This document shows positions 1 through 64,000 of a stretch of 64,000 nt of DNA, piece by piece (position 1 is the stretch's first letter; each line of letters starts with the position of its first letter). This DNA comes from Tardiphaga sp. P9-11 (lineage in GTDB: Bacteria > Pseudomonadota > Alphaproteobacteria > Rhizobiales > Xanthobacteraceae), in contig NZ_NPKQ01000004.1 of the NCBI RefSeq assembly GCF_008329525.1, positions 310,001-374,000 of the forward strand, in the 5' to 3' direction. Below the pieces are notes generated by a model that made no database searches, was not told the origin of the DNA, and saw only the letters and a list, made by a program, of their open reading frames with translations. A program made the translations under genes and the position numbers.

Positions 1-357
1 ACCTTCACCGGGGCCGCCCCACGAGCGCAGCAGATTGCCGTCGGTATCGAATTCCAGAACGGGCGGTGCGGAGACGCAGCATTTCGAGCGTGGCGGATTG
101 AGCGCTGCGCCTTTCTCGTCATCGGTCAGCGACTTCGGGCGATGGATCACCCAGACATGACCGTCTTTGTCAGTGGTGATGCCGCCGACCTGACCGAGGA
201 TCCAGTTGTTCGGCAACGGCTTTGGCCAGGAGGCATCGACCTGGAAGCGGGGGATGTCGGCGGCGCGGGAGGGGAGAGGTGCGAATGACAGCGCGGCGAA
301 GGTGAGTGCTGCTGCAAGTATGCGCAGCGACCGCGTGCGATGAGTTGGCGATGCCAT
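1..357 (-). CDS. Secreted beta-propeller (NHL-like) protein, 5' part only
   Basis: The gene runs off the left edge, so only its first 119 codons are visible. The ATG at 357 is preceded by AGGGAGG five bases upstream. Residues 1 to about 32 form a signal peptide (Arg-rich n-region, Ala/Leu core, ending SRAA). The mature part begins IPRFQVDASWPKPLPNNW and continues with GGITTDKDGHVWVIHRP, which is the look of an NHL or six-bladed beta-propeller blade. A later segment carries an adjacent Cys pair (SKCCV). Proteins with this N-terminus are common and uncharacterised in Bradyrhizobium relatives. Function unknown; export to the periplasm is inferred from the signal peptide. Confidence 0.7.
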   Translation of the reverse strand, partial: MASPTHRTRSLRILAAALTFAALSFAPLPSRAADIPRFQVDASWPKPLPNNWILGQVGGITTDKDGHVWVIHRPKSLTDDEKGAALNPPRSKCCVSAPPVLEFDTDGNLLRSWGGPGEG

Positions 358-470
358 GACGACCTCCCTGATTTTCGGTGCGGGTTGTCCCGCTTGGGAG
401 GAAGTGAAGTCCGGCGGTAGGGAAGAGTCAATCTTGCGGCGCAGTGAAGACGCGCGGCGTTCTGCATTGT

Positions 471-508
471 GTAGGATGGGTAGAGCGGAGGCGTTCTACC
501 CATCCTAC
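471..508. terminator. Perfect 14-bp inverted repeat after the SDR gene
   Basis: GTAGGATGGGTAGA (471-484) and TCTACCCATCCTAC (495-508) form a perfect 14-bp stem with a 10-base loop. It starts 9 bases past the SDR stop codon on the minus strand. There is no clear T-run, so it may be a dispersed palindromic repeat that doubles as a terminator or 3'-end stabiliser. Similar TGGGTAGA-type hairpins are frequent between genes in Bradyrhizobium relatives (recalled, not checked). Confidence 0.6.
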
Positions 509-517
509 TGATCGGCA

Positions 518-1258
518 CTACGCCGGTGCGTGGAAGCCCATCACCTTGCCGGTTTTGTAGTCGACGAACTTGCCGGTCTCGGTCCATGACGGCAGACACA
601 GCGGCACGATGTGCTCTGCGACCTGTGCCGGCGTGTCGAGCGTTTCGGGGTCTTCACCAGGCATCACGATGGCGCGCATATGCGTGCGTACGGGACCGGG
701 ATTGAACAGGTTGACGCGGATGTTCTTGGTGGCGGTCTCGTTGGCCCAGACCCGCACCAGCGTTTCCAGCGCAGCCTTGGAGACGGCATAGGGGCCGCGA
801 TAGGCGGAGGCCTTGTTGGCGGTGCCGGATGTGACGAACACGGCGCGGCCGGCATCGGACTGCTGCAGCAGCGGCTCCATGCAGCGAATGAGCTGGAAAT
901 TCGCGGTGAGGTTCGTCGCCACGGTGTCGTTCCAGGCCTTCATCTCGATATGACCGAGCGGCGACGAGGGGCCTGCGACGCCGGCATTGCCGACCAGAAT
1001 ATCGAGCTTGCCATGACGCTCATGGAGCGCGGCGCCAAGGCGCGAGATTCCGTCGAGATCGGTAATGTTGAGCGGCACCAGCGTGGCGCTGCCGCCCTCG
1101 GCGCGGATCGCGTCATCGAGTTCTTCAAGGCCGCCTTGCGTGCGGGCCACTGCAACGATATGCGCGCCGGCCTTGGCCAATGCGAGGGCGGTGGCATAGC
1201 CGATGCCGCGCGAGGCGCCGGTGACGAGGGCGATGCGGGAGGCGAGGGGGGTGGTCAT
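518..1258 (-). CDS. SDR family NAD(P)-dependent oxidoreductase
   Basis: 246 aa, normal length for a classical short-chain dehydrogenase/reductase. The Rossmann motif TGASRGIG lies near residues 14-21 and the NAG motif appears as VGNAGVAG near residue 90. The catalytic set is a Ser in VTSGTAN followed by YAVSK (Tyr and Lys). The cofactor should be NAD(P)(H); the substrate cannot be told from sequence. The C-terminus (PSWTETGKFVDYKTGKV) resembles YciK-like cytosolic SDRs. It lies downstream of purF on the same strand but is separated from it by a 150-bp palindromic repeat element, so co-transcription is doubtful. The start at 1258 gives the usual short lead into the first beta strand. Confidence 0.9.
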   Translation of the reverse strand: MTTPLASRIALVTGASRGIGYATALALAKAGAHIVAVARTQGGLEELDDAIRAEGGSATLVPLNITDLDGISRLGAALHERHGKLDILVGNAGVAGPSSPLGHIEMKAWNDTVATNLTANFQLIRCMEPLLQQSDAGRAVFVTSGTANKASAYRGPYAVSKAALETLVRVWANETATKNIRVNLFNPGPVRTHMRAIVMPGEDPETLDTPAQVAEHIVPLCLPSWTETGKFVDYKTGKVMGFHAPA

Positions 1259-1277
1259 GACAACTCGTAACTCTCAG

Positions 1278-1425
1278 GCGTCATCCCCGCGAAGGCGGGG
1301 ATCCATACACGCGGAGAGTTATGATGCGGGAACGCGCTCATGTCTAATCCTGAGCGACACAAAACCGATGGAGGCTATGGATCCCCGCTCCGCATGCGCG
1401 TTCGGCGCACTAGGCGGGGACGAGA
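1278..1425. repeat. Nested palindromic repeat element of about 150 bp
   Basis: The two ends are inverted copies. GCGGGGATCCATA (1295-1307) pairs perfectly with TATGGATCCCCGC (1376-1388), and the outer GCGTCATCCCCGC (1278-1290) pairs imperfectly with GCGGGGACGAGAC (1413-1425). Each end can also fold on itself (ATCCCCGC-gaag-GCGGGGAT on the left). The element fills most of the gap between purF and the SDR gene and has no ORF. It looks like a small non-autonomous, REP-like element. Confidence 0.75.
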
Positions 1426-1440
1426 CGAGAGTTTGAGTGG

Positions 1441-2934
1441 TCAGCTCGCCTCAGCCAGCAGCGAGAGCTGCCGCGGGGCGTCGATTTCGCTCATGTCGGT
1501 GAGCGGGGTCGGGTAGTCGCCGGTGAAACAGTGGTCGGCGAATTTCGGATGCGCTGCGTCGCGGCCCGATTCGCCCATGGCGCGGTAGATGCCGTCGACC
1601 GAGACGAAGGCCAGCGAATCCGCGCCGATCAGATCGCGCATTTCTTCCAGCGTGTGGGTGGCGGCGAGGAGGCCGGCGCGGTCCGGCGTATCGATGCCAT
1701 AATAATCCGGATGGGTGATCGGCGGCGAGGCGATGCGGAAGTGGACTTCCTTGGCGCCGGCGTCGCGCATCATCTTGACGATCTTCTTCGACGTGGTGCC
1801 CCGCACCAGACTGTCGTCGATCAGCACGATGCGCTTGCCTTCGATGGCGGCGCGGTTGGCCGAATGTTTCATGCGCACGCCGAGTTCGCGCACGCTCTGG
1901 GTCGGCTGGATGAAGGTGCGGCCGACATAGTGATTGCGGATGATGCCGAGTTCGAACGGCACGCCCGAGGCACGGGAATAACCGATCGCGGCAGGCACGC
2001 CGGAGTCCGGCACCGGCACGATCACGTCGGCTTCCACATGGGTCTCGCGGGCAAGCTGTTCGCCCATCGCCTTGCGGGTGTCGTAGACCGAGCGTCCGCC
2101 GACGATTGAGTCAGGGCGCGCGAAATAGATATACTCGAAGATGCAGGGGCGCGGCGCTTGCGGCGCGAACGGCTTGTGGCTCTGTGCGCCGCTTTCGTCG
2201 AACACGATGACTTCGCCTGGCTCGATGTCACGGACATATTTGGCGCCGATGATGTCGAGCGCGCAGGTCTCCGAGGCGAGGATCGGACAACCATCGAGGT
2301 CACCCAGCACCAGCGGACGAATGCCGAGCGGATCGCGGGCGCCGACCAGTTTCTTGTTGGTCAGCGACACCAGCGCATAGGCGCCTTCGATGGCGCGCAG
2401 TGCTTCGATGTAGCGGTCGATGAAACGGTTGCGCTTGGAATGTGCGACGAGGTGCAGGATCACCTCGGTGTCGGTGGTCGACTGCATCATCGCGCCGTTC
2501 TTCACGAGTTCGCGGCGCAGGGTCAGACCGTTGGTGAGGTTGCCGTTATGGGCGACTGCAAAACCGCCGGCATTGAGTTCGGCGAACAGTGGTTGGACGT
2601 TGCGGAGAATGGTTTCGCCTGTGGTGGAGTAGCGGGTGTGGCCGACGGCGGCAGTGCCGGGCAGGCGCTCGATCACTTCGCGGCGGGAGAAGGTGTCGCC
2701 GACGAGGCCGAGGCGGCGTTCGGAATGGAAGCGCTTGCCGTCGAAAGCGACGATGCCGGCAGCCTCCTGTCCGCGATGCTGAAGGGCGTGGAGCCCGAGC
2801 GCCGTAATCGCCGCTGCATCGGGATGTCCATAAATACCAAATACACCGCATTTTTCGCGGAGCATGTCGCCGTCTAAGTCAGGATTACGCATGGTGGTGC
2901 TCGCGTCGTCGGAAGGGCTCTGCATCGGATCCAT
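1441..2934 (-). CDS. purF: Amidophosphoribosyltransferase
   Basis: 497 aa. Catalyses the first committed step of de novo purine synthesis: glutamine plus PRPP to 5-phosphoribosylamine. The N-terminal glutamine amidotransferase domain begins at KCGVFGIYGH (Cys about residue 29), with a short N-terminal extension that would be removed to expose the nucleophile. HALQHRGQEAAGI and GHTRYSTTG are typical of the class II amidotransferase fold. The PRPP-binding motif of the type I phosphoribosyltransferase domain is VLIDDSLVRGTTS. The ATG at 2934 is preceded by GAAAGG. It lies 35 bp downstream of cvpA, the widespread cvpA-purF arrangement. The purine genes purM and purN lie far away, near 60 kb. Confidence 0.97.
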   Translation of the reverse strand: MDPMQSPSDDASTTMRNPDLDGDMLREKCGVFGIYGHPDAAAITALGLHALQHRGQEAAGIVAFDGKRFHSERRLGLVGDTFSRREVIERLPGTAAVGHTRYSTTGETILRNVQPLFAELNAGGFAVAHNGNLTNGLTLRRELVKNGAMMQSTTDTEVILHLVAHSKRNRFIDRYIEALRAIEGAYALVSLTNKKLVGARDPLGIRPLVLGDLDGCPILASETCALDIIGAKYVRDIEPGEVIVFDESGAQSHKPFAPQAPRPCIFEYIYFARPDSIVGGRSVYDTRKAMGEQLARETHVEADVIVPVPDSGVPAAIGYSRASGVPFELGIIRNHYVGRTFIQPTQSVRELGVRMKHSANRAAIEGKRIVLIDDSLVRGTTSKKIVKMMRDAGAKEVHFRIASPPITHPDYYGIDTPDRAGLLAATHTLEEMRDLIGADSLAFVSVDGIYRAMGESGRDAAHPKFADHCFTGDYPTPLTDMSEIDAPRQLSLLAEAS

Positions 2935-2969
2935 CGCGCCTTTCAGGTGTCGCGAGAAACTAAGAACGC

Positions 2970-3602
2970 CTAGCGTCCCGCCGGTTTGCCATCGATCAGC
3001 TTTTTCAGGCTGTCGCGGGCAGGTTTGGAATAGCCATCCGCGGCGCCGGGCGCTGTGGGCTCGGCGTCGGTCGTATCCTCATCGGGTTTGTTTTTCTTGA
3101 ACCTCTTCAAGATGGTGTTTTCAGGGTCATCCGGCAAGAGCGCCATCAGCCAATTGCCGGTCGATTCCAGCACAACCCGCGATTTGGCACCTGTGACCCA
3201 GTCCGGACGCTGCTTGTCCGGCACCAGCCATGAGAAGAACAGGAACGCGACGACCACGATCAGGAGGCCGCGGGCAAGGCCGAACAGGAAGCCCAGCGTG
3301 CGGTCCAGCGCACCGATGCGCGAATCCAGGATCATGTCGGAGATGCGGACGGTGATGATCGAGACCACGATCAGCGTGCCGATAAACACGCCGGCCACCA
3401 CCACGATGCTGGCGACGGTATCGTTGTTGAAATAAGTTTTAGCGGTCGGGAGCAGCTTCTGGAAAGCAAACAGGGTGACCAGCGCTGCGGCGCCCCAGGC
3501 TGCGATCGACAGGATCTCGCGCATGAAGCCGCGGACCATGGCCAGGAGGCCAGAGATCAGCATGACGCCGAGCAGGACAAGGTCGAGAATCGTGATCGGC
3601 AT
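2970..3602 (-). CDS. cvpA: CvpA family membrane protein
   Basis: 210 aa. Four hydrophobic segments (about residues 5-22, 28-48, 63-84 and 100-125) are followed by a charged cytoplasmic tail rich in Lys, Asp and Pro. The opening ITILDLVLLGVMLISGLLAM and the MVRGFMREILSIAAW segment are typical of the CvpA/colicin V production family. Its role is envelope-related but not firmly established; linkage to purF is the classical context and is seen here. The ATG at 3602 begins the first membrane helix directly. Confidence 0.92.
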   Translation of the reverse strand: MPITILDLVLLGVMLISGLLAMVRGFMREILSIAAWGAAALVTLFAFQKLLPTAKTYFNNDTVASIVVVAGVFIGTLIVVSIITVRISDMILDSRIGALDRTLGFLFGLARGLLIVVVAFLFFSWLVPDKQRPDWVTGAKSRVVLESTGNWLMALLPDDPENTILKRFKKNKPDEDTTDAEPTAPGAADGYSKPARDSLKKLIDGKPAGR

Positions 3603-3840
3603 CGGCTGGTCAGGTCCGCTCGTGAATCAGAAACCGCGAATCGGCACAGGCTGCCGCTTCAGGTGACGGTGATATGGCACGTCTCGCAAGGCCGGAAAAC
3701 CGCTATCGGCCGCAAGAGCACACCAGATCACACCATTGTTCCGCTTTGGGCAAAATGCCTTAACGGAGCGTGTTGCACATCTGCGCAGTTGGTTGCGCGC
3801 GCATTCTATAGCGGCCGTAGCCGCGCAGGTCACCCGCGCG

Positions 3841-5301
3841 TCAGCCGTCTCGGCGCTTGAATCGCGCCGGTGCGGTATTTTTCTCGTCATCTGTGCTTTT
3901 GCTGTTGTCGCGCGTGGGTTTTACGCCGCGCGCGGCGATGTCGGCGACCAGCGAGGTGAGGCCTCCGATGGTATTGAGAGACAGTCCGGCGTCGCCGCCG
4001 GGGTCACCGCGCGCCGATTCCGGCAGCACTGCCCGGCCGAAGCCGAGCTTCGCGGCTTCCTTGAGCCGCGCCGAGGTCTGCGCCACCGGGCGGACCGCAC
4101 CGGACAGCGAGATTTCGCCGAAATAGACCGCATCCGGCGGTAGCGGCGCGTTGCAGAGCGACGACACCAAAGCTGCGGCGGCGGCCATGTCGGCGGCGGG
4201 CTCGTTAATGCGCAATCCGCCGGCGACGTTGAAATAGACATCGTAGCCCGACAACTTGACCCCGCAATGCGCCTCCAGCACCGCTAGCACCATAGACAGG
4301 CGGGATGAATCCCAGCCGACCACCGCGCGGCGCGGAGTGCCCAGCGTTGTCGGCGCAACCAGAGCCTGCAGTTCCACCAGCACCGGGCGGGTGCCCTCCA
4401 TGCCGGCGAACACGGCGGTGCCGGGTGAACCCAAATCGCGATCCGACAAAAACAGTTCGGAGGGGTTCGACACCTCGCGCAGGCCCAGGCCGGTCATTTC
4501 GAACACGCCGATCTCGTCGGTCGGGCCGAAGCGGTTCTTCACCGCGCGCAAGATGCGGAACTGCTGCGAACCTTCGCCCTCGAAGGACATCACGGCATCC
4601 ACCATGTGCTCGACCACGCGGGGGCCGGCGATCTGGCCGTCCTTGGTGACATGGCCGACCAGGATGATGGTGGCGCCGGATTTCTTGGCGAAGCGAATGA
4701 GCGCCTGCGCCGAGGCGCGGACCTGGGTCACGGTGCCCGGCGCGGATTCCACCGTGTCGGTCCACATGGTCTGGATCGAGTCGATCACGATCAGCCGCGG
4801 CACCGTACCTTCGGACAGCGTGGCGACGATATCCTCCACCGAGGTTTCGGACGCGAGCTGCACCGAGGCGTCCGCGAGGCCCAGACGCGACGCGCGCAGC
4901 CGGACTTGCGCCACAGCTTCTTCGCCGGAGATGTAGACCACGCGGTGGCCGGCCCGCGCCATCAGGCTGGTGGCCTGCGTCAGCAAGGTCGACTTGCCGA
5001 TGCCGGGATCGCCGCCGATCAGCAGTACCGAGCCGCGCACGAAACCGCCGCCGGTGACGCGGTCGAGCTCGCCCATCCCCGAGGGAATGCGCGGTGCGTC
5101 ATTGCTCTGGCCGGTCAGGCTTTCGAGATTGAAGGTGCGCCCCTTGCGCTTGGAGCGCGCACTGACCGGAATCGTGGTGACGCCGGTGGTGTCCTCCTCG
5201 GCCAGCGAATTCCACTCGCCGCAGGCGTCGCACTTGCCCTGCCACTTGTTATAGGCGGCACCGCAATTCTGGCAGACGAAGGAGAGGAGGTTTTTGGCCA
5301 T
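3841..5301 (-). CDS. radA: DNA repair protein RadA
   Basis: 486 aa from the ATG at 5301. The reading frame stays open 16 codons further upstream, but MAKNLLSFVCQNCG is the conserved N-terminus. Residues 10-30 hold the four-Cys zinc finger (CQNC then CDAC). The Walker A is GGDPGIGKST, the RadA-specific KNRFG motif follows (VKNRFGPTDE), and the C-terminal half is the Lon-like domain. It is a RecA-family branch-migration ATPase acting in recombinational repair in the cytoplasm. A decayed copy of its first 30 codons lies 278 bp upstream in the same orientation. Confidence 0.96.
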   Translation of the reverse strand: MAKNLLSFVCQNCGAAYNKWQGKCDACGEWNSLAEEDTTGVTTIPVSARSKRKGRTFNLESLTGQSNDAPRIPSGMGELDRVTGGGFVRGSVLLIGGDPGIGKSTLLTQATSLMARAGHRVVYISGEEAVAQVRLRASRLGLADASVQLASETSVEDIVATLSEGTVPRLIVIDSIQTMWTDTVESAPGTVTQVRASAQALIRFAKKSGATIILVGHVTKDGQIAGPRVVEHMVDAVMSFEGEGSQQFRILRAVKNRFGPTDEIGVFEMTGLGLREVSNPSELFLSDRDLGSPGTAVFAGMEGTRPVLVELQALVAPTTLGTPRRAVVGWDSSRLSMVLAVLEAHCGVKLSGYDVYFNVAGGLRINEPAADMAAAAALVSSLCNAPLPPDAVYFGEISLSGAVRPVAQTSARLKEAAKLGFGRAVLPESARGDPGGDAGLSLNTIGGLTSLVADIAARGVKPTRDNSKSTDDEKNTAPARFKRRDG

Positions 5302-5817
5302 GAGGGTGAGGGAATCGGGGTTAGGGGGAGGTAGGGTGGTGGATAGCATGAAATGCCGGACGAAGCGGCCGTTTCATCGCAGTGCAGGGGCGCTCTGTAT
5401 GATCGGTTACTGTAATCCAACGACAGACGCCGGCCATCCAGCGGGGGTCTCAGCTACCTTGCTTCGAAGCTGCAGCGCTTGCGTCAATGGGGCTCGCCGC
5501 AGGAGGTGCATTTGCCATGTGGCGATTATACGCCTCGCCCGTAATTCCGGCAGACGAAAGAGAGGAGGGATTCTGCTATAAGCGGAGGGGGGAGTGCCTT
5601 TAAACCGGAGTGAGTTGGTCGATCTCACGATTTGAGCAAAGCGTGCGCACTCCAACCATAGCGAAGTCCTGGATGGTTGTTTCGCCACGCTCGGGCTTCC
5701 ATCTGTTCTTGCTTGATTTCATGTTAGCGCAGCGATCATTTGGCCGCGCCAAATGGGGCTGGCGATGGTCTGATCGCGCAAGTCCCCCATTCAGTGGTGT
5801 TCTCGTTCAATAATTGC
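5302..5817. other. Intergenic region with a radA scar
   Basis: About 515 bp without an intact gene. It separates the minus-strand purine/radA block from the plus-strand PIG-L/glycosyltransferase pair. The only recognisable content is the degenerate radA 5' fragment (5484-5579). The DNA to its right is visibly lower in GC than the core blocks. Short ORFs here are not convincing. Confidence 0.6.
5484..5579 (-). pseudogene. Degenerate duplicate of the radA N-terminal zinc-finger segment
   Basis: Read on the minus strand from 5579, the DNA starts ATA GCA GAA TCC CTC CTC, against ATG GCC AAA AAC CTC CTC in radA. It aligns codon for codon without gaps over about 30 codons. Visible matches include LLSFVC, then N, G, and GKC..CGE. 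The start codon is ATA instead of ATG, the second zinc Cys is Tyr, an in-frame TAA falls at codon 18 and a TGA at codon 32. This is a broken remnant, not a gene. It could be left from DNA integration at the 5' end of radA or from a local partial duplication. Confidence 0.8.
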
Positions 5818-6594
5818 ATGATGATTTCAACCAGTTCTGCATTTTTCTCCGCGCATCCGGGTCACGAGCTTCGAATCCATGGATGGCTATCCCAACAGAA
5901 ACCGCTCTGCTTCGTTCTGACCACGGGGGCCCGCTCCGGCACCGATAGCGCAAGATTGGTGGCCACGTCGGATCTGATCGAGTCCATGAGTGGGCGGCGC
6001 GCCAGCATATTTGGCGATCTCTTGGACCGCGAGTTGTATTCACAGGTCCTGGCAGGCGATGCATCGCGAATGGAGCATCTCGTCCGCGTGACCATTAATA
6101 CCTTGATTGCAAATGAGGTCACGGTTCTGGTTGTCGATGGATGGCAGCTTTATTCGGTGAGCCATGATCTGGCTCATGTCATGGGGCGGATCGCCGCGCA
6201 GCACGCCTCGCTAGCTCTGAAAAGAGAAATAACGGTGCTCCAATATATGGTTGTTCCAAACGCAATCTCTGGCGCCAGCGATATGGGAAAGTGTGTCGGT
6301 GTCGTCGAACTATCGGAGGACGAACTTCGTGCGAAGCAACGCGCTATCGAGGGATATCCCGGGATAGATGGAGAGAGAGAGGAAATCGCGAAAATTGAAG
6401 GTCTGCATGCTTTGGGTGCGGAGTATTTCTTCGTGCCTCCGGATCTCAAGCTCTTGCTGGAGAAACCGCAGATCAAGCCGCTTTATGAGCAGTACGGCGA
6501 AGAACGCGTTCAAAGAGGGGTTTATCGCGAGGTTATCCGGTGGAGGCATGTTGAAGCTATCCTCGCCCAGTTGGCGAAGAGTTTCGAAATTTGA
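5818..6594 (+). CDS. PIG-L-like (LmbE-related) protein with altered metal motif
   Basis: About 258 aa from the ATG at 5818 (ATG at 5821 equally possible). The longer frame from 5740 adds an unconvincing leader. The N-terminus SAFFSAHPGHELRIHGWL sits where PIG-L/LmbE deacetylases have AHPDDE; here the two Asp are Gly15 and His16. A later SHDLAHV could supply another metal His. Those enzymes remove N-acetyl groups from sugars using zinc, so an altered mechanism or loss of activity is possible. The stop lies 3 bp before a glycosyltransferase gene, so the two are probably co-translated. The fold assignment rests on motif resemblance only. The GC content is below that of its neighbours. Confidence 0.55.
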   Translation: MMISTSSAFFSAHPGHELRIHGWLSQQKPLCFVLTTGARSGTDSARLVATSDLIESMSGRRASIFGDLLDRELYSQVLAGDASRMEHLVRVTINTLIANEVTVLVVDGWQLYSVSHDLAHVMGRIAAQHASLALKREITVLQYMVVPNAISGASDMGKCVGVVELSEDELRAKQRAIEGYPGIDGEREEIAKIEGLHALGAEYFFVPPDLKLLLEKPQIKPLYEQYGEERVQRGVYREVIRWRHVEAILAQLAKSFEI

Positions 6595-6597
6595 AGA

Positions 6598-7803
6598 ATG
6601 AAGATCCTCTTCACAAATATCCAGCTCTCGCACAGGTCTGGCACCGAAATTGTCGTCCGGGATCTGGCTCAAAGGTTTGGCGAGGCAGGTCACGAGGTCA
6701 CCATATATGCTCCTGCGCTAGGCGAATTCGCGAATGAAGTGCGATCTGACGATATCCGGGTGATCGACGATTTGCGGGAATTCGATGGCGTTCCCGACAT
6801 CATCCATGGACATCACACGCTGCCGACAGCTGAAGCTATCATCGCGTTTCCCTCCGTGCCCGCAATATGGGTCTGTCACGGTGCGCAGTCCTGGTTTGAT
6901 CAGCTTCCTCCCTTTACGCAGGTGAGGCGCATTTTTGCTGTTGATGACACGTGTCGTTCCCGCCTCGTAACCGAAGGGGTGGCGCCTGAGAGGATCGACA
7001 TTTTGCCCAATGCGGTCGATCTGAGACGATTTCAGACGCGCACCACGCCTCTGCCGGCGCGGCCGGCGCGTGCCGTTTCCCTGGTCAAGCATAGCGGCCC
7101 GATTGAGCTGATCGTTGAAGCCTGCCGGGTCAAAGGCATCCCGCTCGAATTACACGGACACGGGGTTGGCCGGCCAATCGGCGATATCGAGCGGGTCTTC
7201 GCAGAAAACGATCTCGTTTTCGCGACAGCGCGAACGGCGCTGGAAGCGATGGCGGTCGGTGCGGCCGTCATACTGGTCGATGGTCGCGGTTTCGGCGGGC
7301 TCGTGACGTCCCGGAATTTCGAAAACGGACGTCGGCTGAATTTCGGTCTGGGTCTGCTGAAACGCGATCCGACGCTGGAATTGTTGATCGGTGCAATAGA
7401 AGATTACGATCCACTGGATGCAGCGGTCGTCAGCAAAAAGGTGCGCTCGGAGGCAGGCCTGGATTGCCTGGTAGCTCGGCTTGAAGGCATCTACTCATCG
7501 ACGATCTCCCAATGGCGACCTGAGCGGGATTTTAACCGGGAGACGTTTCGCGCCGAGCAGATCAAATTCAACAGTGACTGGTTACCCCGGACGCAAGCCG
7601 GAATCCCCTGGATGGAAGAGGTGCAGCGATTGCGAAACCAGGCGACCGAGCTGAATGATGTGTTAGCACGTCGCACGATCGAGCTATCTGATCGTTCCAT
7701 CGAGCTATCCGAGTGTAAAAGAGTGGTTCGATCATACGAATCCGCACGCTCTGTTCGATTTGCGAGAAAGTTGCGTCAATGGGCGAGATTCTGGCGTGGT
7801 TGA
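6598..7803 (+). CDS. GT4-type glycosyltransferase with C-terminal coiled coil
   Basis: 401 aa. MKILFTNIQLSHRSGTEIVV with DLAQRFGEAGHEVTIYAP is the usual GT-B N-terminal opening. VDDTCRSRLVTEGV with DILPNAVDLRRF marks the domain linker, and TARTALEAMAVGAAVI is the donor-side segment of the GT4 family. The GlcNAc/mannose-type E(x7)E motif is not clear. Residues about 335-380 form a heptad-rich segment containing two IELSxRS-like repeats, then a basic tail. It starts 3 bp after the PIG-L-like gene, which suggests a two-gene unit acting on one glycan. Lower GC than flanking core genes suggests transfer. Confidence 0.75.
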   Translation: MKILFTNIQLSHRSGTEIVVRDLAQRFGEAGHEVTIYAPALGEFANEVRSDDIRVIDDLREFDGVPDIIHGHHTLPTAEAIIAFPSVPAIWVCHGAQSWFDQLPPFTQVRRIFAVDDTCRSRLVTEGVAPERIDILPNAVDLRRFQTRTTPLPARPARAVSLVKHSGPIELIVEACRVKGIPLELHGHGVGRPIGDIERVFAENDLVFATARTALEAMAVGAAVILVDGRGFGGLVTSRNFENGRRLNFGLGLLKRDPTLELLIGAIEDYDPLDAAVVSKKVRSEAGLDCLVARLEGIYSSTISQWRPERDFNRETFRAEQIKFNSDWLPRTQAGIPWMEEVQRLRNQATELNDVLARRTIELSDRSIELSECKRVVRSYESARSVRFARKLRQWARFWRG

Positions 7804-7932
7804 GCTCTCTGTGTGCGATGCATTGCTATCGAGCGTGCACAGTTCCAGATACGTCCTTTGAAACCTGAGGTTTGAGAGAACCGCCCTCATCAATTCTTAA
7901 GCACGTTCATCAAGGTAAATATCAGGACCGCG

Positions 7933-7960
7933 TTGACCGGCAGTGATGCTTGGCTAAGTG
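7933..7960 (+). promoter_or_regulatory. Candidate sigma-70-type promoter
   Basis: TTGACC (7933-7938) and TAAGTG (7955-7960), 16 bp apart, lie 57 bp upstream of the secreted Cys-rich protein. The -10 is poor, so this is only a candidate. Confidence 0.3.
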
Positions 7961-8016
7961 TCGCGCATCAAAGCGATACGCCTCCATTTCAAACCAGCTC
8001 GCCACGGGACCTGATC

Positions 8017-8430
8017 ATGAAAAAATTGATTGCTGCTGCACTGTTCGCCACTGTCGCCGGAATGGCGATGCCCGGTGTTGCCTCGGCAGGCTGCTATAAT
8101 TGTTACGCGCCGCCGCCGCCGTGCCAGACCTGCTATCAGCAGCAAGTGGTGCCGCCGCAGTATCGCACCGTCGAAGAGACGGTGATGGTGGCTCCCGGCC
8201 GCACCGTCCGACATCGCACGCCGGCCCAGTACGAAACCGTGATGGTGCCGAAGACCGTAATGGTCGCACCGGCGCGCGTCGACTACGAGCGGATCCCGGC
8301 GCAATACGCCACCCAGCACCGCGTTCAGATGGTCGCACCGGCGCAGGTCTATTACGCACCGGTGCAGCAGGGCTGCTCGACCTGCAATCGCGGCTTCAAC
8401 TTCGGCTCAAGCTACGGATACGGCTACTAA
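8017..8430 (+). CDS. Small secreted Cys/Pro-rich repeat protein
   Basis: 137 aa from the ATG at 8017, preceded by a GGGA-type site; a longer frame from 7933 would put residues ahead of an obvious signal peptide. MKKLIAAALFATVAGMAMP through GVASA is a Sec signal with cleavage after ASA. The mature protein opens with CYNCYAPPPPCQTC and then repeats a unit of the type (E/K)TVMVAP..V..RxPAQYxT two to three times. It ends CSTCNRGFNFGSSYGYGY. The repeats suggest a structural or surface role, with Cys pairs for disulfides. I do not recognise a characterised homologue. A strong hairpin follows the stop. Confidence 0.7.
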   Translation: MKKLIAAALFATVAGMAMPGVASAGCYNCYAPPPPCQTCYQQQVVPPQYRTVEETVMVAPGRTVRHRTPAQYETVMVPKTVMVAPARVDYERIPAQYATQHRVQMVAPAQVYYAPVQQGCSTCNRGFNFGSSYGYGY

Positions 8431-8460
8431 GCCGCGGATAGCCCAGATTTTCAGGACTGC

Positions 8461-8486
8461 AATCGGCCGCCTCAGGGCGGCCGATT
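8461..8486 (+). terminator. Hairpin terminator
   Basis: AATCGGCCGCC (8461-8471) and GGCGGCCGATT (8476-8486) form a perfect 11-bp stem around a TCAG loop, 30 bp after the stop of the secreted repeat protein. The trailing bases are GGCGTTTGG, so the U-tract is weak. Confidence 0.65.
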
Positions 8487-8551
8487 GGCGTTTGGGGGGA
8501 GGTCGCCGATGCGGCGGTCAGGATAAACCGCCCTGGGCTTTCCTGCATGCG

Positions 8552-8572
8552 GTGCATATATGTTTCATGCAC
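8552..8572. promoter_or_regulatory. Operator-like inverted repeat before the ParD-like gene
   Basis: GTGCAT (8552-8557), nine bases, then ATGCAC (8567-8572). It lies 21 bp upstream of the GTG start of the ParD-like gene and overlaps an AT-rich TATATG that could be a -10. Ribbon-helix-helix antitoxins usually bind such dyads in their own promoter, so autoregulation is inferred. Confidence 0.4.
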
Positions 8573-8593
8573 GAATCATATACGGAGGTCCGC

Positions 8594-8806
8594 GTGGGCA
8601 TTGTGAACATCGATGACGATCTGCACGATCAGGTGCGCAAGGCCAGCACCGTATCGTTTCGGTCGATCAATGCGCAGGCCGCCTATTGGATCAAGATCGG
8701 CATGCTGTGCGAGACCAATCCGACGCTCAGTTTCAACGAGATCATAAAGCGCGAACTTAGCTCTGCGGGCGTTTCGGCTCAGCCGATGGCTGTCGGTGCA
8801 GCATGA
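8594..8806 (+). CDS. ParD-like antitoxin-family protein
   Basis: 70 aa. I place the start at the GTG at 8594 because ACGGAGG lies 5 bases upstream; an ATG at 8569 and a frame from 8492 lack this. The sequence VGIVNIDDDLHDQVRKAS followed by RSINAQAAYWIKIGML and NPTLSFNEIIKREL is the ParD_like family (a short ribbon-helix-helix-type protein). It is not paired with a ParE-type toxin. Its stop overlaps the start of a methionine aminopeptidase gene (ATGA), implying translational coupling. The last dozen residues are a low-complexity Ala/Gly/Val tail. A DNA-binding or repressor role is inferred from the fold. Confidence 0.75.
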   Translation: MGIVNIDDDLHDQVRKASTVSFRSINAQAAYWIKIGMLCETNPTLSFNEIIKRELSSAGVSAQPMAVGAA

Positions 8807-9582
8807 CGAAGCGGCCCGAAGAACTGGCGTTGCTGGCTGAAGCCGGCCGGCTGCTGGCGTCCGTCTTCGGTCTGCTGGATCGAACCTCGCTCGCCGGCAT
8901 GTCGACACTTCAGATCGACGAGATGGTCGAGCGATTCATCGTCCACGATCTTCAGGCCCGCCCCGCGAGCAAGGGCCAATATGGCTATGGCTTTGTGTTG
9001 AATGCCTCGGTGAATGACGTGGTCTGCCACGGTGTTCCATCGCCATCGCACGTGCTTCGCGACGGCGACATCGTCAATCTCGACATCACGCTCGAGAAGA
9101 ACGGTTATATCGCAGATTCCAGCAAGACCTATCTCGTTGGCGAGGTGAATCCGGCCGCCAGGAGGTTGGTCCAGACCACCTATGAGGCGATGTGGATGGG
9201 CATTCAGGCGGTTCGCCCAGGCGCGCGGCTCGGAGACATCGGCTGGGCGATCGAACGACATGCAAAGCGCAATGGCTATTCGGTGGTGCGCGAATATTGC
9301 GGTCACGGCATCGGCCGCAAGATGCATGAAGAGCCGCAGGTGATGCATTTCGGCAAGCCGGGCACTGGCCTCGCCTTGCGCGAGGGCATGGTGTTCACGA
9401 TCGAGCCGATGCTCAATCGCGGCCGACGGACTGTGAAAACAGAGGCGGACGGTTGGACCGTTGTGACGAGAGACGGATCGCTGTCCGCACAGTTCGAGCA
9501 CACCGTTGCCGTGACTGCTTCCGGCGTGTCGGTGCTGACGTTGCGTCCGGACGAACCGGGGCGTGGACTTATAAGCGTGTAG
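8803..9582 (+). CDS. map: Type I methionine aminopeptidase
   Basis: 259 aa. Removes the initiator Met from nascent proteins in the cytoplasm using a dinuclear metal centre. All five ligands are visible: Asp94 (VNLDIT), Asp105 (IADSSK), His168 (CGHGIG), Glu201 (FTIEPM) and Glu232 (QFEHT); His76 (VCHGVPS) is the substrate-binding His. It is therefore predicted active. The start overlaps the ParD-like stop by four bases. Bacteria of this group usually have a housekeeping map elsewhere, so this may be a second copy with a special role; that is inference. Confidence 0.93.
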   Translation: MTKRPEELALLAEAGRLLASVFGLLDRTSLAGMSTLQIDEMVERFIVHDLQARPASKGQYGYGFVLNASVNDVVCHGVPSPSHVLRDGDIVNLDITLEKNGYIADSSKTYLVGEVNPAARRLVQTTYEAMWMGIQAVRPGARLGDIGWAIERHAKRNGYSVVREYCGHGIGRKMHEEPQVMHFGKPGTGLALREGMVFTIEPMLNRGRRTVKTEADGWTVVTRDGSLSAQFEHTVAVTASGVSVLTLRPDEPGRGLISV

Positions 9583-9676
9583 CCAAATCCGAATGACGCT
9601 TCCGGAGCTGTGGCCGATGTCGCGCTTCGTTGCAGCAGTGGCGCGGCCCACCTGATCGCCGTTTGAAGCGCAGGGA

Positions 9677-12600
9677 TCATCTCCCTGCGGTGACAATCCC
9701 TGTGCATGACTTGCCGTCAGAACTATCTCCAAATGAAACTGCCACATCGAGGCAGAATTCGGAGAGCGGGACGGGACGACCGAACAGAAAGCCCTGGACG
9801 AGGTCGACGCCTGCAGCTTGCAGATATTCAAATTGCCCTTCGGTCTCGACACCCTCTGCCGTCGTTGCGATCCCCAGACCACAGGCCAGCGCTAGCACCG
9901 AAGACACCACCGCTGCGCAATCGCGGCGATTGGGAACGCCTTGTACGAAGGACTTGTCGATCTTGATCCTGTCGAACGGGAAATTGGTCAGATAACTCGC
10001 CGTCGAATAGCCGGTGCCAAAATCATCGAGCGCCATGGAGATGCCGAGATTCTTGAGCTGCCGTATCGTCCCCAGATGCGCCGTTGCGTTCTCCAGAAGA
10101 GCCGTCTCCGTCACCTCCAACTCCAGCCGTTCAGGCGAAAGACCCGTCTCCATCAGAATATCCAGCATGACATCGAGCAGGTTTCCCTTGCTGACCTGAA
10201 CCGCAGAGATGTTGACCGTGATCTTGAGGTGAGCCGGCCACGATGCTGCGTCCGTGCAAGCCTGGCGCAGAATCCACTCGCCAAGAGGAAGGATCAGCCC
10301 CGTCGCTTCCGCGAGTGGAATAAACTGATCGGGAGAGATGAGTCCTTTCGATGGATGCCGCCAGCGGACCAGCGCCTCAGCGCCACGCATCTGCCGCGTC
10401 TTGGCGTCAACCACCGGCTGATAGTGCAGCTCGAATTCATTTCGTGCGATCGCGTCCCGCAGTTCATTTGCCAACACCGTCTGCGAGTGGGCAGCCTCGA
10501 TCATCTCGGACTGGAACAGGCGGAAATCGTTTCGCCCGCCCGTCTTGGCGTCGTAGAGCGCGAGATCCGCCTTTCTCAACAGGTCTTCGGGGTCGACGCC
10601 ATGTTCCGGAGCGAGGGCAATTCCAATGCTGGTCCCGATGCTGGCCTGATGGCCGTTGAGATCAAATGGCTGAGCAATGGCATCAATGATCCTGAGGGCC
10701 AGCACGATTGCACCCTCCTGCGGATTGGGTCCACCGTCCTGGATGATCGCAAACTCGTCACCCCCAAGGCGGGCCACTACGTCGGTTTCGCGAGTCGATG
10801 CTTTCAGCCGTTGAGCGAATTCAACGAGCATACGATCACCAGCGGGATGTCCCAGCGTGTCGTTGATGGTCTTGAATTTATCGAGGTCGAGCATGACCAC
10901 GGCAAAGCCACTGTCATGGCGGCCAAGACGCTTGCTCGCCTCCTCGAGTTTCTCGGTAAACAATGTTCGGTTGGCAAGCCCCGTGAGCGCATCGTGACGC
11001 GCCAGGTGAACGATCTCGGCCTCTGCGCGCCGCCGTTCGGTGATGTCTTCGTGCGTTGCAACCCAACCGCCGTCCTTCATCGGCTGTCGGGTGACGAGCA
11101 TCAATCGCCCATCCGCAAATTCATCCACCCTGGCCGAGCTTGAATCTGTCGAATGCTGGCCCAACTCAGCTATCTTTTTCCTGATGGCTGGTTCGCTCGT
11201 CCCGCCCTTGAGAATGCCACGGGAGACGCGATCGGCGATGATGGCCTCATGAGGTGTGCCGACTTTCAGCAAAGCTGCGGGCAACTGGTATAGTTCCGCA
11301 TAGCGATCATTCCAGACAACGAGCCGTTTCGCTCCGTCGAACATGCAGAGACCCTGCGACATGTTACCCAGCGCAATGTCGAACCGTTCGTTCGTCTGCT
11401 CCAGCTCCGCGGCTTTCGCGGCCAGCAATTGCTCCCTGTGTTTTTGCGCCGTGACATCTTCATGAGTCGCGAGCCACCCCTCGTTCGGCATCAGATGGCG
11501 CGTCATCGAAATGAGGCGCCCATCGACAAGCTCCTGGACCTCTTTCTCGAGTTTCAGTTTGACGTCGACAAGCACGTCCGCAGCCATTTCGCAGTTTGTC
11601 CTCTCCGCCCGGCGGTATTCGATGATTTGCCGCAGCGTCGTGCCTGGCTTCACCTGTTCCTCGCTGAGGTGATAGATTTCCGCATAGCGAGCATTTGAAA
11701 GAATGATCCTCTGCTTGCTATCAAACAGCGAAAGCCCCTGCGACATGTTGTTCATCGCGGCGTCGAAGCGCATGTTGATCCGCTCGAGTTCAGCAGCTTT
11801 ATCAGTCAACAATCGCTGTGCACGTTTCTGCTCGGTGATGTCTTCATGGGTTGCGACCCATCCGCCATCCGCAATCGGCCTGCGTTGAATTAAGATCACG
11901 CGACCGTCGGCAGACATAAAAATCTGCTTTTGCTTTGTCGGAATCTCCTGAACATCGCCGTCGATGGACAAATCGTGCTTTCCGCGATCTTTGAGGGCCT
12001 GCAGCATGCGAGGCAAGGGCGTTCCGGGCCTGACGAGTTCTTCCGGGAAACCGTACATCTCGCGGAAGCGGCCATTCGAAACCACCAAATTCTTGTTCGC
12101 GTCAAACAGGCAGAGCCCTAGCGACATGTTGCTCAAGGCAGCATCGAACTGCATGTTCGTTCGTTCCAGAATCCTTGTTTTCACGGCAAGACTATTTGTC
12201 TGGCGCACGATCCGAAACGTGCCGAGCAAGATGACGCCAACGATCATAGCGACGAGCGGGCCAACCATGTAAAGATGTTGGCGCCACGGTCCCAGCACCT
12301 CGCTGCGGGCGTATGTAATGACCAGGACCAGCGGCAGTCCGGGCACAGCCTTGTATCCTGCGATGCGCGCGATGCCGTCGATAACGCCTATCGTCTCGTA
12401 GGAACCGGCTTCTGATTTTGGCAGATATTCGGAGACGAGCGGGCTATCCGCGAAAGATTTTCCGATGGCTCCCTTTATCGCAGGCTCTCGCGCAAGAACC
12501 CGCCCCGTTCCCGCGCGATGCAGCAGCAGCACGGATCCACCTTTGCCGACATCGATCGCGCGATAGACCTGCGTGAAATGGGTAGGGTCGAGCGGCGCAA

Positions 12601-13150
12601 TTGCGACTCCTGCGAAGCTGCCGTCGGCATTGCTTAACCGGCGCGACGCCGCCGTGAACCATTTTCCGGTGACAGCCGAGAGATAGGGTGGCGAGATAAA
12701 CAGTTGGCTATTGGCCTGATCGCGTTGAGCGGTGAAGTGCGGCATGTCGGAGACATTGCCTCGCGGCGGCGTGGGATCGTAGGAATGTGCCAGAAGGTTA
12801 CCGGCGGCATCTGTCCAGCCGACGGCAACGACGATCGATGAGGCTTTCTTCAGAAGACGCAAGGCGGTATTTGCGGCCTCAGGTGTTGCATACTTTCCCG
12901 AAAGACTATCTTCGCGAATTCTCTCGGCTTCGAGCAGTGTTCGATCGATTCCCTCAAAGGTCAGCGCTGTGTGCTCGGCGAGAATCTCGGCGATGTTCAG
13001 TGTCGCTTTTTTTGCCTCGGAAAGCGCCGCATGATGGCGTGCCTGCAGATCCACCAGAAACACAACGATGATCGACGCCGCAAAGAAGACGCCGAGCACT
13101 ACTAATGAAAATCCTGGCAGTCGGGCCAGCCTTCCATAGAACGCACGCAT
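9677..13150 (-). CDS. Membrane Cache-PAS-GGDEF-EAL cyclic-di-GMP enzyme
   Basis: 1157 aa. Membrane helices at about residues 14-34 and 293-315 bracket a periplasmic Cache-like sensor. Three tandem PAS-type modules follow (about 335-450, 455-580 and 585-705), each opening with a version of RFDxALxNMSxGLCxFD, so they arose by internal duplication. The GGDEF domain has an intact RLGGDEF active site and an RETD inhibitory-site motif five residues before it. The EAL domain has EALVRW, VNIS, DDFGTGYS and EGVETEGQ, all expected for phosphodiesterase activity. Both synthesis and breakdown of c-di-GMP are therefore possible. It is a monocistronic-looking gene in the accessory block. Confidence 0.93.
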   Translation of the reverse strand: MRAFYGRLARLPGFSLVVLGVFFAASIIVVFLVDLQARHHAALSEAKKATLNIAEILAEHTALTFEGIDRTLLEAERIREDSLSGKYATPEAANTALRLLKKASSIVVAVGWTDAAGNLLAHSYDPTPPRGNVSDMPHFTAQRDQANSQLFISPPYLSAVTGKWFTAASRRLSNADGSFAGVAIAPLDPTHFTQVYRAIDVGKGGSVLLLHRAGTGRVLAREPAIKGAIGKSFADSPLVSEYLPKSEAGSYETIGVIDGIARIAGYKAVPGLPLVLVITYARSEVLGPWRQHLYMVGPLVAMIVGVILLGTFRIVRQTNSLAVKTRILERTNMQFDAALSNMSLGLCLFDANKNLVVSNGRFREMYGFPEELVRPGTPLPRMLQALKDRGKHDLSIDGDVQEIPTKQKQIFMSADGRVILIQRRPIADGGWVATHEDITEQKRAQRLLTDKAAELERINMRFDAAMNNMSQGLSLFDSKQRIILSNARYAEIYHLSEEQVKPGTTLRQIIEYRRAERTNCEMAADVLVDVKLKLEKEVQELVDGRLISMTRHLMPNEGWLATHEDVTAQKHREQLLAAKAAELEQTNERFDIALGNMSQGLCMFDGAKRLVVWNDRYAELYQLPAALLKVGTPHEAIIADRVSRGILKGGTSEPAIRKKIAELGQHSTDSSSARVDEFADGRLMLVTRQPMKDGGWVATHEDITERRRAEAEIVHLARHDALTGLANRTLFTEKLEEASKRLGRHDSGFAVVMLDLDKFKTINDTLGHPAGDRMLVEFAQRLKASTRETDVVARLGGDEFAIIQDGGPNPQEGAIVLALRIIDAIAQPFDLNGHQASIGTSIGIALAPEHGVDPEDLLRKADLALYDAKTGGRNDFRLFQSEMIEAAHSQTVLANELRDAIARNEFELHYQPVVDAKTRQMRGAEALVRWRHPSKGLISPDQFIPLAEATGLILPLGEWILRQACTDAASWPAHLKITVNISAVQVSKGNLLDVMLDILMETGLSPERLELEVTETALLENATAHLGTIRQLKNLGISMALDDFGTGYSTASYLTNFPFDRIKIDKSFVQGVPNRRDCAAVVSSVLALACGLGIATTAEGVETEGQFEYLQAAGVDLVQGFLFGRPVPLSEFCLDVAVSFGDSSDGKSCTGIVTAGR

Positions 13151-13636
13151 GAAGCGTCCACGTAGTCGTTACAAATGAAACAAATGAAATTCCGGATTTC
13201 AGCGTGGATGACGAACCTTAATAATAGGTTGGAAATATTGGCATTACTGTAGGCGGCGGGGCGAAGCATTATGTTGCACTGCGCTCAGCGGAAATGCGGG
13301 TCCGCGAGATCCTAAATGCCTGTGGCTCGTTCCTCGTCGTTCTATGAACGTCGGTCGCACGTTCTTGTAAGTGATAGATACAACTTTAAACAGCGCCGGC
13401 TTGCAACGGGCTGTTGTCTGGAAATCCCGTCTCTTGCGTGCCGCGTCGCTCGTTCAGTTTCCGTTCAATTGAACCGGCCCAAGCGGCACCCAAAAGCGCG
13501 TCCGGGAAGTTGATGCGAAGCACCATCAATCATACGACTTGTTCTTTGGCGCTTTTCGGGCTCGAGACGATGTCCTGTTTGGGCCTGCAATTCGCCGGAT
13601 AGCGGACATACGAACCTCGATTTGCGCCTGCACGCC
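13151..13636. other. Intergenic region without a recognised gene
   Basis: About 485 bp between the GGDEF-EAL start and the TauE/SafE stop. Short ORFs here have no signal or motif. A perfect 12-bp palindrome GTTCAATTGAAC lies at 13463-13474, and its left half completes a GTTC-N7-GTTC spacing (13452-13466). Otherwise I see nothing. Confidence 0.5.
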
Positions 13637-14365
13637 CTAAATCAGCGCCATGCCCGACAGCACCATACTCACGCCTGCCACGATCATGATGGCGTCCATG
13701 ACCAGGCGGAACGCCTCGACGCTCAGCTTCAGCACGTAGCGTTTGGCGATGAACGCGCCGGCCATCAGCGACGCACCGGCGATCAGGCCTTTCACCAGCA
13801 CGTCGGTATTGAGCGCGCCGAATTGCTGGAAGGTGACGGACTTGCTGAGATAGAGGCCGAGCGAACTCGCGGCTTCGGTGGCGAGGAAGGCGCCCTTGGC
13901 GAGGCCGTAAAACAGAAACAGCGGCACGCTCAGGGGACCGCTGGAGACGACAATGCCGGTGAGATAGCCGATGATCGCGCCGCCAAGCGCGAGTTGCCAC
14001 AGACCGATGGTGAAGGAGCGCCGCGCCAGCCAGTGGCGCAGCGGCACCATGGCGATGAAAAAAAGGCCGATGGTGAGATCGACCACGTGTGACGGCAGCA
14101 CCAGCAGCGTCCGTGCGCCCAGGGCTGCTGCGGGAACGCCGGTGAGCGAATAGGCTGCGGTGGCGCGCCAGTCGACCTCGCGCCACCAGGCCGCGATGCG
14201 CGAGAGATTGGACATCACGGCGGCGATGGCCATGATCGGCACGGCCTGCTTGGGGCCGAATTCATAGACCAGCACCGGCATCAGCATGATCGACGAGCCG
14301 GTGCCGACGATCCCGGAGATGGTGCCGGCGATCAGGCCGACCGTGCAGACGAAGATAAAGTTCAC
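13637..14365 (-). CDS. TSUP family permease (TauE/SafE)
   Basis: About 242 aa from a GTG at 14365. The frame continues upstream to 14488, but those 41 residues are polar and Arg/Pro-rich, while VNFIFVCTVGLIAGTISGIV begins the first helix of this family. Seven to eight hydrophobic segments follow, including the GTGSSIMLMPVL half-repeat and the second repeat around SSGPLSVPLFLFYGL. The family exports sulfite, sulfoacetate or related organosulfur anions across the inner membrane; the substrate here is unknown. It lies just right of the accessory block and is not close to sulfur genes. Confidence 0.85.
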   Translation of the reverse strand: MNFIFVCTVGLIAGTISGIVGTGSSIMLMPVLVYEFGPKQAVPIMAIAAVMSNLSRIAAWWREVDWRATAAYSLTGVPAAALGARTLLVLPSHVVDLTIGLFFIAMVPLRHWLARRSFTIGLWQLALGGAIIGYLTGIVVSSGPLSVPLFLFYGLAKGAFLATEAASSLGLYLSKSVTFQQFGALNTDVLVKGLIAGASLMAGAFIAKRYVLKLSVEAFRLVMDAIMIVAGVSMVLSGMALI

Positions 14366-14519
14366 GGCGCGATTCCCCAAGCGCGGGACGTTACAAGAGC
14401 GCTCCGGTCGTGAAGGTGCAAGCGATCCGATGGGAGAGAGGGCGATGCCAACTGGAGAACTGGGGCGTGCGCGGCGGTCTGCCTGCATGCGAGATCGAAC
14501 TTAGCGTCAAGGTCGACGT

Positions 14520-15707
14520 CTAGGACGCGGCAGCGGGCGCGGGGGCGGCGCTGTCGCCGCCCTTGTAGACCCGCAGGTAGCGGCGGCCGAGGCTGGTCAG
14601 CACTTCATAAGCGATGGTGCCGTAGTGATGCGCGAGTTCGTCGACGGTGATGCCGTCGCCGATCAGCGTCGCCAGATGGCCGCGGCGGGCGGCGTTGTGG
14701 GGCAGGTCGGTGATATCGACGGCCAGTAAATCCATCGAGATGCGGCCGGCGATTGGGCAGCGCTGCCCGGCGATGATGACCTCGGCGCCGCGGGTGCCGT
14801 CGCTGCTGCCGGCGGCGCGGAAATAGCCGTCGGCATAGCCGGCCGAGATGATCGCAAGCTTGGTCGGACGTCGCGCGGTCCAGGTGGCGCCGTAGCCGAC
14901 GCTGTCGCCCTTGTCGACGTTGCGGGTCTGCAGGATGCGCACCTTGAGATCGACCACGGGCGCCATCGGGTTGTCGGCTTCCGGCGTCGGATTAACGCCA
15001 TAGAGTGCCGCACCTGGACGTATCAGATCGAACTGATACGCCGCGCCGAGATAGATGCCTGACGAATTCGCGAGGGATGCCGGCACGCCGGAGAATAGTG
15101 AAGACGCTTCGCGGAAACTGGAATATTGCCGCGCGTTCATCGGATGGTGCAGTTGTTCAGCGCAAGCAAGGTGGCTCATCACCAGCGTGAAGCCGTGATC
15201 GCCTGAACCGAGGCGCGGGATCAGGCCCTGGACATCGACAAGACTGATACCGAGCCGGTTCATGCCGGTGTCGACATGCACGGCCGCGCCGCCCTTCCAG
15301 CCGGTGCGGCGGCAGAACATGTCCCATTCGGCGAGTTCGTTGAGGTCGCCGATCACGGGCTGCACATTGATGGCGGCCAGCGCATCGCCGGAATTGGGCG
15401 GGAAGCCATTCAGCAGATAGATTGCCGCGTCAGGCGCAGCCGCGCGCGCGGCGCGGGCTTCATCAAAGGTGGCGACGAAGAAAGTCTTGCAGCTAGCCTT
15501 GGCCAGCGCGCGTACCACCGGCGTGATGCCGCAGCCATAGGCGTCGGCCTTCACTGCCGCGCCGCATTCGGCGGGCACGCCGTGCTTTTCGAGCTTGCGC
15601 CAATTGGCGACGATGGCGTTGAGATCGATGGTCAGGATACCGCTGGCGTCTGCGGGCAACTCCATATCGACCGGAGTTGTCGGTTTCGGGTCGGAGACGC
15701 TGTTCAT
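14520..15707 (-). CDS. alr: Alanine racemase
   Basis: 395 aa from the ATG at 15707, which has CAGGA eight bases upstream; a GTG at 15725 is also in frame. This PLP enzyme interconverts L- and D-alanine for peptidoglycan. The PLP lysine is in AAVKADAYGCG, and the catalytic Tyr of the other face is in SVGYGATWTA. GRISMDLLAVDI is the usual C-terminal domain motif. The last 12 residues are Ala/Pro-rich. It follows dnaB on the same strand, a common alphaproteobacterial arrangement. Confidence 0.95.
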   Translation of the reverse strand: MNSVSDPKPTTPVDMELPADASGILTIDLNAIVANWRKLEKHGVPAECGAAVKADAYGCGITPVVRALAKASCKTFFVATFDEARAARAAAPDAAIYLLNGFPPNSGDALAAINVQPVIGDLNELAEWDMFCRRTGWKGGAAVHVDTGMNRLGISLVDVQGLIPRLGSGDHGFTLVMSHLACAEQLHHPMNARQYSSFREASSLFSGVPASLANSSGIYLGAAYQFDLIRPGAALYGVNPTPEADNPMAPVVDLKVRILQTRNVDKGDSVGYGATWTARRPTKLAIISAGYADGYFRAAGSSDGTRGAEVIIAGQRCPIAGRISMDLLAVDITDLPHNAARRGHLATLIGDGITVDELAHHYGTIAYEVLTSLGRRYLRVYKGGDSAAPAPAAAS

Positions 15708-15823
15708 CGAAATGTCCTGGCACACAGATCAGGCAGGCAGTGCGATCACGCGATGGGATCACGCGATCAATCTTCTGCGCCGCACCATAAGCGGGCGTCA
15801 GACCCGGTTCAACCGCACGCGCA

Positions 15824-17323
15824 TTACTCCTCGGGCGCGCGGAACTGGGAGCCACCGGCGAGATCGCTGAAGCGCGTGAACTGGCCTTCGAACTGCAGGT
15901 CGACGGTGCCGGTGGGGCCGTGACGCTGCTTGGCGATGATGACTTCGGCCTTGCCATGCGCAAGATCCATATCGAGCTGCCATTTCTCGTGCTCGGGGGT
16001 GCCGGTTCGTGGCTCCTTGGCCTGCAGGTAGTATTCCTCGCGATACACGAAGACCACCACGTCGGCGTCCTGCTCGATCGATCCCGATTCACGCAGGTCG
16101 GAGAGCTGAGGATGCTTGTCCTCACGATTTTCGACCTGACGCGAGAGCTGCGACAATGCCACCACCGGGCAGTTCAATTCCTTCGCCAGCGCCTTGAGGC
16201 TCGTGGTGATCTCGGTGACTTCCTGCACGCGGTTGTCGGAGCGCTTGCCCGAGCCCTGCAGCAGCTGGATGTAGTCCACCATGATGACGTCGAGGCCCTT
16301 TTGCCGCTTCAGGCGGCGGGCGCGGGCGGTGAGCTGCGAGATCGACAGACCACCGGTTTCGTCGACATAAAGCGGCAGGTTCTGCAGCTTGATGGTGTAG
16401 TCGCGAATCTTGTCGAATTCGCTCTGGGTGATGCCGCCGCGACGGATCGCGCTCGACGAAATCTCGGTCTGCTCGGCGAGAATACGCGTGGCAAGCTGTT
16501 CGGCCGACATTTCGCAGGAGAAGAAGCCAACGACGCCGCCATTAATGGTTTTCATGCTGCCGTCGGGCTGCACTTCGGACTGATAGGCCGCGGCGATATT
16601 GTAGGCGATGTTGGTGGCGAGCGATGTCTTGCCCATGCCGGGACGTCCCGCGAGCACGAGAAGATCCGAGCGCTGCAGGCCGCCCATGCGGGCATCAAGG
16701 TCGCGCAGGCCAGTGGAAATGCCCGAGAGCTTGCCTTCGCGCTGATAGGCGTTGGCGGCCATGTCGAGGGCGGTGGTCATCGCCTGCGAGAAGCGCTGGA
16801 AGCCGCCGTCATAGCGGCCGGCTTCGGCCAGTTCGTAGAGCCGGCGCTCGGCATCCTCGATCTGGGCGCGGGGCGCGAAGTCGACCGGCGCGTCATAGGC
16901 CACATTGACCATATCTTCGCCGACGCCGATCAACTGCCGGCGGATCGCCAGCTCATAAATCGTGCGGCCGTAATCCTGCGCGTTGATGATGGTGGTGGCT
17001 TCAGCGGCGAGGCGGGCGAGGTATTGGCCCACGGTCATGCCGCCGAGATCCGTGTCGGTCGGCAGGAAGGTCTTCAGCGTGACCGGCGTGGCGATCTTGC
17101 CCGCGCGGACAATGGCGCTGATGGTCTCGAAAATGGTCTGGTGGATCGGCTCGAAGAAATGATCGGGTTTGAGGAAGTCCGAGACCCGGTAGAACGCGTC
17201 GTTATTGACCAGCATGGCGCCGAGAACGCCTTGTTCCGCTTCGATATTGTGAGGCGCAGTCCGGTAGGCCGGGGTGCCGGCATCGGGCGCGAGCTTGAGA
17301 ACGTTCGAATCGAATGCGGCCAT
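15824..17323 (-). CDS. dnaB: Replicative DNA helicase
   Basis: 499 aa, full length and without an intein. The N-terminal domain begins near PHNIEAEQGVLGAMLVNNDAF. The RecA-like C-terminal domain has Walker A GRPGMGKTS, Walker B VIMVDYIQLL and the SQLSRQVE and SDLRESGSIEQDAD motifs. It is the hexameric helicase that unwinds DNA at the replication fork. The start at 17323 gives the usual short leader. Replication-linked hdaA and holC are elsewhere in the window. Confidence 0.97.
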   Translation of the reverse strand: MAAFDSNVLKLAPDAGTPAYRTAPHNIEAEQGVLGAMLVNNDAFYRVSDFLKPDHFFEPIHQTIFETISAIVRAGKIATPVTLKTFLPTDTDLGGMTVGQYLARLAAEATTIINAQDYGRTIYELAIRRQLIGVGEDMVNVAYDAPVDFAPRAQIEDAERRLYELAEAGRYDGGFQRFSQAMTTALDMAANAYQREGKLSGISTGLRDLDARMGGLQRSDLLVLAGRPGMGKTSLATNIAYNIAAAYQSEVQPDGSMKTINGGVVGFFSCEMSAEQLATRILAEQTEISSSAIRRGGITQSEFDKIRDYTIKLQNLPLYVDETGGLSISQLTARARRLKRQKGLDVIMVDYIQLLQGSGKRSDNRVQEVTEITTSLKALAKELNCPVVALSQLSRQVENREDKHPQLSDLRESGSIEQDADVVVFVYREEYYLQAKEPRTGTPEHEKWQLDMDLAHGKAEVIIAKQRHGPTGTVDLQFEGQFTRFSDLAGGSQFRAPEE

Positions 17324-17904
17324 GGTCTTTATTTGGTCTTCTGAATTGGGCGGATGAACGGCGTCGTGACGCGCGGCGTTGGACTAAGCGCTTCGCGTGC
17401 GGCGAACGAAAGGATGCGGTCAGGCCTTATGCACGATTCCCACATTGGCCCGGTGGGATTTACGGCCGAACCAAGCATTGCGCTTGACGCCTCGGTGGCA
17501 ACAAGGGGGAGGGTCCTGAATCATTGCTTAAGGAACCCGGAAAAATTGACCCGCACGCCTGAACCGGATGGCGATCTCTCGCACTTATTATGAGAGCCAA
17601 CCGTTTGCAGGAACGGCGATGCCGGAACCCCTCGGGGACCCAAGCGTTGGCTTCATAACGATAAGAGGCGAAGGATAGATCGATGGGCCAGCGCCACCAG
17701 CATTGCGATGCCGGAACCGACGGTTCTGCGTGGTTGTCCACGCTGGTCGACACGTTCCAGCGCACCGCCCAGCTCGAAAACGTCCCATGCGACGCGAAAT
17801 CCCTGTCCGCCGCCATGGCTCGCCTTGAGCGTCCCGCCATTTTACCGTCGCGGCGGGTCGCGCGCCGCCGTCAGGTGACGCTCGAATTCCAGCACTGAGC
17901 GAGC
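17324..17904. other. Intergenic region between dnaB and cfa
   Basis: About 580 bp. The left 350 bp, where a dnaB promoter would lie, show no convincing gene. The right part holds one small plus-strand ORF (17683-17898), listed separately with low confidence. Confidence 0.4.
17683..17898 (+). CDS. Possible small protein
   Basis: 71 aa, not recognised. In favour: AAGGAT lies 7 bases before the ATG and third codon positions are mostly G or C. Against: no motif, an Arg-rich end (SRRVARRRQVTLEFQH) and no neighbour with a matching role. It converges on cfa with a gap of only 6 bp. It could be spurious. Confidence 0.3.
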   Translation: MGQRHQHCDAGTDGSAWLSTLVDTFQRTAQLENVPCDAKSLSAAMARLERPAILPSRRVARRRQVTLEFQH

Positions 17905-19155
17905 TTATTCGCCGGCAATCTGCAAACGCGGTTGCTGGGCACGTTCCCTGGCGCGAAGCCGATCTTCCTCCCGCCCGATATAATCCCGCGTGAACGGCAC
18001 GACGTCCTGACGTTTGGTGAGCTGGATCTGGAAGTTCATCACGTTCTGCATACGGAACGACATTTCCGACGCCGCAAGATAAAACTCCCACATCCGCGCG
18101 AAGCGCTCGTCATAGAGCCGCACGGCTTCCTCGCGTCGTGCCATGAAGCGCTCGCGCCACGCTTTCAGCGTTTCAGCATAATGCAGCCGCAGGATTTCAA
18201 TATCCGAGACGAGCAACCCGGCCCGTTCGATCGCCGGGAGAACTTCCGACAGAGCAGGGATGTAGCCGCCGGGGAAAATGTACTTGGCAACCCATGGATT
18301 GGTGATACCGGGTCCCTCAGGGCGGCCGATGGAGTGCAGCACCATGACGCCGTCCTCGGTCAGGAGTTCAGCGCATCGCTTGAAGTAGGTGTCGTAATGG
18401 TCGACGCCGACATGTTCGAACATGCCGACGGAGACGATGCGGTGGAATGGACCGGGGATGTCGCGATAGTCCTCGAGCAGGAATTTCGCGCGGTCTTTGA
18501 GGTTTTTCTCGCCGGCCCGGGCATTGGCGACCTGCAGCTGTTCGGTGGACAGCGTAACGCCAGTAACATTGGCGCCGGTCATCTCTGCCAGATAAAGCCC
18601 AAGCCCGCCCCAGCCGGAGCCGATGTCGAGTACGCGCTGACCTTTTTTGATGAGCATCTTGGCCGCGAGGTGGCGCTTCTTGGCGAGCTGGGCGTCGTCC
18701 AGGGTCGCGTCCGGTCCTTCGAAATAGGCACAGCTATATTGCTTGTCGGCATCCAGAAACAATGAGTAGAGCCGGGCGTCCAGATCGTAGTGATGGGCAA
18801 CGTTGTTGCGGGAGCGCTTGCGCGGATTAAACTGTTGGGCGTGGCGCAGAACGTAACGGACCCACCATTGCAGCCTGGCCCAGCGGGGCGCCATATCGGA
18901 CTGGTTCAGAGCGATGGCGAGAAGGTCGGCGATGGTGCCGCGCTCCATGACGAGGAGCCCGTCCATGAATATCTCGCCGAGCGCCAGTTCGGGATCGAGA
19001 AGTAGTCGGCGTTGGGCGGCTTTGGTGACGAAGCGGGCAGAGACGGGAGGGCCGGAGCCATCGCCGAAGGTGAATTGTTGGCCGGAGGAGGTTGTGAAGG
19101 TTATTGCCCCTCGGCGAATGTACTGACTCAGGAAGAATCGCAACAGACGGTCCAT
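17905..19155 (-). CDS. cfa: Cyclopropane-fatty-acyl-phospholipid synthase
   Basis: 416 aa from the ATG at 19155, which has GGGGTGA just upstream; the open frame extends 14 codons further. The N-terminal CFA domain is followed by a class I SAM methyltransferase fold: DIGSGWGGLGLYLAE binds SAM and SVGMFEHVGVDHYDTYF is the CFA-specific motif. It adds a methylene bridge to unsaturated acyl chains of membrane phospholipids, typically in stationary phase or acid stress. A fatty-acid desaturase, which would make its substrates, is encoded at 56.5 kb, though no link is shown. Confidence 0.93.
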   Translation of the reverse strand: MDRLLRFFLSQYIRRGAITFTTSSGQQFTFGDGSGPPVSARFVTKAAQRRLLLDPELALGEIFMDGLLVMERGTIADLLAIALNQSDMAPRWARLQWWVRYVLRHAQQFNPRKRSRNNVAHHYDLDARLYSLFLDADKQYSCAYFEGPDATLDDAQLAKKRHLAAKMLIKKGQRVLDIGSGWGGLGLYLAEMTGANVTGVTLSTEQLQVANARAGEKNLKDRAKFLLEDYRDIPGPFHRIVSVGMFEHVGVDHYDTYFKRCAELLTEDGVMVLHSIGRPEGPGITNPWVAKYIFPGGYIPALSEVLPAIERAGLLVSDIEILRLHYAETLKAWRERFMARREEAVRLYDERFARMWEFYLAASEMSFRMQNVMNFQIQLTKRQDVVPFTRDYIGREEDRLRARERAQQPRLQIAGE

Positions 19156-19411
19156 CGAAATCACCCCAATGATCCGATCACGCGCAAACTGAAGCACCAG
19201 CGTAACTTCCCGCCGTGCACGAGATCAACTGTCTCCCTAGCTCTCAGATAGATGATAGTAGCCGCGCACCGTCTGTGCCAATGCGCACGCTGCAATGCCG
19301 CCATCCCGATTGTTCCGATCACATCGTTGCGATATGTCGATGCTTCCATTCACGTCACAATCGGATACAAGGTGATCCGCGTGACTAAGCTAGCCAAATC
19401 AGGAGATTGAA

Positions 19412-20563
19412 ATGTTGAGCCGAGCGCTCAGTTTAGCGACGGTGATGCTCCTGGTTAGCTTCGCGGCAGTCCCGGCACAGGCCCAAAACCTCGAAGCCGG
19501 AAAATCACCCTCCCAGATTTTCGCGGGCGGCTGTGCCGTTTGCCATAAAAGTCCGCGCGGACTGTTGAAGACGGTGGCACCCGGTCAGCTGCCGGCCTTC
19601 CTGCGCCAGCACTACACCACGAGTACAGATATGGCGGCCTCGATGGCCGCTTATGTCGTGTCCAACGGGGCAGCCGACCGCCGTCCTGCTACCGGGGATA
19701 ACCTGACACGGCAGGGCCGGGAGCTGACCACCGAGCAGAAGCCGGCTCCGGCCGATGCGAAGCCAGGTACTGCACCGGCGCCCGAGGCGACGCCTCCGGG
19801 CCGCCGATCCCGTTCGCAGGAAGCCGCGAAGCCGGAGGCCGATGTTGCGCCGGCTCAGGTCGAGCCCGGCACGCGGAAGGGCCGCAATGCCAAGCGTCAG
19901 GCACGTCCGGAGACAGAGAATCCCGAAGCCAGGCCGGATGCGGCCAAGCCCGCAGATGCGCAGGCGCCTGCGGCTGCTGAAACCGAGCGCCCTGCGCAGA
20001 AGCAGAAGCTCGGCAAGAAGGGGCGTCGCCATCAGGAAGAGCCGAAGGCCGAGCCTGTGAAGGACGAGCCCAAGGTCGAAACCAAGACTGAGCCGAAGGC
20101 CGAACCCAAGCCTGAGCCCAAGACTGAACCCAAGACTGAACCGAAGGTCGAGCCAAAGCCGGAGCCGGCCAAGACCGAGCCTGCGAAGCCCGCTGAAGAA
20201 AGCAAGCCCGAGGCGAAGCCGGAGCCCAAGCCTGAAGCTAAGCCCGAAGCCAGGCCTGAGCCGCCGACATTACGTCCGGATCCGGTCCCGCCGGTGACGC
20301 CGGCACCGAAGGCCCCCGAAGGGGAGAGCCGTCCGGCGCCATCCGCGCCCGTGACGCCGACGCCTGCACCCGTAGCGCCTGCTCCTGCGTCTCCGCCAGC
20401 AGCAACGCCTGCGCCGGCACCTGCGGCTCCAACGCCACCTCCAGCAACTCCGCCGGCGCCTACCGCCCCGACGCCTGCAGCACCGCCGCCGCCTCCGCCG
20501 TCTGTTGCACCACCGGCGCCTCCGGCCTCGTCAGGCCCCCCGGTGCCGCCGATCTCGCAGTAA
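19412..20563 (+). CDS. Secreted single-CxxCH protein with long Pro/Lys/Glu/Ala tail
   Basis: 383 aa. A signal peptide covers residues 1-24 (ends PAQAQ). A single haem-binding-type motif CAVCH is at residues 41-45, followed by about 60 residues typical of a small c-type cytochrome, including RQHYTTSTDMAASMAAYV. No distal Met ligand is evident. From residue about 110 the chain is low-complexity: first Arg/Lys-rich, then about 70 residues of EPK/TEPK/KPEP repeats, then about 90 residues of Pro/Ala, ending PPVPPISQ. Such tails span the periplasm or bind peptidoglycan. Possibly a tethered monohaem cytochrome; its partner is unknown. A bidirectional terminator follows. Confidence 0.75.
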   Translation: MLSRALSLATVMLLVSFAAVPAQAQNLEAGKSPSQIFAGGCAVCHKSPRGLLKTVAPGQLPAFLRQHYTTSTDMAASMAAYVVSNGAADRRPATGDNLTRQGRELTTEQKPAPADAKPGTAPAPEATPPGRRSRSQEAAKPEADVAPAQVEPGTRKGRNAKRQARPETENPEARPDAAKPADAQAPAAAETERPAQKQKLGKKGRRHQEEPKAEPVKDEPKVETKTEPKAEPKPEPKTEPKTEPKVEPKPEPAKTEPAKPAEESKPEAKPEPKPEAKPEARPEPPTLRPDPVPPVTPAPKAPEGESRPAPSAPVTPTPAPVAPAPASPPAATPAPAPAAPTPPPATPPAPTAPTPAAPPPPPPSVAPPAPPASSGPPVPPISQ

Positions 20564-20592
20564 GACATCAGTCGTCGTTCGAACGACCGAAC

Positions 20593-20624
20593 AAAAAAAG
20601 CCCGGCCATATTGGCCGGGCTTTT
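20593..20624. terminator. Bidirectional intrinsic terminator
   Basis: GCCCGGCCA (20600-20608) and TGGCCGGGC (20612-20620) with a three-base loop, flanked by seven A on the left and TTTT on the right. It sits between the convergent CxxCH-protein gene and rplI and can end both transcripts. Confidence 0.9.
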
Positions 20625-20655
20625 CTCGTTTGAGCAGAAGCTCTGTCGTGTGGGT

Positions 20656-21240
20656 TTAGCCGTTGTCTTCTTCGGCGTTGCCCTGTGCGTCCGGATCGAA
20701 GAACTCGCCAGCGGCAGCCAGTGCTTCGGCGGCTGCGTCCTGATCTTCCTGACGGCTCGAGATGTCTTCGCCGCGGTTGATGCGCTCGGCTTCGTCGGCC
20801 GAACGGGCAACGGTAACGCTGACGCTGACTTCGACTTCAGGATGCACGGCGATCGAGATCTTGTGCTGGCCGATGGTCTTGATCGGTGCGTCGAGCAGAA
20901 CCTGGCTGCGGGCGAAGGTAACGCCGTCGGCTTCGAAGGTGGCGATGATATCGCGCACCGACACCGAACCGAACAGCTGGCCGGTTTCCGATGCCTGACG
21001 GATGATGACGACGTTGCGGCCGTTGATCTTCTCGGCAACCGTGGTGGCTTCTGCCTTGGCCTTGATGTTGTTGGCTTCGAGGTCAGCCTTCATACCGTCG
21101 TACTTGGCGCGGTTGTCGGCAGTGGCGCGCAGCGCCTTGCCGCGCTTCAGCAGAAAGTTGCGGCCGTAGCCGTCCTTGACGCGGACGACTTCGCCCATCT
21201 GGCCGAGCTTGGCAACGCGTTCCAACAGAATGACTTCCAT
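20656..21240 (-). CDS. rplI: 50S ribosomal protein L9
   Basis: 194 aa. The start at 21240 (AAAGGAGATCGATC before the ATG) gives [19 protein letters not shown], the conserved L9 N-terminus. The frame continues open upstream to 22005, but that is antisense or off-frame to the DUF2232 gene and is spurious. The rRNA-binding N-domain ([13 protein letters not shown]) is followed by the long connecting helix and a C-domain. The acidic tail rich in Glu, Asp and Gln is longer than in E. coli, as is usual in rhizobia. Last gene of the rpsF-rpsR-DUF2232-rplI cluster. Confidence 0.97.
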
Positions 21241-21287
21241 GATCGATCTCCTTTGAGTTTGAATGAGTAGTGAGTGAGGTGAAGTAA

Positions 21288-22256
21288 TCAGGCCACCGTC
21301 GAAGAAGGTGGCTTGCGTGCGAGAAAACGTTGGCGAAATCCGAAAAAAGCATCGGCGAGGCCGAGGCCCACCATGGTGAGGATGGGCCAGCCCAGGATGA
21401 GCACCATGGCGTAGGTCAGGCCCAGCACCATCACGCGGCTTTTCATGCCCATGGTCAGCGTATGCAGCGCGGCGAAGCCGGTGAGGGCATAGGCCATCAT
21501 CAGCGCCGACGTGACGATCTGCGAAAAGATGCCGATCAGTCCGCCCATGAAGGACAGCGCGATGGCCAGACACAGCGCGACCATCGTCATCGGTGGCAGT
21601 GCCGCGGATTTCAGCTCCGGCCACGGCCGATTCAGCCGGCCCGATGTCACGATGATGCGGCCCGCAAGCCAGAGATTGAGCGTCAGCGTCATGATCGCAA
21701 CGATGGCGGCGGCAGCCGGCGCGATCGTCACCAGCGCGTTGATGATCTGTTCGGAGTCGCCAGCGCCGCCGCGCGATCCCAGAATGCGGGTCAGAGCGTG
21801 CCGCAGCGATGAGACGATGGTGTCGCCGTCTGTGCCGAGGGTCAGCAGCGCGCCCATGGTGGTGAAAGCGGCGAAACCCGCGGTCCACAGCAGCATGCGG
21901 CCGACCGGATACCATTCGACCACGGGCGGCGTTGTGGGGGCGCCATTCACTCCGGGCACCTCTGCAGTAACGGGACGGCCGAGCAGCGCGAGATGGCCAA
22001 GCCACCAGGCGGGCAGCGCCACGGTGAAGACGAAGGCGGCGAGATAGGGCATGCCGAACAGCAGGCCGAGCGAGGTGCCGGCTGCGATGCCGCCGATGGC
22101 AGCAGTGACCGGGCCCCAGCCGAGAGCGGCCACCATCAAGGGCAGCGGCGCGAGATAGAACAGCAAAAGGGAAATCAACGCGCCCGAAATGATCGAGGCG
22201 AACATCAGCGCTGAGGCAGCGCCGGCGGCAAACGCGATGAGAAGACTTGCGATCAT
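21288..22256 (-). CDS. DUF2232 membrane protein
   Basis: 322 aa from the ATG at 22256, preceded by GGGGGCGGGA; the frame extends 15 codons further. About eight hydrophobic helices are visible, beginning [19 protein letters not shown]. The family is known in Alphaproteobacteria and lies between rpsR and rplI, as here; a related protein occurs in the same place in some Firmicutes (YybS). No biochemical role is established. A 12-bp hairpin separates it from rpsR. Confidence 0.88.
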
Positions 22257-22345
22257 CAGCTGTCCCGCCCCCTTTGAGCGGTTAGAGGCTCGAAGCCCCA
22301 ACCATCGGCGACCGGACGACCCGGAAGCCTTATGAGAAATAGAAG

Positions 22346-22372
22346 CGACCGGCGGCCTTAGGCCGCCGGTCG
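22346..22372 (-). terminator. Hairpin between rpsR and the DUF2232 gene
   Basis: CGACCGGCGGCC (22346-22357) and GGCCGCCGGTCG (22361-22372) form a perfect 12-bp stem with a TTA loop, 10 bp after rpsR on the minus strand. The following bases on that strand are CTTCTATTTC. It may terminate partially and so raise rpsF-rpsR over the downstream genes. Confidence 0.7.
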
Positions 22373-22381
22373 AAAACCGCC

Positions 22382-22621
22382 TTAGCGGATAACGTAGGGC
22401 AGCAGGCCGAGGAAACGCGAGCGCTTGATGGCGCGGGCGAGTTCACGCTGCTTCTTGGCGGAGACGGCAGTGATGCGGCTCGGCACGATCTTGCCGCGCT
22501 CGGAAACGTAACGCATCAGCAGCTTGGAATCCTTGTAATCGATCTTCGGCGCGTTCGGACCCGTGAACGGGCAGGTCTTGCGACGGCGGAAAAACGGACG
22601 ACGTGCACCAGCTTCAGCCAT
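22382..22621 (-). CDS. rpsR: 30S ribosomal protein S18
   Basis: 79 aa, full length. The conserved core is visible: [20 protein letters not shown] and [20 protein letters not shown], ending [10 protein letters not shown]. It is a component of the 30S platform that pairs with S6. It starts 6 bp after rpsF, the standard rpsF-rpsR pair. Confidence 0.98.
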
Positions 22622-22626
22622 TATTC

Positions 22627-23100
22627 TTACTCCTCAACCGATGCTGCTTCGTCGTCGCGCGGACGACGCGGACCACGATCACCACGGAAGCCACCGCCTT
22701 CACGGTCGCCACGGAAACCGCCGCCTTCGCGGTCGCCACGGAAACCACCGCCACGGTCATCGCGCTCACGATCACGATCAGCCTTGCGCATCATGGCGCT
22801 TGGGCCTTCCTCGTGCTCTTCGACACGGACGGTCAGATAACGGATAACGTCTTCGCTGATCCGCTCCTGGCGCTCGATCTCGGTGACCGCCGCGGACGGG
22901 GCATCGAGATTCATCAGCACGAAGTGCGCCTTGCGATTCTTGTTCATGCGATAGGTCAGGGAGCGCACGCCCCAGTTTTCCATCTTCACGACCTTGCCGC
23001 CGAGACCTTCGACGATGCCGGTCATCTGGGTGGTGAGGTCTTCGACCTGCTGTGCGCTCGCATCCTGACGTGCGAGAAATACATGCTCATAAAGAGGCAT
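22627..23100 (-). CDS. rpsF: 30S ribosomal protein S6
   Basis: 157 aa from the ATG at 23100 with GGAAAGGA upstream; the open frame adds 13 codons ahead of it. [15 protein letters not shown] is the conserved N-terminus, and the fold ends around [14 protein letters not shown]. The last 45 residues are a rhizobia-style extension with a nine-residue repeat (GGGFRGDRE) carried almost three times, encoded by a 27-bp tandem DNA repeat. The Arg/Gly/Asp-rich tail may contact RNA; that is inference. First gene of its cluster. Confidence 0.97.
22684..22752 (-). repeat. 27-bp tandem repeat inside rpsF
   Basis: Two full units (22684-22710 and 22711-22737) and a partial third (22738-22752) share ACGGAA.CC.CCGCC and GGTCGCC blocks. 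Each codes for the nine-residue GGGFRGDRE unit of the S6 tail. In-frame copy-number change would be tolerated. Confidence 0.85.
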
Positions 23101-23303
23101 GGCTGTCCTTTCCAAGGTTAGCGCGTTTCCCGGCGGCAAGCCCTTCGAACCCTTATGGAAAGGACTCGATATTGCTCAGAAGGCGGGAGCACGGGACGAC
23201 GAGCCGACTGGCCCTATCGCAACAAAACCGCTGTGGATGATTTACAGGTGAATTTTGCTGTGACCGTCCGTTCAGCTCCCGGCCGGAATCTGCGGATCGG
23301 GGC

Positions 23304-23331
23304 CTTATACGGATTTTCCCAGTAATGGCAA
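23304..23331 (-). promoter_or_regulatory. Candidate promoter of rpsF cluster
   Basis: On the minus strand TTGCCA (23331-23326) and TATAAG (23309-23304) are 16 bp apart, about 200 bp upstream of rpsF. Both hexamers match the sigma-70 pattern well. Confidence 0.5.
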
Positions 23332-23407
23332 GCGAAACAGGGGTCAAATGAGCGGATTCCGGGAGCGGGCGGGAACCCGGATCGTGGTGCATCCCGGGCG
23401 CTGCAGC

Positions 23408-23437
23408 TTGACATTCCCCGTCGTGCCAGTGTCTTAC
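23408..23437 (+). promoter_or_regulatory. Candidate promoter of fabD cluster
   Basis: A perfect TTGACA (23408-23413) is followed 18 bp later by TCTTAC (23432-23437), about 50 bp before fabD. Confidence 0.4.
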
Positions 23438-23484
23438 GGCGCATGTTTGAACGAGTTTAAGCCAAAAAACATGACGGGGCGTCA

Positions 23485-24444
23485 ATGACCGCAGCATTTA
23501 CCTTTCCGGGGCAGGGTTCCCAGGCGGTCGGCATGGGCAAGGCACTGGCCGAGGCATTTCCAGCCGCCAAGGCGGTGTTCGACGAGGTCGATTCGGCCTT
23601 GAATGAGAAGCTGACTGGCATCATCTGGGATGGGCCGGCCGAAACCCTCCAATTGACCGAAAACGCTCAGCCCGCGCTGATGGCGGTGTCGCTGGCGACC
23701 ATGCGGGTGCTTCAAACCGAGGCAGGCATCTCGCTGGCCAGGGACGCGGCTTTCGTGGCCGGTCACTCGCTCGGCGAATATTCGGCGCTGGCAGCGGCCG
23801 GAAGCCTATCGGTCACGGATGCGGCCCGCCTGCTGCGGACCCGCGGGCTGGCCATGCAGAAGGCCGTGCCGGTGGGCGTCGGTGCCATGGCAGCGTTGCT
23901 TGGCCTCGATTACGAGACGGCCGTGGCCGTGGCTGAAGAAGCCGCACAGGGCGAAGTCTGCCATGCCGCCAACGACAATGGTGGTGGTCAGGTGGTGGTG
24001 TCCGGCAACAAGGCTGCGGTCGAACGCGCGCTGGAAATCGCCAAGACCAAGGGCGCCAAGCGTGCGATGCTGCTGCCGGTGTCGGCGCCGTTCCATTGCA
24101 GCCTGATGCAGCCTGCCGCCGACGTGATGGCAGAGGCGCTGGCCAAGGTTACGATCAACAAGCCGGTGGTGCCTCTGGTGTCCAATGTACTCGCCGCGCC
24201 GATTGGGGATCCTGATGAAATTCGCCGCCGCCTCGTCGAGCAGGTCACCGGCACCGTGCGCTGGCGCGAATGCGTGTCCTATATGGCAGGTCAGGGCGTG
24301 ACCCGCTTTCTTGAAGTCGGCTCCGGCAAGGTGCTGAGCGGGCTCGTCAAACGCATTGCCGAAGGCGCTGTGGGCGTCGCCATCGGTGGACCCAACGACA
24401 TTGCCGCCGCCAAGGATGCGCTCGCAGCAGCGCGTTCGGCGTAA
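23485..24444 (+). CDS. fabD: Malonyl-CoA:ACP transacylase
   Basis: 319 aa. Loads malonyl groups onto acyl carrier protein for fatty-acid synthesis. The N-terminal FPGQGSQAVGMG and the nucleophile elbow GHSLGEYSAL (Ser95) are diagnostic; the catalytic His lies in the VSAPFHCSLM segment. The length is normal. First gene of fabD-fabG-acpP-fabF, with fabG 20 bp behind. Confidence 0.97.
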   Translation: MTAAFTFPGQGSQAVGMGKALAEAFPAAKAVFDEVDSALNEKLTGIIWDGPAETLQLTENAQPALMAVSLATMRVLQTEAGISLARDAAFVAGHSLGEYSALAAAGSLSVTDAARLLRTRGLAMQKAVPVGVGAMAALLGLDYETAVAVAEEAAQGEVCHAANDNGGGQVVVSGNKAAVERALEIAKTKGAKRAMLLPVSAPFHCSLMQPAADVMAEALAKVTINKPVVPLVSNVLAAPIGDPDEIRRRLVEQVTGTVRWRECVSYMAGQGVTRFLEVGSGKVLSGLVKRIAEGAVGVAIGGPNDIAAAKDALAAARSA

Positions 24445-24464
24445 GCGGCCAGAGGAGAGACAAG

Positions 24465-25202
24465 ATGTTTGATTTGACGGGACGTACAGCGCTGGTCACT
24501 GGCGCGACCGGTGGCATCGGTGGCGCGATCGCGACCGCCCTGCACGCACAAGGCGCCACGGTGGCGATCTCGGGCACGCGCCGCGAGATACTTGATGCAT
24601 TGGCAGCCAAGCTCGGCGACCGCGTTCATGTGCTGCCGTGCAATCTGTCCGATGCAGCGGAAGTCGAAGAACTCGTGCCATCCGCCGAAAAGGCGATGGG
24701 ACAGCTCGACATCCTTGTGGCGAACGCCGGTATCACCAAGGACAATCTGTTCGTTCAGCTCAAGGACGAGGATTGGGATGACGTCATCAACGTCAATCTG
24801 ACCGCGACCTTCCGCCTCGCGCGTGCTGCCACCAAGCTGATGATGCGCAAGCGCTTCGGCCGAATCATCGCGATTACTTCGGTGGTCGGCGTCACCGGAA
24901 ATCCCGGGCAGGGGAATTACACTGCGGCGAAAGCGGGTCTGATCGGCATGATGAAGACGCTGGGTGCGGAATACGCGAAGCGCAATGTGACGGCCAATTG
25001 CATTGCACCCGGTTTCATCGCGACGCCGATGACCGATGTGCTGAATGATAAGCAACGCGAAACGATTCTCAGTAAGGTGCCGGCAGGGCGTCTCGGCTCG
25101 CCGGAAGATATTGCGGCGGCAGCCGTCTATCTGAGCTCAAATGAGGCAGCTTACGTCACTGGACAGACAATTCATGTCAATGGCGGCATGGCGATGATCT
25201 AA
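24465..25202 (+). CDS. fabG: 3-oxoacyl-ACP reductase
   Basis: 245 aa. NADPH-dependent reduction of beta-ketoacyl-ACP. It has the SDR motifs TGATGGIGGA, ANAGITKDN, ITSVVG and the catalytic YTAAKAG. The C-terminal GQTIHVNGGMAMI is the typical FabG end. GAGGAGA precedes the ATG. It lies between fabD and acpP, as expected. Confidence 0.97.
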   Translation: MFDLTGRTALVTGATGGIGGAIATALHAQGATVAISGTRREILDALAAKLGDRVHVLPCNLSDAAEVEELVPSAEKAMGQLDILVANAGITKDNLFVQLKDEDWDDVINVNLTATFRLARAATKLMMRKRFGRIIAITSVVGVTGNPGQGNYTAAKAGLIGMMKTLGAEYAKRNVTANCIAPGFIATPMTDVLNDKQRETILSKVPAGRLGSPEDIAAAAVYLSSNEAAYVTGQTIHVNGGMAMI

Positions 25203-25222
25203 GCGTCGGGGAACCCCAACGC
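25203..25222 (+). terminator. Weak hairpin after fabG
   Basis: GCGTCGGGG and CCCCAACGC with a two-base AA loop and one mismatch, immediately after the fabG stop, followed by TGTGATTT. It may separate fabD-fabG from acpP, which has a 300-bp leader and is normally expressed far more strongly. Confidence 0.4.
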
Positions 25223-25498
25223 TGTGATTTAATTGAGGTTTGGACGGTCACCGGGCTATGTGGCCAAGCCAGATGAAGTATGGTAACCGAACCGCCAACG
25301 GTGGGGCAAAGAAGGCCATTGCAGGAATTTGAAACCCTGTATATTGGCGGGGACGAGCCTGCCGTTTTCGCGAGGCTCCGTCCGGGACGACGGGGTCAAT
25401 CCAGAGACGCGCAACTGCGCAAGGTTTAACGAGTTAAACGCTCCACGATGGCTCGTATCGTCTGCGGACGGGCCCAATGTAACAAGCACGAGGTTGAT

Positions 25499-25738
25499 AT
25501 GAGCGAGATTGGCGAGCGAGTGAAGAAGATCGTGGTTGAACACCTTGGTGTTGAACCAGAGAAGGTGGTCGATGCCGCGAGCTTCATCGATGATCTCGGC
25601 GCTGACAGCCTCGACACGGTCGAGCTCGTAATGGCATTCGAAGAAGAGTTCGGCTGCGAAATTCCGGACGACGCCGCAGAGACGATTCTGACCGTCGGCG
25701 ACGCCACCAAGTTTCTCGAGAAGAACGCAAAGAGCTGA
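25499..25738 (+). CDS. acpP: Acyl carrier protein
   Basis: 79 aa from the ATG at 25499 (GAGG upstream); the frame extends to 25448. [18 protein letters not shown] is the conserved N-terminus and the phosphopantetheine Ser37 sits in GADSLDTVE. It is acidic and small, the central carrier of fatty-acid synthesis, and is also needed for lipid A and lipoic acid. The 296-bp gap before it probably holds its own promoter. Confidence 0.98.
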
Positions 25739-25878
25739 CGCCTTCGCGCGACACATTTGAAGCCGGACGGATTGCGTTTGCGCGATCCACCGGCTTCTTG
25801 CTGTGATGCGCAGGTATTTGCTCAAGAGACTTTAGTTCAAGACACATCGGCTCAAGGATGGGCCGTGGAGGTACGACA

Positions 25879-27144
25879 ATGAGGCGGGTGGTCGTCACAG
25901 GCCTTGGCATGGTTTCGCCACTTGGCTGCGGCGTCGAGCCGACCTGGAAGCGCATCCTCAACGGTGAGAGCGGCGCAAAGCGGATCGATACGTTCGATGT
26001 ATCCGATCTCACCAGTCAGATCGCCTGTGTAATTCCACGCGGTGACGGCAGCGATGGCACCTTCAATCCCGACCAGTGGATGGAGCCAAAAGACCAGCGC
26101 AAGGTCGACGACTTCATCATCTATGCGATGTGCGCCGCCAGGCAGGCGCTCGACGATGCCAACTGGCACCCCGACAATGAAGACGATCGCTGCGCCACTG
26201 GCGTGATGATCGGCTCCGGCATCGGCGGTCTGTCCGGCATTGCCGATACCGCATTGCTTCTGAAAGAACGCGGCCCGCGCAAAGTGTCGCCGTTCTTCAT
26301 TCCCGGCCGGTTGATCAATCTCGCTTCGGGCTATGTCTCGATCGAGCACGGCCTCAAAGGCCCCAATCACTCCGTGGTCACGGCATGTTCGACCGGCGCG
26401 CATGCGATCGGCGATGCCAGCCGTCTGATCGCGCTTGGCGATGCCGAGGTAATGGTCGCCGGCGGCACCGAGTCGCCGATCAGCCGTTTGGCGATGGCCG
26501 GCTTCGCGGCGGCACGCGCGCTGTCGACCAGTTTCAACGAAACGCCCGAGAAGGCGTCGCGGCCTTACGACAAGGACCGCGATGGCTTCGTCATGGGCGA
26601 GGGCGCCGGCGTCGTCGTGCTCGAAGAGTATGAACACGCCAAGGCGCGCGGCGCGCGCATTTATGCCGAGATCATCGGCTACGGCATGTCGGGCGATGCC
26701 TATCACATCACGTCGCCGACGCCCGATGGCGACGGTGCGTTCCGCAGCATGAATGCTGCAATGAAGCGCGCAGGCATTGCCGCGGCCGACATCGACTACA
26801 TCAATGCGCACGGCACCTCGACGCCGCTCGGCGACGAGATCGAACTCGGCGCGGTTCAGCGCTTGCTCGGCAATGCCGCGTCGAAAGTATCGATGTCGTC
26901 GACGAAGTCGTCGATCGGCCACCTGCTCGGTGCTGCCGGTGCGGTCGAGGCCATCTTCTGTGTGCTTGCGATTCGGGATAACATCGCGCCGCCGACGATC
27001 AATCTCGACAATCCGTCGGTGGAAACTGCGATCGATCTCGTCGCATTGACCCCGCGCAAGCGCGAGGTCAACATTGCCTTGTCGAATTCATTCGGTTTCG
27101 GCGGTACTAATGCGTCCGTGATCTTGCAGCGCGTGGCTGGTTAG
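25879..27144 (+). CDS. fabF: 3-oxoacyl-ACP synthase II
   Basis: 421 aa from the ATG at 25879, which has GTGGAGG nine bases upstream; an earlier ATG at 25858 would include that ribosome site in the coding region. It is a condensing enzyme that extends acyl-ACP with malonyl-ACP. The catalytic triad is Cys170 (TACSTGAHA) and two His in NAHGTSTPLGD and SSIGHLLGAAGA. Ends with the typical SNSFGFGGTNASVIL. Follows acpP, as expected. Confidence 0.97.
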   Translation: MRRVVVTGLGMVSPLGCGVEPTWKRILNGESGAKRIDTFDVSDLTSQIACVIPRGDGSDGTFNPDQWMEPKDQRKVDDFIIYAMCAARQALDDANWHPDNEDDRCATGVMIGSGIGGLSGIADTALLLKERGPRKVSPFFIPGRLINLASGYVSIEHGLKGPNHSVVTACSTGAHAIGDASRLIALGDAEVMVAGGTESPISRLAMAGFAAARALSTSFNETPEKASRPYDKDRDGFVMGEGAGVVVLEEYEHAKARGARIYAEIIGYGMSGDAYHITSPTPDGDGAFRSMNAAMKRAGIAAADIDYINAHGTSTPLGDEIELGAVQRLLGNAASKVSMSSTKSSIGHLLGAAGAVEAIFCVLAIRDNIAPPTINLDNPSVETAIDLVALTPRKREVNIALSNSFGFGGTNASVILQRVAG

Positions 27145-27258
27145 AGAACCTCCACCGTTTCGCCGTATTCCGCACTAATTCCAACACTGGGCGTATGCTA
27201 TTGACGGGGATCGTGTTTGTCCCCGTCACGATTGAACCGACAGAATCAGGTGCTATCG

Positions 27259-28536
27259 ATGAGTGAGAGGCCGCCCATTTCGCCGAGGAGCCCGCGTGCC
27301 GCGCTGGAGCCGGAGCAGGTTCCGCCGCCGCCGAAGCGTTCCGATCATGCGCGCAATCCGCTTGTGGTTGCCGGTAATGCCATCATCACCATCATCATCG
27401 TCGCCATGCTCGGTGCAGGTGGTGCCTATGTCTATGGTCGCCAGGCGCTCGAAGCGCCGGGACCGCTGCAGGACGAGAAGGTCGTCAATATCCCCGCACG
27501 CGCGGGCAAGGGCGACATCGCTGAAGCGTTGCTGCGCGAAGGCGTGATCTCCGCCAATCGCTGGGTTTTCATCGGCGCCGTGTTCGCCCTGAAAGCCAGC
27601 TCCGAACTGAAGCCCGGCGAGTATCTGTTCCAGAAGAACGCCAATCTGCGCGACGTCATCGGCACCATCGTCGAAGGCAAGGTCGTGCAACACTCGATCA
27701 CCATTCCCGAAGGCCTGACCTCCGAGCAGATCGTCGCGCGTTTGACTGATAACGACATCTTCACCGGCTCGATCCGCGAAATGCCGCGCGAGGGCACGTT
27801 GCTGCCAGAGACCTATAAATTTCCGCGTGGCACGCCGCGCGACCAGGTGATCCAACGCATGCAGCAGGCGCAAAAGCGCGTGCTGGCCGAGATCTGGGAA
27901 CGCCGCAACGCCGATATCCCCGCGAAGACGCCGGAGCAGTTGGTGACGCTCGCTTCCATCGTTGAGAAGGAAACCGGCCGTGCCGACGAGCGCAGCCGCG
28001 TGGCCGCCGTATTCGCCAATCGCCTGCGCCAGAAGATGAAGCTGCAGTCCGATCCGACGATCATCTACGGCATTGTCGGCGGCAAGGGCACGCTCGGCCG
28101 TCCGATCAAGCGCAGCGAGATCCAGCAGCCGTCGCCGTACAACACCTATGTCGTTGAAGGCCTGCCGCCTGGGCCGATCGCCAATCCCGGCCGTGCGTCG
28201 CTCGAAGCGACCGCCAATCCCGCGCGCACCCGTGACCTGTTCTTCGTTGCCGATGGCACCGGTGGTCACGCCTTCACCGAGACCTACGACGCGCATCAGA
28301 AGAACGTCAGCAAGCTGCGCGCGCTCGAAAAGGCCGTCCAGAACGACGCCGTCGAGCCGCCGGAAGAGGCTGCTGCTGCGCCTGCCGGAGCTCCTCCGGA
28401 TCCCGCTGCGGCGACGGGCACAAGTTCGACCAAACCTGCACCAGCCAAGCGTGCTCGCACGACGCCAGCGCCCGCCGCGCCGGCCCGTCAGGGTGCCGCG
28501 CAGTCGGCGGGTACACCGCCGGTTGTTCAGCAATAG
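27259..28536 (+). CDS. mltG: Endolytic murein transglycosylase
   Basis: 425 aa from the ATG at 27259; the frame also opens from a TTG at 27217. An N-terminal cytoplasmic stretch of about 35 residues leads to one membrane helix (residues about 36-56), then a LysM-like subdomain and the YceG catalytic domain. The catalytic Glu is in LASIVEKETGRADE. It cuts nascent glycan strands in the periplasm and sets their length. The last 70 residues are a Pro/Ala-rich extension. It follows fabF, a conserved order in many Proteobacteria. Confidence 0.95.
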   Translation: MSERPPISPRSPRAALEPEQVPPPPKRSDHARNPLVVAGNAIITIIIVAMLGAGGAYVYGRQALEAPGPLQDEKVVNIPARAGKGDIAEALLREGVISANRWVFIGAVFALKASSELKPGEYLFQKNANLRDVIGTIVEGKVVQHSITIPEGLTSEQIVARLTDNDIFTGSIREMPREGTLLPETYKFPRGTPRDQVIQRMQQAQKRVLAEIWERRNADIPAKTPEQLVTLASIVEKETGRADERSRVAAVFANRLRQKMKLQSDPTIIYGIVGGKGTLGRPIKRSEIQQPSPYNTYVVEGLPPGPIANPGRASLEATANPARTRDLFFVADGTGGHAFTETYDAHQKNVSKLRALEKAVQNDAVEPPEEAAAAPAGAPPDPAAATGTSSTKPAPAKRARTTPAPAAPARQGAAQSAGTPPVVQQ

Positions 28537-28641
28537 GCACCACTCGGCGTGGGCCTGATTTCGCTTGGCCTGAAAAGGCCCTAACCTGATCCGGTTCGCG
28601 CTTTTGCGAATCTTACTCGTATTACTTGGAGACCTTCCGCG

Positions 28642-29529
28642 ATGGCGTTGTCGAGCATGACCGGCTTTGCGCGAAGCCACGGCACCAGCGGGCCTTACAG
28701 CTTCGAGTGGGAGCTGAAGTCCGTCAACGCCAAGGGCTTCGACCTGCGCATGCGGATGCCGCCGGGCTTCGACGAGGTTGAGGCGGTCGCCCGCAAGCGT
28801 GCGACTGAAATGTTGTCGCGCGGCACAGTTTACGCCAACCTCACCGTGAAGCGCAGCAATGCGGCCTCGAGCGTGCGGATCAACGAAGAGGTGTTGAATT
28901 CGGTGCTGCGTATTGCCGCCGAATTGGCCAGCAAGATCGATGCCGTTGCGCCGAGCGTCGACGGCCTGATGAATATCAAGGGCGTCATCGAAGTGGTCGA
29001 GCCCGAGGCTGATGAAGCCGAGGACAAGGTGGCGAAGGCTGCCGTTGCTGCGGCGTTCGAAGAGGCGCTCACCGCGCTGGTCGCGATGCGGAAGCGCGAG
29101 GGGACGACGCTCGGGGATATCCTGTCGCAGCGCCTCGATGAGATCGAGACGCTGTCGAAGAAGGCCGAGGCTGCACCGGGCCGCAAGCCCGAAGCCATTC
29201 GTGCACGGCTCGCCGAACAGATCGCCACGCTGCTGGAAACCTCGGATCGTTTCGATAGCGATCGGCTGAGCCAGGAGGCGCTGATGATGGCGACCAAGGC
29301 CGACATTCGCGAAGAACTGGATCGTATCGCGTCTCACATTTCGCAGTCGCGCGAGATGATCAAGAAGGGCGGGCCCGTGGGGCGCCGGCTGGATTTCCTG
29401 TCGCAGGAGTTCAACCGCGAGGTCAACACCTGCTGCTCGAAATCCAATGATCTGGAATTGACCAGCACCGGCCTCGAAATGAAGAACGTGGTCGAGCAAT
29501 TCCGTGAACAGGTACAGAATCTGGAGTGA
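28642..29529 (+). CDS. yicC: YicC family endoribonuclease-like protein
   Basis: 295 aa. The YicC N-terminal domain begins SSMTGFARSHG, includes ELKSVNAKGFDLRMRMP, and the C-terminal DUF1732 domain ends with QEFNREVNTCCSKSNDLEL and MKNVVEQFREQVQNLE. E. coli YicC is a ribonuclease acting on small RNA; activity here is inferred. TTGGAGACC precedes the ATG. Its stop overlaps the ribosome-binding region of gmk, so the pair is tightly coupled. Confidence 0.94.
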   Translation: MALSSMTGFARSHGTSGPYSFEWELKSVNAKGFDLRMRMPPGFDEVEAVARKRATEMLSRGTVYANLTVKRSNAASSVRINEEVLNSVLRIAAELASKIDAVAPSVDGLMNIKGVIEVVEPEADEAEDKVAKAAVAAAFEEALTALVAMRKREGTTLGDILSQRLDEIETLSKKAEAAPGRKPEAIRARLAEQIATLLETSDRFDSDRLSQEALMMATKADIREELDRIASHISQSREMIKKGGPVGRRLDFLSQEFNREVNTCCSKSNDLELTSTGLEMKNVVEQFREQVQNLE

Positions 29530-29531
29530 CC

Positions 29532-30206
29532 ATGTCCGGGGGCAGCCGAAATTCTGGTGAAGCTGGCTTTGACGGAGTCGAACGGCGCGGACTGATGTTC
29601 GTGCTGTCATCGCCATCCGGTGCCGGCAAGACGACGCTGACGCGGCTGCTGATCGACCGGATGCCGGGACTCCAATTGTCGGTATCGGCCACGACGCGCC
29701 CGATGCGGCCTGGCGAAGTCGACGGCAAGGACTACATGTTCGTCGACAAGCCGCGCTTTGAGACAATGGCCAAGAGCAACGAACTGCTCGAATGGGCTAC
29801 CGTGTTCGACAACCGCTACGGCACGCCGCGTGCGCCGGTGGAAGCAGCCCTCTCTGCCGGCAATGACGTGCTGTTCGACATTGACTGGCAGGGCACCCAG
29901 CAATTGCGCGAGAAGGCCCGTGCCGACGTGGTCAGTGTTTTCATCCTGCCACCCTCGGCCGCCGATCTGGAAAAGCGCTTGCACACGCGCGCGCAGGACT
30001 CTGACGAGGTGATCCGCGGCCGCATGAGCCGCGCCAGCCATGAAATGAGCCACTGGGCGGAATACGACTACATTGTCATCAACCACAATGTAGAGGAGGC
30101 CTATAGCGAGGTGCAGTCGATCCTCAAGGCCGAACGCCTGAAGCGCGAGCGCCGTACCGGACTGACGTCCTTTGTGCGCGGATTGCAGCAAGAACTCGAA
30201 GGCTAA
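29532..30206 (+). CDS. gmk: Guanylate kinase
   Basis: 224 aa. Phosphorylates GMP to GDP. I choose the ATG at 29532 (GGAG 6 bases upstream, within the end of yicC); a GTG two codons earlier is also possible. The P-loop is SSPSGAGKTTL, the GMP-binding segment is SATTRPMRPGEVDGKDY, and the lid follows RMSRASHEMSHW. A 20-residue N-terminal extension before the P-loop domain is usual in rhizobia. Confidence 0.96.
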   Translation: MSGGSRNSGEAGFDGVERRGLMFVLSSPSGAGKTTLTRLLIDRMPGLQLSVSATTRPMRPGEVDGKDYMFVDKPRFETMAKSNELLEWATVFDNRYGTPRAPVEAALSAGNDVLFDIDWQGTQQLREKARADVVSVFILPPSAADLEKRLHTRAQDSDEVIRGRMSRASHEMSHWAEYDYIVINHNVEEAYSEVQSILKAERLKRERRTGLTSFVRGLQQELEG

Positions 30207-30210
30207 TACC

Positions 30211-30834
30211 ATGCAGGCATTGTTCTGGAATGAGCGCACGCAGCAGCTCAGCGATGGTGCACGGGTGTTCGATCTGCTGGCGCTCACGTGGCGTGATGAT
30301 GCCGTGGAGCAGGGTGGAGAAGCTGTGACGGGTTCCGAGGCGTTGCTGCGGCTCGCAGCAACGCGCAAGCTGCGCCGTGTGCCCATCGGCATCATCGGGC
30401 CGCGAGACGCGACACATGCGCAATACGATCTCGCCGAACAGATGGGCGCAGCATTGGCCCGCCATGGCCTGCAACTGTTGTGCGGCGGCAAGAACGGCGT
30501 GATGGAAGCGGCGTGCAAGGGGCATGCGCAGGAGGGCGGCATGCCTGTCGGGCTGCTGCCGGATGAGGAGTGGCACGCGGCCAATCCCTATGTCGCCATT
30601 CCCATCGCGACGGGGATTGGTCCTGCGCGCAATGCAATCATCGCACGGGCATGTCTCGTGCTGGTCGCGATTGGTGGCGGTGTCGGCACACTCTCGGAGA
30701 TGGCGCTCGGACTACAATTCAATCGTCTGGTGTTGGCGATGGCCGATGCGCCAGAGGTGAATACCGTCGAACGCGTTGCTGATGTCGATAGCGTCATCGC
30801 TCGCATTGCAGCACGTATTCTCGCAAACGCATAA
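30211..30834 (+). CDS. TIGR00725/LOG-type nucleotide-binding protein
   Basis: 207 aa from the ATG at 30211, 4 bp after gmk. The Rossmann-like SLOG core shows PIGIIGPRDAT, the glycine-rich LLCGGKNGVMEAACKGA-type loop and GGGVGTLSEMALGLQ. The PGGxGTxxE motif of cytokinin-activating LOG enzymes appears as GGGVGTLSE, lacking the first Pro; this matches the TIGR00725 subgroup, whose substrate is not settled. Residues 1-60 are an extra N-terminal segment. Probably co-transcribed with gmk. Confidence 0.85.
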   Translation: MQALFWNERTQQLSDGARVFDLLALTWRDDAVEQGGEAVTGSEALLRLAATRKLRRVPIGIIGPRDATHAQYDLAEQMGAALARHGLQLLCGGKNGVMEAACKGHAQEGGMPVGLLPDEEWHAANPYVAIPIATGIGPARNAIIARACLVLVAIGGGVGTLSEMALGLQFNRLVLAMADAPEVNTVERVADVDSVIARIAARILANA

Positions 30835-30844
30835 CTTTGTCACC

Positions 30845-30876
30845 CTGTCATAAAACTGATATGCCGCCGTTATACT
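30845..30876 (+). promoter_or_regulatory. Pho box and -10 of the ABC importer
   Basis: CTGTCAT-AAAA-CTGATAT (30845-30862) matches the PhoB box consensus (two CTGTCAT repeats with a 4-base spacer) at 16 of 18 positions. TATACT (30871-30876) follows after 8 bp, which is where a -10 lies when the second half-site replaces the -35. The first gene of the importer begins 44 bp later. Induction by phosphate limitation is inferred. Confidence 0.7.
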
Positions 30877-30919
30877 GAGGCGCAGACTTCAGCATCACAT
30901 TTGACAGGGGACATGGCTC

Positions 30920-31708
30920 GTGCCGTTCGTCGCGATCGCCTATCTGATTTTTCTCGCGGCGCCAGTTCTGTTGCTATTCGTCGGCTCTTTCGGAGAAGTC
31001 TGGAGCGGCACGCTGCTGCCGTCGGGTTTTACCTGGCGCTGGTATCAGGAAGTCGCGGGCGATCCCAGTTTTCGCCGCGCCTTCACCACCAGCCTGAAGA
31101 TCGTCGCGACCACCTGCATCCTCAACATCCTGATCGGACTTCCGCTCGCTTACGCGATTCATGCAGGCGCGCGCGGTGGTATCCGTCTCGCGGCGCGGAT
31201 CGTCACGCTGATGCCGATTGCCGTGCCCGAACTGGTTCTCGCCTTCGGATTCATTCTCGTCTTCTCGTCGGATGCATTGCCGTGGCTCGGCAGTTTCTGG
31301 CTACTGGCGGCGGGTCATCTCGTGTTGACGCTGCCCTATACGGTGACGGCTCTTGTTGCCGATATGGATCAGCTCGGGCTCGCCGAATATGAGCACGCAG
31401 CCGCAACGCTCGGCGCATCGTTTCCGGCACGTATGTGGGACGTCACACTTCCGCAGCTGCATACGAGCCTGCTGTCCTGCATGCTGACGGTGGCGGCGTT
31501 GTCGATCGGTGAGTTTCAATTATCCAATCTGGTCTCGGGCTTTCTGTCGCGCACCTATCCTGTGGTGCTGCTGCAAGCCTTCTACGGCGCGACCGGCTTT
31601 GCTTGCGCGGCCACTGTCGTATTGCTTGGGCTTGCGATGATCGCATCGCTGACCAGCGGGCTGACGGCGCGGGTCACCGGCCGGCGTAAAGTAGGAGCGG
31701 GCGCGTGA
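30920..31708 (+). CDS. ABC importer inner-membrane permease
   Basis: 262 aa from a GTG at 30920 with GGGG nine bases upstream. About six membrane helices. The ATPase-contact EAA loop is EYEHAAATLGASFPARMWD. The permease is of the PotC/PhnV-type class II. First gene of a four-gene unit: permease, ATPase, binding protein, permease. Its stop overlaps the GTG start of the ATPase gene. A Pho box upstream points to a phosphorus compound as substrate. Confidence 0.9.
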   Translation: MPFVAIAYLIFLAAPVLLLFVGSFGEVWSGTLLPSGFTWRWYQEVAGDPSFRRAFTTSLKIVATTCILNILIGLPLAYAIHAGARGGIRLAARIVTLMPIAVPELVLAFGFILVFSSDALPWLGSFWLLAAGHLVLTLPYTVTALVADMDQLGLAEYEHAAATLGASFPARMWDVTLPQLHTSLLSCMLTVAALSIGEFQLSNLVSGFLSRTYPVVLLQAFYGATGFACAATVVLLGLAMIASLTSGLTARVTGRRKVGAGA

Positions 31709-32745
31709 CGCTGCGATACGACCAAGTAAGCTACACCTATCCGGGCGCGGGCACCGGTGTATTCGACATTTCGCTGGAGATCGGCCGCGGCGAATTGCTG
31801 GCGATCATCGGCGCGTCGGGGTCGGGCAAGTCGACGATCCTGAAACTGCTGGCGGGCTTCCTCAAGCCTGACGCCGGCCGCATCCTGATCAATGGCAAGG
31901 ATGTCGGCGCTTCATTACCCGAAGCGCGTCGTCTGGGTGTCGTGTTTCAGAACTATGCGTTGTTCCCGCATATGCGGCTCTGGGAAAACATCGCCTACCC
32001 GCTGAAAGTGCGCGGCATCGCCAGACCGGCGCGGCGCGCGCGGGCCATCGAGATGCTCGGACGTGTCGGTATGGGCAAGCGTGCGGAAGATTACCCAGCG
32101 GAATTGTCGGGCGGCCAGCAGCAGCGCGTCGCGCTGGCGCGTGCGCTGGTGTTCGAGCCGCAAGGCCTGCTGCTCGACGAACCGCTGTCGGCGCTCGATG
32201 CCGGATTGCGGCTGGAGATGCGCGACGAGATCCTGCGTGTGCAGCGTCAGGCCGGCATTGCGACACTGCTGGTGACGCATGATCAGGAAGAAGCACTTTC
32301 GATCGCCGACAAGGTGGTGATGATGCGCGATGGCCGGATCGTGCAGATAGGTACTCCGCGAGAATTGTATGAGACACCGGCCGATGCCAGCGTCGCGGCC
32401 TTTGTCGGTCAGTCCAATCTGTGGCCCGGCAGCGTCTCCGGCGAGGGCATGGTGACAACGCCAATTGGTGTGCTGGCCTGCGACACGCAGAGCAAGAGCG
32501 GTGGCACGAGGGTCACTGTGTTCGTGCGCCCCGAGCGGGTTGAGCCGATCACCGGCCCGGTCGATGCGAGCAATCCATGTTGTTTTGCCGGTACTATGTC
32601 GGCCGATCGTTATCTCGGCCCAGTCAGACGGATCGATATGGCCGTCGCCGGCGGTGCCATTCGTCTTGAGACCCATTTGCGTGGGCCGATCACCGGCGTG
32701 ACGATCCCGAACGATGCCATTCGCCTTTTGCCCCCGACGTCATAA
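31705..32745 (+). CDS. ABC importer ATPase
   Basis: 346 aa from a GTG at 31705 (TAGGAG upstream). Walker A is GASGSGKST, the Q-loop is VVFQNYALFPHM, the signature is LSGGQQQRVALARAL, Walker B is GLLLDEPLSALD and the switch His is in LLVTHDQEEA. A TOBE-like C-terminal domain from about residue 240 is typical of the PotA/FbpC/PhnT class. Powers uptake through the two permeases at 30920 and 33909. Overlaps the preceding gene by four bases. Confidence 0.94.
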   Translation: MTLRYDQVSYTYPGAGTGVFDISLEIGRGELLAIIGASGSGKSTILKLLAGFLKPDAGRILINGKDVGASLPEARRLGVVFQNYALFPHMRLWENIAYPLKVRGIARPARRARAIEMLGRVGMGKRAEDYPAELSGGQQQRVALARALVFEPQGLLLDEPLSALDAGLRLEMRDEILRVQRQAGIATLLVTHDQEEALSIADKVVMMRDGRIVQIGTPRELYETPADASVAAFVGQSNLWPGSVSGEGMVTTPIGVLACDTQSKSGGTRVTVFVRPERVEPITGPVDASNPCCFAGTMSADRYLGPVRRIDMAVAGGAIRLETHLRGPITGVTIPNDAIRLLPPTS

Positions 32746-32756
32746 TGGAGATCGAC

Positions 32757-33836
32757 ATGAACCGACGTAAGTTTCTGAGCGGCGTTGCCGCGGTTTCCCT
32801 GGCCATCAGCATCAGCCAGGCCGCATGGGCTTTCGAAGGCGCAGAGTTCTACGCCGGCGAGAAGACGCTGTATGAAGCCGCACGTAAGGAAGGCTTGGTC
32901 GTATCGTTCGATACCGGACCGACCTGGGCAAACTGGGCCAACCAGTTCAAGGCCTTTCAGAAGCGCTATCCCGGCGTCGAGATGGTCTATAACGACCTCG
33001 GCTCGGCGGCGACCGTCGTCGCTCTCGACAAGGCGCGCAATCGCCCGCAGGCCGATACGGCCTATTACTTTGCAGCGTCCGCTCTGGACGCAGTAAAGGC
33101 CGGCGTCGTTGATGGCTTCAAACCGGTGAATTTCGACAAGCTCGCCGATCCGCTGCGCGAGAGCGATGGGCGCTGGTTCACCATCCACACGCTCAGCGTC
33201 GCGTTCCTCGTTAACACCAAGCTGGTCAAGACCGTGCCGCAGAGCTGGGCGGATCTCCTGAAGCCGGAATACAAGAACGCCATCGTGTATCAGGATCCGC
33301 GTTCGACGGGGCAGGGCCAGGTGGTGGCTTTCGCCGCAGCCTTCGGCAATGGCGGCAGCATGGACAATGTCACGCCGGGTATCGACTATCTGGGCAAGCT
33401 GACCAAGGCCGGCAATGTGCTGCGCACCGTCGGTACCACGCCTTACGCGCAGTTTTTGAAGGGCGAAATCCCGATCTGGATCGGTTACGAAAACGATGGC
33501 CTGAAGGCCAAGTTCATCGACGGTCTCGGCGACGGCGTGTCCGTCGTTATTCCGAAGGAAGCCTCTGCCGCGGCGCCTTACGCCATCTCGCTGGTGAAGA
33601 ACGGCCCGAACCCGAATGCCGGCAAGCTCTGGCTCAACTTCATCATGAGCGATGAAGGCCAGAAGATCTTCGCCGAGGGCTATGTGCGTCCGGCTGTACC
33701 CGGCGTCAGCCTGCCGCCGAGCGTCGCCGACAAGATGCCCGCCGCGCCGCAGGTGCAGGCGATGGATATCGCCAAGGCGACCGCGAAGAGGGCGGAGATC
33801 GACGCCGGCTGGGCCAAGGCCGTTCTCGGTCAGTAA
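32757..33836 (+). CDS. ABC importer periplasmic solute-binding protein, Tat-exported
   Basis: 359 aa from the ATG at 32757 (TGGAG upstream); an ATG at 32745 is in frame. The N-terminus MNRRKFLSGVAAVSLAIS carries a twin-arginine motif (RRKFL), so export in folded form is likely, with cleavage after ...AAWA. The mature part has the type 2 periplasmic-binding fold of the Fe3+/2-aminoethylphosphonate/spermidine group (EGLVVSFDTG, LVNTKLVKTVPQSWADLL, YAISLVKNGPNPNAGK). Specificity is not readable; the Pho box favours a phosphonate or organophosphate. A strong hairpin follows. Confidence 0.88.
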   Translation: MNRRKFLSGVAAVSLAISISQAAWAFEGAEFYAGEKTLYEAARKEGLVVSFDTGPTWANWANQFKAFQKRYPGVEMVYNDLGSAATVVALDKARNRPQADTAYYFAASALDAVKAGVVDGFKPVNFDKLADPLRESDGRWFTIHTLSVAFLVNTKLVKTVPQSWADLLKPEYKNAIVYQDPRSTGQGQVVAFAAAFGNGGSMDNVTPGIDYLGKLTKAGNVLRTVGTTPYAQFLKGEIPIWIGYENDGLKAKFIDGLGDGVSVVIPKEASAAAPYAISLVKNGPNPNAGKLWLNFIMSDEGQKIFAEGYVRPAVPGVSLPPSVADKMPAAPQVQAMDIAKATAKRAEIDAGWAKAVLGQ

Positions 33837-33851
33837 ACCGAACTCACCAAA

Positions 33852-33879
33852 GCGATCCCCGCGTCAGCGCGGGGATCGC
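33852..33879 (+). terminator. Intra-operon hairpin after the binding-protein gene
   Basis: GCGATCCCCGCG (33852-33863) and CGCGGGGATCGC (33868-33879) make a perfect 12-bp stem with a TCAG loop, 15 bp after the binding-protein stop and 30 bp before the second permease. It probably limits read-through or protects the upstream mRNA, giving more binding protein than permease. The core resembles the 1278-1425 repeat. Confidence 0.7.
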
Positions 33880-33908
33880 GTCTTTGTCATGCTGCAACAA
33901 GGATCACG

Positions 33909-34733
33909 ATGAGCGCGCGCGTTCCGACATCCATGCTCGCTACGTTTGCCGTGCCTGGCAGCGTGGTGCTGGGGCTGTTCTTCCTGATCCCCGTCTGCGC
34001 GGTGCTGGTCGGCGCCTTTGCGGATGGCGGTAGCGCCTTCGGCCGTCTGGCAAACGATCCGGTGTTCTGGAACGGTCTGCGCGGCACAATGGTGCTGGGG
34101 ACTGTCGCGCCGTTGTTCTCGCTCGTTGTCGGCTTCTGCGTGGCGCTCGCGCTGGCGCGTTTCGCGCCGGGTCTGCGTACCGCAGCGCTGATTGCGATTT
34201 CGCTGCCGCTGACATTTTCCGGCTTGATCGTCGCCTACGGCTTTATCCTTCTGCTCGGTCGTGCCGGTTTCGTGACGCTGCTGCTCGCCAAACTTGGCTT
34301 CGATCCGGCTGTCATCGGAGGCTTCATCTTTTCACCGGTGGGTCTCGGTCTGGCCTATTCCTATTATCTGGTGCCACGGGTCGTGCTCATCGTATTGCCG
34401 GCGATCAGCAATTTCGATCGCAATCAAATGCTGGCTTCGCGTTCCCTCGGCGCGGGGAGTTTCCGTACGTTGATCGAGGTAATGCTGCCGCAGATTCTGC
34501 CGAGCCTTATTGCAGCCTATTGCCTGACGGCGGCAGTTGCAGTCGGCGCCTATGGTACGGCGCTGGCGCTGGCCGGTACGCAGGTCAATATCCTGCCGTT
34601 GGTGCTCTACAGCAAGATCTCGGAGACGGGGACGGATCTGCCGGCAGCGTCGGCTGCATCCATCGTTCTGGTCGCGATCTGCGCCGTCGTCGTGGCGATC
34701 GGTGAGGCGATGCGTCCGCAGCGCAACCGGTAG
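33909..34733 (+). CDS. Second ABC importer permease
   Basis: 274 aa, ATG at 33909. About six helices. The EAA loop reads MLASRSLGAGSFRTLIEVMLP, and the region AFADGGSAFGRLANDPVFW is the usual periplasmic loop after helix 1 in PotB-type permeases. It pairs with the permease at 30920 to form a heterodimeric channel. It lies downstream of a strong hairpin, so it may be expressed less than the binding protein. Confidence 0.88.
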   Translation: MSARVPTSMLATFAVPGSVVLGLFFLIPVCAVLVGAFADGGSAFGRLANDPVFWNGLRGTMVLGTVAPLFSLVVGFCVALALARFAPGLRTAALIAISLPLTFSGLIVAYGFILLLGRAGFVTLLLAKLGFDPAVIGGFIFSPVGLGLAYSYYLVPRVVLIVLPAISNFDRNQMLASRSLGAGSFRTLIEVMLPQILPSLIAAYCLTAAVAVGAYGTALALAGTQVNILPLVLYSKISETGTDLPAASAASIVLVAICAVVVAIGEAMRPQRNR

Positions 34734-34757
34734 TCCCGTTGCGCTGCGTAATTGCCG

Positions 34758-35816
34758 TCAGTTGGTCAGCATGATCCGGCCGACGACCTTGCCGGCGCGC
34801 AATTCGTCGATCCACTTCTGGGCATCGCCCATCGGCTCTGCTTTCATGGGGGTCGGCTTGAGCTTGCCGGCGCGCGCTAGCGCCATCAGCTCTTTTGCCT
34901 CTTCGAGCGTGCCGACCATGAAGCCTTCGATGGTCATGCGCTTGTAGATCCACTGCACCATGGGCAGGCTGAAATTACCGCCCATCAGGCCGGACACCAC
35001 AATCTTGCCGCCGCGAGCTACAGTTGCCACTGCGAAGTTCATGGACTTGTCGTTGCCGGCGAAGTCGATAACGCCATCGAAGCCGCCGTCATTTTCCTTG
35101 ACCATGCGCTTGGCAACGTCCGGCTCGGAGGGGTCGTAGGCGAATGCTGCGCCGTTCTTCAGCGCGGCTTCGCGCGCGGCGGGATTGAGATCGGCCACGG
35201 AGATCGGCTGCTTGAACATTGCTTGCGCGAGCGCAAGGCCAGCCATGCCGACTCCGCCGAGACCGACGAGCAGCAGGTTACGCTGCCGCGGACGATCGAC
35301 GAGGCGCTTCAGTGCGCCGTAAGCGGTAATGCCCGAGCACATCAATGTCGCCGCCATATTGATCGGCAGCGGATCGTAATCGAGCAGATACTTCTCGTCC
35401 GGCACAAGGACATGCGTTGCGAAACCGCCGTCGAGTGACACGCCGAGGAAGCGGTTCTTGGCGCAGAGGTTCTCATCGCTCGCAAGACAGTCGCGGCATT
35501 TGCCGCAACCGATCCACGGGAAGACAGCCTTCTTCTTGCCGATCAGCGACTGATCGCCATCGGGGCCGACTTCATCGACGATTCCCGCTATCTCGTGGCC
35601 GAGGGTGAAGGGCAAGGTCATGCCGCGCGTGGTGTCGAGCTTCTTGCCGCCGCCGAGATCTGCATAGCCGTCCTGGATGTGTAAATCTGAATGACAGAGC
35701 CCGCAGCATTCGATGCGGACCAGCACTTCCTTGCCTTGCGGCTTCGGCGTGTCGATGATGGTTTCGCAGAGCGGAGCGTCGAATTTCACCAGTGACTGGC
35801 GCTTCATCATGGCCAT
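34758..35816 (-). CDS. Zinc-dependent alcohol dehydrogenase family protein
   Basis: 352 aa from the ATG at 35816; the frame is open 13 codons further. Catalytic zinc ligands appear in CGLCHSDLH and GHEIAG. The structural zinc cluster is CGKCRDCLASDENLC (four Cys). The NAD-binding motif is VGLGGVGMAGLALAQ. The medium-chain dehydrogenase fold is intact, so an active NAD-dependent alcohol/aldehyde oxidoreductase is expected; the substrate is unknown. It is a stand-alone gene, convergent with the ABC importer. Confidence 0.9.
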   Translation of the reverse strand: MAMMKRQSLVKFDAPLCETIIDTPKPQGKEVLVRIECCGLCHSDLHIQDGYADLGGGKKLDTTRGMTLPFTLGHEIAGIVDEVGPDGDQSLIGKKKAVFPWIGCGKCRDCLASDENLCAKNRFLGVSLDGGFATHVLVPDEKYLLDYDPLPINMAATLMCSGITAYGALKRLVDRPRQRNLLLVGLGGVGMAGLALAQAMFKQPISVADLNPAAREAALKNGAAFAYDPSEPDVAKRMVKENDGGFDGVIDFAGNDKSMNFAVATVARGGKIVVSGLMGGNFSLPMVQWIYKRMTIEGFMVGTLEEAKELMALARAGKLKPTPMKAEPMGDAQKWIDELRAGKVVGRIMLTN

Positions 35817-36046
35817 TTTGTTTTTCCCTAGACTTCGTTGCATCCTAGCAATCACAGGATGGGAGCGAGTTCAAGGGTGAGAGAAGGCGCTGCTTCGCAC
35901 CCGGCGTCCAGATCGCCATGTGTGGAAGCTCATGTCGCGCGCATGCGGGTCGTGCCGCTCGGCGGATGTTTGAGCCGTCTGAGGCGCGACCAGTCCGGGG
36001 CGGTCTACTCCGGCACGGACGGCGATCAGCAGTCCTGCGTTGGGCA

Positions 36047-36919
36047 TCAAGGCGCCGGCGTGATGCTCTTTGTCTTTCTGATCTCTGACAATTCGCGCGC
36101 CATCGCGACGAAGCCTGACACCGGAACCGTCTCGGCGCGCCGTGTGACGTCGACACCGGCGGCGGCAGTCAGTCGTTGCGGATCGACGCCAAGTGCTTTC
36201 AGGCTCTGCCGTAGCATCTTGCGGCGCTGATTGAACGCGGCGGCCGCCACCTGTTCCAGCAGGCGACGTTCGCAGACCTCAGGGGCCGCGCGGGGAACGA
36301 GCCGCACGACCGATGACGTCACTTTCGGCGGCGGTGTGAACGCGGCCGGCGAGATGTCGAACAAGATTTTAGTTTCGGCACGCCAGTTAGACAGCACGCC
36401 GAGCCGACCATAGGCCTCGTCATCTTCGACGGCAACGATGCGCTCGGCGACCTCGCGCTGGAACATCAGCACCATCATGTCGTACCAGGGCGGCCACGGC
36501 TCGGTACACAGCCAGTCGATCAGGAGCTGCGTGCCGATATTATAGGGCAGGTTGGCGACGATCTTGGCGCGCTCGCCTGATAGCATCGGGCGGGGATCGA
36601 AGGTCTGGGCATCGCCGATCACGATCTCGAGCCGACCAGGATAGTGCGCGGCGATTTCCTTGAGCGGGCCGAGTGCACGCTCGTCACGTTCGACTGCGAT
36701 AACGCGTTTGGCGCCCGTCGCCAGCAATGCACGGGTGAGGCCGCCGGGGCCGGGACCAACCTCGATGACCGTGCAATCGTCTAGCGGGCCGGCGGCGCGT
36801 GCGATGCGTGCGGTGAGATTAAGATCGAGCAGAAAATTCTGGCCGAGCGATTTGCGCGCCTGCAGATCGAAACGTTTGATGACGTCACGCAGCGGCGGCA
36901 GATCGTCGATCCCGCTCAT
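36047..36919 (-). CDS. rsmA: 16S rRNA (adenine1518/1519-N6) dimethyltransferase
   Basis: 290 aa. The ATG at 36919 overlaps the pdxA stop (ATGA); the frame continues to 37450 inside pdxA and is not coding there. [13 protein letters not shown] is the family N-terminus, [15 protein letters not shown] binds SAM, and [13 protein letters not shown] is the N6-adenine motif IV. It dimethylates two adenines near the 3' end of 16S rRNA during 30S maturation. Part of the conserved lpt-surA-pdxA-rsmA string. Confidence 0.97.
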
Positions 36920-37920
36920 GTGGATTGCGTCGCTGCCATGCGGGCTGCGAGTTTGAGTGCCGCAATCAGGCTTGACGGATTGGCCTTGCCGGTGCCGGCG
37001 ATGTCGAACGCGGTGCCGTGATCCGGCGAGGTGCGGATGAAGGGCAGGCCGAGCGTGACATTGACACCCTCGTCGAAGGCGATGGTCTTGATCGGGATCA
37101 GGGCCTGGTCGTGATACATGCAGATAGCGCAGTCGTACGTCGCGCGGGCCGCGGGATGAAACATCGTATCGGCCGGGAGCGGACCGCGCACGTCGATGCC
37201 CTCGTTCTGCAGCACCGTGATCGCATGCATGATGATGGTCTGTTCCTCGGTGCCCAACGATCCGTCTTCGCCGGCGTGCGGATTGAGGCCGGAGATGGCC
37301 AGCCGCGGGCGATGGATTCCGAAGCGGGCCTTCATGTCGTTGACGACAATACGCGCGGTGGCAGTGATCAACGGGCCGGTCAATTGTGCGATGGCATCGC
37401 GGAGCGAGACATGGATCGTGACCGGCACCACGGCCAGCTCCGGTGACCACAGTAGCATGACTGGCAGCGGCACCTTGCCGTCGCGGGCGGCGAGTTCGGC
37501 GAGAAATTCGGTGTGGCCGGGGTGGGTGAAACCGGCGCGGTAGAGCACACTCTTGGCGATCGGATTGGTGACGACGGCGCGGGCGTGGCCGGCTTCGACA
37601 TCCGCGACAGCCTGGCGGATAGAGGCGATGGCAGCAGGGGCGCTGGAGGCGTCAGGACGACGAGGCGGCGCGGTGATGCTCTGCCCGATCGACACCACCG
37701 GCAATGCGTCAGCGAATGTCTCAGCGGCACTGGCGGGCGTTGCATCGGCTAGCTTGACCTCGACGCCGAGCGTCCTGGCGCGGTCGGCCATGAAGTCGCG
37801 GTCACCACGCAAATAGAACGGGGGCAGGTCGAGTTCACGCCGGCGCAGCCAGGCGGCAATAGCGATATCCGGGCCGATGCCAGCCGGTTCGCCCAATGTC
37901 AGCGCAAGAGGTTTGGTCAT
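36916..37920 (-). CDS. pdxA: 4-hydroxythreonine-4-phosphate dehydrogenase
   Basis: 334 aa. NAD-dependent step of pyridoxal phosphate synthesis. The N-terminus [20 protein letters not shown] and the metal-binding segments ([25 protein letters not shown] and [10 protein letters not shown]) are characteristic; their His residues bind the divalent metal. Overlaps rsmA by four bases, and surA ends 41 bp upstream. Confidence 0.96.
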
Positions 37921-37961
37921 GGTGCCGCCCTAAGCCAGTCGCGGCCTAAGCCGGATCGGAA

Positions 37962-38894
37962 CTAGCGATATTCGATCATCGCCGCCTTGCGCAAATCCTG
38001 CAGGTAGGACTTCGACTTCGCCTCGAATTTCTCGGCAAACATCTTGTCTCGGACTTCACGTTTCTTCGGCGTATCGACCTTGGTTGGCTTGCGCGCGCAC
38101 AAGGCCACCATTTCGACGCCTTGGCGGGTCACTTCCGGCGGCGTGAGACGGCCGATCGGGGTCTTGTCGAGCAATTCCCGCAAAGACGGCGGCAGATCGG
38201 CGGAGGTTTTCACGACAGTATCGCGGATCGTCGCATTCTGCATCGACTTGAAGGTGCGGTTGGCGTCTTCGCAGCTCTGGATGCGCTCGCGCAGCCCTTC
38301 GGCTTCCTTGTGCCGCGCTTCCATGATGCCGGACGCCGCACCGCGGGGCACGACCAGCACAACCGGTCGCATCTGATATTCGAACGCTTCGGTCGTGGCA
38401 TCGCCGCCGGCGCTCTGGACGGCTGCATCGACTTCCTTTTCGCCGACCTGCAGGCTCTGCTTGAAGCGGCCGCGGACGATCGCGTTCCAGACCATGTCGG
38501 CCTTCAGGCGGCTTTTCAGGGTGTCCGGGCGGATGCCCTTGGACGCCAGCGACTGCACCAATTGATCCGGCGTGAGGCGCATGCGCGAGCTCATGGTTTG
38601 AAATGAACCGTCGACTTCCGAGGCGCTCGGATCGACGCTATATTTCTTGCCTTCCTTGATCTTGACCTTCTCGTTGATCAGCTCGTCGATCACGTCCTGG
38701 CGACTGTTTGTTTTCGCGCCCGACAGAGCATTCAACTTGGTGCGCTGTTCGATATCGAAATTGGTGATGGGCTCGCCATTGACCATGACGGCAACGGACT
38801 GGGCCCGTGCCGGCGATCCCGCACAAATGAAAAGGGTGACTGCCATCGCCATAGTGGCTTGCAGAACGCGTCCGGAAATCATTGTGCCCGTCAT
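37962..38894 (-). CDS. surA: SurA-type periplasmic chaperone
   Basis: About 310 aa from the ATG at 38894 (the ATG at 38882 is also possible); upstream frame to 39044 overlaps lptD and is unlikely. The signal peptide ends SPARAQ. The SurA N-domain pattern VAVMVNGEPITNFDIEQRTKL is clear, followed by DELINEKVKIKEGKKYSV. A convincing parvulin isomerase motif is not visible, so it may act only as a chaperone. It lies between lptD and pdxA, the expected place for an outer-membrane-protein chaperone; its likely client is LptD. Confidence 0.88.
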   Translation of the reverse strand: MTGTMISGRVLQATMAMAVTLFICAGSPARAQSVAVMVNGEPITNFDIEQRTKLNALSGAKTNSRQDVIDELINEKVKIKEGKKYSVDPSASEVDGSFQTMSSRMRLTPDQLVQSLASKGIRPDTLKSRLKADMVWNAIVRGRFKQSLQVGEKEVDAAVQSAGGDATTEAFEYQMRPVVLVVPRGAASGIMEARHKEAEGLRERIQSCEDANRTFKSMQNATIRDTVVKTSADLPPSLRELLDKTPIGRLTPPEVTRQGVEMVALCARKPTKVDTPKKREVRDKMFAEKFEAKSKSYLQDLRKAAMIEYR

Positions 38895-38985
38895 TGTCAA
38901 AACCGCAGTGTTCAAGCTCTCAGGAAAGCAGAAGTCGCATACATCACGATGGAAAACGGAGATTTCACGGCACGGGCACGTGATA

Positions 38986-41439
38986 CTAGTAAGTGCCGCC
39001 GGTTCCGCTTGCAGATGTGGTATTGCCGATCGTCCGCAGGCCAATTTGGAACATGACAGAATGGCTCAGAACGGGCGGCGTGCTCAGGTTAGTCACGTAG
39101 TTGTAGGACGTGACATAATTGACGCCGAGCACGAAACAATCGTCCACATAGCCAGCACCGACCGTGTACTGGTTGATCTTGTTAGCCTCGAGATCCCAGC
39201 GCGCACCACCGGTGACCACCCAATTCGATGCCAGCTTGATCGAACCGGTACCGAGGAGGCCTTCGCGGCGTGTGAGATAGCCCAATTCCGCCTGCGGCGC
39301 GTAGTTGCCGTACATCAGGCTGACCGACCAGCGATCGAAGCTTGCGCGACCCTCCGCCTCAAAGCGCGACACGTTACCGGTCGCCTCGTCGATCCGCGCA
39401 CGCGTGCTGACCGTGTAGGTCCGGTTCGGCGAATAAGCGAGGCTGGCGACATAGTCTGACCGCGAGGTAGCCAGTCCGGAGTCGACACCGGTGTTGGTCG
39501 TATCGGCGACTGCGAACGAGTTCAGGCCGAAAAGTTGATAGGACTGACCGAACAGGACTTTGACGGAGCCGCCACGGTCGAACTGCGTGGTAGCCTGCAC
39601 GCCCACATTGGCGCGACCGCCGCCTTCGATACGGTCGTAACCGGAGAACTTGTTGACGCTGAACAGATTGCTCGCATCGAAGCTCATGCTCTGCGCGTCT
39701 TCGTTCGGCAACTTACCGGCATAGGTTTCATTCGGGCGAATGATCACCTGCGCAATGGGTTCGAGCGTCGTGGTGCCCCATGGCTGAACGTTGATGAATG
39801 GATAGCGATATTCGAGGCCTACGGTCGGCATCACCCGCAGCGCGGTCGTATCGCCGGTTGGCAGGAAGTTGGAGACGCCGGGCTGGTTAGAGATCGAGGC
39901 ATCGATAGCATCAACGCGCAGGATCGCAAACGGCGTGAAGATCTGGCCGAACGAGTCCGTATAGGATCGACGCCACTGCGCTTCGCCGGTGACGCGGGTA
40001 TAGGTACCCGGAATGCCATTCATGAGGCAGTTGGCTGGCGCTCTCGCGAGCGGATCTGCCGACGTCAGATTGCACAGTCCGTTGGTATTGGCGAGTGATG
40101 TGATCGGCGTAAACGACGCCTGATCACGGCTCAGGCTGGTCATGTTGAACTTGTAGCTGAACTCGCCGCCGAGAACGTTCTGGTTCAAGACGTTGTTGTA
40201 ATCGATCACCGGATGAATGACCGGGACCTGGCTTTGGTTGCCGGAGAAGCTCAGATAATAGATCGTCCGCGCATCGAAGAAGCTGCGTTTGCCGACGCCC
40301 GTCAGGTAGAGCTGCGAAACGGCTTCCGTCTGCAGGTTCAGGAACGAGGCATAGGGATCCCGGTACATCGATAGCCGGTAATCCTGCAGAAAATTGTAGT
40401 CGCTGAGCGCGACTGCATCCCAACCCCAGACCCATTTGTCGTTCAGCGCGAACTGGCCTTTGGATTCCACACCGCCGCGCCAGTCCTTGTCGCCAACCGT
40501 GTTGGCGTATGCATTTCGATCCTGCTGGTTAATGCCATAGGCGCGGATCTGGTAGGAGCCGTCTATCAGCCGCTGACGGAATTCGCCCTGCATCAACAAG
40601 CCCTGCTTGCTGGTGTAGCGCGGCGAGAACGTCGCGTCGTAGTCGGGGGCGATCGCCCAGTAGAACGGGGTTTCGACACCGAAGCCGTAATTGGTGTTCT
40701 GCGACGGCATCGGCATCAGGAAGCCGGTCTTGCGCTTCACCGTTGGATCGGGCGTCGAGAAATACGGGACATAGGCGAGGGGCACGCCGAAGAACTCGAT
40801 CCGGGCGTCCTCGAAATACATCATCTTTTCGGTCTGGTCGTGGATGACGCGGGCACCCTTGACCTGCCACAGCGGCGGCTTCTTCGGATCTTCCTTACAG
40901 GCGGCGCAGGCAGTGTAGACACCGTTCTGGAACACGGTGTAGTTGCCGGCGGTGCGCTCGGCGCGTGTCGCGGCCATGCGCGTCGCATCCGCGGTATCAA
41001 CACGGAGCGAATCCACGAAACCGTCGCGGTAGTCGTCGCTGAGGTCGAGCAGGTTGGCGTAGGTGATCTTGCCGTCGGCGTCCGTCATCCGGACATTGCC
41101 TTCGGCATGCAGGCGCTTGGTCTTCTGGTCGTAGATGACCTTGTCGGCCTCGACCGAGGTTCCGTTGTAATACATCTGCACATTACCGACAGCGGCGACG
41201 CGCGAGTTGTTATAGTCGTAATTGACCTCGGTGGCCTGCACCAGCATCTGCCCGGTCTGGGCGGCCGGCGGCGGCTTCGGCCGGGTGGCCGGGCGGTTAT
41301 AGGTGAAGCTCTGGGCATGGACAGGCGTCGTCGTAGCGGCGCCAAGCGTCACGGCGACACACATCATCGTTGCCGCGATCGACGTGATCGCGCGAGACGT
41401 GCGTCCGCAATCTGCGCAAATATGCAGTTTCGAGGTCAT
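38986..41439 (-). CDS. lptD: LPS-assembly outer-membrane protein
   Basis: 817 aa from the ATG at 41439; the frame opens at 41538, inside lptG. A signal sequence ends PVHAQ. The periplasmic OstA domain (VEADKVIYDQKTKRLHAEGN) is followed by a large beta-barrel with alternating aromatic strands. Cys residues (CAACKEDPKK and a later pair) could form the disulfides LptD needs. It inserts lipopolysaccharide into the outer leaflet with LptE, which is not in this window. Operon order lptF-lptG-lptD-surA. Confidence 0.95.
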   Translation of the reverse strand: MTSKLHICADCGRTSRAITSIAATMMCVAVTLGAATTTPVHAQSFTYNRPATRPKPPPAAQTGQMLVQATEVNYDYNNSRVAAVGNVQMYYNGTSVEADKVIYDQKTKRLHAEGNVRMTDADGKITYANLLDLSDDYRDGFVDSLRVDTADATRMAATRAERTAGNYTVFQNGVYTACAACKEDPKKPPLWQVKGARVIHDQTEKMMYFEDARIEFFGVPLAYVPYFSTPDPTVKRKTGFLMPMPSQNTNYGFGVETPFYWAIAPDYDATFSPRYTSKQGLLMQGEFRQRLIDGSYQIRAYGINQQDRNAYANTVGDKDWRGGVESKGQFALNDKWVWGWDAVALSDYNFLQDYRLSMYRDPYASFLNLQTEAVSQLYLTGVGKRSFFDARTIYYLSFSGNQSQVPVIHPVIDYNNVLNQNVLGGEFSYKFNMTSLSRDQASFTPITSLANTNGLCNLTSADPLARAPANCLMNGIPGTYTRVTGEAQWRRSYTDSFGQIFTPFAILRVDAIDASISNQPGVSNFLPTGDTTALRVMPTVGLEYRYPFINVQPWGTTTLEPIAQVIIRPNETYAGKLPNEDAQSMSFDASNLFSVNKFSGYDRIEGGGRANVGVQATTQFDRGGSVKVLFGQSYQLFGLNSFAVADTTNTGVDSGLATSRSDYVASLAYSPNRTYTVSTRARIDEATGNVSRFEAEGRASFDRWSVSLMYGNYAPQAELGYLTRREGLLGTGSIKLASNWVVTGGARWDLEANKINQYTVGAGYVDDCFVLGVNYVTSYNYVTNLSTPPVLSHSVMFQIGLRTIGNTTSASGTGGTY

Positions 41440-41471
41440 TTTCCGCGCGCGGAGGGCGGCAAACACAGCCA

Positions 41472-42569
41472 CTACCCGTCCTCCTGGTACAACAAGGCCA
41501 AAAAGCCGGTGAGACCGCCCACACACACAGGCAGCCACGCCGCAGCAATCGGATGCATCAACTCAGCCTTGCTCAAATCTTCCGTAACTTTCGACAGAAC
41601 GTAGAGCAGAAAGCCCGCGCCCACGCCACTCAAAACCATCTTCTGGACACCGCCCATCCGAAAGAACCGGAGGCTCACGGAAGCAGCCAACATCACCATC
41701 GCAACCAGCAAAAATGGCTGTGCGATAAGCTTATGATACTGCAAGCGATACCCCGCCGTCGCGAACCCCGAACTCTCGGACGATTTGATATACGAAGGAA
41801 GTTGCCAAAATGACACTGTCTCGGGGGTCGAAAAACTGTTTCTGACCTGCAATGGGGTCAGGGTTGTAGCCATGTACATGCTGTCCTGCTCGACCACAGG
41901 CGAATCGAGGGTGTAGCGGCGCACCCCCTTGAACAGCCAGCGACCGGGCTCCAACGAGGCCTCGCGGGCCTCGACCCGCTCCTTGAACTGGGATTCGGTG
42001 TCGAACCGGAAAACGGTCAGGCCGGTCAGGCGGACGCCCTGCTGCTCGCTGCGGGCAGCATTGATGATGGCCTGGCCTTCGCGGTTGACCTGGTTGATCC
42101 AGAAGCCGGAGGCGTCCTGGACGCCGCCGCCCGGCGCATCGCCGAACATCTGGGCCTCCATCCGCTTCGATTCCTCGCGCAGGTTGGCCGACAGCGGGTT
42201 GTAGCCCACCGTCGCCAGCACGCCCAGGATGAGAGCGCTGGCCAGTGCTGGGGAGATAAACTGCCAGGCCGAGACGCCCGCGGCGCGGGCGACCACCAGT
42301 TCGAGCCGCCGCGACAGCGCGAGATAACAGGTCATGGCGCCGATCAGGATGCAAAAAGGCATCATCTTCTCAAGCAACTGGGGCACCCGGTACAGCGATG
42401 TTTGCGCCACCATCAGAGCGGAGGCCGAGGCCAGCCCGGAGGTGCGCCTGACCATCTCGATGTAGTCAACCAGCACCAGCAGCATGAAAATACTGATGAA
42501 CACGCCCAAGGCTGCCACCAGGAAGCGGCCGGCGAAATACCTGCCGATGGTGTTGGTGATCATGCTCAT
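41472..42569 (-). CDS. lptG: LPS export permease LptG
   Basis: 365 aa. The YjgP/YjgQ fold has three N-terminal helices, a periplasmic beta-jellyroll (about residues 130-270) and three C-terminal helices. TNTIGRYFAGRFLVAALGVF is the usual start. With LptF and the LptB ATPase (not in the window) it extracts LPS from the inner membrane. Start overlaps the lptF stop (ATGA at 42569-42566). Confidence 0.94.
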   Translation of the reverse strand: MSMITNTIGRYFAGRFLVAALGVFISIFMLLVLVDYIEMVRRTSGLASASALMVAQTSLYRVPQLLEKMMPFCILIGAMTCYLALSRRLELVVARAAGVSAWQFISPALASALILGVLATVGYNPLSANLREESKRMEAQMFGDAPGGGVQDASGFWINQVNREGQAIINAARSEQQGVRLTGLTVFRFDTESQFKERVEAREASLEPGRWLFKGVRRYTLDSPVVEQDSMYMATTLTPLQVRNSFSTPETVSFWQLPSYIKSSESSGFATAGYRLQYHKLIAQPFLLVAMVMLAASVSLRFFRMGGVQKMVLSGVGAGFLLYVLSKVTEDLSKAELMHPIAAAWLPVCVGGLTGFLALLYQEDG

Positions 42570-43735
42570 GCGGCGGCGGGCCGTCGGAAGAGGCGCAACA
42601 ACCGCTCGTTGGATCTGTTGATTGCTTCCACCAGCTTCGCCGGCGGCTCCACCACAATCCCGGCTGAGATGATCCAGAAGCTGACGCCGATCGCTGTCGC
42701 CAGCAACGCATATTGAAGCGGCGCGGCGAAGTCCGATTTTGCTGCCACGACGGAGCAGGCGAAGCCCGCCATGCGCAGGCCGAACACCGCGGCAATCGCG
42801 CTGCCCATCGAGAAATTGCGGCTCTGTCGCGTAGTCCGTGGCGAGCCCAGGAATGCAAAGGTCAAGGCGGCAAAGGCCAGTGGATAGATCGGCGCCATCA
42901 AGCGGTCGTGCATCTCGGCGCTGAACTGCCGCGGCACCTGCTTGTAAAGCGGATCATCCACAGGCGGCACCATCAATTCCCAGAGATACCGTTCACGAAT
43001 TCCGTAGGTGACGTCCTGGCTGCGGTTGGAGAATTTCGACATATCGAAAGCATAGCGGCCGAACGCTACCATCGCGGGGTCGGTCTTGCCCGTCTCGAAG
43101 CGCTGCAGGTTGCCGTCTTCCAGAATCAGGAACGAACCATCCTTGTTCTTCAGCACCGTCCCATGGTCGGCAATGATGGTGACGCGCTCTTTGGGATCGC
43201 GACGATCGTCAACGAAAATTCCGACCAGTAATCCGCCGGGCTGACGTTCGCGGACGCGGATAGTCAGGTTCTGGTCGAGCTGCGCGAAGCGGCCTGGCTG
43301 CAGGATATTCGCTAGAACGTCCGCCGTGATCTCGGCGTCCCAGCGCTTCAGCCGGCGCATACCATCCGGTGCCAGGTATGAGCCGATGAAGGCCACGAGC
43401 AGCGAAACGACAATCGTGGCGAACAGGAAGGGACGAAACAGCCGTCGCGGCGACAGGCCGGCGGCATTCATCACGATGATTTCGGAGTCGGTCGCGAGCT
43501 TGGTCAGGGTGTGGGACACCGCGATCATCAGGGCGATAGGAGCAATGATCAGAACGAGAACGGGAATCGCAAGGCTGGTGACGCCGAGGAAGGTCAGAAT
43601 GGTCTGACCCTGGCTCGTCATCAGGTCGATTCCGCGCAACGCTTGCGTGATCCAGATCACGCCTGTCAGGCTGACCAGAACCACCGCAAACGACGCTAGC
43701 GTCGTGCGGAAAATATACTTGTCGATAGACCCCAT
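42566..43735 (-). CDS. lptF: LPS export permease LptF
   Basis: 389 aa from the ATG at 43735; a TTG four codons earlier is also in frame. MGSIDKYIFRTTLASFAVVL is the family start. Six membrane helices surround a periplasmic jellyroll domain. First gene of the lptF-lptG-lptD-surA-pdxA-rsmA run. A divergent 515-bp regulatory region separates it from pepA. Confidence 0.94.
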   Translation of the reverse strand: MGSIDKYIFRTTLASFAVVLVSLTGVIWITQALRGIDLMTSQGQTILTFLGVTSLAIPVLVLIIAPIALMIAVSHTLTKLATDSEIIVMNAAGLSPRRLFRPFLFATIVVSLLVAFIGSYLAPDGMRRLKRWDAEITADVLANILQPGRFAQLDQNLTIRVRERQPGGLLVGIFVDDRRDPKERVTIIADHGTVLKNKDGSFLILEDGNLQRFETGKTDPAMVAFGRYAFDMSKFSNRSQDVTYGIRERYLWELMVPPVDDPLYKQVPRQFSAEMHDRLMAPIYPLAFAALTFAFLGSPRTTRQSRNFSMGSAIAAVFGLRMAGFACSVVAAKSDFAAPLQYALLATAIGVSFWIISAGIVVEPPAKLVEAINRSNERLLRLFRRPAAA

Positions 43736-44026
43736 CGGTCCGATCAATCCCCATTCCGGCCGTTAAAGCCGCCCGCATGCCCAATCCCGCAACGGGACCC
43801 CCGAGGACATGCTGCGATCTTCAGAAGCTCACCCTCTCACTTAGCATCCCTTTGATTGGTCAACAAAATGGCCGGGCGATGGCTCGCTCAGGATATGGTT
43901 AATTATGTGCCCGATGTGGCCCTTGGGCCACTGATAAGGGGCTGCCGGCATGGGCGACGGCGGAAACAGCGTAGCTGGCGGGGTGCGTTCGTTGGCAAGG
44001 TCGGCACGTAAGGGTGCAGCCGACAC

Positions 44027-44052
44027 ATTCGGACACAGGGAATTGTCCGAAT
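44027..44052. promoter_or_regulatory. Perfect dyad upstream of pepA
   Basis: ATTCGGACA (44027-44035), 8 bases, TGTCCGAAT (44044-44052). Perfect 9-bp arms in a 26-bp site, about 200 bp before pepA. No T-run follows, so an operator is more likely than a terminator. Confidence 0.5.
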
Positions 44053-44094
44053 CGGCAGTGTCAGGGCTGCTTGGTTCCTCCGGGGAGACACAAG

Positions 44095-44118
44095 AAAACT
44101 ATCGATAAAACTATCGAT
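44095..44118. repeat. 12-bp tandem repeat upstream of pepA
   Basis: AAAACTATCGAT occurs twice head to tail. Each unit contains the palindrome ATCGAT. One helical turn apart, the two copies could bind a dimeric regulator. Confidence 0.6.
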
Positions 44119-44250
44119 CTTCGGCGGTTTCGGTCAGAACCTGTCTTGACGTTCACGCTGTGACGACAACAAAACACTTGAGCCCCGCCGCACCGACCGG
44201 ATTCCGCGCCGACCCCTGCGACAGCCCTGATCTTTCTGGAGGAATTTGCC

Positions 44251-45753
44251 ATGCCCGACGCCGTCAAGGTCGGCTTCGTTCCGTTTGCCACTGCCGTGCG
44301 CGGTGCTCTCGTGGTGTTCTGTGACGAAGCGTTGAAATTCGGTCCAGCCGCTACCAAAGCCCTCGGGGACGCAGCGGCAACTGTGAAACGCGCGGCGGCA
44401 ACCAGCAAATTCAAGGGCAAGAGCGCGTCGACGCTCGATATCCTGGCCCCGGACGGCATCAAGGCGTCGCGTCTCATCGTGATCGGCACCGGCAAGCCGT
44501 CCGATCTGAAGGAGACCGATCTGCTGAAATTTGGCGGCGTGCTCGCCGGGAAGGCGGGCAGCAGCAATGAAGCGGTGACCGTCATCGCGGAGTTGGCTTC
44601 AGGCGCGATGACGCCAGAGCAGGCGGCATCGGTCGCCTCCGGTGTATTGTTGCGCGCCTACAAATTCGATCGTTACAAGACCAAGAAGAAAGATGCCGAC
44701 GAGGCGTCCGGCAATCTCGCAGTTTCGTTGGCCGTCAGCGATGTCGCCGCAGCCAAGAAGGCGTTCGCGCCGGGCAATCATATCGTCAACGGCGTCGTGC
44801 TGGCCCGCGAGCTCGTGAATGAGCCGCCGAACGTGCTGTTTCCAGCCGAATTCGCGCGCCGCGCCGGTGAGTTAAGGAAACTCGGCGTTACGGTCGAAGT
44901 GCTCGACGTCAAGGCGATGACCAAGCTTGGCATGGGCGCGCTGCTCGGCGTGTCCCAGGGGTCTGTGCGTCCCGGCCGTATGGTGGTGATGCGCTGGAAC
45001 GGTGGCAAGAAGGGCGAGCAGCCCGTCGCCTTCATCGGCAAAGGCGTGACCTTCGATACCGGTGGTATCTCGATCAAGCCGGCCGGCAGTATGGAAGACA
45101 TGAAGGGCGATATGGGCGGCGCAGCCTGCGTCGTTGGCCTGATGCATGCACTCGCGGGCCGCAAGGCCAAGGTCAATGTGGTCGGCGCCATCGGCATCGT
45201 CGAAAACATGCCGGACGGTAACGCGCAGCGTCCGGGCGATATCGTGACGTCGATGTCCGGTCAGACCATCGAAATCATCAACACCGACGCTGAAGGCCGC
45301 CTCGTACTGGCCGATGTGCTTTGGTATGTGGCGAAGAAGTTCAAGCCGAAATTCATGGTGGATCTGGCGACGTTGACCGGTGCGATCATGGTCGCGCTCG
45401 GTACCGAATACGCCGGTATGTTCTCCAATAATGACGAACTCGCAGAGCGTCTGTCCACCGTCGGACAGGCAACCGGTGAACGTGTCTGGCGGATGCCACT
45501 CGGTCCGGAATACGACAAGCAAATCGACTCGCAATTCGCCGATATGAAGAACACCGGCACGCGCAATGGCGGCTCGATCACTGCGGCGCAGTTCCTGCAG
45601 CGCTTCGTCGACGATACGCCGTGGGCGCATCTCGATATCGCCGGCACCGCCATGGGTGCGCCGAAGACCGAGATCAATCAGAGCTGGGGCTCGGGTTACG
45701 GCGTGCGGCTGCTGGATCGGCTTGTCGCCGACTATTACGAGGCGAAGAAGTAG
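44251..45753 (+). CDS. pepA: Leucyl aminopeptidase
   Basis: 500 aa. M17 family metallo-aminopeptidase. The diagnostic [12 protein letters not shown] is present, and the metal/catalytic segments [15 protein letters not shown] and [20 protein letters not shown] are intact. TGGAGG lies 10 bases before the ATG. It degrades peptides in the cytoplasm; in E. coli PepA also binds DNA as an accessory factor, not shown here. holC follows after 9 bp, the standard pairing. Confidence 0.96.
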
Positions 45754-45762
45754 TCCGACACG

Positions 45763-46215
45763 ATGACCGAGGTTCTGTTCTATCATCTGCAGAACATGAC
45801 GCTGGAGAGCGTACTGCCGCCGCTGCTCGAGAAGTCGCTTGAGCGCGGCTGGCGTGTCGTCGTGCAATCCACATCAGAAGAACGCGCCGATGCGCTCGAT
45901 GCGCATCTGTGGACCTATCGTGATGATTCATTTCTGCCGCACGCCACCTGGCGTGTGGCAGACGCGGCGGATCAGCCGATCATTCTCGCGATCGAAGAGG
46001 GCAATCCCAATCGTGCCCAGGTCCGGTTCCTTGTGGACAGCGCGGCGGTGCCGGCGGATGCCGACGGCTATGAACGCATGGTGCTGGTATTCAACGGCGA
46101 TGATGCCGATGCGCTCGCTGCAGCGCGAGCAGCCTGGACTGACTGCAAGGCGAGGGGCTTTACCGCCACTTACTGGCAAACCGATGAACGTGGTCGGTGG
46201 CAGCGCAAGAATTAG
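45763..46215 (+). CDS. holC: DNA polymerase III subunit chi
   Basis: 150 aa. MTEVLFYHLQNMTLESVLPP and ALDAHLWTYRDDSFLPHATW are characteristic of the chi fold. It links the clamp loader to single-strand binding protein at the fork. Directly downstream of pepA, a conserved position in Proteobacteria. Confidence 0.94.
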   Translation: MTEVLFYHLQNMTLESVLPPLLEKSLERGWRVVVQSTSEERADALDAHLWTYRDDSFLPHATWRVADAADQPIILAIEEGNPNRAQVRFLVDSAAVPADADGYERMVLVFNGDDADALAAARAAWTDCKARGFTATYWQTDERGRWQRKN

Positions 46216-46347
46216 CTGGCGATTGGCGATCTGCAGCAATTAATGATAATTGTAGATTTCCTCACCGGTATCCACCGCTGTGTCATGGTGGTGCCGCAAA
46301 TGAATGATGTTACAGGCGCTTATCGCCTGTCTTGGGGTTGCGTAATC

Positions 46348-46893
46348 GTGCGACAAGAAAAGCTTCATCGAAACGGTCTGCTCGTGCTGCTGCTTGCTGC
46401 GCCATTGCTTGCTGGCTGCGCCGGCGTGGGTGGTGACGCATTCTCCACGGATCTGTTGTCCAAGGATGCCGACTGGTTCTCCAAACCCGGCCGCGTATTC
46501 GTCAAGAACGTGTCGATCGAAACGCCACCGCTGTCGCCTGAGCAGGCCGTCAGCCCGCAGGATCTCATTAGCGCTGACGGCGCGTGCCCGGGCATGGCGC
46601 CGCGTGATGCCAACGCGCTCGCCGATGGTGGTGCAGGTGCGCCGGTTCAAACTGGTGTCGTGGCGCTCGGCCATACCGAATGCGACGTGGCGCGCGGTGC
46701 AGGCGCGCCCGACAATGTAAGTCTCTCGACAAACCCGCGCGGCGATCGCGTTGCCGTGCTGACCTATCTGCGCGGTCCACGCGCCGGCATCTACACGTTC
46801 ACTTCAGGTCGTTTGACTGTGGTCGAACGCGGGCCGGAAGTTGAGCAGCCGAAGGCGGCGCGTCCGAAGCCGAAGAAGCGCGCTGCGACCTGA
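46348..46893 (+). CDS. Putative lipoprotein
   Basis: About 181 aa from a GTG at 46348, which gives an ideal lipoprotein signal (RQEKLHRN, a Leu-rich core, then LLAGC with the lipid Cys at about residue 24). The frame is open from 46243 and an ATG at 46300 is possible. The mature domain contains GACPGMAPRD, VVALGHTECDVARGAGAP and VLTYLRGPRAGIYTFTSGRL, which resembles a small SmpA/BamE-like outer-membrane lipoprotein domain, but I am not certain. The Lys/Pro-rich tail is basic. Convergent with the ABC-F gene. Confidence 0.7.
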   Translation: MRQEKLHRNGLLVLLLAAPLLAGCAGVGGDAFSTDLLSKDADWFSKPGRVFVKNVSIETPPLSPEQAVSPQDLISADGACPGMAPRDANALADGGAGAPVQTGVVALGHTECDVARGAGAPDNVSLSTNPRGDRVAVLTYLRGPRAGIYTFTSGRLTVVERGPEVEQPKAARPKPKKRAAT

Positions 46894-46932
46894 TCTTTAT
46901 TGAATATTTAGAACGAAGCGACGGCCGTGGTG

Positions 46933-48795
46933 TCAGCCGTTCGCTTCTTCATGCAACGAACTTGCCGTGAGCCATTGCTCTTCGGCGCGTTGCAATGCGC
47001 CCGCTGCAGCCGCGCGCGCTTTGCTGAGTTGTGTGGCCTGCTTCGGATCCTTCTTGAAGAGATCGGGCAATGCCAGCGCGGTATCGATTTTGGCGATAAT
47101 GCCCGTAATCCGCTCCATCTCGGCTTCCGCTTCGGCGACCTGCTGCTTGAGCGGGACTTTCTTCTCTTTGGGCTTCGCGAGTTTTTCGCGGTCTGTGCTG
47201 ACGCGGTCACGCGTTGTCGTGCGCATGCCGCGGGCTTGCATGACAACCTTGCGATAGTCGTCGAGATCGCCATCGAAGTTGGTAACCGTACGATCGGCCA
47301 CGACCCAGAGTTGGTCGGCGCAGGCCTCGATAAGGTAGCGATCGTGGGAGACCATGATCACCGCGCCGGGGAATTCATTGATCGCCTCGGCCAACGCAGC
47401 GCGGCTGTCGATGTCGAGATGGTTGGTCGGTTCGTCGAGGATGATCATGTTCGGACCGTAGAAGGTCGCGAGCCCTAATAGCAGCCGCGCCTTCTCGCCG
47501 CCGGACAGGCTTTTCACGACCGTATCCGCGGCCTTGCCCGAAAAGCCGATATTGCCAGCGCGCGCGCGAATTTTCGATTCCGGCATGTCCGGCATCAGCT
47601 TCCGCACATGATCATAGACGGAGTTGTCCATCACCAGCTCGTCAAGCTGATGTTGGGCAAAGTAGGCTATCGAAAGCTTGTCGGCGCGGGTGATCGATCC
47701 CGAAAACGGCTGCAGCTTGTTCGCCAGCAGCTTGACCAGCGTCGACTTACCGTTGCCGTTGGAGCCGAGCAGGGCGATACGATCCTCGGTGTCGATGCGG
47801 AGCGTCACCTGATTGAGGACGGGTTTACCGGGCTCATAGCCAACCGACACATTGTCCACCGCAAGGATCGGCGGCGACAGGATCTTCTCGGGCGCAGGGA
47901 AAACGATCTCGCGCACGTCTTGCGTCACCAGCGCCGAGATTGGCTTCATGCGCTCAAGCATCTTCACGCGTGATTGTGCCTGACGCGCCTTGGAGGCCTT
48001 GGCCTTGAAGCGATCGACGAAGTCCTGCAGCCGTTTGCGCTCGGCTTCCTGACGCTTGACGTTCTTGGCGTCGAGCGCCTCCTTGTTGGCGCGGAACTCT
48101 TCGTAGTTCGAATAGGTCCCGCGATAATGCACGAGCTTGCCGCGGTCGAGATGCAGGATCTCGTTTACCGATGTATCGAGCAGGTCGCGGTCATGGCTGA
48201 TGACGATGACCGTGCGCGGATAGTTGGCGAGATGGTCCTCGAGCCACAGCGTGCCTTCCAGATCGAGATAGTTGGTCGGCTCGTCCAGCAGCAGCAGGTC
48301 CGGCGCGGAGAACAGGGTCGCCGCAAGCGCCACGCGCATGCGCCAGCCGCCGGAGAATTCTGAGCAGGAGCGCAACTGGGCTTCAGCCGAGAAGCCGAGG
48401 CCGCTCAGAATCGCCGCGGCGCGGGCGGGCGCGGAATGGGCATCGATATCGACAAGGCGGGTCTGGATATCGGAGATGCGCTCCGGATCGGTAGCCGTGT
48501 CGGCTTCCTTCAGCAGCGCGTCGCGCTCAAGATCGGCTTTCAACACGACCGAGATCAGGCTCTCGGGACCGTCCGGTGCTTCCTGGGCGAGGCTGCCGAT
48601 ACGCCAGCGCGGCGGAATCGAAATACTTCCGGTTTCGGTGGCCAGATCGCCACGGATGGCATGAAAAAGGGTCGATTTGCCGACGCCGTTGCGCCCGACG
48701 AAGCCCACGCGGGCTCCCGGCGCAATCTGTACCGTGCTCTCGTCAATGAGCAGGCGTCCGGCAATCCGGATCGAAATGTCTGTGATGGAAAGCAT
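46933..48795 (-). CDS. ABC-F family ATPase
   Basis: 620 aa. Two ABC domains: the first has VGRNGVGKST and a FSGGWRMRVALA signature, the second LGSNGNGKST and LSGGEKARLLLGLA. Both have Walker B LLLDEPTNYLDLE or IILDEPTNHLDID. A linker rich in Lys and Arg joins them. No membrane segments. A C-terminal coiled coil (about residues 540-610) resembles the Uup/YheS subgroup. Such proteins act on the ribosome or on DNA rather than in transport. Monocistronic. Confidence 0.92.
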   Translation of the reverse strand: MLSITDISIRIAGRLLIDESTVQIAPGARVGFVGRNGVGKSTLFHAIRGDLATETGSISIPPRWRIGSLAQEAPDGPESLISVVLKADLERDALLKEADTATDPERISDIQTRLVDIDAHSAPARAAAILSGLGFSAEAQLRSCSEFSGGWRMRVALAATLFSAPDLLLLDEPTNYLDLEGTLWLEDHLANYPRTVIVISHDRDLLDTSVNEILHLDRGKLVHYRGTYSNYEEFRANKEALDAKNVKRQEAERKRLQDFVDRFKAKASKARQAQSRVKMLERMKPISALVTQDVREIVFPAPEKILSPPILAVDNVSVGYEPGKPVLNQVTLRIDTEDRIALLGSNGNGKSTLVKLLANKLQPFSGSITRADKLSIAYFAQHQLDELVMDNSVYDHVRKLMPDMPESKIRARAGNIGFSGKAADTVVKSLSGGEKARLLLGLATFYGPNMIILDEPTNHLDIDSRAALAEAINEFPGAVIMVSHDRYLIEACADQLWVVADRTVTNFDGDLDDYRKVVMQARGMRTTTRDRVSTDREKLAKPKEKKVPLKQQVAEAEAEMERITGIIAKIDTALALPDLFKKDPKQATQLSKARAAAAGALQRAEEQWLTASSLHEEANG

Positions 48796-48873
48796 GCGGG
48801 GTTGTCACCGCTGCGACGCACAAAGGCAACCCCGATTTGGTCGCTAATGGTGCGCAGAAGATCAATTCTGCCG

Positions 48874-49059
48874 TTAACGGCTGCCGGTGTTTTCATCCTG
48901 CTGCCGCATCTGGTCGATCAGTATCTGCAGATGGGAGGGCAGGGCGTCGTCGTCTGGACCGATGTCCCGGCGCAGCCGTTCGCCGATGGCATTGCAGATC
49001 GCCGCGCTGGTGGGGCGGTCGATGTGCTCGTCGCCATCATTGGTGAACTGGTTTTGCAT
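48874..49059 (-). CDS. Small NepR-like protein (tentative)
   Basis: 61 aa. The helix-forming stretch AICNAIGERLRRDIGPDDDALP followed by SHLQILIDQMRQQ recalls the pattern of NepR anti-sigma factors (IGxxLRxxYDxxVxEPxPDRFLxLLxxL), but the match is loose and it is not next to phyR or ecfG. The ATG at 49059 has GGTAAG upstream. The opposite-strand frame here is a shadow. Real protein likely, family uncertain. Confidence 0.5.
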   Translation of the reverse strand: MQNQFTNDGDEHIDRPTSAAICNAIGERLRRDIGPDDDALPSHLQILIDQMRQQDENTGSR

Positions 49060-49186
49060 TGTCTTACCGGTGCTCGTGGCAGTTGAATGACACTAGGGCA
49101 AGTCGCGCAGGCCGAAATTGTTTCAAGATTTATGCATTTGAGGTTGTTTGAGTGAAAATTCAATGAATCCCGTAGATCCACGGAAA

Positions 49187-49210
49187 GCCCGGCCGTGGGA
49201 GCGGCCGGGC
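49187..49210 (-). terminator. Terminator of the Gly/His-rich peptide gene
   Basis: GCCCGGCCG (49187-49195) and CGGCCGGGC (49202-49210), 6-base loop. On the minus strand it follows the stop by 26 bases and is followed by TTTCC. Confidence 0.75.
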
Positions 49211-49235
49211 GGTATTTTATCTGCTGATGGGCGCG

Positions 49236-49499
49236 TCAGTAGCAGCGATTGATGAGCCGCCACCGCGGTCCCCATGGGGTCGGAACAACCCGGCGAACGA
49301 CACATCCGCCACCGCCATAGCCGTAAACGGGTCCGCCGACGAAGCGTGGGCCACCCCAGCCGCGGTGCCACCCGCCACCATGCCAACCTCCACCGTGCCA
49401 TCCGCCGTGGCCACCCCAGGCGGAAGCCGAGGTCGGAGCCAGCGCGGCGGCGCCCAATGAGGCCGCTGCAACCAAAGTCAGTGCGATCTTGCGGAACAT
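49236..49499 (-). CDS. Secreted Gly/His/Trp-rich small protein
   Basis: 87 aa from the ATG at 49499: AGGAG lies 6 bases upstream of it, while the ATG two codons earlier touches the AGGAG. Signal peptide MFRKIALTLVAAASLGAAAL..., cleavage after SASA. The mature part is WGGHGGWHGGGW-type repeats followed by GGCVVRRVVPTPWGPRW and ends NRCY. The two Cys could form a disulfide. His/Gly content suggests metal binding or a surface peptide. Similar short proteins are frequent and uncharacterised in rhizobia. Confidence 0.75.
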   Translation of the reverse strand: MFRKIALTLVAAASLGAAALAPTSASAWGGHGGWHGGGWHGGGWHRGWGGPRFVGGPVYGYGGGGCVVRRVVPTPWGPRWRLINRCY

Positions 49500-49712
49500 T
49501 TTCATCTCCTCTGGTTCGGCGCGTGTTGCGCCTGCCGTGAACATGGCGCCGGGGGCAAATGCCGTTGGCCGGGGTCATTGCAGGCAGTCTAGGAGGGGAA
49601 AGCTGAACCGGATCGCGCCAGCCCTGTCAGGAATGGTTCATGTCGATGACATCTCGGTAATTTCGAGCGCCGGATCTGCCAAAATGGGGCCTGCGACATT
49701 TGGACGGATCGC

Positions 49713-49741
49713 TTGCCGTTCCCGGATAGCGTCGATATAAG
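49713..49741 (+). promoter_or_regulatory. Candidate promoter of ndk
   Basis: TTGCCG (49713-49718) and TATAAG (49736-49741) with a 17-bp spacer, 37 bp before the ndk start. Confidence 0.55.
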
Positions 49742-49778
49742 CCGCCATCTTCCAGCGACTGTTATTCAAGGATAAATC

Positions 49779-50201
49779 ATGGCTATCGAGCGTACCTTTT
49801 CGATTCTGAAGCCCGACGCGACCGAGCGCAATCTGACCGGTGCGATCAACGCGCTGATCGAAAAGGCCGGACTGCGGATCGTCGCGCAAAAGCGCATTCG
49901 CATGACCCGCGAACAGGCCGGCACCTTCTACGCCGTTCACAAGGAACGCCCCTTCTTCGGCGAACTGGTGGACTTCATGACCTCGGGTCCTGTCGTCGTG
50001 CAGGTGCTGGAAGGCGAGAACGCTGTCCTCAAGCATCGCGACGTGATGGGCGCAACCGACCCGTCGAAGGCCGCTGACGGTACCATCCGCAAGCTTCACG
50101 CCAAGTCGATCGGCGAGAACTCGGTGCACGGTTCGGACGCTCCGGAAACTGCAGCGATCGAGATCGCACAGTTCTTCTCGGGCAACGAGATCGTCGGCTA
50201 A
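49779..50201 (+). CDS. ndk: Nucleoside diphosphate kinase
   Basis: 140 aa, full length. [18 protein letters not shown] is the usual N-terminus and the phospho-accepting His is in [12 protein letters not shown]. It balances NTP pools by transferring the gamma phosphate. AAGGATAAATC precedes the ATG. Followed by a strong hairpin. Confidence 0.98.
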
Positions 50202-50222
50202 ATCAAGCTGACACTTCGACAA

Positions 50223-50269
50223 GGTTGCGGGGCGCGGGGGCGCGCCGCAACCAAGCCGGCCAAGGCCGG
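50223..50269 (+). terminator. Hairpins after ndk
   Basis: GGTTGCGG (50223-50230) pairs with CCGCAACC (50245-50252), with further GCGC pairing inside. A second small palindrome CCGGCC-AA-GGCCGG follows at 50256-50269. No long T-run. I checked for a yybP-ykoY manganese riboswitch, often ahead of TerC-type genes, and see none. Confidence 0.55.
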
Positions 50270-50302
50270 ATGAACCATCACAAACATTAGACGGGGCACG
50301 CT

Positions 50303-51136
50303 GTGGACTGGATGCTGCAAATTTTCGATCCGGCGACGATCAAATCGGTCTTCGCTCAGTTCCAGCTTGAAATGCAGCAACCTGCGTTCTGGCTCGCCGT
50401 CGGCAAGATTATCTGGATCAACGTGCTATTGTCCGGCGATAATGCGCTGGTGATCGCGCTGGCCTGCCGCGGCCTTGAGCCGAAGCAGCGCATGTGGGGC
50501 ATGATCCTCGGCGCCGCCGCCGCGGTTATTCTCCGTATCATTTTCACCGGCATCGTTGCCACGTTGATGGAACTGCCCTACCTCAAGCTGGTGGGCGGTC
50601 TCGCGCTGATCGTGATCGCGGCCAAGCTGCTGGTTCCCGAGCAGGAAGAAGAGGACGGCGTCAAGGCTGCCTCGCATCTGTGGGCTGCTGTTCAAATCGT
50701 CGTCGTCGCCGACATCGTCATGAGCCTGGACAATGTCATCGCTGTGGCCGCCGCAGCCAATGGCAGCGTGCCGCTACTGATCCTTGGCCTCGCCATCAGC
50801 GTGCCGTTGATCGTTGCTGGCGCTGCGCTCATCATGGCGCTGCTCACCCGTCTGCCGGTTCTGGTCTGGCTCGGTGCTGCCCTGCTGGGCTGGGTTGCTG
50901 GCGAAGTCATCGCGACCGATCCTGCGATCCTGCCACTGCTGCACAGCTTCTTCAGCGGCTCGCTCGGCACTGGCCTCGACAGCCTGATGTCCTCGCTGGG
51001 CCTTGGCGTTCGTTTCGCCGGCGGTGGTCACGGCGGCGAGATCGTCTGCGGTCTGATCGGTGTCGCTGTGGTGCTCGCTGTCGGAACGCTATGGCGCCGT
51101 CGCAGCATGGCAGGGCACGCCGAACAGGCAGCCTAA
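50303..51136 (+). CDS. TerC/YjbE family integral membrane protein
   Basis: 277 aa from a GTG at 50303 (GGGG upstream); an ATG at 50312 is also in frame. Seven or so helices. The two acidic membrane motifs of the family, LLSGDNALVIAL and SLDNVIAVAA, are intact. TerC relatives handle manganese or other metals, sometimes metallating exported proteins; the ion here is not known. An intrinsic terminator follows. Confidence 0.88.
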   Translation: MDWMLQIFDPATIKSVFAQFQLEMQQPAFWLAVGKIIWINVLLSGDNALVIALACRGLEPKQRMWGMILGAAAAVILRIIFTGIVATLMELPYLKLVGGLALIVIAAKLLVPEQEEEDGVKAASHLWAAVQIVVVADIVMSLDNVIAVAAAANGSVPLLILGLAISVPLIVAGAALIMALLTRLPVLVWLGAALLGWVAGEVIATDPAILPLLHSFFSGSLGTGLDSLMSSLGLGVRFAGGGHGGEIVCGLIGVAVVLAVGTLWRRRSMAGHAEQAA

Positions 51137-51153
51137 TTCAATAAAAGCGCAGG

Positions 51154-51187
51154 GTGGGCGAGGGGCATCTGCCTTTCGCCCACTTTT
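51154..51187 (+). terminator. Intrinsic terminator between TerC gene and OMP gene
   Basis: GTGGGCGA (51154-51161) pairs with TCGCCCAC (51176-51183), then TTTT. ATAAAA on the left allows use by the convergent minus-strand gene too. Confidence 0.75.
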
Positions 51188-51210
51188 CTGTTTCCAGAAC
51201 TCGGTCGTTT

Positions 51211-52380
51211 CTAGAATTTGAATTCGACGCCTACCGTCCCCTGATGGGACTGCGAATAGGCGCGGAACTTGCCATCGTAGTTGAGATAGAGACGGGCGGT
51301 GTTGCTGAGGCTCAGCGACGCCGATGCACCGGCGTCTGCGCCGTACTGGCTTTCGCCGATGCCCTGGACGGTGATGCTTTCGGCACCGAGGCTGACAGTT
51401 ACGGCGCTGAAGCGCTGGTGCACGTTGTCGACGAATTTGGCATAGCCGGACAGATCCAGAATCTTCTGGTCGAATATCCAGTAACGGCCGACTTCGGCGC
51501 CAATCAGGATACGCGCGCGCTCGGCCGAGGCACCGCTCGCATTGACAGGGTTGAGTCCGCCAAACTCTTGCATCGATCCGGTTGTGGCGCGGGTGTATTC
51601 GAAGGCAGCCTTTGGTACGATCCGCGCCTGCTCATAACTCCAGTAATAGCTCAGCTCAGTGAGGGCGCCGTCAATCCGCGCATTGTAGCCGGCGCTGGCC
51701 AGCCCGAGACCAGTGTCGCGGTGCGAGTTGATGTCGCCGAAGCCATGCACCAATGCGATTGCCCAGGTCCATGCGCCCTGGTCCACCGATGCATTGACGC
51801 CGATCTGCGTGAGGTCGAGCGTCGCAGATTGCAGTGCGAGCGGGACATCGATCGTGGTGTGGCTCTGGTCGACCGACAGACCGACATTGACGCCGGGCAT
51901 CAGTCGCGCGCCGATCCCGGCGACGCCGCCGACGATTCGGCGCTTGTCGCCGACAAAATCACCGATCGTGCTGGTATGCGCGCCGACGCCGTAAAATTCA
52001 GCCCAACTCCGGAAGCGCGGTGTTTCGGCGGCTTCCGATGCGCCGCCGCCGCCGGGATTGGTGCGCGACGCCCTGCTGAAGCCGTAGCTCGCCTGATCCC
52101 CGAGGCGGCGCAGGAACTGGCTGCCGAGATCGCTAACGGCAATGCCGGCGGATTGCCCGGCATTGAAGTCCGTCGACGACGGCACCGGTGCAACTGGCAG
52201 CGACGGTGTTGGCGGAGCTGTGGTTGGGGGCGGCGCGGTAGGCGGCGGCGCGACCTGAGCAGATGCGAGCGAGGGCGCGACAATGAGCGCGGTTGCGAGG
52301 CCGAGTACGATAGTCCGACGTTGCCGGCTGGCAGCCGGACACCTGTCCGTTCGGGCGTATCGCGATGGATCGCGCATCAT
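51211..52380 (-). CDS. Autotransporter-type outer-membrane beta-barrel protein
   Basis: 389 aa. A signal peptide (RRTIVLGLATALIVAPSLAS) is followed by a Pro/Thr/Ala linker (about residues 43-70), a short helical segment, then a barrel of about 250 residues with alternating strands, ending GTVGVEFKF with a terminal Phe as BAM substrates have. The barrel resembles the autotransporter domain, but no passenger is present, so it may be a stand-alone barrel. The start at 52380 is one of two adjacent ATG codons. Confidence 0.8.
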   Translation of the reverse strand: MMRDPSRYARTDRCPAASRQRRTIVLGLATALIVAPSLASAQVAPPPTAPPPTTAPPTPSLPVAPVPSSTDFNAGQSAGIAVSDLGSQFLRRLGDQASYGFSRASRTNPGGGGASEAAETPRFRSWAEFYGVGAHTSTIGDFVGDKRRIVGGVAGIGARLMPGVNVGLSVDQSHTTIDVPLALQSATLDLTQIGVNASVDQGAWTWAIALVHGFGDINSHRDTGLGLASAGYNARIDGALTELSYYWSYEQARIVPKAAFEYTRATTGSMQEFGGLNPVNASGASAERARILIGAEVGRYWIFDQKILDLSGYAKFVDNVHQRFSAVTVSLGAESITVQGIGESQYGADAGASASLSLSNTARLYLNYDGKFRAYSQSHQGTVGVEFKF

Positions 52381-52840
52381 GGCTCTTTTCGAAGTTGCCG
52401 CAGCAGGCGGCTCGGCTGCGGCGGAGCATACGCGATCCCGTCAGCGTTGCCGCTGCGCATGGAGCGCCTCCAGTGGCGATTGACGCGTGTTGTTGTGTGA
52501 TTGCCACAGCGGATTCCTGTCGTTTTTCATCGCGTTATGACCAATTGCGCAGGATGGTCGACGATGCCTCATTCCGACACGGCCGCGGAAGACCCGGTCT
52601 GCGGCTTTCGATGAGTGCGGCCAACGTCGCTGCGCCGCTGGTATCAAACGTCAGCTGCAGAAAGTCCGAGGCTTGCGTAGCTGAAATTTTCATGTTGGAA
52701 TTCTCGCGCAATCGGATTTAGGCCGTTCGACTGTGCGTTTTGTGAGCAGGACATTCAGTAGACTTCGGAAAGCCCGCTTGTGGCGTGGCACGCATGATGC
52801 GTGGCCGCGTCTTTTTTGTATCTAAATCGGGAGAGAGACG
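52381..52840. other. Intergenic region with a possible small ORF
   Basis: About 460 bp upstream of both the barrel gene and the cold-shock gene. One minus-strand 52-codon frame (52535-52693, beginning MKISATQASDFLQLTF) could be a gene but has no good ribosome site. The 200-bp cold-shock leader could hold a temperature-responsive structure; I cannot define it. Confidence 0.35.
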
Positions 52841-53044
52841 ATGCAAAAGGGCACCGTCAAGTGGTTCAACCCCACCAAGGGCTACGGCTTCATCAAACCG
52901 ACCGTCGGCGACAAGGATGTCTTCGTGCACATCTCCGCTGTCGAGCGCGCAGGCCTCAGTACCCTCAATGAAAACCAAACGATCGAATACGATCTGGTCG
53001 AGAATCGCGGCAAGGCGTCGGCCGAGAACCTCAAAATCTCATAA
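52841..53044 (+). CDS. cspA: Cold-shock protein
   Basis: 67 aa. Single cold-shock domain with RNP1 KGYGFIKP and RNP2 DVFVHISAV. A single-stranded nucleic acid chaperone. GGGAGAGAG precedes the ATG. The symbol is generic; rhizobia have several paralogues. Followed by a GC hairpin. Confidence 0.95.
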   Translation: MQKGTVKWFNPTKGYGFIKPTVGDKDVFVHISAVERAGLSTLNENQTIEYDLVENRGKASAENLKIS

Positions 53045-53058
53045 CTGAGCTTTGCTCT

Positions 53059-53080
53059 GCCGGCCCGGATATGGGCCGGC
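53059..53080 (+). terminator. Hairpin after cold-shock gene
   Basis: GCCGGCCC (53059-53066) and GGGCCGGC (53073-53080), 6-base loop, 14 bp after the stop. No T-run. Confidence 0.5.
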
Positions 53081-53164
53081 CGACTGATGCAATCGCGGTG
53101 CGAACCGGCTTTTTTGTCACTCGGGTGCGGGGCGCGCCGAGCCGAGCAGGAGGGCTGTGCCGGG

Positions 53165-53539
53165 TCAGCGCTTCTTCGGCTTCTTGGCCGATTTCTTGGC
53201 TGGCGCAGCCTTCTTGGGCGCCTTGTCCTTCTTGGCGATCTGAGCCTTCATCGCTTGGGTGGCTTCTGCGATCTGAAGAGCTTCAACGGCCTTGCGCATC
53301 GATCGTGCATAACTATCCGCGGCGTTGTCGGCAGACATCTGAAGCCGCTTGGCGGCGGCCATGCCTTGCTCCGTCGCGTCCTTTGCCAGTTGCTTGAAAC
53401 GATCCTTGGCAGCCTTGTCCTTTGCCTTGGCGGCCAGGCCAGCATAGCGATCGCGTCGTGCCTTGACGGCTGCCATCAGTGTCTTGTTTTGCTGTTTAGC
53501 AGTCTGCCGGATGATCACATCCAGATCGGCGCCCGTCAT
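53165..53539 (-). CDS. Protein with histone H1-like basic tail
   Basis: 124 aa from the ATG at 53539 (AAGGAAA 8 bases upstream); the open frame extends to 53710 without support. Residues 1-95 are highly helical and charged (DVIIRQTAKQQNKTLMAAV; Arg/Lys/Ala/Asp), containing possible amphipathic coiled coils. The last 25 residues are KDKAPKKAAPAKKSAKKPKKR-like, close to eukaryotic H1 or bacterial HU-tail composition. The N-terminal half may match phasin-like or plant-type helical proteins. A DNA-binding role is inferred from the tail only. Confidence 0.65.
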   Translation of the reverse strand: MTGADLDVIIRQTAKQQNKTLMAAVKARRDRYAGLAAKAKDKAAKDRFKQLAKDATEQGMAAAKRLQMSADNAADSYARSMRKAVEALQIAEATQAMKAQIAKKDKAPKKAAPAKKSAKKPKKR

Positions 53540-53855
53540 ACTTGATTTCCTTAAGTGACAGCCAGAATAGTCAATTGTTTCAATTATGCAGTTGCCATGG
53601 AGGCATTGCAAATCTTTGCGGCGCAGTGACCGCGGGCTGGCAATTGCCAGATCGCGCGGCTCTTGTAGGCGTACTGAACGAGCAGGTTTAGTACGGCATG
53701 TCGTAAGCACGGATCCGGTTTCTTTACCGTAAAGATACTCGCCAATTGCGCTTGCGTGACGGAATCATGATACCGCGAGACTTCCCGTCCGGCGCAGCCA
53801 GATCCGGCCTGTCGATATGCGGTGCCAGATTGGCTGGCGTGTGGAGCATCCTGCG
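53540..53855. other. Intergenic region before the adenylate cyclase
   Basis: About 315 bp. It should contain the promoters of the basic-tail protein and the cyclase; I see no gene or clear motif. Confidence 0.4.
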
Positions 53856-55778
53856 ATGACCGTGCCGGCGAGATCGCGTTTCCGGATTGGCTTCAGGACG
53901 TCGATCATTGCGTTGTTCGTCGGCGTCGTCCTCACGGTCGGCCTGGCGCTGGTCTATCTCAGCTTCAGCAGAGTGAATACGATCATCCGGACGGCGGCAT
54001 CGTCGTATCTCAGTGTGGTCGCGCAATCCGCGACCGATCGCATCGATGCGCAGCTCAAGAGCGTTCACGACAATCTGGATATCCTGCGCGGCATCACGTC
54101 GGTCCAGTCCGCCGAGCTCAAGAATAATCCGCGGCTAAACATCCTGCTGGCGTCGATGCTGCGTAACAACAAGCAGCTCTACGGCCTGTATATGGGATAT
54201 GAGGACGGCTCATTCCTCGAAATGGACCTGATCGACCGAACGGGAGCCGAGGTGAAGGCCCGTTTCGGGGCACCGGACGGAGCCAGATTTCGCCTGTTTA
54301 CGATCGTGAAGGCGGGCGATTTCGGGCCGCTTCAGACGACAACGACGTTTCTCGACGATGCGCTGCAACCCCTGGCAAGTCTGTCCGGTCCTGTCGATTT
54401 CGATCCTCGCACCCGGCCGTGGTATCGCGGAGCCTTCGAGGCCAATACCAGTCTGCTGACCGAGCCCTATATTTTCTATGAGACCGGCGACATCGGCTAC
54501 ACGCTGCGGATGCCGATCGCAGGAGGCCAGCAGGGCGTTGTGGCTGGTGATATTCTGCTCAGTGAAGCCGAGACCATGCTGCGCAAGCAGCAGCTTGGCC
54601 ATTCGGGTGTAGCCTACCTGTTCGACGATGCCGACCGGGTGCTGGCGCATCCCGAGATGTCCCGGTGGCTTGAAGCCACGAGCGTGCCGAACAAACTGTC
54701 GGAGCTGCCGCGACTGAGCGATGTCGATACGATCGGCGCAACTGCGGCTATCAAGGCGTGGCGCCAGACCGGCATTGAGCAACAGTTCTTCGCTGACAGC
54801 ACGGGGCGCGCCTATGCAGCCGCATTCAGGCCCGTAGAGATGGCTGGATCGGCCAATCTTCGTGTTGGCTTCTTCGCTCCGCTCGATGAATTCTATGCCG
54901 AGATAGAGCAGGAGAAACGCACGCTTTTCATTCTCGCATTTTGCTTCGTCATCGCCGCCGTGCCGATCGCGTTCTGGATCGGCAACAAGCTGTCGCTATC
55001 CCTGCGGATTCTGGCGCGCGAGGTCGATCGCATCCAGAATTTCCGGTTTTCGTCCATGCCGCAGCTGCATTCGCCGATCCGCGAAATCGACGATCTCGGG
55101 CGATCCGTCTTCACCATGCGCACATTGGTGCAGACATTCTCGAATTTCGTCCCCAAGCGCCTGGTTCAGCAACTGGTGGAAACCGGAACCGCCATGCAAT
55201 TGGGCGGAGAGCGCCGGGAGGCGACCATCCTGTTCACGGATGTCGAGAATTTTACGGGGATGACGGAGAACGAAGATCCGACACGGGTGATGCTCTACAC
55301 GTCGCGCTACTTCGCAGCGATTTCGGACGTCATCGCTACCCACCAGGGAACAGTCGACAAATATATCGGCGACGCCGTCATGGGGCTTTGGAACGCGCCG
55401 ATCGAACATACGAACCACGTGGCACAGGCTTGCGCCGCCGTGCTCGATTGCGTCGAAGCCAATCGGAAGCTCAACGAGGAATTCGAGCGCGAGGGCTGGC
55501 CGGTCTACAAAACCCGGTTTGGCCTGCATGTGGGCGATGTCATGATCGGCAATATCGGGTCACCCGATCGTATGAACTACACGGCGCTCGGAGCTACCGT
55601 GAATCTCGCTTCGCGACTGGAGACGCTCAACAAGGACTACGGGACGAGCGTTCTGGTCAGCGAGGCCGTCAAGCAGCGGGTAGACTCGTTGTTCCTGTTT
55701 CGCAGTGTCGCCCTGATCAAGCCCAAGGGGTTCGCCGCAGAGGTTCAGGTCTACGAGCTGCTCGGGGCGCGAAGCTGA
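53856..55778 (+). CDS. Membrane Cache-type class III adenylate cyclase
   Basis: 640 aa from the ATG at 53856 (GGAG upstream; ATG at 53817 also in frame). TM1 at about residues 15-35, a large periplasmic dCache sensor (about 40-330) and TM2 at about 347-367 are followed by a HAMP-like linker and a class III cyclase domain (about 440-635). Metal Asp are in LFTDVENFTGM and YIGDAVMGLW. The preceding Lys (VDKYIGD) and the Thr in YTALGATVN fit ATP rather than GTP, and NLASRLE has the transition-state Asn and Arg. It is predicted to make cAMP in response to a periplasmic ligand. Confidence 0.9.
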   Translation: MTVPARSRFRIGFRTSIIALFVGVVLTVGLALVYLSFSRVNTIIRTAASSYLSVVAQSATDRIDAQLKSVHDNLDILRGITSVQSAELKNNPRLNILLASMLRNNKQLYGLYMGYEDGSFLEMDLIDRTGAEVKARFGAPDGARFRLFTIVKAGDFGPLQTTTTFLDDALQPLASLSGPVDFDPRTRPWYRGAFEANTSLLTEPYIFYETGDIGYTLRMPIAGGQQGVVAGDILLSEAETMLRKQQLGHSGVAYLFDDADRVLAHPEMSRWLEATSVPNKLSELPRLSDVDTIGATAAIKAWRQTGIEQQFFADSTGRAYAAAFRPVEMAGSANLRVGFFAPLDEFYAEIEQEKRTLFILAFCFVIAAVPIAFWIGNKLSLSLRILAREVDRIQNFRFSSMPQLHSPIREIDDLGRSVFTMRTLVQTFSNFVPKRLVQQLVETGTAMQLGGERREATILFTDVENFTGMTENEDPTRVMLYTSRYFAAISDVIATHQGTVDKYIGDAVMGLWNAPIEHTNHVAQACAAVLDCVEANRKLNEEFEREGWPVYKTRFGLHVGDVMIGNIGSPDRMNYTALGATVNLASRLETLNKDYGTSVLVSEAVKQRVDSLFLFRSVALIKPKGFAAEVQVYELLGARS

Positions 55779-55871
55779 CATTTCGTCGCGTCGCCCGATC
55801 GACGTGCCGATTTCTTTGTCCGATCATCGGGGGTCGCGATATAGTGGACGAATAGCAGCCGATAGAGAAAA

Positions 55872-56462
55872 ATGACGACGATGACTGAAGCGAAGCCGGT
55901 GCGGCGAGGTCGTCCTCGATCGGTCGAGACCGAGGATGCAATCCTGGAAAGCGCCTATCGCATGATGGCCGCCGAGGGGCTCGCCGCCACGACCATCGAT
56001 GCGATCGCGCGGGATTCCGGCGTCTCCAAGATGACGATCTACAAATGGTGGCCGTCGCGTGAGGCAGTGCTGATCGACGCATTCCTGCGGCAGGCGTCGA
56101 CCATGCTGCCGCTTTCCGAGAGCGGCGATCCACTGACGCGCGTGACCAAGCATGCCGCCGCCTATGTCATGGCGCTGAACGGCGATTTCGGCAAGGTGCA
56201 GCTCGCTGTCATTGCCGAATGTATCGCGCGTACCGGCTCGGCAAAGATTTTCTCCGAGCGCTATCTCGCAATCCGCCGGGACATATCGCTGGCGATCATC
56301 AAGGATGGTCAGAAGGATGGCAGCATCAATGCTACGGAACCTGCCGGCGATCTCTATGACCGGATCTACGGTACCTTGTTCTATGAGTATGTTTTTAGAT
56401 TCCGGCCGTTGACGGCCGACCATGCGCGCAAACTCGTCAAATCCGTGCTGTCGGCGCGATAG
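55872..56462 (+). CDS. TetR/AcrR family regulator
   Basis: 196 aa. The N-terminal helix-turn-helix (AILESAYRMMAAEGLAATTI and SKMTIYKWWPSREAVLIDAF) is typical; the C-terminal ligand domain is of the TetR_C_11/33-like type. The stop codon abuts the stop of the convergent desaturase gene. It may control the desaturase or the hydrolase genes to its right, where a TGTAC-N5-GTACA palindrome lies; this is inference. Confidence 0.9.
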   Translation: MTTMTEAKPVRRGRPRSVETEDAILESAYRMMAAEGLAATTIDAIARDSGVSKMTIYKWWPSREAVLIDAFLRQASTMLPLSESGDPLTRVTKHAAAYVMALNGDFGKVQLAVIAECIARTGSAKIFSERYLAIRRDISLAIIKDGQKDGSINATEPAGDLYDRIYGTLFYEYVFRFRPLTADHARKLVKSVLSAR

Positions 56463-57413
56463 TCAGATGCCGCTTTGCCGCGCACGGCGAAACCAGCGCC
56501 ATGTCTCCCGCGTGACCGCTCGGTAGCCCAGGCCGCGATGCGCAATGCGCGCGTCGATGATCGTATTAAGCTTGGGCAGCGCGTGGAAGGGCACCGACGG
56601 ATAGGCATGATGCTCGACATGAAATGGCATGTTCCATGTGAACCACTTGGTCAGCCTGTCGGTGTAGGTCGTGCGTGTGTTCTCATAGGCACTGCGGGTG
56701 CGCTCGCAGCCGGTATGTTCGGCATAGAGATAGGGCCGCAGGAATAGCTGGCCGACATAGAGCGGGACGAGCCAGCACCACAGCAGCAGCGCGCTCGCGA
56801 AGGCGATGGAAGCGATCAGCAGCGCGAGATAGACGAGGGCATAGATGCGTGCCTCCCGCACTACCATGCCTTGCTTGGCCTCCGGGATCCACGGTGCCAC
56901 AGCATGCCCGGTCAGAGCACGCCGGACCAGCAGGCGGATCCGGTTGGTGAGCTGCACGATGCCGGTATAGGCAATAGCGAGTCTGGTGTCGGACGAGGGG
57001 ATCGTCGCGGTGACGAGCTCCGGGTCGCGGTCGGGATCTTGCGTAAAGCGATGATGGTCCCAGTGAAACAGCGCATAGTGCTCATAGGGCAGCACGATCA
57101 TCAGCGACGAGACATGGCCGAGGGCCTCGTTCAGCCGACGGCTGGTAAACACGGTCTTGTGCGCGGCTTCATGCACCGCCATAAACAGAAAAGCGATGAG
57201 ATAGCCCTGGATGACGATCAGTGGGATGGTCCACATGACGCCATATCGAGTAGCGACCTGCCAGATCAGCGTTCCGACCAAAGCGATCAGGGCATAGTGG
57301 CTAAGCGCGCGAATGACCCCCGGAAGATTGGCCCGAACCGACAGGTCCTTCAATTGTGCAGGCGTCAAGGCACGGGTTTCAATCTTGCCATGGCCAATAG
57401 CATCTATCGTCAT
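56463..57413 (-). CDS. Membrane fatty-acid desaturase
   Basis: 316 aa from the ATG at 57413; 19 codons more are open upstream. The three His boxes of di-iron desaturases are present: HEAAH (81-85), HWDHHRFTQD (117-126) and HVEHHAYPS near residue 268. Four membrane helices are visible. The HxxxH/HxxHH/HxxHH pattern also fits hydroxylases. It could desaturate acyl chains or carotenoid-like substrates. It shares its direction with the MetX-like gene 20 bp upstream, so they are probably an operon. Confidence 0.88.
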   Translation of the reverse strand: MTIDAIGHGKIETRALTPAQLKDLSVRANLPGVIRALSHYALIALVGTLIWQVATRYGVMWTIPLIVIQGYLIAFLFMAVHEAAHKTVFTSRRLNEALGHVSSLMIVLPYEHYALFHWDHHRFTQDPDRDPELVTATIPSSDTRLAIAYTGIVQLTNRIRLLVRRALTGHAVAPWIPEAKQGMVVREARIYALVYLALLIASIAFASALLLWCWLVPLYVGQLFLRPYLYAEHTGCERTRSAYENTRTTYTDRLTKWFTWNMPFHVEHHAYPSVPFHALPKLNTIIDARIAHRGLGYRAVTRETWRWFRRARQSGI

Positions 57414-57432
57414 CTGGTCATTCTCTTTCGGT

Positions 57433-58470
57433 TCAGTCGTGAGCTGCCAGCAGCGCCGAGACCTGCGCATTGATGAAGGCTGCGTCGGCGGGAATCTTGA
57501 CCGGATTGCCGGCGCGGTGTCCGTGCAGCGAAGGGATCGGACACAGTTCGGCCGTGCGTGCGCTGGTCAGCAGAGGGAGTTCGTCTTCGTTGTCACCGAC
57601 CTGGAAATAGTTGTCGGTTTGTCCGGGCATCAGGAGAACGCGCGCGGTGATCGCAGCCATAGCCTTGCGGAAGTCGCCGCCGAAAGCGTCGCAGCGGCTG
57701 ATGTCGCCATTCTGCCAGGTCCAAAGTTGGGCCAGTAGATTATTGGCATCACGATGCGCAAACGCGACATCCCATGATCGTGTCAGATAATCTTCCAGCG
57801 AGGTGAAGCCGGCCTCACGCCAGATTTCGTCGCGGTAAAAGCCATGAGACATCGCCCAGCCTGCATAGACACGCCCCACGGCGCGAAGACCGGCAGATGG
57901 TTTCGAAACAAAGCGGCCGTCGACAAAGGCCGGGTCGGTGATCAAAGCGGCCCGCACACTTTCAAGAAATACGGCGTTGAACGGCGAACATCGGGCGCTG
58001 CCGCAGACGACTGCAGCGCGCGCCACCATGTCCGGATAGCGGGCGGCCCAGTGATAGGCCTGCATGCCTCCCATCGACCAGCCATAGACCAGTGCCAGAC
58101 GGGTAACGCCGAACTGCTCGGTCAACAGGCGATGCTGGATCGAAATTGCGTCGTGATAGCTGATGTTCGGATAGGGAGCGCCAGCCAGGGCTTCCAAAGA
58201 ATTCGAGGGAGACGACGACAGCCCGTTCCCGAACAGATTGGGGATGACGATGAAGTAGCGCTCCGGATCGAGCGCCGCACCCGGCGCAATCAGCCATTCG
58301 GTATCGTAATGTTGTGCGGCGAACGAGGTCGGATAGAGGATGACGTTGTCCTTGGCAGCATTGAGTGCGCCATAGGTCTTGTAGGCCAGTTGCAGGCGAG
58401 GGTGTCGGTCGCCGGACTGCAGCAGCACCTCTCCGGCCTCGAATATCTGGTAGTCGCTCGACGCGTTCAT
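57433..58470 (-). CDS. MetX-like alpha/beta hydrolase
   Basis: 345 aa from the ATG at 58470 (CCGGAGTTCCTGC upstream). The fold and N-terminus (LQLAYKTYGALNAAKDNVIL) match the homoserine O-acetyltransferase/hydrolase family. The nucleophile is Ser132 in YGWSMGGMQAY, the Asp lies in MPGQTDNYF and the His in IPSLHGHRAGNP. Catalytic-triad complete. Acyl transfer is not shown; hydrolysis is equally possible. Precedes the desaturase gene by 20 bp. Confidence 0.85.
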   Translation of the reverse strand: MNASSDYQIFEAGEVLLQSGDRHPRLQLAYKTYGALNAAKDNVILYPTSFAAQHYDTEWLIAPGAALDPERYFIVIPNLFGNGLSSSPSNSLEALAGAPYPNISYHDAISIQHRLLTEQFGVTRLALVYGWSMGGMQAYHWAARYPDMVARAAVVCGSARCSPFNAVFLESVRAALITDPAFVDGRFVSKPSAGLRAVGRVYAGWAMSHGFYRDEIWREAGFTSLEDYLTRSWDVAFAHRDANNLLAQLWTWQNGDISRCDAFGGDFRKAMAAITARVLLMPGQTDNYFQVGDNEDELPLLTSARTAELCPIPSLHGHRAGNPVKIPADAAFINAQVSALLAAHD

Positions 58471-58805
58471 GCAGGAACTCCGGAAGATCATTCGACACTT
58501 GCCGACGATACGACAAGCAACCCACTCGACAGAATTAAATAACTGTACTAATGGTACATTAAATTAGGGGCAGCGCAATGCCGAAACTTCGGCATTGCCG
58601 CCCGAATAACGTGCAGTTGCCGCCATTTATTTGTGGCGGGGCGACATCACGGTTTTGTATTCGAAACGTACAAGAGATTTGCTTCACGCTGGTCTATGCA
58701 TCAGCCAGTCATCGGCGCGGTGGTGGATAGGCGGATCGGTTATCCACATTCCCCGCTGTGCACTCGACATCATTTGCCCGCAACCCACTCAAAGGAGTCT
58801 GGATC
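58471..58805. other. Divergent regulatory region of the hydrolase genes
   Basis: About 335 bp, clearly AT-richer in its first third (58530-58570). Contains the 58544-58558 palindrome. No ORF is convincing. Confidence 0.6.
58544..58558. promoter_or_regulatory. Operator-like palindrome
   Basis: TGTAC-TAATG-GTACA, perfect 5-bp arms with a 5-bp spacer, in an AT-rich stretch 74 bp upstream of the MetX-like gene. The form suits a TetR- or MarR-type dimer; the TetR gene at 55.9 kb is the nearest candidate. Confidence 0.45.
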
Positions 58806-59630
58806 ATGGGAACCATCACCACCAAGGACGGCACCGAGATTTTCTACAAGGATTGGGGCACCGGGCAGCCGATCGTGTTCCACCATGGTTGGCCGCTGAG
58901 CGCGGACGATTGGGATGCCCAGATGATGTTCTTTCGGAACAATGGCTATCGCGTCATCGCACATGACCGCCGCGGCCATGGCCGCTCCAGCCAGACTGCG
59001 ACCGGCAACGAGATGGACACCTATGCGGCCGACGTCGCTGAACTGACCGACGCACTCGACCTGAAAGACGCTGTCCATATCGGCCACTCGACCGGAGGCG
59101 GTGAAGTTGCGCGTTACGTCGCGCGTGCCAAGAAGGGGCGCGTCGCCAAGGCCGTGCTGGTCAGCGCCGTGCCGCCGATCATGCTCAAGACCGAGAACAA
59201 CCCCGGCGGCCTGCCGCTTGAAGTATTCGACGGCTTCCGTTCTGCGCTTGTTGCCAACCGCGCGCAGTTCTATGTCGATGTCCCGGCCGGGCCATTCTAC
59301 GGCTTCAACCGCTCGGGCGCGAAAGTCTATCAGGGCGTTATCGACAACTGGTGGCGCCAGGGCATGATGGGCGGCGCCAAGGCGCATTATGATTGCATCA
59401 AGGCCTTCTCGGAAACCGATTTCACCGACGACCTGAAGGCGATCGATGTGCCGGTGCTTGTCATGCATGGTGACGATGACCAGATCGTGCCCTATGCGGA
59501 TTCCGGCCCGCTGTCAGCGAAGCTGGTGAAAAACGGCACGTTGAAGACCTATCCAGGCTTTCCGCACGGCATGCTGACCACCCATGCGGATGTGCTCAAT
59601 CCGGATCTGCTGGCTTTCGTGAAGAGCTGA
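58806..59630 (+). CDS. Alpha/beta hydrolase, haloperoxidase/arylesterase type
   Basis: 274 aa from the ATG at 58806 (AAAGGAG upstream; frame opens at 58758). [20 protein letters not shown] is the oxyanion-side N-terminus. The triad is Ser95 (GHSTGGGE), Asp in [10 protein letters not shown] and His in GFPHGM. This family (cofactor-free haloperoxidases/esterases) hydrolyses small esters and can form peracids. Probably single-gene, divergent from the MetX-like gene. Confidence 0.92.
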
Positions 59631-59646
59631 TCGACTGTGTCATGGC

Positions 59647-59668
59647 GGGCGAGGCGAAGGCCTCGTCC
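59647..59668 (+). terminator. Hairpin between hydrolase and purN
   Basis: GGGCGAGGC (59647-59655) and GCCTCGTCC (59660-59668) pair over 9 bp with one G-U, GAAG loop. Serves the convergent hydrolase and purN genes. Confidence 0.5.
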
Positions 59669-59687
59669 GCTATATCCCGGTAGGTGA

Positions 59688-60338
59688 CTAGATTACCGAC
59701 GGCGCGATGAGATTGTCATCGCTGCAGACGCCGGCGCTACTCCGGGTCGCTTCACCCACGATCTGAACGCCTGAAGTCGCCAGCAATCGCAGTGCCTGCG
59801 GATAGATCTTGTGCTCGATGCCAAGCACGCGGGCCGCGAGCGTGTCCGGCGTATCGTCATCGGAGACCGGCACGGCACCCTGCATCACGATTGGGCCGGC
59901 ATCGGTCTCCGGAATCACGAAATGAACCGTGGCGCCGGAAATCTTCACGCCTGCGCGCAGGGCCTGGCCATGCGGATCGAGGCCGGGGAAGGACGGCAGC
60001 AGCGACGGGTGGATATTCAGCATCCGGCCATACCAGTGCTGAACGAACTCCGCCGTGAACAGGCGCATGAAGCCGCCGAGGCAAATCAGCTCGATCTTGT
60101 GCTCGTCGAGGGCGGCTTGCAGCAGCTTCTCGAAGCCGGCGCGGTCCTGGCCGAACGGCTTGCTTTCGATCACCAGAGTCTTGACGCTATTGGCCTGCGC
60201 GATGGCGAGGCCCGGCGCGTCGGCCTTGTTGGACATCACGAGGGCGATTTCGGCGGGGAAGCTGTCGGCTGCGGCCGCCTCGATCAGCGCGGTCATGTTC
60301 GATCCGCGCCCGGAAATCAGGATGGCAACGCGACGCAT
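59688..60338 (-). CDS. purN: Phosphoribosylglycinamide formyltransferase
   Basis: 216 aa from the ATG at 60338 (GAGG upstream; frame open to 60392). N10-formyl-THF-dependent step three of purine synthesis. VAILISGRGSNMTALIEA is the phosphate-binding start and the catalytic His/Asp lie in NIHPSLLPSFPG and PETDAGPIV. It begins 8 bp after the purM stop, the usual purM-purN pair. Confidence 0.96.
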   Translation of the reverse strand: MRRVAILISGRGSNMTALIEAAAADSFPAEIALVMSNKADAPGLAIAQANSVKTLVIESKPFGQDRAGFEKLLQAALDEHKIELICLGGFMRLFTAEFVQHWYGRMLNIHPSLLPSFPGLDPHGQALRAGVKISGATVHFVIPETDAGPIVMQGAVPVSDDDTPDTLAARVLGIEHKIYPQALRLLATSGVQIVGEATRSSAGVCSDDNLIAPSVI

Positions 60339-60345
60339 CACGGCC

Positions 60346-61419
60346 TCACAGTTTGAGTTCGAGATGCCCGTCATAGACGACGCGCTCGTCACCTGTGGCC
60401 TCTATGACGTCGCCGAGCAGCGACACGGTCTCGCCGCCCTCGCGCAGGATGTCCATTACCTCCTGCACGGCCTCGCGTTTGACGATGGCGATCATGCCGA
60501 CGCCACAGTTGAAGGTGCGCAGCAGTTCGAGTTCCGCGATATCGCCTTCGGCGGCCAGCCACTTGAACACCGGCAGAACGGTAAGGGCCGGCAGGTCGAT
60601 GCGGACGCCGAGGTTCTTCGGCAGCACGCGCGGGATGTTGTCGGTGAAGCCGCCGCCGGTGATATGGGCGAGGCCCTTCACGGCGCCGGTCTCGCGGATC
60701 GCGCGCAGGCACGACTTCACATAGAGGCGGGTCGGGGTCAGCAGCGCGCCGCCCAGTGTCATGACGGGCGAGAACGGCGCCTTGTCGGCATAAGACAAGC
60801 CGGTGCGCTCGACGATCTTGCGGACCAGCGAAAAGCCGTTGGAGTGCACGCCAGAGGAGGCCATGCCGATCACCGCATCACCGGGGCCGATGTCCTTGGT
60901 CGGCAGCAGTGTCCCGCGTTCGGCGGCGCCGACCGCGAAGCCGGCGAGGTCGTAGTCGCCATCCTTGTAGAGACCGGGCATCTCGGCGGTCTCGCCGCCG
61001 ATGAGGGCGCAGCCGGATTCACGGCAGCCCTCGGCAACGCCCGCAACGATCGAGGCCGCGGCCTCCGGGTCGAGCTTGCCGCAGGCAAAATAGTCGAGGA
61101 AGAACAGCGGTTCGGCGCCCTGGACGACGAGATCATTGACGGACATGGCCACAAGGTCGATGCCGATGCCGTTATGGACGCCGGCCTCGATGGCGATCTT
61201 CACTTTGGTGCCGACGCCATCGGTCGCAGCGACGAGAACGGGGTCCTTGAAGCCGGCGGCCTTGAGATCGAACAAACCGCCGAAACCGCCGATCTCGGCG
61301 TCAGCGCCGGCACGGGCAGTTGCGCGAACCATCGGCTTGATGAGGTCCACCAGACGGTTGCCGGCATCGATATCGACGCCTGCGTCCGCGTAAGTGAGGC
61401 CTTTTTTCTGGTCGGTCAT
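60346..61419 (-). CDS. purM: Phosphoribosylformylglycinamidine cyclo-ligase
   Basis: 357 aa. ATP-dependent closure of FGAM to [21 protein letters not shown] and [19 protein letters not shown] are characteristic, with [16 protein letters not shown] the ATP-binding region. Full length. Translated before purN in the same operon. Confidence 0.97.
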
Positions 61420-61599
61420 GCCGGGTATCCTGGCGAAGCTGCGAAACTGTGTATTTTCGGCTGGTTACGTCGGAATCTCCGCCTGCGCAATGGCTCGTAA
61501 ACGCTATCCCGATTACTATGTAGGCGGTAAGCCGGTTGGAGCCCCAGCTCCGATCTTTCGGCTCGGATTGCGAAACAGGCCGGAGCCGGGAAGCGCCGC

Positions 61600-62154
61600 G
61601 TGAGTATCCCCAATTTAATCACCCTTGGGCGCATCCTGCTGGTGCCCGTGATCGTCTGGGCGATTGCCTCGAACCAGATGGAAATCGCCTTTGCAATCTT
61701 CGTGATTGCGGGGGTCAGCGATGCCGTGGACGGCTTTCTCGCCAAGCGTTTCAACATGGCCAGCGAACTCGGTGCGCTGCTGGACCCCTTGGCCGACAAG
61801 GCACTGCTGGTCTCGATCTATGTCTCCCTGGGGATATGGGGGGCAGTTCCACGTTGGATCGTGATTCTCGTGGTGTCGCGGGATATCATGATCGTCGGCG
61901 CCGTCATTGTGTCGTGGTTGTTCGGCAAGCCGATTCCGATGAAGCCGCTGATGGTATCGAAGCTCAATACGGTGGCGCAGGTGGCCTTCGCGGCCTTGGT
62001 CCTTGCTGCCCTCGGATTTGGTTTCAGATCTTCGCCTTACGATTTGATTTTAATGGGTTTTGTGACCATCTTGACGTTGCTCTCGGTGTCCTTCTATCTC
62101 GTCGAGTGGATGCGTCACATGAGCACCATCGAACCCGGCCAAGAGTCCAGGTAA
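61600..62154 (+). CDS. CDP-alcohol phosphatidyltransferase
   Basis: 184 aa from a GTG at 61600. The signature D-x2-DG-x2-A-[RK]-x8-G-x3-D-x3-D reads DAVDGFLAKRFNMASELGALLDPLAD, with Lys in the place usually taken by Arg. Six helices, inner membrane. Family members make phosphatidylglycerol phosphate or cardiolipin precursors; here the neighbour is hdaA, and a second true pgsA may exist elsewhere. It could be pgsA; I leave the symbol open. Confidence 0.9.
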   Translation: MSIPNLITLGRILLVPVIVWAIASNQMEIAFAIFVIAGVSDAVDGFLAKRFNMASELGALLDPLADKALLVSIYVSLGIWGAVPRWIVILVVSRDIMIVGAVIVSWLFGKPIPMKPLMVSKLNTVAQVAFAALVLAALGFGFRSSPYDLILMGFVTILTLLSVSFYLVEWMRHMSTIEPGQESR

Positions 62155-62212
62155 CCAGTACAAGTAACTTGTATTCGTAACGTTCGCCGGCCGAGCCGGC
62201 AGGAGTATTTGC

Positions 62213-62890
62213 GTGGTCGCCCGCGTCCAACCCCGTCAATTGGCGTTCGCGCTGCCCCATGCGGAGAGTCTGTCCCGCGACAATTTCCTTGAGGGTCCAG
62301 CCAATGCCAAGGCGCTGGGACTGATTGACTGCTGGCCGGACTGGCCGAACCGGGTGATGCTGCTGGAGGGCCCCGAGGGCTCCGGCAAGAGCCATCTGGC
62401 GGCGATCTGGGCCGAGGAGGCCGGGGCGCGCTCCACCATGGCCCGCAGTCTTGGCGCCGCGACGGTCCCCGCCGAACTGGTGACCAACGCGCTGGTGGTC
62501 GAGGATCTTAACGCCGGTGCCTTCGATGAGCGGGCGATGTTCCACCTTCTCAACCTGGCACGTCAGGACAACGCCTATGTGCTGATCACGGCACGGGTCG
62601 CCCCGGCCGCGATGGAGGTCGAATTGCGCGATCTACGGTCGCGGCTCCGAGCAATCCCGGTGGTCAATTTGATGCCGCCTGATGACGGGCTGTTTCGAGC
62701 GCTGATCGTCAAATTCTGCGCTGACCGCCAGCTCAGCATCGATGAGAGCGTGGTCAGCTATATCGCCAGTCGTATCGAGCGGTCATTCGCCGCCGCCCGC
62801 CAGACGGTGGAACTGCTGGATAGCGAGGCGCTCCGGCTTGGGCGCCCGGTGACCCGCGCATTGGCCGCGGAACTCCTGCGCGACGCCTGA
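62213..62890 (+). CDS. hdaA: DnaA regulatory inactivator HdaA
   Basis: 225 aa from a GTG at 62213 (CAGGAG eight bases upstream). It opens with PRQLAFALPHAESLSRDNF, a clamp-binding-type QL.F motif near the N-terminus followed by a DnaA-like AAA+ fold (GPEGSGKSHLAAIWAEEA, VVEDLNAGAFDERAMFHLL). Resembles DnaA domain III without its DNA-binding domain. It should help switch off DnaA-ATP after initiation. Sits between the phosphatidyltransferase and ppk, a conserved position in this group. Confidence 0.9.
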   Translation: MVARVQPRQLAFALPHAESLSRDNFLEGPANAKALGLIDCWPDWPNRVMLLEGPEGSGKSHLAAIWAEEAGARSTMARSLGAATVPAELVTNALVVEDLNAGAFDERAMFHLLNLARQDNAYVLITARVAPAAMEVELRDLRSRLRAIPVVNLMPPDDGLFRALIVKFCADRQLSIDESVVSYIASRIERSFAAARQTVELLDSEALRLGRPVTRALAAELLRDA

Positions 62891-62966
62891 CTTAGCCTCT
62901 GAGCCCAAGAGGCGCATCAAACTGTGCCTTGACGGCGCGATGGGCAGGTTCCTCAATGTCATTGAA

Positions 62967-62984
62967 GTGTCACGTAACTGACGC
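62967..62984 (+). promoter_or_regulatory. Weak Pho-box-like site before ppk
   Basis: GTGTCAC-GTAA-CTGACGC agrees with the Pho box at about 12 of 18 positions, 61 bp before ppk. No -10 at the right distance. Only suggestive, though ppk is Pho-regulated in several bacteria. Confidence 0.25.
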
Positions 62985-63044
62985 AATGTCCGCTGTGATT
63001 TGCCGGCACTATAGCGCTGCTTGAACTGGATGGATTGCTGTCTC

Positions 63045-64000
63045 ATGGACTCCGCGGAAGAGATTGTTATTGAAGAGAAAAAGGGCGAAGCGAAACCTGC
63101 GGAGGTGGTAGCATCAGGTCCCGAGCGCTTCATTAATCGCGAGCTGTCCTGGCTGCACTTCAATCGTCGTGTCCTCGAAGAGTCCGTCAATCTGGGGCAC
63201 CCGGCGCTGGAGCGCGTTCGCTTCCTGTCGATTTCCGCAAACAACCTTGATGAATTCTTCATGGTCCGCGTTGCGGGTATCAAGGCGCAGGTCCGCGAGG
63301 GAATCACGGAGCGCAGTCCGGACGGGCTAACCCCGGCTGAGCAGCTGGTGTTGATCAACAGCGCGGTCTCCAAGCTTGGGTCCGATCAGCAGGCGATCTG
63401 GCGTGACCAGCGCGGTATGCTGGCCGATGTCGGCATCGTGCTGCTCGACGGCAAGGAGGTCAGCAAGGCCGACCGGACCTGGATCGAAGATCATTTCCTC
63501 CACAACATTTTCCCGCTGTTGACGCCGCTGGCGATCGATCCGGCGCATCCATTCCCGTTCATTCCAAGCCTAGGCTTCACCATCGCGCTGCATCTCTCGC
63601 GGGTGTCCGACGGCAAGATGATGAACGCGCTGATCCGCATGCCCGGCAAGATAGATCGCTTCATCCGTCTGCCGACCCCCGGCAAGGACGGCGCGGTCCG
63701 CCTGATCACTTTGGAACAGGCCACCGGCCTGTTCATCGCCCGGCTGTTCCCGGGCTACACCGTGCAGGGGCAGGGTGCCTTCCGCATCATCCGCGACAGC
63801 GAGTTGGAAGTCGAAGAAGAGGCCGAGGATCTGGTCCGCTTGTTCGAGACCGCGCTGAAGCGTCGCCGCAGAGGGTCGGTGATCCGCCTCGAAATCGAGG
63901 CCAGCATGCCGGCAGAACTCCGTGCCTTTGTGCAGCGCGCGCTGGCAACCTCTGACGACGAAATCCTGCTCGTCGATGGCATTCTCGCCATGAACGAGGT
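63045..64000 (+). CDS. ppk: Polyphosphate kinase 1, 5' part
   Basis: The first 318 codons are visible; the gene leaves the window at the right edge. Residues 1-27 are a Glu/Lys-rich leader. [20 protein letters not shown] and [19 protein letters not shown] are the PPK1 N-domain signature, and [20 protein letters not shown] belongs to the next domain. The phospho-histidine domains lie beyond the edge. It makes polyphosphate from ATP. ppx often follows in this group, but is outside the window. Confidence 0.95.

Follow-up and report, generated by a model that had tools for sequence, protein, structure and literature searches.

A decayed radA 5′ end with codons of other lineages at the edge of a strain-specific gene block in Tardiphaga sp. 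P9-11

The window analyzed here, a single stretch of 64,000 nucleotides, contains radA within the gene order purF-like, cvpA-like, radA, a two-gene block, a small-protein gene (7933-8430), a ParD-like gene and methionyl aminopeptidase, followed by GGDEF/EAL-like, permease-like, alr-like and dnaB-like genes. Family searches named radA, the ParD-like gene and methionyl aminopeptidase; the purF-like, cvpA-like, GGDEF/EAL-like, permease-like, alr-like and dnaB-like genes were named by eye from their open reading frames, and are presumed to be what these labels say. The features between radA and the small-protein gene are as follows.

3841-5301, reverse strand: intact radA, 486 aa, matching NCBIfam TIGR00416 (DNA repair protein RadA) with E 1.8e-164; native-looking by its grouping.
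5302-5369, reverse strand: radA upstream stretch with TGCTAT at –47, common to the related genomes G017 and G016; outer edge approximate.
5370-5483, no strand: non-coding, from the radA upstream stretch to the remnant; no likeness to decayed radA codons 28-133 above that of shuffles.
5484-5582, reverse strand: decayed radA 5′ end (about 30 codons), recognized by alignment; start codon and second zinc Cys lost, with a +1/–1 frameshift pair.
5583-5820, no strand: non-coding, from the remnant to the cargo genes; 5583-5740 has no clear likeness to any radA upstream region.
5821-6594, forward strand: cargo gene 1, PIG-L/LmbE-fold deacetylase-like protein by predicted structure, with an HPGHE motif.
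6598-7803, forward strand: cargo gene 2, family-4 glycosyltransferase (PF13439).
7883-8430, forward strand: right-hand anchor, made up of ORF 7933-8430, which by eye encodes a small, secreted-looking protein rich in Cys and Tyr, and the region upstream of it; matched in 11 of 15 genus loci.

A strain-specific block (approximately 5370-7882) carries the deacetylase-like gene and the glycosyltransferase gene, with the remnant at its edge. The preliminary description had placed the remnant at the border of a lower-G+C block, and the base composition agrees: in 500-bp windows the block has 52-60% G+C, compared to 62-68% over 3501-5500. The DNA search of the genus covered 18 genomes including our own, 15 of which matched, and 15 other loci from 14 genomes were compared. 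None of these 15 radA loci matched the block (E 1e-5, at least 60 bp, radA itself aside). Both flanks were present without the block segment in 11 of the 15, where 78-879 bp separate radA from the right-hand anchor (~7880-7895) compared to 2562 bp here. In G016, G008 and G010 the alignment resumes after radA only at about 13,664-13,685. The second locus of G012 matches nothing more over the 2.3 kb that remain of it. When 14 of the 15 locus intervals were compared with 5250-7950, only matches of 12-16 nt (E 0.06 or worse) were found beyond radA and the edges. In the genus, the radA-to-anchor site holds a GDSL-hydrolase-like ORF (named by eye) in G017, G005 and G002 (L019, L029, L031) and a different small secreted-looking ORF in G003, G004 and G015 (L020-L022). 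Further to the right, the segment ~8517-9530 (the ParD-like ORF and type I methionyl aminopeptidase) has a match in G004 and G015 and is missing at the same place in G017 and G003.

The cargo gene 1 protein had no Pfam or NCBIfam match, and no PDB sequence match at E up to 1. Its start was chosen by eye as the second of two adjacent methionines, the longest open reading frame running from 5740. A structure model built from five sequences (mean pLDDT 84.8, pTM 0.86) matched PIG-L-type deacetylases such as the teicoplanin deacetylase Orf2 and BC1534 (best E 1.2e-5), with 12 chains at E up to 0.001 and TM-scores of about 0.5 by query length. Residues H12, H15, E16, D106, H115 and D116 are invariant, and occupy what we take to be the putative metal-binding positions of the PIG-L fold; the HPGHE motif stands where the usual motif is presumably HPDDE. 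Among 296 genomes of the family, cargo gene 1 matched in 5 and cargo gene 2 in 15 (our own included in both), and within the genus either gene was found only in our genome (G000); neither matched in the other 17 genus genomes, some of which are incomplete. Across the order, the cargo gene 1 protein matched in 5 of 397 genomes, our own included, the best other match being at 46%. The glycosyltransferase, searched against plasmids, gave no match. The two genes are neighbors in the same order in G178 and G244, which belong to another genus (44-53% identity), and in G261 and G211 they are close together in a divergent arrangement. No radA was present in any of the four 20-kb stretches examined. 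Entry of foreign DNA on the 5′ side of radA, as had been proposed, is supported by the absence of the block from the 15 genus loci and of its genes from the 17 other genomes. The block's two genes, for a PIG-L-fold protein and a GT4, include no integrase or transposase, the whole window has no tRNA gene, and for direct repeats at the block ends (3800-9000, 20 of the 23 repeat families listed) we found only short pairs of 70-75% identity spanning the block, for example 5303-5332 with 8474-8503.

The likeness of the remnant to the radA 5′ end is well above chance. The local alignment (match 2, mismatch –3) scored 59, relative to a mean of 17.7 and a maximum of 31 in 2000 dinucleotide shuffles, so that the similarity claimed in the preliminary description is real. 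The remnant lies 183-281 bp upstream of the radA start at 5301 and, again as described, in the same orientation, and its ungapped pieces, 5539-5582 (80%) and 5493-5519 (81%), are each offset by 278 bp from radA. The alignment likewise reproduces ATA in place of the ATG start codon, the retained LLSFVC, GKC and CGE, and the loss of one zinc Cys, namely Cys13, the second Cys of the zinc ribbon (TGC to TAC, giving Tyr). The alignment does not run codon for codon, as had been thought, since a +1 indel is followed by a compensating –1 indel about 20 nt away. Both of the stops that had been counted are present: the TAA sits inside the 20-nt shifted stretch and is a product of the +1/–1 shift, and the TGA (5484-5486) is codon 32, past the clear similarity. 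Searched against our own genome, 5320-5740 matched itself and radA, and nothing else. Similarity did not extend inward, in that 5354-5490 scored 19 against radA codons 28-133, a value reached by 18 of 40 shuffles, and 5370-5483 gave no convincing match in our own genome or those of 20 relatives, the best one covering 19 bases at E 0.02. On the other side, 5583-5740 scored a borderline 21 against radA upstream regions, with 1 of 40 shuffles as high.

A remnant shared by all relatives without an adjacent insertion, named at the outset as an outcome that would speak against an integration scar, was not observed: no remnant lies upstream of radA in any of the 15 related genus loci (0/15). A wider scan for remnant-type stubs took in as much as 3.5 kb of DNA upstream of radA at each of 122 other loci, with the radA start of each locus as the query; seven of these are second stretches of genus genomes already included, and two more of less than 100 bp were dropped. 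The best score, 33, came from L075 (a G+C-rich match of 33 bp). None of 500 random sequences scored as high, although this was the best among 122 loci; our own locus scored 57. With the remnant as the query, the best same-strand score among the 122 loci was 31 and the best opposite-strand score 33, and no comparable stretch was found. At the level of whole genomes, the remnant found a match in 60 of the 296 genomes of the family and in 214 of the 265 from genus g25. All had a single match but for three with two: our own, G012 (whose radA is on two contigs) and G508 (with radA ends at contig edges). The two radA 5′ ends of G508 (L191, L193) differ, and both lie at contig edges, either from a second strain in the assembly or as a real partial copy.

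That the remnant serves a present function, as a leader, regulatory RNA, att site or small protein, is barely credible. An Rfam search of 5000-8500 at E up to 0.1 found no match, the 122 loci hold nothing comparable upstream of radA, and the changes are even over codon positions: relative to L178, the closest row of our tree, the differences number 5, 6 and 7 at positions 1, 2 and 3, as in a neutral remnant. We read the remnant as a non-functional scar, probably inert now, with radA retaining its own start and upstream stretch.

To the side of radA, the upstream stretch aligns with that of G017 to ~5369 and more weakly beyond, and it aligns with that of G016 too; the radA upstream regions of G003, G004 and G015 are of another type, with AGAACAAA at –42. 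Over 3800-5400 and 7800-8600, identity of radA and the right-hand anchor to four close relatives is 0.82-0.98 in 200-bp windows, and no foreign tract is visible in either by this measure. At the radA 5′ end (two windows, 5000-5400), identity to the four closest relatives is 0.93-0.96, and in the windows over 3800-5000 it is 0.84-0.98. In a maximum-likelihood (ML) tree the intact radA groups with these four, and the RadA N-terminus of our strain, G017, G003, G004 and G015 is in common (MAKNLLSFVC...YNKWQGKCDACGEW; G004 has Ser for Gly28). From these comparisons, the intact N-terminus looks native: both this end and 5302-~5369 have their match in the closest relatives. Within 160 bp upstream of radA, two unlike types were seen in the genus, AGAACAAA in 10 of 16 loci and TGCTAT near –40 in 4 (our own, G017, G016 and G013), with neither type in the other 2; by eye, their spread is discordant with the radA tree, as if the upstream region itself had been exchanged.

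The preliminary description had suggested that incoming DNA brought radA a new N-terminus and left the old one to decay. The remnant and the intact copy are indeed of different radA types, as displacement of the native end would predict, but the intact 5′ end is as similar to the four closest relatives as the remainder of radA is, and groups with them, and it is the remnant that carries the states of other lineages. A displaced native N-terminus is thus highly improbable, and the proposed direction is probably reversed: it is the remnant, not the working copy, that looks foreign.

The other-lineage states are seen at codons Ser4, Arg19 and Ser26 of the remnant, where our own clade has Asn, Lys and Ala. 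Among 30 other rows, Arg-type bases occur at codon 19 in 25 and a Ser-type base at codon 26 in 24. Codon 5 of the remnant is CTC (Leu), as in 5 of 5 own-clade genomes and in 0 of the 30 others. At the 15 sites in the first 90 nt that distinguish our own clade from a consensus of 20 Bradyrhizobium/g25 rows, the remnant follows the consensus at 11 and our own clade at 4. Simulated decay from our own radA to an equal number of differences (26) was as extreme in 0 of 20,000 runs, and decay from the 20-row consensus gave this count or a lower one in 1887 of 20,000. The 20 rows were picked after the best matches were known; a consensus of all tree rows outside our own clade agrees, with 10 sites to 4, and 0 and 1688 of 20,000 runs. 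The corresponding values were 7 to 4 sites, and 1 and 1152 runs, with G016 as the source (65/89 identity), and 11 to 5 sites, and 0 and 806 runs, with G013, a basal member of the genus. Identity of the remnant is 71/89 to L178, the best tree row, 69/89 to the 20-row consensus, 68/89 to G013 and 63/89 to our own radA. Its best DNA matches are in eight g25 genomes (83% over 80 bases), and our own radA matches at 75% over 76.

The ML tree places the remnant within the 20-row set (support 96/96) on a long terminal branch (1.31). It holds 48 genes, hand-picked from more than 130 radA loci, with the last 6 columns of the remnant trimmed; the row L030 (G008) was dropped because a frameshift gave it a branch length of 10. 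The radA of G008, a single-contig genome, is frameshifted ~260 nt in, which is either a real loss or a sequencing error. "Bradyrhizobium-like" denotes ten named Bradyrhizobium rows that group with ten g25 rows, while L066 (Bradyrhizobium) and L051 (g25) fall outside. In the AU test on 90 columns, placement as sister of our own radA (p 0.391), or within its five-genome clade (0.389) or its nine-genome clade (0.40), was not rejected. The AU test is undecided, and it and the simulations therefore differ in strength. On the codon states, we trust that the remnant does not derive from the present radA type of our own strain, a trust that we would not extend to any named donor.

A simple local duplication had been offered as the alternative in the preliminary description. 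For a recent copy of our own radA 5′ end, made by slippage or template switching and since decayed, the same orientation and an offset of only 278 bp would be natural, codon 5 CTC is shared with our own clade, and the AU test is compatible. The codon states disfavor it: none of the simulated decays from our own sequence matched them, and AAC-AAG to AAT-CGC alone requires four changes, all to the states of other lineages. The decay also exceeds the expectation since the split from the closest relatives. The remnant differs from L178 by 11 changes at codon positions 1+2, where ~4.9 would be expected since the split from G003, G004 and G015 (P 0.012), taking half the mean four-fold divergence of radA from these three; with the neutral rate doubled, the expectation is 9.9 (P 0.40). 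We consider a recent duplication quite unlikely. The excess decay means that the stub may have been broken before its arrival, or may be older than the split and have been lost in the siblings.

An old native relic would accommodate the second of these possibilities. Here, an ancestral radA 5′ end of the genus would have been duplicated or left behind before our own clade acquired Lys and Ala, and lost from the sampled relatives by upstream exchange. The Arg/Ser codons are also found in G016, G013, G012, G008 and G010, of the genus and outside our own clade; G013 nearly equals the Bradyrhizobium/g25 consensus as a source (68/89; 11/16 sites); the decay amounts to ~0.19 per site at positions 1+2, as much as half of the four-fold divergence from G001 (0.335); and the site turns over, with three unlike fillings in the five closest genomes. 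Against this, at least three separate losses would be needed among the eight relatives in the nine-genome clade, it would be a coincidence that the relic borders a strain-specific block, and G016 fits less well (7/11 sites, 65/89). We regard a native relic as a rather unlikely origin, though one to be taken seriously.

On balance, we favor somewhat the interpretation that the remnant is a donor radA stub that came in with the block by homology-assisted illegitimate recombination. The donor would be a related bacterium whose radA had the Arg19/Ser26 codons, either Bradyrhizobium-like or from a basal branch of our own genus. The incoming segment would have carried the donor radA 5′ stub, the PIG-L-like deacetylase gene and the glycosyltransferase gene, and would have taken the place of the DNA that separated radA from the small gene at 7933. 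The right join was most likely made by homologous recombination on the conserved 7883+ side; this flank is conserved in much of the genus, and window identity reveals no imported tract in it. The left junction falls between ~5370 and 5484, next to the stub, and this join, directly outside the native radA upstream stretch, may have needed hardly any homology or none; joined in this way, the donor stub would therefore have been left stranded ~180 bp ahead of the intact radA, where it then decayed. There is no clear radA upstream homology beside the remnant that would tie its arrival to that of the cargo; in our searches, no donor genome with the block adjoining radA was found. The aligned bases number only ~90, and the AU result, the near-equal fit of G013 as a source, codon 5 CTC as in our own clade and the heavy decay also count against import.

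The scar is of an ordinary kind, a single short trace of a common gene-exchange process. As a long shot, the radA 5′ intergenic site might be a recurrent exchange point that works without mobile-element genes, with radA itself as the anchor and stubs repeatedly stranded and decaying; if so, decaying radA stubs could be read as dated records of cargo donors. Even singly, a stub of a neighboring core gene holds phylogenetic information on the donor that the cargo does not give. Nor is it a safe assumption that the old copy decays and the new copy works, as the working radA here looks native.

Several known systems are comparable. In homology-facilitated illegitimate recombination (HFIR), as outlined in PMC3240628, one homologous and one non-homologous join add short foreign DNA to a chromosome. 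We propose the same pattern of joins for the radA scar, with the difference that here it is read from a single scar. At the dimorphic loci and small variable segments of Escherichia coli, unrelated alternatives occupy one place, mostly without known mobile elements, and homology-assisted illegitimate recombination has been proposed in the account of PMC2884548; compared to these, the radA site keeps a readable stub of the neighboring core gene on one side. Exchange hotspots with gene turnover between fixed core genes and without recognized mobile elements, for which PMC5635113 puts forward double recombination at the flanking core genes, resemble the radA site in that turnover, a comparison made here by interval lengths alone. 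In the type VI secretion (T6SS) clusters of Vibrio cholerae, the insertion of a new module leaves an orphan immunity gene or a displaced effector end, and an HFIR-like route is suggested in the description given by PMC5361080. There, as here, a broken homologue is left beside another copy after an insertion; the leftover in V. cholerae is the displaced resident, whereas the radA leftover looks like the incomer.
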